DNA of 32,679 nucleotides from Chryseobacterium gleum (lineage in GTDB: Bacteria; Bacteroidota; Bacteroidia; Flavobacteriales_D; Crocinitomicaceae): NCBI GenBank assembly GCA_945902775.1, contig CAMDMY010000026.1:1-32679 (forward strand), given 5' to 3'. Position numbers and translations under genes: made by a program. Under the pieces are notes generated by a model. The model searched no databases. It was not told where the DNA came from and saw nothing but the letters and a program-made list of their open reading frames with translations. Position 1 is the first letter of the stretch, and each line of letters starts with the position of its first letter. Shown one piece after another: positions 1-32,679 of this stretch.

Positions 1-45
1 TTGTCGGATTTGTCGGATTTGTCGGATTTGTCGGATTTGTCGGAT
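1..45. repeat. Tandem array of a 9-bp unit (TTGTCGGAT x5)
   Basis: Five exact head-to-tail copies of TTGTCGGAT fill the first 45 bases, so the array probably continues beyond the left edge and its true copy number is unknown. The GGAT of the last copy is also the outermost part of the left arm of the palindrome at 42-102, so the two elements are fused. No reading frame uses it. It could be a replication-slippage microsatellite, part of a transposase-associated repeat, or a place where an assembly collapsed. Confidence 0.9.
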
Positions 46-102
46 TTTATAATCAACATAGGATAGGAATTTAATTCCTATCCTATGTTGATTATAAAAT
101 CC
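42..102. repeat. Perfect 61-bp palindrome (30-bp arms, 1-nt centre)
   Basis: Every base from 42 to 71 pairs with its partner from 73 to 102 around the single centre T72. The arms begin GGATTTTATAATC and the centre reads GGAATTTAATTCC. As single-stranded DNA or RNA this would be a 30-bp mismatch-free hairpin. It lies 90 bases upstream of a Y1 (HUH) transposase, a family that recognises hairpins in single-stranded DNA, so a transposase-linked hairpin or REP-like element is the leading idea. A terminator for an upstream gene outside the window is possible, but there is no T-run directly after the stem. The perfection of the arms suggests recent origin or selection. Confidence 0.9.
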
Positions 103-192
103 AATTATTTTCAAAAAAAACCACAATAAACATTAATAAAACCAAAACATTTATTAAATTCAATAGAAAAATTATAAATAAATCAATTTAAA

Positions 193-612
193 ATGCCACA
201 ATCATTTAATAAAATATGGATACATTCCGTATGGTCGACCAAAAACAGAAAGCATTTAATTCATTCAAAATATGAACAAATTATATTTGATTATATGACA
301 AGTAAATTCATTGAGTTAGGTTGTCCGGTAAGAATCATAAATGGAATGGGTGATCATGTACATTGTTTGTTTTTATTAAATCCGAAACGGTCCATGGCCG
401 ACATTATCAAAAATGTAAAAGGAAGCACTTCTCATTTCATCAATCACTTTATAAAACCTGAAGAAAAATTTGAATGGCAACACGGCTACGGCTCATTTTC
501 AATTAGTGAATCAGAACTTGAAAGAACATTCTTGTACATTAAAAATCAAAAGATTAAACACCTAAAACAAGAATACTTTCAAGCAATTCACGAAACAAAT
601 TCAAAAATTTAA
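193..612 (+). CDS. IS200/IS605-type Y1 (HUH) transposase, short form
   Basis: The protein has 139 residues and the fold signature of small TnpA/REP-associated tyrosine transposases, which cut and rejoin single-stranded DNA at hairpins. The N-terminal stretch MPQSFNKIWIHSVWSTKNRK is typical. The HUH metal-binding pair is H55-V-H57 in GDHVHCLF. The GYGSFSIS motif is at 98-105, and the nucleophile Tyr115 with Gln119 sits in YIKNQ. Related proteins usually run to about 150 residues and end in a conserved EF..LL...I.YDE.Y.W segment. Here the sequence after YIKNQ is divergent and stops about 20 residues later without that segment, and I saw no frameshift that restores it. No tnpB lies nearby. The gene may be a degenerate copy or a solo domesticated transposase acting on the adjacent palindrome. 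The family call is firm; activity is uncertain. Confidence 0.9.
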   Translation: MPQSFNKIWIHSVWSTKNRKHLIHSKYEQIIFDYMTSKFIELGCPVRIINGMGDHVHCLFLLNPKRSMADIIKNVKGSTSHFINHFIKPEEKFEWQHGYGSFSISESELERTFLYIKNQKIKHLKQEYFQAIHETNSKI

Positions 613-652
613 TCTGTTTAACTAAAAAATAAAAACTTTAAACAAAAAATGA

Positions 653-684
653 TTTTGATAATCAAAAGGAGTTTCGTAATTTTG
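653..684 (+). promoter_or_regulatory. Bacteroidota-type promoter of ahcY with embedded palindrome
   Basis: TTTTG at 653-657 (-33 element), a 19-nt spacer and TAATTTTG at 677-684 (-7 element, TAnnTTTG) match the phylum's housekeeping consensus exactly. Transcription would begin near 690, giving a leader of under 20 nt before the ATG at 708. The -33 element is half of a 15-bp perfect palindrome at 653-667 (TTTTGAT, A, ATCAAAA), which could be a repressor or activator site. Confidence 0.75.
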
Positions 685-707
685 CTTTATACAAATTAAA
701 AGATATT

Positions 708-2018
708 ATGAACACAATTGAAAAATTAGGATACAAAGTAAAAGATATTAGCTTATCTGAGTGGGGAAGAAAAGAAATTATGTTAGCTGAGGCTGAAATG
801 CCAGGTTTAATGTCATTACGTGAAGAATTCGCTGCTACTCAACCATTAAAAGGTGCTCGTATCGCAGGATGTTTACATATGACAATTCAAACTGCTGTTT
901 TAATTGAAACATTAACTGCTTTAGGTGCTGAAGTTTCTTGGTCTTCTTGTAATATTTTCTCTACACAAGATCAAGCTGCTGCTGCAATAGCTGCAACCGG
1001 AGTTCCTGTTTTTGCTTGGAAAGGAATGAACGAAGAAGAATTTGATTGGTGTATTGACCAAACAGTATTTGCTTTTGAAGGTGGAAAACCATTGAATATG
1101 ATCTTAGATGATGGTGGAGATTTAACAAATTTAGTATTTGATAAATACCCTGAATTAACTGCTGGAATCAAAGGTTTATCTGAAGAGACTACAACTGGAG
1201 TTCACAGATTACATGAAAGAGTTAAAAATGGAACATTAGTAATGCCTGCAATCAATGTTAATGATTCAGTTACTAAATCTAAATTTGATAATAAATACGG
1301 ATGTAAAGAATCTTTAGTTGATTCTATCCGTCGTGCTACTGACGTTATGATGGCTGGTAAAGTTGCTGTTGTTTGTGGTTACGGAGATGTTGGTAAAGGT
1401 TCTGCTGCTTCTTTAAAAGGTGCTGGTGCTAGAGTTATCGTTACTGAAATCGATCCTATTTGTGCTTTACAAGCTGCAATGGACGGATTTGAAGTTAAAA
1501 AATTAGATACTGTTGTTGGTTTAGGTGATATCATTGTTACTACTACAGGAAACAAAGACATCATCGTTGGACGTCATTTCGAAAACATGAAAGACAAAGC
1601 GATCGTTTGTAATATCGGTCACTTCGATAACGAAATTGATATGGCTTGGTTAAACGGAAACTATGGTAATACTAAAAACACAGTTAAACCACAAGTGGAC
1701 ATCTACACTATCAATGGAAAAGATGTAATCATTTTAGCTGAAGGTCGTTTAGTAAATTTAGGTTGTGCAACTGGTCACCCATCATTTGTAATGTCAAATT
1801 CATTCACAAACCAAACTTTGGCTCAAATTGAATTATGGACAAACAGTGCTAACTACAAAAATGAAGTTTACGTTTTACCTAAACATTTAGATGAAAAAGT
1901 AGCTCGTTTACATTTAGCTAAAATTGGAGTTGAATTAGATGTTTTATCAAAAGAACAAGCTGATTACATCGGTGTTGCAGTTGAAGGTCCATTCAAATCT
2001 AACGAGTACCGTTATTAA
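708..2018 (+). CDS. ahcY: Adenosylhomocysteinase (S-adenosyl-L-homocysteine hydrolase)
   Basis: This cytoplasmic NAD-dependent enzyme reversibly splits S-adenosylhomocysteine into adenosine and homocysteine, clearing the product inhibitor of all SAM-dependent methyltransferases. At 436 residues it is full length. Visible signatures are AEAEMPGLM (28-35 region), [20 protein letters not shown] (49-68), the Rossmann glycine-rich NAD loop [13 protein letters not shown] at 221-233, and the C-terminal lysine/tyrosine tail ending SNEYRY, which reaches the NAD site of the partner subunit in this family. The start follows a consensus promoter by a short leader. Codons such as GCT, GGT and GTT dominate more than in neighbouring genes, consistent with high expression. 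It is monocistronic and ends at a strong hairpin shared with the convergent tex gene. Confidence 0.98.
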
Positions 2019-2033
2019 TAAATTACAGATTTT

Positions 2034-2054
2034 CAAATTACAAATTGCAAATTC
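2034..2054. repeat. Heptad repeat CAAATTN x3 within a hairpin
   Basis: Three consecutive 7-mers CAAATTA, CAAATTG and CAAATTC lie just after the ahcY stop. They form most of the loop of a 9-bp inverted repeat (AGATTTTCA at 2027-2035, TGAAAATCT at 2055-2063). This is one of several 7-bp-phased arrays in the window. Confidence 0.6.
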
Positions 2055-2076
2055 TGAAAATCTAAAATAAATTAGT

Positions 2077-2107
2077 TAAGGCTGTATCAAAATTTGATAC
2101 AGCCTTA
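2077..2107. terminator. Bidirectional intrinsic terminator between ahcY and tex
   Basis: A perfect 15-bp inverted repeat (TAAGGCTGTATCAAA / TTTGATACAGCCTTA around A2092) lies between two convergent genes. It is followed by a T-rich tract on the plus strand (TTTATT) and preceded by an A-rich stretch that serves as a T tract on the minus strand. It fits termination of both transcripts. Confidence 0.8.
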
Positions 2108-2141
2108 TTTATTGAATGTAAATTGGTCTTTGAGTGAAGCG

Positions 2142-2177
2142 ATCTAACGTCTTAAAGTCTAATGTCTAATGTCTAAA
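2142..2177. repeat. Degenerate heptad array (RTCTAAY-like)
   Basis: ATCTAAC (2142-2148) and GTCTTAA (2149-2155) are followed, after one extra A, by GTCTAAT twice and GTCTAAA (2157-2177). This makes five 7-mers in near-perfect phase, ending 3 nt from the tex stop codon. The array is non-coding. Confidence 0.7.
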
Positions 2178-2180
2178 AAA

Positions 2181-4295
2181 CTATTTATTCACTCGCTTTA
2201 ACCCTACTCTTTTTCTTGGAGCATCCACTTCAATAACTTGCACTTCAACATGTTCGTGTAAAGAAATAAATTGAGACGGATCAGAAACATATCCATCCGA
2301 CAAGTTTGATTTATGAATTAATCCGTTTTCTTTGATTCCGATATTTACAAACGCTCCAAAAGCAGTTACATTCGTAACAATCCCAGTTAATATCATTCCT
2401 GTTTGTAAATCTTCAATCGATTTAATGCGGTGATCAAACTCTACTACTTTTGCTTTTTTTCGTGGGTCTCTTCCTGGTTTTTTAAGCTCCTTTATTATAT
2501 CTTCAAACGTAAAACCGTCAACATCTGGGAAATCTGCTTTATTCAGCTCTTTTACAACCTCCTCATTTCCAATTAATTCTGAAACTTTTAATTTTAACTG
2601 TTTCGCCATTTCCTCTACAGTCTTATAATTTTCTGGATGAATAGCTGAATTATCTAATGGATTTACAGCATCTCTTACTCTTAAAAATCCTGCAGCTTGT
2701 TCATAGGCTTTATCTCCTAATCTTTTTACTTTTTTGAGCTCATCTCTCGATTTAATTCCGCCATTTTCGCTTCGATAAGTTACAATATTTTCCGCTAATG
2801 AAAGTCCTAATCCAGAAACATAACTCAACAAATAAGGAGAAGCTGTATTCAAATCAACTCCAACATTATTAACACAAGAAATAACCACATCGTCTAATGC
2901 ATTTTTCAATAATGTTTGATTTACCTCGTGTTGATATTGTCCAACACCAACCGATTTGGGGTCAATTTTAACCAATTCAGCTAAAGGATCCATCAATCTG
3001 CGACCAATTGATACTGAACCTCTTACAGTTACATCGAAATTAGGAAATTCTTTTCTCGCAATTGAACTTGCTGAATAAATTGAAGCTCCATCTTCATTTA
3101 CAACATACACTTCTAAATCTCTGTCAAAATGTACTTTTTTAATCAATGCTTCTGTTTCTCTGCCGGCCGTTCCATCTCCTATCGCAATGGCATCAATTTT
3201 ATACGCTTGAACTAATTGAAACAATTTAGACATTGCTTTTTCTGTTTCTTTTTGAGGAGCGTGAGGATAAATATTTACATTGGTTAAAAGTTCCCCTGAT
3301 TCATCCAAACAAACGACTTTACATCCTGATTTAAATCCTGGGTCAATAGCTAAAATACGCTTAGCGCCCAATGGTGGAGCCAATAATAATTGACGTAAAT
3401 TCGTTGAGAATATTTTTATTGATTCTTTATCCGCTTTATCTTTTGCTTCATTAATTATTTCATTTTCCAAAGAAGGACAGATTAAACGCGTATACGATTC
3501 TTTACAAGCTTCTGCTACAATTTCAGCACATCCATCATTTCCTTTTACAAAAAAGCGCTCTAAACTTTCAATTGCTTCTTCTTTAGTTGGTTGGACTTTT
3601 AATGATAAAATCCCTTCTCTTTCAGCTCTAAATAAAGCTAAAAAACGATGTGATGCAGTTTTGTGAAGTGGTTCTGAAAAATCAAAATAATCTCTATATT
3701 TTTCTCCTTCCTCAGATTTACCTTTCATCACTTTAGTTGTAAGGATTGATTTTCTCTGATACAATGTTCTAATTCTCCCCCTTGCAACAGTATTTTCATT
3801 CATCCATTCTGCGATAATATCTTTTGCTCCCGCTATCGCCATTTGTTCATCTTCTACTTCGCCTTTCACAAATTTATCTGCCATAGCAATTGGATCGCCT
3901 CCTCTTTGTGACATTATCATTTTCGCTAAAGGTTCTAATCCTAATTTTTTGGCTTTGTCTCCTTTCGTTTGACGTTTCTGTTTATAAGGTAAATATAAAT
4001 CTTCAAGAATAGTTGAATCAAAACAATTCTCAATTTTCTCTTTCAGTTCCGAAGTTAATTTTCCTTGCTCATCTATTGACGAAAGTATTGTTTTTTGACG
4101 TGAACAAATCTCTTCAAACTTTTTGGATAAATCTCTTATCTCTGCAACCTGAAGTTCGTCTAATCCTCCTGTCTTTTCTTTTCTATAACGCGAAATAAAA
4201 GGAATAGTAGAACCATCTGAAAGTAATTCTAATGTATTTTTAATAGATTTTTCAGAAATAGTAGTCAGTGAAAGAATGAACGAAATCAATGTCAT
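2181..4295 (-). CDS. tex: Tex family RNA-binding protein (S1 domain)
   Basis: Tex is a cytoplasmic nucleic-acid-binding protein linked to transcription and RNA handling. The 704 residues show the full Tex order. The N-terminal helical region contains IPFISRYRKE (31-40). A YqgF/RNase H-like domain opens with LAIDPGFKSGCK (about 315-326). Helix-hairpin-helix repeats follow around 485-560, including SYVSGLGLSLAENIV. A C-terminal S1 OB-fold covers about 633-702 (GIVTNVTAFGAFVNIG). Length matches the family (about 700-780). The start matches the usual Tex N-terminus, where a short helix precedes the ISEKSIKNTLELL segment. It converges with ahcY and is divergent from the PKD protein gene, with 190 nt between. 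No clear TAnnTTTG element was seen upstream. Confidence 0.96.
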   Translation of the reverse strand: MTLISFILSLTTISEKSIKNTLELLSDGSTIPFISRYRKEKTGGLDELQVAEIRDLSKKFEEICSRQKTILSSIDEQGKLTSELKEKIENCFDSTILEDLYLPYKQKRQTKGDKAKKLGLEPLAKMIMSQRGGDPIAMADKFVKGEVEDEQMAIAGAKDIIAEWMNENTVARGRIRTLYQRKSILTTKVMKGKSEEGEKYRDYFDFSEPLHKTASHRFLALFRAEREGILSLKVQPTKEEAIESLERFFVKGNDGCAEIVAEACKESYTRLICPSLENEIINEAKDKADKESIKIFSTNLRQLLLAPPLGAKRILAIDPGFKSGCKVVCLDESGELLTNVNIYPHAPQKETEKAMSKLFQLVQAYKIDAIAIGDGTAGRETEALIKKVHFDRDLEVYVVNEDGASIYSASSIARKEFPNFDVTVRGSVSIGRRLMDPLAELVKIDPKSVGVGQYQHEVNQTLLKNALDDVVISCVNNVGVDLNTASPYLLSYVSGLGLSLAENIVTYRSENGGIKSRDELKKVKRLGDKAYEQAAGFLRVRDAVNPLDNSAIHPENYKTVEEMAKQLKLKVSELIGNEEVVKELNKADFPDVDGFTFEDIIKELKKPGRDPRKKAKVVEFDHRIKSIEDLQTGMILTGIVTNVTAFGAFVNIGIKENGLIHKSNLSDGYVSDPSQFISLHEHVEVQVIEVDAPRKRVGLKRVNK

Positions 4296-4415
4296 ATTTT
4301 TTTATTTAGAACAGTAAATTTAAAGAATAATTTATTGTTAAAATACGAATTAAAATAGATTTGTTAAATAAAGATATTTGTTAATGATAGGTAACTAATA
4401 TCTAATAATTTATCC

Positions 4416-4423
4416 TAAATTTG
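4416..4423 (+). promoter_or_regulatory. Possible -7 element for the PKD protein gene
   Basis: TAAATTTG matches TAnnTTTG about 62 nt before the ATG at 4486. No TTG lies at the expected 19-nt spacing, so this is a half-match only. Confidence 0.35.
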
Positions 4424-4485
4424 TTATAAATTCTTTCTATTAAATCTAAATTGACACTATATTAAATTAGTCAAAAATTTATTAA

Positions 4486-7400
4486 ATGATTCGAAATATA
4501 ATTTTCATACTTGCTACTTTACTTTTTTCTGCCTATGGTAACTGCCAAGGTCCAACTGCACAATTTTCAGCTACCCCATTAACAATTTGCGTTGGGGAAA
4601 ATGTAACTTTTACCAGTACATCAACTGCAGGCACTTCACCAATTAATAATTGGTCTTGGGATTTTGGCGATGGATCCCCATTTGGAATAAATACTATTTC
4701 TTCTCACACATATTCGCAACCTGGAGTTTACACTGTAATTTTAGTAGTAACAGATCAAAATCAAGTTGCTGACCCAGAGGTTAAACTTGACTATATTACT
4801 GTAATTGAAAATCCAACTGCCGACTTTACTATAAATGCAAATAGTTGTTTATTACCCGTAGTTGCAACTTTCAATAATCAATCTTCATCTGGATCAAATT
4901 ATACATATGCTTGGGATTTTGGAAATACTCAAACCTCAACATTTCAATCTCCTAATCCTGCTACATATCCAAATGCAGGAAATTATACTGTTTCTTTAAC
5001 TGTTACAAATACAACAAACAACTGTAAAGCGACAGTCACTCAAACGATTAATACTTCCAATTTTCAGGCTGATTTTATAACTTCTGACTCCATTTGTGTT
5101 GGCACGAACTTGAATATAACTGACAAAACAACTTTAGGTGTAAATGAATGGAGTTGGAATAGTGGAAATGGATCGAGTTCTACGACCCAAAACCCGTCAT
5201 TTTTATACTCTATTCCAGGAACTTATACGTTAAGTTTAACTGCGAAAAATACTGTTAGTGGATGTTCTTCGATAAAAACAAAACAATTTGTAGTTGTTCC
5301 AAAACCTACACCATCATTTACTGTTACTCCTAATAGTGGCTGTATTCCTCTAATCGTTTCTTTTTCAAACACTTCTGCAATTGGATCTAATTTTGTTTGG
5401 AATTTTGGAGACGGAAGTCTAAATTTTTCAGGAAACACACCTCCTAACCATACCTATACTACAAATGGATCATTTAATATAAGCCTTACATCGACTGGAG
5501 TTTTAGGATGCTTAGGAACTACAACAATAGTCAACGCTGTTCAAACAACTCCTACAATAGCGGATTTTGAAGCATCTTTAACTGAAGGTTGCTCTCCATT
5601 AACCGTTCAATTCAACGACTTATCTTCCCCTTCAAACCCGACATCAGACCCTATTACATCTTGGCTTTGGACATTTGGAGATGGTACAACATCAACTTTA
5701 CAAACGCCGCCTTCAAAAATTTACACTACAGGAGTTTATTCAATTTCACTTACAGTTACTACTCAAAAAGGTTGTACAGACTCTGAAACTAAAACGAATT
5801 ATATTCAAGTTGGAGATATTACATCTGTCGATTTCACCAATACGCCTAAAATTCAATGCGCAAAATCTTCTGTAAATTTCACAAATCAATCCGTTATTAC
5901 CGCGCCAAACAATCCAGGAGAAGTTACGTATGATTGGGATTTTGGGGATGGTGGTCCACATTTAACACAGAAAGACCCAACTTATTCATTTCCAATTGAT
6001 ACCGGATATTTTAATGTAACACTTACTGTGAAATTTAGAGGATGTAGTAAATTCAAAACGATTGATAGTGCTGTGTTTATTAAATCACCCATCTCCGTTT
6101 TTAGTCCAGCTCAATCTGTTTATTGCAATCCTGCTTCCTTTCCTGTCAATGTTATAGTAACTGATATTTCGAAAATTGGAAGAAAAGGCGATGACATAAA
6201 AATGATATGGAAATGGGGAGATCCATTAAATTCTACTACAACATTAGCTTCTAATTCTTATGATTACTCATCCTATTCTGGTAATAGTAGTTTTAATTAT
6301 TCAAAGTATGGAAGCTACACAATTTGGCAGGTAATTCATAATTATACAACAGGTTGCAAAGACAGTACAAGTAATACTATTTCAATATCTAAAGTAGATG
6401 CCGCTTTTTCTATTTCGAATGATTCTATTTGTAAAAATGATATTGTTATCTTGACCGGAAATTCTACAACACCTTCTCCAGGATCAATTGTAAAATATAG
6501 CTATTCAATGGGAGACCCCATCAATGGAACAACTATAGGAAATGGAATACCTACTGCACAATATCAATATACCTCTTCAGGAAATTATACCATTACATTA
6601 ACAGCCACTGATTCATATGGTTGCTCCAACACTGCGACATTGCCTATAAAATCATTAGCACTCCCTTTAGCACAAATTAGTTTTCCCTCTAATGTTTGTG
6701 GACCTGCTCTTGTAACTTTCACAAACACTTCTACTAAAGTTGGAAATGGTTACCCTAATTTAATTCAATTTGATTGGACTATGCCTAGAGGATCTGGTCA
6801 ACAAATAACAAATAATATTAATACAACAACTCAATTTAATTTTTCATCGGCTGGAAATTTTCATGATTCCATATCGTTAGTAGTTACTGATGGTTTCGGT
6901 TGTATTTCACTACCTTTCAAAACATACATTAACATGTCACTACCTAGTCCAGCGTTTACGATTCAAAATATTGTTTGCAATGGAATTCCAGTAACTGCAT
7001 CAAATACAACGATAGGAAATAACACATACAAATGGTATGTAGATTATCAAAACAATTTATCACCTATCTATACAACTATTCAAAATGCTAATTTTAGTTT
7101 CAATGAATCCTCAAACACATTAAATAACAATAAAATTCATACTATTAAACTAGTTGTAACTGACCAAAATGGATGTAAAGACAGTATTAATAATTCTATA
7201 ACTGTATCAGTTCCAAAAGCTGATTTTGACTACCTTTTTACAGGAGCTAACATGAGCAGTTTAAATACAGCAACTTGTCCTCCCGTTTTTGCTAATTTAA
7301 CAAATCTATCTTCTGCTTTTAATACAACTTTTAATTCCAATTGGATTTTTGGTGATGGAAAAACATCTAATTTAAAATCCCCTTTTAACACCTATGTATT

Positions 7401-8274
7401 CGCAAAAACGTATACAGCATCTCTAAAAATAACAGATCAATTTGGATGTGTTGATGATACAACATTAATTGATTATCTATCTATTGGCGGTCCAAGTGTT
7501 GACGTAGATTTTTACTCAACTGGTACTATATGCGATAATTTATTTTATTTCGACACACTTAACCCGATAGATGTTAATCGTCTTTTGTGGGACTTTGGAG
7601 ACGCTAATACGGCTACAACTTCATCTGTTAAACATGACTACCCATTAGCTGGTACATATTCACCTACTTTAACAATATATGATAATAATAATTGCACGGT
7701 TATCTATCCACTAATTGCCATAAGTGTTCAAAATGAAATTCAAGCAAATTACATTGTTACCCCTTCTACAGGAAAAACAGGTGAATCAGTTGTATTTGAT
7801 GATCAATCTTTATTTAATGCCCCAATAATAAGCTGGCTTTGGAAATTTAGAGATTTCGATAGCACTTCACAATTAAATAATACGGATGCAAATGTAAATT
7901 TCACCTATCAGTACCCCTATATCTACCCTACATCTTTAACTGTAACTGACACAAATGGTTGTAAAAGCACCTATAAACTTCCTGTGAAAATTCAGGGAGA
8001 TTTTCCAATTGCTAATGTATTTACACCTAATCAAGATGGAGTCAATGATGTATTTACTTTCTTTCATGACTTATTTAAAACCTATGATATCCTAATTATA
8101 AACAGATGGGATAATGTAGTTTATGAAAAAAAGGGAGCGAAAGGATTTGCCATTTGGGATGGTACAAACATGAATAAAGAGCAATGCACTGAAGGAGTTT
8201 ACTATTATATAATTAAAGGCGACCTAATTGACGATTCAAAATTTGAAAAAATAGGATTTGTTACGAAAATATAA
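4486..8274 (+). CDS. Secreted multi-PKD protein with T9SS type B sorting domain
   Basis: This giant surface or secreted protein has 1262 residues. A signal peptide covers about residues 1-20 (MIRNIIFILATLLFSAYGNC). About thirteen PKD/Ig-like repeats of roughly 85-95 residues follow, with cores such as WSWDFGDG, FVWNFGDG, WLWTFGDG, YDWDFGDG, NWIFGDG and LLWDFGDA. Each is followed by a Y..G.Y.V.L.VTD strand. The middle repeats are degenerate (WKWGDPLN, YSMGDPIN, FDWTMPRG, YKWYVDYQ). Residues 1173-1262 form the CHU_C/gliding-motility C-terminal domain (VFTPNQDGVNDVF, NRWDNVVYE, AIWDGT), the signal for type IX secretion and surface anchoring. PKD arrays commonly act as adhesive or spacer modules; no catalytic domain is visible. 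The gene stands alone, with an A+T-rich 5' region. Confidence 0.92.
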   Translation: MIRNIIFILATLLFSAYGNCQGPTAQFSATPLTICVGENVTFTSTSTAGTSPINNWSWDFGDGSPFGINTISSHTYSQPGVYTVILVVTDQNQVADPEVKLDYITVIENPTADFTINANSCLLPVVATFNNQSSSGSNYTYAWDFGNTQTSTFQSPNPATYPNAGNYTVSLTVTNTTNNCKATVTQTINTSNFQADFITSDSICVGTNLNITDKTTLGVNEWSWNSGNGSSSTTQNPSFLYSIPGTYTLSLTAKNTVSGCSSIKTKQFVVVPKPTPSFTVTPNSGCIPLIVSFSNTSAIGSNFVWNFGDGSLNFSGNTPPNHTYTTNGSFNISLTSTGVLGCLGTTTIVNAVQTTPTIADFEASLTEGCSPLTVQFNDLSSPSNPTSDPITSWLWTFGDGTTSTLQTPPSKIYTTGVYSISLTVTTQKGCTDSETKTNYIQVGDITSVDFTNTPKIQCAKSSVNFTNQSVITAPNNPGEVTYDWDFGDGGPHLTQKDPTYSFPIDTGYFNVTLTVKFRGCSKFKTIDSAVFIKSPISVFSPAQSVYCNPASFPVNVIVTDISKIGRKGDDIKMIWKWGDPLNSTTTLASNSYDYSSYSGNSSFNYSKYGSYTIWQVIHNYTTGCKDSTSNTISISKVDAAFSISNDSICKNDIVILTGNSTTPSPGSIVKYSYSMGDPINGTTIGNGIPTAQYQYTSSGNYTITLTATDSYGCSNTATLPIKSLALPLAQISFPSNVCGPALVTFTNTSTKVGNGYPNLIQFDWTMPRGSGQQITNNINTTTQFNFSSAGNFHDSISLVVTDGFGCISLPFKTYINMSLPSPAFTIQNIVCNGIPVTASNTTIGNNTYKWYVDYQNNLSPIYTTIQNANFSFNESSNTLNNNKIHTIKLVVTDQNGCKDSINNSITVSVPKADFDYLFTGANMSSLNTATCPPVFANLTNLSSAFNTTFNSNWIFGDGKTSNLKSPFNTYVFAKTYTASLKITDQFGCVDDTTLIDYLSIGGPSVDVDFYSTGTICDNLFYFDTLNPIDVNRLLWDFGDANTATTSSVKHDYPLAGTYSPTLTIYDNNNCTVIYPLIAISVQNEIQANYIVTPSTGKTGESVVFDDQSLFNAPIISWLWKFRDFDSTSQLNNTDANVNFTYQYPYIYPTSLTVTDTNGCKSTYKLPVKIQGDFPIANVFTPNQDGVNDVFTFFHDLFKTYDILIINRWDNVVYEKKGAKGFAIWDGTNMNKEQCTEGVYYYIIKGDLIDDSKFEKIGFVTKI

Positions 8275-8372
8275 TAACTTTTTAAATTCACTTCAGATAA
8301 ATTCTTTGAGTTGGTTTTCAATCTTTAATTGTTAATAATCTCTAATTAAATACGCCATTTTTAGATAAATTC

Positions 8373-8380
8373 TAAATTTG
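8373..8380 (+). promoter_or_regulatory. -7 element for the rlpA-like gene
   Basis: TAAATTTG matches TAnnTTTG and lies 17 nt before the ATG at 8398, the same geometry as at ahcY. The -33 TTG is not evident at 19 nt, so confidence is moderate. Confidence 0.45.
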
Positions 8381-8397
8381 TATCATAAATTAATTAT

Positions 8398-8760
8398 ATG
8401 AAGTATTTTTTAATTTCTTTACTTTTCGTTTTAACATTAAGTTTATCAACTGAAAGTAAGTATAATGAAACAGGTAAAGCGTGTTTTTATTCAAGCAAAT
8501 TCAATGGGAGAAGAACTAGTTCAGGTGAAGTTTTTTCTCAAGAAAATTTAACGGCAGCTCATAAATCTCTTCCATTAGGAACATTTGTAAAAGTAACCAA
8601 TCTATCTAACGATTCTTCTATAGTTGTAAAGGTAAATGATCGCCTTCACAGATCTTCAGGACACGTAATTGACTTAAGCTTAAAAGCAGCAAATCATTTA
8701 AATTTCGTAAGAAATGGAAGCGCAAAAGTTAAGATAGAATTGGTAACTAATTCCAAATAG
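8398..8760 (+). CDS. rlpA: RlpA-like septal ring lytic transglycosylase / double-psi beta-barrel protein
   Basis: A small exported protein of 120 residues. An N-terminal signal sequence covers about 1-20 (MKYFLISLLFVLTLSLSTES), followed by a single double-psi beta-barrel. Family signatures are GKACFYSSKFNGRRTSSGE (26-44; the usual ASYY is ACFY here), LTAAHKSLPLGT (51-62), VKVNDR (77-82) and HVIDLS (89-94). Positions equivalent to the conserved Glu, His and Asp of RlpA enzymes are occupied (E44, H55, D81). RlpA proteins act on peptidoglycan, in some species cutting glycan lacking stem peptides. No SPOR domain and no lipobox are present, so septal targeting is not evident. The gene is followed 28 nt later by a cytochrome c lipoprotein gene, probably in one transcript. 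Confidence 0.88.
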   Translation: MKYFLISLLFVLTLSLSTESKYNETGKACFYSSKFNGRRTSSGEVFSQENLTAAHKSLPLGTFVKVTNLSNDSSIVVKVNDRLHRSSGHVIDLSLKAANHLNFVRNGSAKVKIELVTNSK

Positions 8761-8788
8761 TTTAATAACTTTAATTCAAACTATCAAA

Positions 8789-9079
8789 ATGAAAAAAATA
8801 ACTTTTATAGCAGGATTGTTTTTATTAGCTTCTTGTTCTCAAAAAACAGTTGAACCAATCACAACTAAAGAAACAAAAGTTGCTACTGCTGAAGAAATTG
8901 CTCAAGGTAAATTATTATATGCCGCAAATTGCGTACAATGTCATAAATCTTTTTATCCTTCTGAATTTACAGAAAAACAATGGAGACATGAAGTACCGCC
9001 AATGGCTAAAAAAGCAAAAATTGACGCATCAACAGAAAGTTTAATTTTAGCATACGTTTTAGCTGGAGCTAAAAAATAA
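8789..9079 (+). CDS. Small c-type cytochrome lipoprotein
   Basis: The 96-residue protein begins with a lipoprotein signal peptide; the lipobox LLASC puts the lipidated Cys at 16. A short linker leads to one haem-binding site, CVQCH at 48-52. Met72 (in VPPMAKK) is a candidate distal haem ligand, as in class I cytochromes c. It would be anchored to a membrane on the periplasmic side and could carry electrons, but no partner oxidase is in view. Two Cys plus His in CxxCH are clear, so the haem call is strong and the pathway is unknown. It follows rlpA by 28 nt on the same strand. Confidence 0.88.
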   Translation: MKKITFIAGLFLLASCSQKTVEPITTKETKVATAEEIAQGKLLYAANCVQCHKSFYPSEFTEKQWRHEVPPMAKKAKIDASTESLILAYVLAGAKK

Positions 9080-9080
9080 A

Positions 9081-9176
9081 ATGCTTGGTCTTCAAGAAAA
9101 AGACGATTCCATTCAATTTTTCAATAATAAATTGGTCGCAGGATCTTTGACGATGATTTCCGTTAAAATAGGTTAA
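9081..9176 (+). CDS. Possible 31-residue ORF, unassigned
   Basis: An ATG one base after the cytochrome gene's stop opens a 31-codon frame (MLGLQEKDDSIQFF... ending TMISVKIG). It closes 11 nt before the CoA-transferase gene. It has no signal peptide or membrane segment, and I recognise no family. Its mixed hydrophilic/beta-like composition looks like the tail of a larger protein, so it may be a gene remnant. It otherwise fills the gap between two same-strand genes. Weak call. Confidence 0.25.
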   Translation: MLGLQEKDDSIQFFNNKLVAGSLTMISVKIG

Positions 9177-9187
9177 TAACAAATAGT

Positions 9188-10246
9188 ATGTTTTCTAAAT
9201 TAATTATTGTAGATACTTCAACTGTTCTAGCTGGACCATCGGTTGGGACATTTTTCGCTGAACTTGGAGCAACTGTTGTCAAAGTTGAAAATGCATCTTC
9301 TTATGATGTTACTCGAACTTGGAAACTTCCATCAGAAGATAAAAATTCTCCTATTTCAGCTTACTTTTCGAGTGTAAATTATGGAAAAAAATACATCCAA
9401 TTAAATTTAAAGGATGCGCACGATTTAAAACAATTCAAAGAATTAATTAAAGTAGCGGATATTTTAATTTCCAACTTCAAAAATGGAGATGAAGAAAAAT
9501 TAGGTATTACAGATACAACACTTCGAAACTGCAATCCAGGTTTAATTATTGGAAAAATAAATGGTTTCGGAAAAGATAGCGATCGTGTTGCTTATGATTT
9601 AATACTTCAGGCTGAAACAGGTTTTATGTCCATGAATGGTACTTCAGAAAGCGGACCAGTAAAAATGCCTGTTGCTTTGATAGATGTACTAGCTGCACAC
9701 CACTTAAAAGAAGGATTACTGATTGCCTTATTGAAATTAAAAACGACAGGTAAAGCCTCGACTGTAAGTGTATCTCTTTACGACGCTGCTGTATCTAGTT
9801 TAATGAACCAAGCTTCGAATTATCTAATGAATAATCATATACCACAACGAATAGGAAGCCTACACCCTAATATCGCACCGTACGGAGAATTATTCAAAAC
9901 AAAAGAAAACGACCTCATCACTTTTGCTATTGGAAGTGATACTCATTTCAAAAAACTATGTAACTATCTCTTTTTAAAAGACTTAATAGAAAACTCAAAA
10001 TTTAACAGTAATCAATCTAGAGTAATTAACAGAACAGAACTTCAAGAAATTCTTCAAGAAAAAATAAAAGAGCTTTCAACCAATGCTATTTTAGACGAAA
10101 TGTTGTTACAAAACGTACCTGCAGGAAAAGTGAAAAATTTAGCGGAAGTTTTTGAAAATGAAGATTTACAAAAATCCATTTTAGAAGAAGATAATTTAGG
10201 CTATAAAACAAAACGTGTTTCATCTATCGCTTTCAAATGGGAATAG
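9188..10246 (+). CDS. Class III (CaiB/BaiF family) acyl-CoA transferase, short form
   Basis: Enzymes of this family move CoA between carboxylic acids, and some relatives are alpha-methylacyl-CoA racemases. The N-terminal Rossmann-like part reads VLAGPSVGTFFAELGATVVK (13-32). ISNFKNGDEEKLGI (94-107) is the characteristic 'N(F/Y)(K/R)..' segment. The catalytic aspartate is Asp166 in VALIDVLAAHH. The LHPNIAPYGELF segment (around 224) is also typical. With 352 residues it is shorter than the usual 380-430, mainly toward the C-terminus. The substrate cannot be read from sequence. Its last 10 nt overlap the next gene, so the two are translationally coupled. Confidence 0.88.
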   Translation: MFSKLIIVDTSTVLAGPSVGTFFAELGATVVKVENASSYDVTRTWKLPSEDKNSPISAYFSSVNYGKKYIQLNLKDAHDLKQFKELIKVADILISNFKNGDEEKLGITDTTLRNCNPGLIIGKINGFGKDSDRVAYDLILQAETGFMSMNGTSESGPVKMPVALIDVLAAHHLKEGLLIALLKLKTTGKASTVSVSLYDAAVSSLMNQASNYLMNNHIPQRIGSLHPNIAPYGELFKTKENDLITFAIGSDTHFKKLCNYLFLKDLIENSKFNSNQSRVINRTELQEILQEKIKELSTNAILDEMLLQNVPAGKVKNLAEVFENEDLQKSILEEDNLGYKTKRVSSIAFKWE

Positions 10247-10671
10247 AAATCCGCTCTCCAAAAACAGATCAAGAATGGCTTGATTATTATGATTTACGTT
10301 ACAGAGTTTTACGCAAACCTTTAAATAAACGAAGAGGTAGCGAAAAAAATGAAGGAGACAGTTTGGGGGAACATTTTGCTCTTTATGAAAATCAGGTACT
10401 AAAAGCGATTGCTCGATTAGATACAGTTGAACCTAAAATAAGTCAAGTTCGATTCGTTGCCGTTGATTCTGAAATTCAAGGAAAAGGATATGGTAAACTA
10501 TTAATGGAAGCAGTTGAAGAAAAAGCCATAAAAAATGGCAATACAAAAATGATTCTTCACGCAAGAGATTACGCTGTTGAATTTTATAAAAAACTGAATT
10601 ACAATCTAATAGGCGAATCTTATAAATTATTTAATGTTTTACAGCATTATTTGATGGAGAAGGAATTTTAG
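10237..10671 (+). CDS. GNAT family N-acetyltransferase
   Basis: A 144-residue single-domain acetyltransferase of the Gcn5-related superfamily. Motif A with the pyrophosphate-binding loop is RFVAVDSEIQGKGYGKLLM (72-90; Q-G-K-G-Y-G). The C-terminal YAVEFYKKLNYNLIGE (112-127) is the usual motif B. The N-terminus (SPKTDQEWLDYYDLRYRVLR) resembles the group that acetylates small molecules or peptides; the acceptor is unknown. The ATG overlaps the end of the CoA-transferase gene by 10 nt. It converges on the next gene, with only 20 nt between stops and no visible terminator. Confidence 0.9.
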   Translation: MGIEIRSPKTDQEWLDYYDLRYRVLRKPLNKRRGSEKNEGDSLGEHFALYENQVLKAIARLDTVEPKISQVRFVAVDSEIQGKGYGKLLMEAVEEKAIKNGNTKMILHARDYAVEFYKKLNYNLIGESYKLFNVLQHYLMEKEF

Positions 10672-10691
10672 AAAAATTTAAAAGTTATTTA

Positions 10692-11258
10692 TTAATTCTT
10701 CACTTTTCTTAATCGCTCTTCTACTTTCTTAGTTAGTACATTAAAAAACAATTTAGCATCTTTTTCGTTTAACTTTCTACCAAATCGAATCGTTTTTCCT
10801 AGGTAATCAAATTCTAAACGCTCCCCTCCTCTTACCCACGGAGAAGTTTCCCAAACAGCTTGAAGTGAATTTTCTTTAGGTTGGTACATTCTAATTTTCT
10901 TGATATTTTCTAGATAATAAGGTGTTGACTTTCCGAATTGTTTAATAGAACGTTTGTAAAAAAGGGCAGCTTCGTTAACTTTAACCAACTCTTTTCCCCA
11001 TAAAATCCAGAAAAAAGATCTACCCACTTTAGAGGCATAATACACCCAAAACGAAAGAAATATAACTATTATAATATTTTCTTGATCTGTCATTTTATGC
11101 GTCAACGTATACCAAATAGTTGTTAGTCCGATCACTAACCACATTGCGCACCAAGCTCCCATTAAACCTTTTATCCACGTTTCAGACGTTGGGTAAATCA
11201 CAAATGTTGACTTTTCTTTATCATCAACAAAACTAATACGTTCTCCAATCCATTTCAT
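10692..11258 (-). CDS. Two-TM membrane protein, PH-like C-terminal half (hypothetical)
   Basis: I do not recognise a named family. The 188 residues contain two hydrophobic helices (about 31-52 and 61-86) near the N-terminus, preceded by a short beta-like segment. A soluble region of about 100 residues is rich in alternating beta strands (ELVKVNEAALFYKRS, RLEFDYLGKTIRFGR) and ends in a basic helix (KKVEERLRKVKN). This layout resembles bacterial PH-domain membrane proteins, but that is inference. A TAnnTTTG element (CAAAAGTA on the plus strand, 11263-11270) lies only 4 nt upstream of the ATG, so the mRNA may be leaderless. Confidence 0.75.
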   Translation of the reverse strand: MKWIGERISFVDDKEKSTFVIYPTSETWIKGLMGAWCAMWLVIGLTTIWYTLTHKMTDQENIIIVIFLSFWVYYASKVGRSFFWILWGKELVKVNEAALFYKRSIKQFGKSTPYYLENIKKIRMYQPKENSLQAVWETSPWVRGGERLEFDYLGKTIRFGRKLNEKDAKLFFNVLTKKVEERLRKVKN

Positions 11259-11283
11259 AGCGCAAAAGTAGTAAAAGTCTTTT

Positions 11284-11318
11284 ATTAGATATTAGATTTT
11301 TAGACATTCGACATTCGA
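11284..11318. repeat. Degenerate heptad array (ATTAGAT / CATTCGA)
   Basis: In strict 7-bp phase the sequence reads ATTAGAT twice, TTTTAGA once, then CATTCGA twice. On the opposite strand this is TCGAATG/TCTAAAA/ATCTAAT, close to the array at 2142-2177. It is non-coding, in the 157-nt gap between divergent genes. Confidence 0.7.
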
Positions 11319-11345
11319 CTTATTCACACATTTTATAAAGTTGGA

Positions 11346-11366
11346 TTTTTGATATTTGATGTTTGA
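11346..11366. repeat. Heptad repeat TNTTTGA x3
   Basis: TTTTTGA, TATTTGA and TGTTTGA follow one another without a gap, 50 nt before the threonine aldolase start. It is the second heptad array in this intergenic region. Confidence 0.6.
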
Positions 11367-11415
11367 TTGCTAATCTTTCGAATTTTAGTAACTTCAACTT
11401 TTAAAATACAAGACA

Positions 11416-12438
11416 ATGATTGATTATAGAAGCGATACAGTTACGAAACCATCAAAAGAGATGCTTGATGCAATGTTCAATGCAAAAGTGGGGGATGATG
11501 TTTACCAAGAAGACCCTACTGTAAATGAACTTCAAGAATTTGCCGCTGATTTTTTCGGGATGGAAGCAGCACTTTTTTGTTCTTCCGGGACTCAATCTAA
11601 TCAAATAGGAATCAACATTCACGTTCAAAGAGGTGGTGAGGTGATTTGCCACGAAGAAAGTCATATTTATAAATACGAGGGAGGTGGAATAGCTCGTAAT
11701 ACTTCCGCTTCTGTTCGTTTGTTAAAAGGTGATCGAGGAAGAATTACAGCTGAAGATGTAAAAAACAATATCAATCCTGACGATATTCACTTCCCTCCTA
11801 CTGCTCTTGTAAGTTTGGAAGACACTGCCAACAGAGGTGGTGGTGCCATTTATGACTTTGAAGAAATAAAAAAAATTAGTCAGTTTTGTAGAAGTATCAA
11901 TCTACCGTTGCATTTAGATGGTGCTCGATTAATGAATGCTCTGGTTGTCAATAAAATAGACCCTAAAGAATATGCTTCTCAATTCGACTCAATCTCTATC
12001 TGTCTATCAAAAGGTTTAGGAGCTCCAATAGGTTCACTTCTACTTGGAACAAAAAGCTACATTCAACAAGCTAGAAGAGTTCGAAAAGTAATGGGTGGTG
12101 GAATGAGACAAGCTGGTTACATTGCAGCAGCAGGACTTTACGCATTGAAAAATAACGTTCAACGTTTAGAAATCGATCATCAAAATGCGAAAAATCTTGA
12201 AAAAGCGCTTATCGAATTAGATTGGGTAAAAAAAGTGATGCCTGTGGTTACGAATATCATCATTCTAGAAGTTGAATCTGAAGAGATTAAAAACTCAATC
12301 ATTCTTTCATTAAAAGATCAAGGAATTCTTTGTATTTCTTTTGGTCCAACTGCCATTCGTTTTGTAACGCATTTAGATATTTCAGTTGAAGACATTGAAA
12401 AAACGATTTCAGCACTTAAAAATATAAAACACTCATAA
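11416..12438 (+). CDS. ltaE: Low-specificity L-threonine aldolase
   Basis: A PLP-dependent fold-type I enzyme that cleaves L-threonine or L-allo-threonine to glycine and acetaldehyde. At 340 residues it is complete. Visible family features are YRSDTVTKPS (4-13), VGDDVYQEDPTVNELQ (25-40), the cofactor-stacking His83 in HEESHIY, LEDTANRGGG (134-143), LDGARLMNA (167-175, with the PLP-pairing Asp168), and the Schiff-base Lys199 in LSKGLGAPIGS. The enzyme is cytoplasmic and supplies or degrades glycine. It is monocistronic, ending at a strong hairpin shared with the M42 peptidase. The upstream region contains two heptad arrays but no clear consensus promoter. Confidence 0.96.
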   Translation: MIDYRSDTVTKPSKEMLDAMFNAKVGDDVYQEDPTVNELQEFAADFFGMEAALFCSSGTQSNQIGINIHVQRGGEVICHEESHIYKYEGGGIARNTSASVRLLKGDRGRITAEDVKNNINPDDIHFPPTALVSLEDTANRGGGAIYDFEEIKKISQFCRSINLPLHLDGARLMNALVVNKIDPKEYASQFDSISICLSKGLGAPIGSLLLGTKSYIQQARRVRKVMGGGMRQAGYIAAAGLYALKNNVQRLEIDHQNAKNLEKALIELDWVKKVMPVVTNIIILEVESEEIKNSIILSLKDQGILCISFGPTAIRFVTHLDISVEDIEKTISALKNIKHS

Positions 12439-12453
12439 ACAGTACTTTAAAAT

Positions 12454-12493
12454 AAAAATGCTTGTTTTGAATTAAATCAAAACAAGCATTTTT
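12454..12493. terminator. Bidirectional intrinsic terminator between ltaE and M42 peptidase
   Basis: A 17-bp inverted repeat (core AAATGCTTGTTTTGA / TCAAAACAAGCATTT) with a 6-nt loop is flanked by A and T runs on both sides. It sits between convergent genes and can terminate both. Confidence 0.85.
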
Positions 12494-12504
12494 TATTTCT
12501 CGTG

Positions 12505-12539
12505 CTAAACCCAACACCAAAAACCCAAGACCTAAAACC
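12505..12539. repeat. Degenerate heptad array (NNNNACC x5)
   Basis: Five consecutive 7-mers end in ACC: CTAAACC, CAACACC, AAAAACC, CAAGACC and TAAAACC. They stop 3 nt before the M42 peptidase stop codon. Placement beside a stop and strict 7-bp phase match the array at 2142-2177. Confidence 0.7.
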
Positions 12540-12542
12540 TAC

Positions 12543-13622
12543 TTAAACCATATACCTAAAATCCTGATCCTTTTTAATCGACTTCAATGCTTCAAAAATC
12601 AAGTGAATTGTATTTTCAACATCTTCTTTGCTGCACATTTCTACTGTCGTATGCATATAACGCAAAGGCAATGAAATCAACATAGAAGGAATACCTCCAC
12701 TTGAATAAGCAAAAGCATCTGTATCAGTACCTGTTGCTCTTGAAACTGCTGCTCTTTGGAATGGAATTTTATTTTTCTCTGCTACTTTCGTAACTTGTTT
12801 CAATAAATTATTTTGAACTGCTGGTCCAACCGTTAAAACAGGACCTTTCCCTGCTGACAAATCACCTTGTTCAATTTTATTCACCATTGGAGTTTGCGTA
12901 CAATGACAAACATCTGTAATAATCGCCACATTTGGTTTGATTTTATTTGCAATCATTTCAGCACCTCTCAATCCAACTTCTTCTTGAACAGCATTTACGA
13001 TGTACAAACCGAAAGGTAGTTCCACTTTATTTTCTTTTAATAAACGAGCCACTTCAGCAATCATAAATCCACCCATACGATTATCCAAGGCACGACCAAC
13101 GTATCTATTTTTATTCAAAATCATAAATTCGTCTTCATACGTAATTACGCAACCAACGTGAATCCCTAATGCCTCCACTTCTTCTTTTGACTCACAACCA
13201 CAATCCAAGAAGATATTTTTCATACTTGGTGTTTCTTCTTTTTCTTGACGCATGTGAATCGCTGGCCATCCAAAAACAGCTTTCACTGTTCCTTTTTCAG
13301 TATGGATATTCACTCTTTTTGATGGCGCAATCATATGATCTGAACCACCATTTCTTCTCACATAGATAAAACCTTCTTTCGTGATATAATGAACGAAATA
13401 AGAAATCTCGTCCGCATGCGCTTCTATAACTACCTTATAATCAGCTGTAGGATTAATTACACCTACTGTAGTCCCATAATTGTCTGTGAAATACTCATCA
13501 ATATAAGGCGTGATGTATTTCAACCATAATTTTTGTCCTTCCGTTTCAAATCCAGTTGGAGAAGCATTATTTAAATATGCTTCCATAAATTTTTGAGACT
13601 CTTTCGTAATAATCTTTTTCAT
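12543..13622 (-). CDS. M42 family metallo-aminopeptidase
   Basis: A co-catalytic zinc aminopeptidase (359 residues) of the M42 glutamyl-aminopeptidase/'cellulase M' group, usually a large cytoplasmic oligomer that trims peptides. Metal ligands and catalytic residues of the family are in place: His69 and Asp71 (EAHADE), Asp180 (RALDNR), Glu214/Glu215 (QEEVG), Asp237 (ITDVCH) and His324 (RYMHTTVE). No signal peptide is present. The start lies 5 nt after the stop of the upstream adhesin gene, so it is probably cotranscribed with it, although a functional link is not obvious. Confidence 0.94.
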   Translation of the reverse strand: MKKIITKESQKFMEAYLNNASPTGFETEGQKLWLKYITPYIDEYFTDNYGTTVGVINPTADYKVVIEAHADEISYFVHYITKEGFIYVRRNGGSDHMIAPSKRVNIHTEKGTVKAVFGWPAIHMRQEKEETPSMKNIFLDCGCESKEEVEALGIHVGCVITYEDEFMILNKNRYVGRALDNRMGGFMIAEVARLLKENKVELPFGLYIVNAVQEEVGLRGAEMIANKIKPNVAIITDVCHCTQTPMVNKIEQGDLSAGKGPVLTVGPAVQNNLLKQVTKVAEKNKIPFQRAAVSRATGTDTDAFAYSSGGIPSMLISLPLRYMHTTVEMCSKEDVENTIHLIFEALKSIKKDQDFRYMV

Positions 13623-13627
13623 ACTAT

Positions 13628-16600
13628 TTATTTTAATAATGTAATATTCCCTTTCACTATTGACTCCACATCATCGATACACGTTACTTTCAAATAATAA
13701 TCGTAGACATCTGGATCCATTTTTTTTCCTTTAAAAGTTCCATCCCAACCTAATCCTCTTTCATGAGTTTCGAAAATTAATTCTCCCCATCGATCAAAAA
13801 TTCGGAAAGTCATTTCTTTGATCATTTTTCCTCTTACGACCAAAACATCATTATTTCCATCACCGTTGGGAGAAAAAGCATTTGGTACAAAAATAGAAGG
13901 ATCATCGCATACAAATGGAAATACTTTAACGAAAACTGAATCTTTTTTTGAACAAATCCCATCCGACACAGACAATACATAAAAAATTGACTCTAAAGGT
14001 TTTACTGTTGATTGTTGTGAGTTAGGCTGGTCTACATTAGGACTCCAGCTATAACTATATCCATCCGGTTTTCCTTTCAATGTAACTTTTTCACCTATTG
14101 GTATATAATCATCAGAAACAGTCGCATTTACAAGAGTTGAATCAATTGTACTTACTAGAATATAAATAGAATCTTTGAAAACACAACCATTTAAATTATC
14201 TATTTCTAATACAATAAATTGAGACACTTTAGGATTCACTTTTATATCTGACAAATTAGTTGGGGTTACAATGACAGAGTCTTGACTCCAAGTATATTGA
14301 AAATTGATTTGAGAATTAGAATTAACAACCTGAATATCGGATGAATCAAATTTGCATATTTTACTATTACCGTTTATTGAAAGATAGGAACTTATCGTTT
14401 CAATAAAAATACTATCGATTTTAGCACATGCCGAATTACCTACTTTAATAAAATAATATCCATTTCTTTCAGGAATAAAACGATAGGTCGAATCAGTTTT
14501 AGAATACAATAAGGTATCCTTAAAACTTCCAGTTGAAGACCAAAGAAAATACTTCCCTGAATTATTGTTTTTTGCCGTTAATGTAATTTCTTTTGGTGTA
14601 CACAAAGGTAATTGAGTGTCACATTGAACTTTAAGTTGAATTGAATCAAAAATAGTCACTTTTACAAAAGCTGAATCTGTTAATTGACATATGCTATCTG
14701 AAACTGTCAACAAAACATTGTAAAGACCTGATTGAGTATATTTAATAGTTGGAGAAAATTGAGTTGAAGTAGTATCTGTCACTCCACGCCCAAAATTCCA
14801 TAAATAAGAATCAGAAATTGTTGAATTATTCTCAAACTTCAAACTATCACCTAAACATAAAACATTTTGTGAAACAGTAACTTTCGCTTCAGGTATTACT
14901 CCAAAATCAAATTTAAAAAGGACGTTGTTGCAATTATCACTTAAATTCAAATTCGACCACGCTCCTGCTGTTGTTGGAAAATCACTATGTTTACCGCAAC
15001 CTCCACAAACTGACTGATAAACTACACCATTTCTATCAAAACGTGAAGTTCCACCGTCAACGTGTTCCTGAGATTGAGGACCTCCTATATAAGTTCCATA
15101 AATCAGATGATCAAAACTTTTATCTACCACCATCAAATAAAAATCATATCCATTTGGAGGTGTACTTTGAAATGCATTCGTTGAAATAGGCATATTATTT
15201 AGTGAAATATTTCCAAATAAATTACCTCCCCATCCAGAAACATACATATTGCCACACACATCTACTAAAAAGGCAGATGGAGAAATATTTGCTGAAGAAA
15301 GTCCATTACCAAAAACTGTCGAATGTATTGCAGTAGTTAAGGAAGAATCAAGTTTACAAATAAATTGACTACTATTTAGATTTACAAAATTTGAATTTAT
15401 TACTGGAAAACCTCCGCCTTCAGACTGACCTAATAAAAAAACATTGTCATTTCGATCGATTTCAACAAAAAAAACTTGATCATAATCTGATGTCCCAACA
15501 TAAGAAACATGTTTTAACTTTTGCCCATCTGAACTTATTTTACCAACAAATCCATCTGTTACACCACCATTATATGAAGACATCCAAGTCCCTGATGTTT
15601 TTGTCAAATCAACAGACGTTGTACCTCCTGCAAAGACAATATTAAAACTTGAATCAACTTTTACGGAATAACAAACATCATTTGAACTACCACCAAAATA
15701 ACTTGACCAAATCATAGAAGATAAATCAGAAGTCAATTTAAAAATCACACCATCTTGACGTCCATTATTAGTCGGCTGAAAAGCATCTTTAACAGGGAAA
15801 TTACTCGAATGTGTACTTGATGCAACTATACAATTTCCATTTTGATCCAACATAATTTCACCCCTTGAATTATCTCCATAATTTGTCATTAATGAATCGT
15901 AAGTTAGATTTAAATTATTGTAATTTACTCCATCATTATCACTCCCTCCAACGTAAGTTGAACCTAAAAGATTATATCCATTAAAACTTAATTTAGAGAC
16001 ATAAATATCAGTCCCTTGATTTAAATGATAAACACCATTCGAACTAAAATTTAATCCAGATTTACCCCCACCATGAACAGTTTGAAATCCATTTTTAATT
16101 GGGAAATCAGTACTCGAAGTCGCACCGTATAAATACAAATTATCTAATTCATCAGCAATTAAACTATGAACTGTTTCAGTACCCTGAGTATTATCACCTC
16201 CTCCAATAAATGAAGTCCAAATCATTTTTTTTCCCTCTTTTGAATACTTTGAGATAAATACATCTGTAATACCTTGACTACCTTTCAAAACAGTAAAATT
16301 AGAAGATATATCAAATGCACCGATGTCTGGAGTTGGATAGGTATTTCCAAAAATCGTACCTCCACTATACGCTTCTCCATTATGCGCATAGGTTGCTGTC
16401 ATTCCAAAATTATCAGTAGTTGATTTACTGTAAGTTGCAAAAACCAATAAAGGATCTATAATTAATTGATAATTAGCATCATAATCAGATAATAGAAAAG
16501 AAATAATTTTCCCATTTAAAATAAAAGAAGATTTTATTTCCTTTATTTTCCCGTTAATAATTTGATAAGAATAAGGTTTTTTTTCAATTAATCTTCCAAG

Positions 16601-17191
16601 TTCAGTTTCTATTACTAAATTCCCTACTTCATCAATTTTAATTTGTTTTTGTCCATTAAATTCTAATTTAATAATGGAAGGAGAAACATGTGGCTGTATA
16701 TGAAATTCATATTTTAACTCCTCTTCATTTTCAATTAATTTTAAATCAATCCCATCATAGAAATTAGAAAGAACAGCTTCAGTGTAACCTTGAACATTCG
16801 AAGCCCATTTTGCACTATCATTTCCGATAAAAAAATTATAATATGATTCCGTAGGATTTACTTTCGTTATACGCTCAACTTTATTAGAATTCAAAAAATT
16901 CAAATGTACAACAGCTTGTTTAAATTGAGGATTTTCGATTTTTCTCTTGCCAATATGAGCATCGTTGATCTCTGAATAATCCTGAAAATGAAATAAAAAC
17001 TTATTTTGTTGAATCCATAAATTCCCACCATCAAACTTCGATTTAAAAAGAATTTGATTATCCCACTGCCCCTTGTTTTCAATGAAAGCGTGATGAATTG
17101 AATGAGGATGATCTATTTCTTGAGAAAAAAGAAAACTTGCAACCGAAAACAAGTTAATAAAGATTAAACTGTATGCTTTTATTAATTTCAT
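13628..17191 (-). CDS. DUF7948/SBBP-repeat/PKD surface protein with T9SS type B sorting domain
   Basis: A secreted protein of 1187 residues if translation starts at the ATG at 17191; an in-frame TTG at 17200 would add three residues. A signal peptide covers about 1-24 (ending ASFLFSQ). The N-terminal domain (HHAFIENKGQWDNQILFK through LLSDYDANYQLIIDPLLVF) is the DUF7948 type. A long beta-propeller-like region follows with SBBP-type repeats (SFIGGGDNTQG, YVGGSDNDGV, YFGGSSNDVCYSV, YIGGPQSQEHV). Next come a PKD module (SYLWNFGRG), Ig-like stretches and a CHU_C domain over the last 87 residues (FVPNAFSPNGDGNNDV, FDRWGELIFE, GLGWDGTF). It should be exported by the type IX system and fixed to the surface. 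It begins 1 nt after the stop of an AlbA_2 regulator-like gene and precedes an M42 peptidase gene by 5 nt. Confidence 0.92.
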   Translation of the reverse strand: MKLIKAYSLIFINLFSVASFLFSQEIDHPHSIHHAFIENKGQWDNQILFKSKFDGGNLWIQQNKFLFHFQDYSEINDAHIGKRKIENPQFKQAVVHLNFLNSNKVERITKVNPTESYYNFFIGNDSAKWASNVQGYTEAVLSNFYDGIDLKLIENEEELKYEFHIQPHVSPSIIKLEFNGQKQIKIDEVGNLVIETELGRLIEKKPYSYQIINGKIKEIKSSFILNGKIISFLLSDYDANYQLIIDPLLVFATYSKSTTDNFGMTATYAHNGEAYSGGTIFGNTYPTPDIGAFDISSNFTVLKGSQGITDVFISKYSKEGKKMIWTSFIGGGDNTQGTETVHSLIADELDNLYLYGATSSTDFPIKNGFQTVHGGGKSGLNFSSNGVYHLNQGTDIYVSKLSFNGYNLLGSTYVGGSDNDGVNYNNLNLTYDSLMTNYGDNSRGEIMLDQNGNCIVASSTHSSNFPVKDAFQPTNNGRQDGVIFKLTSDLSSMIWSSYFGGSSNDVCYSVKVDSSFNIVFAGGTTSVDLTKTSGTWMSSYNGGVTDGFVGKISSDGQKLKHVSYVGTSDYDQVFFVEIDRNDNVFLLGQSEGGGFPVINSNFVNLNSSQFICKLDSSLTTAIHSTVFGNGLSSANISPSAFLVDVCGNMYVSGWGGNLFGNISLNNMPISTNAFQSTPPNGYDFYLMVVDKSFDHLIYGTYIGGPQSQEHVDGGTSRFDRNGVVYQSVCGGCGKHSDFPTTAGAWSNLNLSDNCNNVLFKFDFGVIPEAKVTVSQNVLCLGDSLKFENNSTISDSYLWNFGRGVTDTTSTQFSPTIKYTQSGLYNVLLTVSDSICQLTDSAFVKVTIFDSIQLKVQCDTQLPLCTPKEITLTAKNNNSGKYFLWSSTGSFKDTLLYSKTDSTYRFIPERNGYYFIKVGNSACAKIDSIFIETISSYLSINGNSKICKFDSSDIQVVNSNSQINFQYTWSQDSVIVTPTNLSDIKVNPKVSQFIVLEIDNLNGCVFKDSIYILVSTIDSTLVNATVSDDYIPIGEKVTLKGKPDGYSYSWSPNVDQPNSQQSTVKPLESIFYVLSVSDGICSKKDSVFVKVFPFVCDDPSIFVPNAFSPNGDGNNDVLVVRGKMIKEMTFRIFDRWGELIFETHERGLGWDGTFKGKKMDPDVYDYYLKVTCIDDVESIVKGNITLLK

Positions 17192-17192
17192 T

Positions 17193-18503
17193 TTAATCAA
17201 TTATTTTCCAATGAGTTCCATTTCCAGCACCTACTCTCTCGATTTTATTTTGAACTCTTAATTCTTTAATATTTCGTTCAATCGTTCGAATGGTCAATCT
17301 AGTTTTTTTTGCTAATTGCGATGAAGTAATTTCTGGATTCTTCTTTATTAACTCCAAAATTTTGCCCGACATTTTGCCCGACATTTTGCCCGACATTTCA
17401 ACCATAGAAATGAAGGTGATCATCAATCCTCCAAAGCTTGTAGAATATGTTGGTTTAGGTAAATTAAACTGCTCACATTCTGCAATTATTTTAGAAACTC
17501 CTCTCCCCCAAGACTCAATCATTCCTGCTCTGAAAAAAGTATTTGCAATATCAGGATTAGCAGGTTTAGAAGGGTGACTCGACAATATCGTTTCTAATGT
17601 CCAATTTAAAGGTAGTTGACCTTCGTTCCAAATCTGTAACTTATCATTGTATACTTTTATTTGAATTGGAATACCTGAACTATAATCTTTATGGGCAACT
17701 GCATTCAGTAAAGCTTCTCTTAATGCCGACTCTGGGTATGCATATTCTTCAATACGAGCAATTCCTTGATACCGAATTTGTGCACTCATATACTTCGTCA
17801 ACAACAAATCCAATGTTTTTTCAACCTGTTCAAATAAATTTCCATGAACCTCATCTTGATAGATTAAATCAGCATCTGTTGTAAAAAAGCCAATTTTTAT
17901 ATAAGCACCCGTTACATATTTTTCTGGATTATGATAAAACAATAATGAACACGCTTGTTTTAACTGTCCGTTTTCAATTAAATGTAAATTTTCAAATAGA
18001 GTTAATAAACTATCTTCTAAAATATTTTTACTTACCCTACTCGATTTAATCGCTCTGTTTTTAAAATTCTCAAGCGCTTTTAAATCTAAATCAGATAAAG
18101 TTAAGCCTGGTAAAGGTATACCATCCCAATGTTTTCCAGATTTTTGAAGTATAAACTTATTTAAGGCTGCTCCTTTCAATTCTTGCTTTGTACTTCCACT
18201 TCGAAAATGATATTCTCCTTTATAATTAACTGGATATGGATAGGAATCAACTATAATTTCAATATAATCTTTATCGCTCTCTGTCAATAAATTAACCTCC
18301 ACAATAATCCCTAAAATATCTCGAACTTTATTAGGAATATCTTCTAATAATTTCCTTGCATTTAGAAGTCCAACATTCTCTCCTTTATCATTTTTACCAA
18401 TGTATAAAATACCTCCATTTGCATTTGCAAATCCAGAAATCCATTTGAGATATTCATCTCTCCAAGATTCTTTCCATTCTAAACATTGATTTTCTTGATT
18501 CAT
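17193..18503 (-). CDS. AlbA_2 (Schlafen-type) / HATPase-like / winged-helix regulator
   Basis: A 436-residue protein of the group often annotated 'ATP-binding protein' or 'RecG-like transcriptional regulator'. The AlbA_2 domain spans about 6-125 (CLEWKES, WISGFANANGGILYIGKND). A HATPase_c_4-like domain lies around 250-345 (REALLNAVAHKDYSSG, IWNEGQLP, ESWGRGVSKI). A three-fold MSGK repeat (370-381) forms a linker to a C-terminal winged helix (382-436, ITSSQLAKKTRLTIRTIERN). This architecture suggests a DNA- or RNA-binding regulator; targets are unknown, and some relatives lie in defence or mobile regions. It is the first gene of a three-gene minus-strand run and ends 1 nt before the adhesin gene. 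Domain calls are good; the function is not established. Confidence 0.85.
   Translation of the reverse strand: MNQENQCLEWKESWRDEYLKWISGFANANGGILYIGKNDKGENVGLLNARKLLEDIPNKVRDILGIIVEVNLLTESDKDYIEIIVDSYPYPVNYKGEYHFRSGSTKQELKGAALNKFILQKSGKHWDGIPLPGLTLSDLDLKALENFKNRAIKSSRVSKNILEDSLLTLFENLHLIENGQLKQACSLLFYHNPEKYVTGAYIKIGFFTTDADLIYQDEVHGNLFEQVEKTLDLLLTKYMSAQIRYQGIARIEEYAYPESALREALLNAVAHKDYSSGIPIQIKVYNDKLQIWNEGQLPLNWTLETILSSHPSKPANPDIANTFFRAGMIESWGRGVSKIIAECEQFNLPKPTYSTSFGGLMITFISMVEMSGKMSGKMSGKILELIKKNPEITSSQLAKKTRLTIRTIERNIKELRVQNKIERVGAGNGTHWKIID
17359..17394. repeat. In-frame 12-bp tandem repeat (ATTTTGCCCGAC x3)
   Basis: Three identical 12-bp units lie inside the AlbA_2 regulator gene and encode the MSGK MSGK MSGK linker. 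Because the unit is a multiple of three, gain or loss of copies changes linker length without breaking the frame. Confidence 0.9.
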
Positions 18504-18659
18504 AAATAACTCTAATGTCTATTAAAATTAATTAAAAATATGAAATTAGTAATCGTAAATATAACTTTTAGAATTGAATAAAAAACAAAGTTGAAAATCA
18601 TTCACAATTTCAAGTCTTCCGTCATACACATTCAACCGTTCAAAAAAACAAAGAATCGT

Positions 18660-18680
18660 TATTTAACAAGTAGTTAAATA
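18660..18680. promoter_or_regulatory. Operator-like palindrome upstream of the nitronate monooxygenase-like gene
   Basis: TATTTAAC and GTTAAATA form an 8-bp inverted repeat with a 5-nt loop. It ends 4 nt before a near-consensus -7 element (TAAATTCG, 18684-18691; one mismatch to TAnnTTTG) and 20 nt before the ATG at 18700. The placement would suit a repressor site over the -33 region; a chance AT-rich palindrome is possible. Confidence 0.4.
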
Positions 18681-18699
18681 CTGTAAATTCGTAAGTATT

Positions 18700-19653
18700 A
18701 TGGCAAATAGAATTACTTCTCTTTTTAAAATTCAATATCCAATCATCCAAGCTGGTATGATTTGGTGTTCTGGATGGGAGTTAGCATCTGCAGTTTCAAA
18801 CGCAGGTGGATTAGGTATAATTGGCTCAGGGTCTATGTATCCAACTGTTTTAGATGAGCATTTAACTAAATGTAAAGCAGCAACAGATAAACCTTTTGCT
18901 GTAAATCTACCTATGCTTTATCCCAATATTGATGAGCATATTCAACTGATTATAAAACACAAAGTACCAATCGTTTTTACTTCTGCTGGAAATCCAAAAA
19001 CGTATACTCAACTTTTGAAATCGAACGGTATTACTGTTGTTCACGTTGTTTCAAGTGTGAAATTTGCTAAAAAAGCAGAAGAAGCAGGAGTTGATGCAGT
19101 TGTAGCTGAAGGATTTGAAGCAGGTGGACACAACGGTAGAGATGAAACAACTACCTTGTGCTTAATCCCAATGGTTGCAAAAGAAATTTCAGTTCCATTA
19201 ATTGCAGCTGGTGGAATTGGAACTGGTCGCGGAATGTTAGCAGCTATGAATTTAGGTGCAGATGGTGTTCAGATTGGAAGTAGATTCGTAACTTCTCCGG
19301 AATCTAGCGCTCATATTAATTTTAAAAATTCTATCATTGATTCAAAAGAAGGCGATACTTTATTGACTTTGAAAGATTTAACTCCTGTTAGATTACTTAA
19401 AAATGAATTCTTTTTTCAATTAGAAAAAGCATACGAAGAATGTGCAAAGTCTGACCAAATTTTAGAACTTCTTGGTCGTGGAAGAGCTAAAAAAGGGATG
19501 TTCGAGGGAGATTTAAAAGAAGGAGAATTAGAAATAGGACAAATTGCAGGAATAATTGATGAAATAAAACCTGCTGCTGGAATAGTAAATGAAATTATAT
19601 CAGAATATAAACAAGCTTTAAACGAACAAAACTCTGCTAAATACATATTTTAA
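18700..19653 (+). CDS. Nitronate monooxygenase / FabK-like FMN oxidoreductase
   Basis: A 317-residue TIM-barrel flavoprotein of the 2-nitropropane dioxygenase-like family, whose members oxidise nitronates or, as FabK, reduce enoyl-ACP. Family features are IQYPIIQAGM (11-20), SNAGGLGIIG (33-42), EGFEAGGHNG (137-146, with the conserved His144) and the FMN phosphate-binding loop AAGGIGTGRGM (169-179) followed by GADGVQIGSRF (186-196). The cofactor call is firm; nitronate versus enoyl-ACP substrate cannot be decided by eye. Its stop overlaps the ATG of the M16 peptidase gene as TAATG, so translation is coupled. Confidence 0.9.
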   Translation: MANRITSLFKIQYPIIQAGMIWCSGWELASAVSNAGGLGIIGSGSMYPTVLDEHLTKCKAATDKPFAVNLPMLYPNIDEHIQLIIKHKVPIVFTSAGNPKTYTQLLKSNGITVVHVVSSVKFAKKAEEAGVDAVVAEGFEAGGHNGRDETTTLCLIPMVAKEISVPLIAAGGIGTGRGMLAAMNLGADGVQIGSRFVTSPESSAHINFKNSIIDSKEGDTLLTLKDLTPVRLLKNEFFFQLEKAYEECAKSDQILELLGRGRAKKGMFEGDLKEGELEIGQIAGIIDEIKPAAGIVNEIISEYKQALNEQNSAKYIF

Positions 19654-20900
19654 TGATTGAATTTGAACGATTTAAATTAGATAACGGATTAACTGTCATT
19701 TTTCACAAAGATGTGACTACTCCGATGGCAGTTGTAAATACGCTTTTCGATGTAGGTGCAAGGGATGAATCAGAAGAAAAAACAGGATTTGCTCATTTAT
19801 TTGAACATTTAATGTTTGGTGGTTCTATAAATATCCCTGACTTTGATGCTCCTTTACAAAATGCTGGAGGAGAAAGCAATGCCTTCACATCCAACGACAT
19901 AACAAACTACTACGATGTTTTACCTGCACACAATCTAGAAACTGCTCTTTGGTTGGAAAGTGATAGAATGTTGTCTTTGGCTTTTACTGATAAAAGTTTA
20001 GAGGTTCAACGAAATGTAGTTATCGAAGAATTTAAACAACGTTATTTAAACCAACCTTATGGTGATGTTTGGTTAGAACTTCGACCATTGGCCTATGAAA
20101 AACACCCATATAAATGGGCTACAATTGGTAAAGAAATAAAACACATTGAAGATGCTACGATGGAAGATGTAAAAGCGTTCTTCCAAAAACATTATAATCC
20201 TAGTAATGCTATTTTATGTGTCGCAGGAAATTTTGAATTAGAATATGTAAAAGAAGTAGTTTCAAAATGGTATGGAGATATTCCTTCAGGTAAAAAACCT
20301 GCTCGTATTCTGCCTTTAGAACCAAAACAGAAGAAATTCAAAGAAAAAACGATTGAACGTGAAGTTCCAACAGATGCATTTTACTATGCTTTTAAAATGC
20401 CTGAACGTCGTGACCCCGCATACTATATTGCTGATATTCTTTCTGATGCACTTGGTCGAGAAAAATCATCTAGACTATATGTTGCATTAAAAAAAGAGCA
20501 GCAAATTGTTTCTAATATTAGTGCTTATATCACAGGCTCATTGGATCATGGATTGTTAATTATCTCTGGAAAATTAAACAATGGTCGTACATTTGAAGAA
20601 TTAGATAAAGCGCTTTGGGATGTAATTGAGGATTTAAAAACGACTAAAATGTCGGAAGAAGAATTAGCTCGATTAATGATAAAAATCAGAACTGAAAAAG
20701 AATTTTCCGAACAAGGATTATTAAACAGAGCAATGAATCTTTGCACTTTCGAATTATTAGGTGATGCAAACGGAATCAATGAGGAAAAAGAAATATACAA
20801 TGCCATTGAACCAAATCATTTATATGAAATGGCCAACTATATCTTGATAAAAACGAATTGTACTTTATTAAAAGTTAAAGCAAAACAAGATGCTAAATAG
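19653..20900 (+). CDS. M16 family zinc peptidase, catalytic subunit
   Basis: A 415-residue single-unit M16 peptidase (pitrilysin/mitochondrial-processing-peptidase superfamily). The inverted zinc motif HLFEH at 48-52 supplies His48, Glu51 and His52, and Glu125 or Glu126 in VIEEFKQR is the third ligand. The NAFTSNDITNYYDVLP segment (76-90) is the typical following strand. No signal peptide is present, so a cytoplasmic location is likely unless it is exported otherwise. It pairs with the next gene, which lacks the zinc site. This arrangement is known for bacterial two-chain M16 enzymes that form a clamshell. The start codon overlaps the upstream stop; the 3' end overlaps the next gene by 11 nt. 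Confidence 0.93.
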   Translation: MIEFERFKLDNGLTVIFHKDVTTPMAVVNTLFDVGARDESEEKTGFAHLFEHLMFGGSINIPDFDAPLQNAGGESNAFTSNDITNYYDVLPAHNLETALWLESDRMLSLAFTDKSLEVQRNVVIEEFKQRYLNQPYGDVWLELRPLAYEKHPYKWATIGKEIKHIEDATMEDVKAFFQKHYNPSNAILCVAGNFELEYVKEVVSKWYGDIPSGKKPARILPLEPKQKKFKEKTIEREVPTDAFYYAFKMPERRDPAYYIADILSDALGREKSSRLYVALKKEQQIVSNISAYITGSLDHGLLIISGKLNNGRTFEELDKALWDVIEDLKTTKMSEEELARLMIKIRTEKEFSEQGLLNRAMNLCTFELLGDANGINEEKEIYNAIEPNHLYEMANYILIKTNCTLLKVKAKQDAK

Positions 20901-22149
20901 AACAATACAACCTGAATTACAATCAATTGATAAAATTGAATTTGTAAAACCAATTATATACGACATCACTTCTGAAGTAAAATTATTCTTCATGAAGGAT
21001 GTTGCGAATGAGACTACTCGTTTTGATTTGTACTTTGACGCTGGAAATATTCGAGCACCAAAAGGAACACCTTCATTTGTAAACGGACTTTTGTTATCGG
21101 GAACGAAAGAAAAATCATCTACGCAAATCAACAATGAAATTGATGCGCTTGGTGGATTCATGGAAAGTGGACTTTCTGCAGAAAATGCAGTTGTTTCTTT
21201 GTACTGTCTTAGAGAAAACGTACTCCCCTTAATTCACATTTTAACAGATGCAATTGATAATGTAGCATTTTTAGAAAATGAAGTAAGTGAATTATTAGCA
21301 GACAAAAAACAAGCTTTCTTAACCAATATGGAGAAAGTAAGTTATTTATGTCAACGTGAATTTCAGAACCGTCTATTTCATTCTTCAGAAGTATATTCGA
21401 CAGTTGCTACTGAAGACTTTTACGAAAATGTCTCTACTCAAACGTTAAAGAAATTCTTTCAAGAATATTATCAAAATGGTTTAACAAAAGTTGTTGTTGT
21501 TGGTAATTTAGAACAAGATGCAATCGATGAAATAATTGATACAATCGGAAAATGGGCTAAAACTGGAAAAGGGAAATTTGAAAAAGAAATTCAGAATTTA
21601 CCAGGTGAAAAACACGTAGAAAAAGAGAACGCAGTTCAAACAGCAATAAGAGTTGGGAAAATACTTTTCAATAAAACGCATGAAGATTACAATGACTTCC
21701 TGGTTCTCAACACAATACTAGGCGATTATTTCGGTAGTCGTTTAATGGCAAATATTCGTGAAGACAAAGGCTATACTTACGGAATTGGCTCAATGGTAGC
21801 GGAATACAATCATTTAGGTTACTTTATGATTGCGACAGAGGTAGCTAAAGAAGTGAAAGAAGCTACTTTAAACGAAATTAAATTTGAAATAGAACGTCTA
21901 AAAACAGAATTAATTGACACTGAAGAACTAGAATTAATCAAGAATTATCTTTTAGGACAATTACTTAAAAGTGCTGATGGTCCTTACTCAATGATGGATT
22001 TATACCTAAGTGTTGAAGCACAAGAATTAGATTTCGATTTTTACAACAAAGCGATTGAAGATTTACACGCTGTCACTCCAAAAAGACTTCAAGAATTAGC
22101 AATTAAATATTTAGTCTGGGAAGAAATGACCATCGTTTCTGCAGGCTAA
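20890..22149 (+). CDS. M16 family protein, non-catalytic partner
   Basis: A 419-residue M16-fold protein in which the zinc motif is lost: the position equivalent to HxxEH reads FVNGLLLSGT (63-72), with no His or Glu. It keeps the substrate-binding R/Y region SRLMANIREDKGYTYGIGS (283-301), which the catalytic partner lacks in that form. The two chains therefore complement each other, as in heterodimeric M16 peptidases. The gene overlaps its partner by 11 nt, consistent with 1:1 synthesis. It is followed by a nested inverted repeat that may end the transcript. Confidence 0.92.
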   Translation: MLNRTIQPELQSIDKIEFVKPIIYDITSEVKLFFMKDVANETTRFDLYFDAGNIRAPKGTPSFVNGLLLSGTKEKSSTQINNEIDALGGFMESGLSAENAVVSLYCLRENVLPLIHILTDAIDNVAFLENEVSELLADKKQAFLTNMEKVSYLCQREFQNRLFHSSEVYSTVATEDFYENVSTQTLKKFFQEYYQNGLTKVVVVGNLEQDAIDEIIDTIGKWAKTGKGKFEKEIQNLPGEKHVEKENAVQTAIRVGKILFNKTHEDYNDFLVLNTILGDYFGSRLMANIREDKGYTYGIGSMVAEYNHLGYFMIATEVAKEVKEATLNEIKFEIERLKTELIDTEELELIKNYLLGQLLKSADGPYSMMDLYLSVEAQELDFDFYNKAIEDLHAVTPKRLQELAIKYLVWEEMTIVSAG

Positions 22150-22176
22150 GTCAATTTATTAATTTTGCTATTTTAT

Positions 22177-22249
22177 ACTTAAGAAAATTGTGATTTTTCA
22201 ATATTTTAAAAATTTGTTTATCACAATTTTCACTTACATTATCTTAAGT
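22177..22249. terminator. Nested inverted repeats after the M16 pair (possible terminator)
   Basis: ACTTAAGA (22177-22184) pairs with TCTTAAGT (22242-22249), and inside it AAAATTGTGAT (22184-22194) pairs with ATCACAATTTT (22220-22230), leaving an 11-nt bulge and a 25-nt loop. It starts 28 nt after the stop. The inner stem is AT-rich with a T tract at its end. Function as a terminator is plausible but unproven. Confidence 0.4.
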
Positions 22250-22331
22250 TTTAGTTTAATATAATTTTCATTTCTAAATCTACATCAATTTCAATCCTTG
22301 TCTTTGAATACAATTCCATCAAATTATTCTC

Positions 22332-22361
22332 TTGAAAGAAGTAGAATGTTCGTTATATTTG
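22332..22361 (+). promoter_or_regulatory. Bacteroidota-type promoter of the third CHU_C protein gene
   Basis: TTG at 22332-22334, a 19-nt spacer and TATATTTG at 22354-22361 match the consensus. The start point would fall around 22367, so the ATG at 22373 would have almost no leader, while the ATG at 22394 would have about 27 nt. This supports the downstream start. Confidence 0.65.
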
Positions 22362-22393
22362 CAATATATTAAATGCTTGAACGTTTGTTCTTT

Positions 22394-24457
22394 ATGAAAT
22401 TTTGGATAAGTTTATTTTTAGTTGTTTTTTCTTTTCATACCGTTATAGGTAGAAATAACGAAATAGCACATCCAATAACTTCATTTTGTCCTCCTACAAA
22501 ATCTTCATCAACTGAAATAACGTGTATCCAAACTAATACAAATGGAGATGTCACACTATTTTGGACTCAAGCAGCGAATACCTCAAATTCATTTGTAGAA
22601 TACCAAGTTCACTCTATCCAAAATGGTTTAATCACAACAATCAATTCAATAGGTACAACATTATATACGCAAACAGGTGTAAATCAAAAACTAGATTATT
22701 TCATCACTGCTGTTTATGGAACTGGTGGAAATGAAACTTCTCAAACGATTTCAAATATATTCTTAAGCTTAAATAATCCATCTGATGGAACAGCCGTTTT
22801 GCAATGGAACAATCCAACAACAGGGAAACTACCTGGAATGGAATCTTACACAAAAATTTACAGAGAATACCCAACTGGAACTTGGACATTAAGAGATAGT
22901 GTCCCATACGGAGCTGTGTTTTTTAAAGATACCATCGATATTTGTCAGGCTTTTTTAAATTATAAAGTGGTAGTTAAAAGTCTTCCTTGTGATTTCACCT
23001 CCAATATTTTAGGTGATAATTTCAAAGATATTACATCACCTGATATTCCTAAAATTATTAATGTTACAATTGATACACTTAATAGTAGTGTTTTAATAAA
23101 TTGGAATAAAAATAATCAATCTGATACACAAGGCTATATAGTTTACTCAATTGATGGTAGCGGTAACCCAACCGAAATAGCAACAGTTAATGGAGTTTTA
23201 AATACCAATTTCAACTTTTCAACTAACATTACTAGCGGTCCCCTCACCTATTCTATTGCAGCATTCGACTATTGTTTAACGACTTCTTCGATACCTACCT
23301 TTCAAACCTCTGCTAAAGCTGATGTCCACACTTCGATGTATGTAAGATATGGCTATAATATTTGTTCAAGAAATGTGAGATTAACTTGGACACCATACAA
23401 AGGTTGGAATAACATTTCAAGATATGAAATTTGGGGACATATTTTAGGTGAGCCTTGGGAAAAGTTTGGATCAACTAATACCTTTGAATATAACTATACC
23501 GGTAAACCGTTGAAAGATTATTGTTTTGTTATAAGAGCAATTTCTCCAGATTCAATAGAATCTTTTTCAAATAGTGCATGTCTAAATACCATTTCTCCTT
23601 CACAGCCAGCCTATAATTATTTAAAAACAGCAACAGTAAAAAACAATAAGATTGAATTACATCATTACATTGAGAAAATTACTGGGGTTAAAGAAATAGT
23701 TTTTCAACGCTTAAATAACAAGAAAGAATTTGAAGAAATTGGAAGAATACAACCTACCTCGGAAAATGTATTATTTATTGATTCAACAATAAATCCTAAT
23801 AGACAATCTTATACTTATCGTGTTGTTGTAATTGATAGTTGCGATAATGAAGGAAGCATTTCAAATGTAGCTAAAACAATATTTCTTTCTGTTAAAACTG
23901 AAAATACAGAAATGATTCATTACCTAAATTGGTCAGAATACATTGGATTCAAAGGCTCATTATTAGGTTACTCAATATATGAAGGTATTGACGGAATCCT
24001 TAATACAACTCCTATTTCTACTGTTCCATCGAATGAGATGTATTATCAAGATAATATTTCTACAACAAACTATTCTGGTAAAATCTGTTATTATGTAGAA
24101 GCAATCGAAGGTGATAATATGTATGGCTTTAAAGATACAAGTCGTTCAAATAGCGTTTGTCCAATCATTAAACCAATCATCTATTTACCTAACTCTTTTA
24201 CTCCAAATAACGATAAAATCAATGATGTTTTTTACCCAAAAGTGAGTCTAATTGAAAATGCCAGTTATACCTTTACCATTTTTGATCGTTGGGAACATAT
24301 CTTATTCGAATCCAATAAAATAGAAGATGGCTGGAATGGCGAAATTAATAATACTGGAAAAATAGCACAACCAGGAACCTATGTTTACATTTTAAATGTA
24401 AAAGATGGAAACGGAATCGAAACAATTCAAAGAGGACATGTTAATGTTTTAAAATAA
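22394..24457 (+). CDS. Secreted fibronectin-III-like protein with T9SS type B sorting domain
   Basis: I prefer the ATG at 22394 (687 residues) over 22373, because it places the signal peptide (MKFWISLFLVVFSFHTVIG) at the very N-terminus and leaves a leader after the promoter. The body consists of several fibronectin-type-III-like repeats of about 100 residues, seen as strands such as GDVTLFWTQAANTS, AVLQWNNPTTGKLPGMESY, VLINWNKNNQSDTQGY, VRLTWTPYKGWNNISRYEIW and HYLNWSEYIGFKGSLLGYSI. Residues 597-687 are a CHU_C domain (YLPNSFTPNNDKINDVF, FDRWEHILFES, DGWNGE) for type IX export. No catalytic domain is recognisable. Two glycosyltransferase genes follow on the same strand after 42 nt. Confidence 0.9.
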   Translation: MKFWISLFLVVFSFHTVIGRNNEIAHPITSFCPPTKSSSTEITCIQTNTNGDVTLFWTQAANTSNSFVEYQVHSIQNGLITTINSIGTTLYTQTGVNQKLDYFITAVYGTGGNETSQTISNIFLSLNNPSDGTAVLQWNNPTTGKLPGMESYTKIYREYPTGTWTLRDSVPYGAVFFKDTIDICQAFLNYKVVVKSLPCDFTSNILGDNFKDITSPDIPKIINVTIDTLNSSVLINWNKNNQSDTQGYIVYSIDGSGNPTEIATVNGVLNTNFNFSTNITSGPLTYSIAAFDYCLTTSSIPTFQTSAKADVHTSMYVRYGYNICSRNVRLTWTPYKGWNNISRYEIWGHILGEPWEKFGSTNTFEYNYTGKPLKDYCFVIRAISPDSIESFSNSACLNTISPSQPAYNYLKTATVKNNKIELHHYIEKITGVKEIVFQRLNNKKEFEEIGRIQPTSENVLFIDSTINPNRQSYTYRVVVIDSCDNEGSISNVAKTIFLSVKTENTEMIHYLNWSEYIGFKGSLLGYSIYEGIDGILNTTPISTVPSNEMYYQDNISTTNYSGKICYYVEAIEGDNMYGFKDTSRSNSVCPIIKPIIYLPNSFTPNNDKINDVFYPKVSLIENASYTFTIFDRWEHILFESNKIEDGWNGEINNTGKIAQPGTYVYILNVKDGNGIETIQRGHVNVLK

Positions 24458-24499
24458 CTAGATGAAAAGATACATCTTCGCTTGTGCAGAAAATATAGA

Positions 24500-25483
24500 A
24501 TGAAAAAAATACTTATTATACAAACCGCTTTTTTAGGCGATGTAATTCTAGCTACTCCAGTTTCATCGGAGTTAAATCGTTTATTTCCTGAAGCAAAAAT
24601 TGATTTCTTGGTTCGAAAAGGAAATGAAAGTTTGCTTTCAAATAATCCAACAATCAATCAAGTCTATATTCTCGATAAATCAAACGGAAAATATAAATCC
24701 ATTTTAAATCTAATAAATCAGTTTAAAAAGGAAAAATACGATTTAACAATTAATCTTCATCGCTTTGGAAGTTCTGGCATTATCGCTTCATTTTCTGGAG
24801 CAAAAAAGATATATGGTTTCAAAAAGAATCCGTTTTCATTTTTGTACACTAAGAAGTTTGGTCACTCAATAGGAACAGGTGAGCACGAAGTAGAAAGAAA
24901 CCTAAGTATCATAAAAGAATTCGGAGCTATTTCCAAACGAAGACCTGAATTATTTCCATCTGAAGATGATTTTGACATTGCTAATCAAATCATGAATCCA
25001 CCTTACTATTGCATGGCGCCGGCTTCTGTTTGGTTCACAAAGCAATTACCTATCGAAAAATGGATCGAATTAATTGATTATTATAACGATAGAGGTACCG
25101 TTTACATTTTAGGTGGAAAAGGTGATCAAGTATTTTGTGAAGATATAATTAATAAAACGATCTCTAAAACAAGTATCAATCTTGCAGGACAGTTAAACCT
25201 ATTAGAATCTGCTGCTTTAATGGCAAAATCTGAACGGAATTTTGTCAACGATTCTGGACCACTTCATATTGCATCTGCTATGAACGCACCTGTAACCGCA
25301 TTTTTCTGTTCTACAATGCAAAATTTTGGATTTGGACCACTTTCAGACGATTCAAAAGTACTTGAATCAACAGAAGTTTTAGAGTGTAGACCTTGTGGAT
25401 TGCACGGTCATAAATCGTGTCCAAAAGGACATTTTAAATGTGGATACTCAATTGATTTAGAACTAATTGAGAATGAGGCCTGA
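24500..25483 (+). CDS. Family 9 glycosyltransferase (heptosyltransferase-like)
   Basis: A 327-residue GT-B fold enzyme of glycosyltransferase family 9, best known for ADP-heptose:LPS heptosyltransferases. The N-terminal ILIIQTAFLGDVILATP carries the family's GD..L.TP signature, and VNDSGPLHIASAMNAPVTAF (near residue 255) is the C-terminal nucleotide-sugar signature. A Cys/His-rich tail (ECRPCGLHGHKSCPKGHFKC) follows. The ATG at 24500 is used rather than an in-frame TTG six codons upstream, because family members start directly with MKKILII. It overlaps the next glycosyltransferase gene by 11 nt. A role in outer-membrane glycan synthesis is likely; donor and acceptor are unknown. Confidence 0.9.
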   Translation: MKKILIIQTAFLGDVILATPVSSELNRLFPEAKIDFLVRKGNESLLSNNPTINQVYILDKSNGKYKSILNLINQFKKEKYDLTINLHRFGSSGIIASFSGAKKIYGFKKNPFSFLYTKKFGHSIGTGEHEVERNLSIIKEFGAISKRRPELFPSEDDFDIANQIMNPPYYCMAPASVWFTKQLPIEKWIELIDYYNDRGTVYILGGKGDQVFCEDIINKTISKTSINLAGQLNLLESAALMAKSERNFVNDSGPLHIASAMNAPVTAFFCSTMQNFGFGPLSDDSKVLESTEVLECRPCGLHGHKSCPKGHFKCGYSIDLELIENEA

Positions 25484-26408
25484 AGATATAAAAAATAAAA
25501 AAATACTCTTATCTGCTTTAAATTGGGGATTGGGACATGTATCTCGTTCTATTTCAATTATCCAACAATTAGTTCAACAAGAGAATCAACTTTTTATTGC
25601 TTGCTCTGAAAACCAGAAAATCATTTTTAAGTGTTATTTCCCAGATTTAAAATACATCAATCACGAAGAATATCCTTTTAAATTCAAAGGAAAAGGAAAT
25701 TTCGAAACAGATTTAGCGCTCAACTTTTATTCACTCTTCAAACGCCTAAAATCTGAAAAAACAGAAGTCAAAAAAATGATTGAAGACCATCAAATTGATA
25801 TTATTATTTCTGATCATAGATATGGCTTTCATTCAACAAATGTTCAATCAATTTTCATTACGCATCAAATTAATTTACCAGTAAATTGGGCTTTAAATTG
25901 GGTTGATGGAATTCATAAAAAACTGATTGAAAAATTTTCAACTATCTGGTTATTAGACACTACCGAATCGACTTTTGCAGGAAAATTAAGTCGAAGTAAA
26001 AATAAAAAAAACGTTGAATACATTGGCATTCATTCTCGTTTTTCCCTCTATCCTTTAGAAGAAAAAAGCATCTCTAAAATTGTTATTGTTAGCGGTCCAG
26101 AACCTTATGCGAATCAATTCTTTCTATCCCAATTAGAAAAAGCTGAAAAAACAGACGGAAAAACAATTTTCATTATTCCATCAAACGAACATCACCTCTC
26201 TAGTTCCAAAAACATTACGATTATATCTTCTTCTGATTGGAAAAAATGTGATGAATTAATTCTAAAAGCTGAAAAAATTGTTTCAAGAGCTGGTTATTCA
26301 ACCATTATGGATATTGAAACGTTACAAGCTAAATCAGAACTACACCCAACGAAAGGACAAAAAGAACAAGAATACCTATTCGAAATGAGAAAAAGATTAC
26401 CTCATTAA
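25473..26408 (+). CDS. GT-B glycosyltransferase (MurG/GT1-like)
   Basis: A 311-residue protein starting at the ATG at 25473. The N-terminal ILLSALNWGLGHVSRSISII is the nucleotide-sugar glycosyltransferase GxGHxxR motif. The C-terminal ISRAGYSTIMDIETL-like segment (VSRAGYSTIMDIE) and TKGQKEQEYL correspond to the GYxTxxE and PTxGQxEQ positions that bind the donor in MurG-like enzymes. No membrane helix is present. It overlaps the preceding GT9 gene by 11 nt, so the two probably act on the same glycan. Its 3' end overlaps the convergent S46 peptidase gene by 12 nt. Confidence 0.85.
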   Translation: MRPEDIKNKKILLSALNWGLGHVSRSISIIQQLVQQENQLFIACSENQKIIFKCYFPDLKYINHEEYPFKFKGKGNFETDLALNFYSLFKRLKSEKTEVKKMIEDHQIDIIISDHRYGFHSTNVQSIFITHQINLPVNWALNWVDGIHKKLIEKFSTIWLLDTTESTFAGKLSRSKNKKNVEYIGIHSRFSLYPLEEKSISKIVIVSGPEPYANQFFLSQLEKAEKTDGKTIFIIPSNEHHLSSSKNITIISSSDWKKCDELILKAEKIVSRAGYSTIMDIETLQAKSELHPTKGQKEQEYLFEMRKRLPH

Positions 26409-28520
26409 TTTCATTTCATCAACCAAATGCTTTGCACCTGAAAATTTATCCATTACCCATAGAACATAACGAATATCTACTACAACATTTCTACAACGTG
26501 ATGGATCAAACATATAATCACTCATTGTACTTTCCCATGTTCTATCGAAATTCAATCCCATTAAATAACCATTTTCATCCAATACAGGCGACCCTGAATT
26601 CCCTCCCGTTGTATGATTCGAACCTGTGAAACAAACCCATAACTCACCATCTTGCGCGTATTGACCAAAATCTTTTTTCTCGTACATTTCAAGTAAACCT
26701 GGCAACAAAGCAAAATCATTATTTCCTGAATTGTATTTTTGAAGTATTCCTTTTGTAGTTGTATGATCAGTATATGTCATTCCATCCGCGGGTGCAGAAC
26801 CCTCTAATTTTCCGTATGTAATTCTCAATGTACTATTTGCATCTGGCCAATGTTGTGCTTCTGGAAACATAACCATTTTCCCTTCAACATATACTTTTAA
26901 TAAATCATTCATTTTACCATTGAATGCTCTGGCATTTGGAAGAACATTGTCCTGAAAATTTGATACAATCTTTTTCCAATGTGCATAACCTGCATCTTTC
27001 TCTATTTTTTTTAAAGATTTCTGTTTAAATCCATTTAAAAAATCTAAATAACGTTCTTTATTTGTTAAAATAGACGTGGTGAAAATTATATCTGTTAATT
27101 GTTTTGAAGAATAATCAGTACCTAATGAATTGGTTTGTTTCATATATTCATCCGTCAATAATTCAAAAACACCTTTATCCACTTTGGAATCATAATTTTT
27201 GAAGAATCCCTCTGCACCCTTCTTCAGAGCATCCAATTTTGTTTGTAATTCCTTTTTCTCAACTAACGTTTTATAATTAACAACCAAATCATTAATCGCT
27301 TCTGCTAAATCAAAAACTTCGGGTCCTATATATAAATACTCAACCCCCATTCCATAGTAAAAATCTGAAAGACTGTTTTCTTCAACCAACTTATTCATCG
27401 CCTCAATCGTCTCACCATATTTCTTCCATTCAGGCTTTGTATATGACTTAGCTATATATTCAGCCTCGTACTTTTTCTTAACCTCAACTGCCCCTAACTC
27501 TTTTAGTCCTCCTACCTGACCAATCCATTTTTTATAAGCGTTTGCGATACTAGCTTGTTTAGCAGAATATTTAATTCGAACTTCATCAGAAGCACGCATG
27601 GCTGCATTGATAACAGAAAGTGATTTTTCTCTCATTAATATACGAGCAGGGCGTTCTTTTTCAACGATGTATTTAATTTGATTGGAAACCAAATGTTGTT
27701 CAGTAGTGCCGGGAAAACCATACACCATTGTGAAATCACCTACCTTTCTATTTCCAAATGAAATAGGTAAGAAATGTAAAGGGGTATAAGGTACGTTATC
27801 TTTTGAATATTCTGCTGGCTTATTATCTGTCCCCGCGTAAATTCTAAAAACTGAAAAATCACCTGTATGTCTCGGCCAAACCCAATTGTCAGTATCTCCA
27901 CCAAACTTTCCAATTGAATTTGGAGGTGTTCCTACCAAACGAACATCTTTAAACGTTTCTTTTACCAATAAATAAAAATCATTTCCATAATTAAAAGGCT
28001 TAATTTCAGCATCATAATGATTTCCATTTTTTGCATCTTTTAATAATTGTTCAATATTTTTTTTCATTGCTGCTGAACGTTTTGCCACATCCTCATTCGG
28101 GTCTATTCCAAATAAAACAGACTTAGTAACATCGTCGATTCGAACAATTCTAGTAGCTGTCAAACCTGCATTTGGAAGTTCTTCCGATTTATTTTTAGAC
28201 CAAAACCCGTATTTCAGATAATCTTTTTCTAACGAAGAATGCGACTGAATTTGTGAATATCCACAATGATGATTCGTCAAAATTAACCCTTGCGAAGAAA
28301 CCAATTCAGCTGTACAACCTCCACCAAAATGAATAATTGCATCTTTAAGACTTGAATGGTTCACATCATAAATATCCTTTGCAGTTAACTTCATTCCCAT
28401 TGCCTGCATTTCAGACTCAAATGCCGAAATCAATGATGGAATCAACATTCCTTCTTCAGCAAATGAAGAAATACTTATAGAACAAATTGTTACAAACGAA
28501 AATATAATTTTTTTAATCAT
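26397..28520 (-). CDS. dpp11: S46 family dipeptidyl-peptidase, DPP11-like
   Basis: A periplasmic serine exopeptidase that removes N-terminal dipeptides. The 707-residue protein has a signal peptide (about 1-21, ending SSFA). The catalytic triad is visible as His85 (TNHHC), Asp221 (HTGDFS) and Ser642 (GGNSGSP). The position 18 residues after the serine, which separates DPP7 (Gly) from DPP11 (Arg) in this family, is Arg660 in NFDRTWE. That predicts preference for Asp or Glu at P1. The conserved C-terminal block NVVVDIRYVLWVMDKFSGA is present. A TAnnTTTG-like site (plus strand CAAATATA, 28542-28549) lies 21 nt upstream without a clear -33. Its 3' end overlaps the convergent glycosyltransferase gene by 12 nt. 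DPP11 over DPP7 rests on one residue. Confidence 0.9.
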   Translation of the reverse strand: MIKKIIFSFVTICSISISSFAEEGMLIPSLISAFESEMQAMGMKLTAKDIYDVNHSSLKDAIIHFGGGCTAELVSSQGLILTNHHCGYSQIQSHSSLEKDYLKYGFWSKNKSEELPNAGLTATRIVRIDDVTKSVLFGIDPNEDVAKRSAAMKKNIEQLLKDAKNGNHYDAEIKPFNYGNDFYLLVKETFKDVRLVGTPPNSIGKFGGDTDNWVWPRHTGDFSVFRIYAGTDNKPAEYSKDNVPYTPLHFLPISFGNRKVGDFTMVYGFPGTTEQHLVSNQIKYIVEKERPARILMREKSLSVINAAMRASDEVRIKYSAKQASIANAYKKWIGQVGGLKELGAVEVKKKYEAEYIAKSYTKPEWKKYGETIEAMNKLVEENSLSDFYYGMGVEYLYIGPEVFDLAEAINDLVVNYKTLVEKKELQTKLDALKKGAEGFFKNYDSKVDKGVFELLTDEYMKQTNSLGTDYSSKQLTDIIFTTSILTNKERYLDFLNGFKQKSLKKIEKDAGYAHWKKIVSNFQDNVLPNARAFNGKMNDLLKVYVEGKMVMFPEAQHWPDANSTLRITYGKLEGSAPADGMTYTDHTTTKGILQKYNSGNNDFALLPGLLEMYEKKDFGQYAQDGELWVCFTGSNHTTGGNSGSPVLDENGYLMGLNFDRTWESTMSDYMFDPSRCRNVVVDIRYVLWVMDKFSGAKHLVDEMKLMR

Positions 28521-28654
28521 CTTTTATAAAATATATTACTTCAAATATACGACTTTTTTAAAGTATTAAAAATGTCTAATTTTTGTTTTTTATCTCTAAT
28601 TTAATTGAAATATTACCTTTTTGAACTACTTTAGTTCTAAAATAAATAATCAAA

Positions 28655-29302
28655 ATGGAATTAATCAATTTTATCTTTCGTTTAGGGGTCGTTTTTGCCA
28701 TTTTCGGATTTATCTGGGGGATTTTACAAATTGGATATAACTTGTTAAGAGCTGGTTCAAAAAAAAGTATTGGAGAAGATTATTTAATTAAAACAGTGAA
28801 ATATTTTTTCCTAGTCGACGTCACTTCTATATTTTGTTTTGACAATGAATTAAACATGAATCAATTAATAATAACTGCATTGATTCTACTTACCTATTTT
28901 ATTGGAAAACTTCAAAATCAACAGAACAAAATTTTAATGTTTCAAATGATTGCAAATGGTTTACCAAAACAAGAGGTGAAGTTTGATTTAAAAGCAGAAG
29001 TTGTTGTAATAATTATGTCGATTGGATTTTTTATTGGATTCATCTTTTTCCCTCAATTCACTCAAAATCCTGTTTCAGTTTGGTTTCACGATAGCATCAT
29101 TAATATAGAAGAAACTCCAATTTTTGGTTTCATCTTTAAAGTAATTGGATTTATTTTCATCATCAATTTATTCTTTAAAATGCTGAATGGATTTTCTCAA
29201 ATTATTGTTGGAAAGCCATTAACACAAACTGTAAATAATAAAAGAGGGGATAACGATTCTAATGACGAAACTAAATTTGATGATTTTGAAGAACTAAATT
29301 AA
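28655..29302 (+). CDS. Polytopic membrane protein, hypothetical
   Basis: No family recognised. The 215 residues contain four or five hydrophobic stretches (about 8-30, 48-62, 69-85, 114-133, 157-176). The 110-residue region between the last two begins with a charged KQEVKFDLKAE segment. The C-terminus is an acidic, Asp/Asn-rich soluble tail (KRGDNDSNDETKFDDFEELN). It has no visible catalytic motif. It sits alone on the plus strand between the divergent dipeptidyl-peptidase gene and the convergent coaE gene, whose stop is 2 nt away. Confidence 0.8.
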   Translation: MELINFIFRLGVVFAIFGFIWGILQIGYNLLRAGSKKSIGEDYLIKTVKYFFLVDVTSIFCFDNELNMNQLIITALILLTYFIGKLQNQQNKILMFQMIANGLPKQEVKFDLKAEVVVIIMSIGFFIGFIFFPQFTQNPVSVWFHDSIINIEETPIFGFIFKVIGFIFIINLFFKMLNGFSQIIVGKPLTQTVNNKRGDNDSNDETKFDDFEELN

Positions 29303-29304
29303 TT

Positions 29305-29886
29305 TCACTTTTTAATTAATTCATATAAAACTTCATCTAACTGATCTAAAACACTTTGAATATCATCATTTTGAATCCGATAAGTAGATAGTATTACTTT
29401 CTGATCATCTGACCACTGATTATCAATTCTTTTCTGAACATCCGCTCTAATAGAATTATCTCTATTCATAACCCGGTTTAATCGAATTTCTAAAGGGGCT
29501 GTTACTAAAATTGTTGCGTCAAAATTTTTATAAGATCCGGTTTCAAACAATATCGCGGCTTCATTAAAAACAAGTTGAGAATCCTGATTTAAAGCCCAAT
29601 TTTCAAATTCCTCTCTCACTTTTGGATGAACGATAGCATTCATTTTTTCTATTAAAGTAGAATCAGAAAACAATAGATTTGCTAATAACTTTCGATTTAG
29701 TTGGTGATCTTTGAAAATTTGAATTCCAAATAGTTCAATTAAATCAATTCTAACTTGAGGATTTGAAATGATGATTTTTTTTGCTTCTATATCAGAATAA
29801 AATACAGGATAACCCATTCGTTCAAGAATCGAACAAATTAGAGACTTCCCTGCTCCTATACCACCAGTAACGCCAACTTTGAACAA
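29305..29886 (-). CDS. coaE: Dephospho-CoA kinase
   Basis: The last enzyme of coenzyme A synthesis, phosphorylating the 3'-OH of dephospho-CoA with ATP. The 193-residue protein has the Walker A loop GGIGAGKS at 8-15. Asp32 in FYSDIEAKKI corresponds to the family's conserved 'D.D..A' segment. Typical later motifs are IVHPKVREEFENW (around 86), VFNEAAILFETG and APLEIRLNRVMNRD (with Arg residues of the lid). It is the third gene of a minus-strand run siaB-siaC-coaE and lies 7 nt after siaC, so it is probably cotranscribed. It is complete. Confidence 0.95.
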   Translation of the reverse strand: MFKVGVTGGIGAGKSLICSILERMGYPVFYSDIEAKKIIISNPQVRIDLIELFGIQIFKDHQLNRKLLANLLFSDSTLIEKMNAIVHPKVREEFENWALNQDSQLVFNEAAILFETGSYKNFDATILVTAPLEIRLNRVMNRDNSIRADVQKRIDNQWSDDQKVILSTYRIQNDDIQSVLDQLDEVLYELIKK

Positions 29887-29893
29887 AGAATGA

Positions 29894-30283
29894 TTAAATT
29901 TCTTCTACTTCTATCATTTTAAAAGGAAGTTTGATGATTGCTTGATAATCTTCACCTGCCTCTTCCATATCTTCATCATCTTGCTCAAAATACCAATTAA
30001 CATGAACCTCAGCTCCTTTTTGGTTGATTCGTTCTAATTTTTTAAACAAATCTAAAATACATTTAGAGGAAGAAGTATTGAAATACTCTAACTTAATATC
30101 AACCACTGTTTTTTCTTTTGGACTAGTGCTGTATGTCTCAATCCATTCATTTAAAGGCTTGTAAAATTCAACAGAATTTTCAGGAATTGATCTCCCTTTT
30201 AATTCTAATATACCTGAAGTTGAGTCAAAACTGACAGCTGGTGTTTTTGCAGAGCCTTCTCTTAGTATATTTTCCATAATCAT
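29894..30283 (-). CDS. siaC: SiaC family regulatory phosphoprotein (DUF1987)
   Basis: A small cytoplasmic protein, phosphorylated by the SiaB kinase in Pseudomonas, where its unphosphorylated form activates a diguanylate cyclase. The DUF1987 hallmarks are TPAVSFDSTSGILELKGRS, the PENS..FY.PL segment and EYFNTSSSKCILDLF. The Thr in YFNTSS is residue 68 if translation starts at the second ATG (30277; 127 residues), the position of the phosphorylated threonine reported for Pseudomonas SiaC. This favours 30277 over 30283. It lies directly downstream of siaB. No diguanylate cyclase gene occurs in the window, so the output must be elsewhere or different. Confidence 0.9.
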   Translation of the reverse strand: MIMENILREGSAKTPAVSFDSTSGILELKGRSIPENSVEFYKPLNEWIETYSTSPKEKTVVDIKLEYFNTSSSKCILDLFKKLERINQKGAEVHVNWYFEQDDEDMEEAGEDYQAIIKLPFKMIEVEEI

Positions 30284-30300
30284 AATTTTACTCTTTTTTT

Positions 30301-30852
30301 CTAATTTATTTTCACATTCAAACTGAAGAAACTAAATTCTTCATCAATATCAAGAAATTCGTATTCCAATTTATTACCTGATTTTCTTGCTATATCTATC
30401 ATTCCTAAACCTGCAGTACCCTTATTAGATACCGAGCCATTTCCTAAGACTTCTCTGTAATAATCTCTTAAATCTTCTTTATCAAGACTATTAATTTTTT
30501 TCAATCGTTGATCTAATTTCTCAACATTTTTTTTGTCAATATAATTTCCTGTTTGAATTAAAAAACCATCCTCATCTTTAACGATCATAACCAGAGCAGC
30601 TTTTGATACTTTTGAATTAGATATAACTCCTTCCTCATCTTCTATGTGATGATAAAGATTTTGCAAACATTCAACCAACACATAATATACTTTTTTCTTC
30701 GTTTTTGGAGATTCGTCTAAATCATTCATTTTATTCTCCATAATATCTAAAACAGCTGTCAAAAAATCTGAAGTAACAACACCATTGAACGAGAGTATTA
30801 CTTTCTCTTGTTCCATTGTTTGATACAAACTATAAATTTTTTCTAATGACAT
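30301..30852 (-). CDS. siaB: SiaB family protein kinase
   Basis: A 183-residue GHKL/HATPase-like kinase of the SiaB type (DUF6272), which phosphorylates SiaC. The Mg-ATP N-box is VECLQNLYHHIE (60-71, with Asn65), and the ATP-lid glycines are GTAGLGMIDIARKSG (145-159). It resembles anti-sigma-factor kinases such as SpoIIAB in layout, not histidine kinases, and no sensor or membrane domain is present. It leads the siaB-siaC-coaE run, with a strong promoter just upstream. A PP2C-type phosphatase (SiaA), the usual counteracting partner, is not in the window. Confidence 0.9.
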   Translation of the reverse strand: MSLEKIYSLYQTMEQEKVILSFNGVVTSDFLTAVLDIMENKMNDLDESPKTKKKVYYVLVECLQNLYHHIEDEEGVISNSKVSKAALVMIVKDEDGFLIQTGNYIDKKNVEKLDQRLKKINSLDKEDLRDYYREVLGNGSVSNKGTAGLGMIDIARKSGNKLEYEFLDIDEEFSFFSLNVKIN

Positions 30853-30870
30853 ATAGTATACTGCTTACAA

Positions 30871-30900
30871 CAAATATAGTCTTTTATTTAACAAATACAA
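30871..30900 (-). promoter_or_regulatory. Bacteroidota-type promoter of siaB-siaC-coaE
   Basis: Read on the minus strand: TTG (plus-strand CAA at 30898-30900), a 19-nt spacer and TATATTTG (plus-strand CAAATATA at 30871-30878). It lies 18 nt upstream of the siaB ATG, giving a short leader like ahcY. Confidence 0.65.
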
Positions 30901-30959
30901 TAGTGATAATACATTAAATTTTACCCAATTTTACCATTGAAATACAGTACATTTGGAAT

Positions 30960-31694
30960 ATGAAATCAAAAGAATGGTTTGAATCTTGGTTCGACACAAC
31001 ATATTATCACAGTCTTTATAAAAATAGAGATGAAAGTGAAGCTAAACTATTCGTTAGTAAACTAGTTAATTTTTTAAATCCAAAATCTGGAACTAAAATT
31101 TTAGATTTAGCTTGTGGTAAAGGAAGACATTCAATCACGTTAAATGAACTCGGAATGAATGTTTTAGGTGTTGACTTATCCAGAAACAGCATCTTGAATG
31201 CAAAACTATTTGAGAACGAAACGTTAAAATTCGACGTACATGATATGCGCAATTCAATAGCGAATCACTCCTTCGAAATAATCTTTAATTTATTTACTAG
31301 TTTTGGTTACTTTGATAATTATTCAGATAACGAAAAAGTAATTGAATCTATTCATTCTATGCTTTCTTCACATGGTAAACTTGTAATTGATTTTATGAAT
31401 AGTGAAAAGGCTGTTAATAATCTGGTTCTTGAAGAATCTAAAATGGAAGATGGCATAACTTTTAATATAATGCGAAATTACGATGGAAATCATATTTTCA
31501 AACATATTAAATTTGAAGATAATGATGAAAAATTTCACTTCACTGAAAGAGTTCAAGCTTTGAAATATTCTGATTTTGAAAATCTTCTTTTAAACGCAGG
31601 ATTCGAAATTGAAAATACATTTGGAGATTTTCATTTAAATACATTTAACCCTCAATCTTCTGATAGATTGATAATTATAGCAACAAAAAAATAA
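30960..31694 (+). CDS. Class I SAM-dependent methyltransferase
   Basis: A 244-residue soluble methyltransferase. Motif I for SAM binding is ILDLACGKGRHS (47-58), and the acidic residue at the end of strand 2 is in VLGVDLSRNS (68-77). FNLFTSFGYFDNYSDNEK forms the motif-IV region. The N-terminus KEWFESWFDTTYYHSLYKNRDESEA is a recurring feature of a Bacteroidota small-molecule methyltransferase group; the acceptor is unknown. A TAnnTTTG element (TACATTTG, 30948-30955) ends 4 nt before the ATG, so the transcript may be leaderless. Its stop overlaps the next start as TAATG, coupling it to the ZIP transporter. Confidence 0.88.
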   Translation: MKSKEWFESWFDTTYYHSLYKNRDESEAKLFVSKLVNFLNPKSGTKILDLACGKGRHSITLNELGMNVLGVDLSRNSILNAKLFENETLKFDVHDMRNSIANHSFEIIFNLFTSFGYFDNYSDNEKVIESIHSMLSSHGKLVIDFMNSEKAVNNLVLEESKMEDGITFNIMRNYDGNHIFKHIKFEDNDEKFHFTERVQALKYSDFENLLLNAGFEIENTFGDFHLNTFNPQSSDRLIIIATKK

Positions 31695-32419
31695 TGGAAC
31701 AAATAATTGTTATTTTAAGTTTAATTTTAGCTGTTGTTTTAGGTGGCTTTATAGTTACCTACCTTCACGCTTCAAACAAACAAAAGTTCATTAAACTAAT
31801 GCTTTCTTTCAGTGGTGGTTTTTTATTATCAATCGCTTTTATTCATTTTGTTCCTGAACTGTATGCTTCTGACACAAAAAACATAGGTATTTATATTTTA
31901 ATTGGATTTTTAGTTCAATTAACTCTTGAATTCTTTTCTGGAGGAATTGAACACGGGCATGTTCACGTTCATAAAGGTCAAAAAATGCCTTGGGGATTAT
32001 TTATTTCACTCTCTGTACATTCTTTTCTTGAAGGTATTCCTTTGGGAAATCAGTATGCGGGCATAGAAACAATAAATCATCACGAAGAACACTCTCTTCT
32101 CTTTGGTATTTTATTTCATCAATTACCTGTTGCTGTAGCTTTAATGACACTTTTAATCAACACCAATGTTACAAAATTAAAATCGTGGGTCATTTTAATC
32201 GCTTTTTCTATTATGACTCCTCTAGGTTTGATTTTAGGCCTTTTATCTTCAACGGCTGCTCATTTTATTGATTTCAATATGATTCTAGCAATTGTTGTAG
32301 GTATGTTTCTTCATATTTCAACTACCATTATTTTTGAAACAAGTGAAAATCACAAATTCAATGTTTTAAAACTTACTAGTATTTTAATTGGATGTGTATT
32401 GGCATTCGTAATTCACTAA
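31694..32419 (+). CDS. ZIP family divalent metal transporter
   Basis: An inner-membrane transporter of 241 residues for zinc or related divalent metals. About seven to eight hydrophobic helices are visible. The binuclear metal site is marked by HSFLEG (109-114; His109, Glu113) in TM4 and HQLPVAVAL (142-150; His142) in TM5. A His-rich loop, EHGHVHVH (86-93), lies between TM3 and TM4 and may bind metal. Direction (into the cytosol) is inferred from the family. Start and upstream stop overlap as TAATG. The 3' end overlaps the convergent partial gene by 4 nt. Confidence 0.92.
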   Translation: MEQIIVILSLILAVVLGGFIVTYLHASNKQKFIKLMLSFSGGFLLSIAFIHFVPELYASDTKNIGIYILIGFLVQLTLEFFSGGIEHGHVHVHKGQKMPWGLFISLSVHSFLEGIPLGNQYAGIETINHHEEHSLLFGILFHQLPVAVALMTLLINTNVTKLKSWVILIAFSIMTPLGLILGLLSSTAAHFIDFNMILAIVVGMFLHISTTIIFETSENHKFNVLKLTSILIGCVLAFVIH

Positions 32420-32628
32420 AGCTTTTTATTTTGAATTAGGTCCAATTTATGCAGACCATATTTCTCTCTGTGAAATAAAACATTTTTAGCAGAAATAGAC
32501 TGTAAAAAATAACAAATTTTAGGTCCTAATAAACTGTAATATTTTGAACCAACAGGACTATCATTAAAAATTGCTGAATAAAAACAACAAGCTGTCAAAT
32601 AAGAACCTTTCAAACTTGAAGCGTATAG
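32416..32628 (-). pseudogene. 3' part of a probable SGNH/DUF4886-type gene (cut by window edge)
   Basis: A minus-strand frame of about 70 residues ends at the TAG at 32416. The segment LKGSYLTACCFYSAIFNDSPVG resembles the C-terminal GSYLAACVFYATL..KSPVG block of DUF4886/SGNH-type hydrolases, which normally follows the catalytic D..H. Here the expected DxxH is missing because the reading frame runs into the GC-rich terminal 51 nt, where the encoded residues (MSAPVTCPH) look foreign. So this is an incomplete gene, broken either biologically or by an assembly edge. Family assignment rests on one block. Confidence 0.45.
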
Positions 32629-32679
32629 GTGTGGGCAGGTTACCGGCGCGGACACGCAGATACGTCGCTCTCTGGATAC
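32629..32679. other. GC-rich terminal tail of foreign appearance
   Basis: Thirty-two of the last 51 bases are G or C (63 percent), against about one third elsewhere. The change is abrupt and occurs inside a conserved protein block. An adapter, chimeric read or other artefact of a contig end is the simplest explanation; a true insertion is the alternative. Confidence 0.6.

Follow-up and report, generated by a model that had tools for sequence, protein, structure and literature searches.

The window analysed here spans 32,679 nucleotides and corresponds to the entire contig C26 of a 3.09 Mb Bacteroidota genome assembled in 168 contigs. Its left end presents a tandem array, a perfect palindrome and a gene encoding a solo transposase, followed by a housekeeping gene:

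1..47, no strand: nonamer array, 5.2 copies of TTGTCGGAT, cut by the contig end and hence a lower bound
42..102, no strand: perfect palindrome of 61 bp with 30-bp arms and a 1-nt centre, from an inverted-repeat search
42..56, no strand: left outer stem, GGATTTTATAATCAA; it is mostly specific to this locus and most resembles that of the copy on contig C14
57..87, no strand: conserved core CATAGGATAGGAATT-T-AATTCCTATCCTATG, common to 13 copies in the genome
88..102, no strand: right outer stem, the exact complement of 42-56
193..612, + strand: solo, IS200-like HUH/Y1 transposase without an adjacent tnpB; its motif and length place it in subclass 1.2
539..612, + strand: stretch of the Y1 gene still present, as a remnant, at the orthologous locus of the sister species G007
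708..2018, + strand: gene for adenosylhomocysteinase (ahcY), flanking the insertion on the right and directly following an RND efflux gene in seven congeners without Y1

The open reading frame at 193-612 begins 90 nt past the palindrome and encodes a protein of 139 aa matching Pfam Y1_Tnp (E=1e-22), in agreement with the solo HUH/Y1 gene that the sequence-only reading had placed there, and its best matches among solved structures belong to the IS200/IS605 HUH/Y1 family. The HUH motif (DHVH) and the catalytic Tyr and Gln are all intact, and the C-terminus is some 7-10 residues shorter than in its relatives. The catalytic segment reads YIKNQKIKH, keeping the second His and presenting Lys at the first, and the His pair is present in the relatives L015, L016 and L017 and in 61 of 80 related loci. 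By motif and length, the protein may be assigned to subclass 1.2; it forms a long branch on the Y1 tree. The genome carries a single copy of this gene, together with two other Y1 genes at 32-37% identity.

Five exact TTGTCGGAT units occupy positions 1-45 and are called by TRF at 1-47 (5.2 copies, 100% match, score 94) as the highest-scoring tandem array of the whole window. Their terminal GGAT (42-45) is also the start of the palindrome, and the array, when read as (GGATTTGTC)n, repeats the 6 bases with which the palindrome arm begins. The arms (42-71 and 73-102, 30 nt each, separated by 1 nt) are 100% complementary, and TRF and the inverted-repeat search reproduced the array and palindrome geometry noted beforehand. 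As the array lies at the contig end, five copies represent a lower bound. A further tandem repeat in the window (17359-17398; 3.3 copies of the 12-bp unit ATTTTGCCCGAC) encodes MSGK repeats in the C-terminal part of ORF 17193-18503.

Palindrome copies, arrays and empty sites

Searches with BLAST and a covariance model located 13 clear palindrome places and a weak one in the genome, with a BLAST match on C49 discarded as AT-rich noise. The expectation that the 30-bp arm would be found in multiple copies held only in part: a 15-bp core arm recurs at the 13 places, defining the common 30-bp core CATAGGATAGGRWTT[N]AAWYCCTATCCTATG, but the full arm is not conserved among copies. The outer stems are mostly locus-specific, those of C26 and C14 being similar, yet they pair fully or nearly fully within each copy, for total arms of 15-30 bp. 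As in classical REPs, the copies are multiple and extragenic, with none of the 13 overlapping an ORF of at least 90 aa. The 2-5 nt loop of classical REPs was not found in these copies, which have a centre of 0-1 nt except for an unpaired innermost pair in C14, and neither was a GTAG/GTGG tag 0-2 nt 5' of the hairpin at any of 26 feet in the 13 copies, measured from the full stem or from the core. No palindromes were found near the other two Y1 genes of the genome (L002 and L003).

Two other palindromes were observed in the course of these searches. A different 65-bp near-perfect palindrome (L043:2501-2565, G000:C49), with GTAGAGACGTTGC...GCAACGTCTCTAC in its middle and GTAG on both sides, may represent a second REP family, of the classical kind, in this genome. 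The palindrome TTYTAAACCCCTCGAATTCGAGGGGTTTARAA is near-identical in two species (L046:2786-2817, G000:C20; L026:1202-1233, G003:C10), and some 270 bp separate its G003 copy from another Y1 gene.

The extragenic location of every palindrome, and that of the C14 copy between convergent genes, would fit bidirectional transcription terminators or RNA stability elements lying close to Y1 genes by chance. We regard this explanation as highly unlikely, because a T tract is missing after most stems (most flanks contain 0-4 T in 8) and no terminator-like site was found in window positions 1-800, two results that led to rejection of an intrinsic terminator, and because the C10, C20 and C9b copies already have an ordinary intrinsic terminator upstream of them. 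Furthermore, an Rfam search returned no match, and the explanation does not account for the 21-fold enrichment at Y1 genes and the clade matching described below.

The nonamer array was not matched elsewhere in the genome by a two-unit query allowing up to 2 mismatches. A second nonamer array of different spelling (TTGTTCGGT, 4.4 copies) abuts a palindrome copy inside contig C9, bordered on either side by unique sequence, and the assembly artefact that had been feared at C26 is hence unlikely. Strong tandem arrays adjoin 3 of the 13 palindrome copies (C26, C9 and C1; 0.15 expected), with differing units, and tandem arrays adjoin 6 of 68 palindromes from elsewhere (0.64 expected), the repeated unit being the palindrome arm itself in several of these 68. 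The array was rejected as a constant part of the element on the basis of this scarcity and of the differing units, and the mobile "hairpin plus array" unit proposed beforehand is not supported, the full 30-bp arm not being conserved either. The array is a real but occasional by-product, and arrays near palindromes are consistent with slippage at a strong hairpin.

The Y1 locus lies between the RND efflux gene and ahcY, which are adjacent in the seven congeners without Y1; in G007, only about the last 25 Y1 codons remain at the orthologous locus. Comparison with G007 identified contig C45, which ends just past the RND efflux gene, as the left neighbour of C26, the gap between them being unsequenced. 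The comparison of empty sites for palindromes encompassed C110, C18 and, in part, C78 and C40 (2079 bases in all), and left out C9, C1, C43 and C10. It revealed orthologous sites without the palindrome in eight congeners for C18 and in three for C78. The comparison with related strains suggested at the outset hence points to insertion, and the three copies examined, C26 (with the gene), C18 and C78, are lineage-specific insertions. For C40, G006 and G004 lack such a palindrome, but the gap there holds other sequence. A scan of relatives detected two palindrome places in G007, one in G006 and none in the other nine listed congeners. The exception is C14: the orthologous region of G007 (80.7% identity over 2.5 kb) also holds a palindrome at this place; by eye, several stem positions differ between the two with pairing kept. 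Given that G007 carries a well-matching palindrome and no intact close Y1, palindromes can persist alone.

Palindromes at related Y1 loci across the Bacteroidetes

A near-perfect inverted repeat was detected within 300 bp (the near flank) at 41 of 80 related Bacteroidota Y1 loci, a count that includes a few AT-rich or N-run matches or short Flavobacterium hairpins. Inverted-repeat density reached 0.71 per kb in near flanks versus 0.034 per kb in far flanks, a 21-fold difference. Half of the related loci, including a well-supported 26-row clade that is largely Flavobacterium, have no long palindrome nearby. Most of the related palindromes read CATAGCCCACGGTTTAAACCGTGGGCTATG or variants thereof, with a common length, CATAG ends and a TTTAAA centre. 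These three features are kept in the aligned cores, which present paired changes at 16 of 20 positions, a covariation count inflated by the inclusion of only near-perfect palindromes in the alignment. Palindrome strings of the GCCC class, those covered by the literature search, were not found in any paper.

Two of the related loci show peculiar arrangements. At L015:1-226, on a contig also holding L129, a 75-bp tandem repeat in three copies, each with a palindrome of the window family, directly precedes a Y1 gene with 52% identity. At L017:1459-1494 (G030), the 3' end of the Y1 frame contains a palindrome, and the C-terminus is unusual there.

The related palindromes are often part of a three-hairpin composite. 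Of the 42 sites listed, 28 have a short inverted repeat to the left of the palindrome and 26 have one to the right (shuffling would give 4.1 and 3.4, respectively), the commonest being ATGGTTNAAACCAT and ACCGTTTNAACGGT. Their placement in the composites is nearly symmetric, at about 43-44 nt from the centre on each side. In a set of 19 additional copies, taken from six genomes, most in G077, G080, G065 and G059 have at least one of the two short hairpins at comparable offsets, and by eye the spacers appear unrelated from copy to copy. Y1 coding sequence is absent within about 320 bp of 17 of these 19 copies, all from genomes carrying the gene, and such genomes contain up to about 16 palindrome places. 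The short flanking hairpins were looked for and not found at the copies of the window's own genome.

Y1 genes with palindromes on one or both sides, some of them as direct repeats (L091, L117), and small composite hairpins recalling IS200/IS605 ends could also be read as ends or remnants of ordinary IS200-group insertion sequences, or as miniature derivatives resembling palindrome-associated transposable elements (PATEs), with no REP system involved. We deem this improbable: the closest other Y1 in the genome is only 37% identical, which implies that no multicopy IS is present there, and the copies, which are either single palindromes or composites whose spacers are unrelated, do not represent deletion derivatives of one IS.

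The distribution of palindromes was also compared with that of the transposases. The GGTG palindrome class coincides exactly with a single starred clade, which comprises 7 Y1 proteins. On a Y1 tree with many unresolved forks, the full set of palindrome labels required 22 changes versus 39.1 when shuffled, a clustering beyond any of 200 shuffles. In a phylum sample of 198 genomes, of which nine have a close Y1 (>190 bits), the R2 model, trained on palindromes near the window Y1's subfamily and including own copies, matched 4 of these 9 genomes and 0 of the other 189 at E<=1e-8, a cut picked after the data were seen and with the window's own genome among the four positives. At the looser E<=1e-4, the figures were 4 of 9 and 12 of 189. 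The matches in G172 and G193 are palindromes beside the Y1 gene itself. Overall, the association between gene and palindrome is well supported, and palindrome class follows Y1 clade. These results bear on the notion of a host regulatory or nucleoid-protein site at which Y1 genes merely landed, which would be in line with the near-symmetric placement of the short hairpins and the seemingly unrelated spacers. It is nonetheless very improbable, given the lineage specificity of the core, for which empty orthologous sites exist, and the fact that its spelling tracks Y1 clade.

Proposed working and relation to known systems

The best reading of these data is a REP/RAYT-like system without GTAG tag and without loop. 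Specifically, we propose, with a probability of about 0.68, a REP/RAYT-like pair in the Bacteroidota consisting of a subclass 1.2 Y1 nuclease and a cognate loop-less palindrome of low copy number and intergenic location. The REP-like option raised by the sequence-only reading is supported by the multicopy, extragenic core, by the related palindromes at related Bacteroidota Y1 genes and by the agreement of class with clade. Recognition, cleavage and mobilisation of the palindrome by Y1 are inferred by analogy with RAYTs (PMC8266576). When single-stranded, on the lagging strand or as a cruciform, the palindrome would fold into a long hairpin, and the Y1 protein would recognise its conserved core, made up of a CATAG foot, a clade-specific middle and the TTTAAA centre. 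The enzyme would then cut next to the core, and the hairpin would be passed as single-stranded DNA to intergenic sites. The perfectly paired, locus-specific outer stems, like the tandem repeats at the foot, would most simply be by-products of hairpin-templated repair or replication slippage.

A bolder and rather unlikely proposal is that subclass 1.2 enzymes maintain undescribed loop-less palindromes, with the three-hairpin composite of near-fixed spacing and unrelated spacers as mainstream form, and that the enzyme itself duplicates flanking DNA to form matching outer stems, each insertion thereby creating another perfect palindrome out of the sequence at the site. The orthologous C14 and G007a hairpins, with different but fully paired stems, offer a natural case for how palindromes stay perfect.

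Compared with the IS200/IS605 elements of subclass 1.1 (ISHp608, ISDra2), the window Y1 shares the HUH/Y1 family by sequence but lacks an adjacent tnpB, and no multicopy element with constant hairpin ends was found in its genome. PATEs are short palindrome-bearing elements linked to IS200/IS605-type enzymes, and the palindromes described here can be likened to them by description. The term has been used for Haloquadratum (PMC3119063).

Subclass 1.2, as defined by Quentin et al. (2018), groups proteins of about 148 aa with a Y---Q--HH motif and a short core from Bacteroidetes and Cyanobacteria (PMC6006769). The proteins considered here resemble it in their Bacteroidota origin, length (about 139-150 aa), DHVH, WQ and Y--NQ--H motifs and low copy number. 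The subclass was described as generally without hairpins, and as negative for REPs, in a search requiring GTAG/GTGG and a 2-5 nt loop (PMC6006769), which would miss these palindromes. A Y1 class described as having no repeat partner hence appears to have one, making its function directly testable.

The closest likeness in organisation is to REP/RAYT (TnpA_REP) systems, or REPtrons (PMC8266576, PMC3116915), in which, as here, a single-copy-like Y1 gene lies beside palindromes that occur scattered through intergenic DNA as well, and palindrome class tracks transposase clade. In contrast with those systems, the pair described here involves another Y1 subclass, palindromes with no loop and with long stems of variable outer part, and about 2-16 copies per genome, and it offers a REP-like system lacking the GTAG tag or loop.
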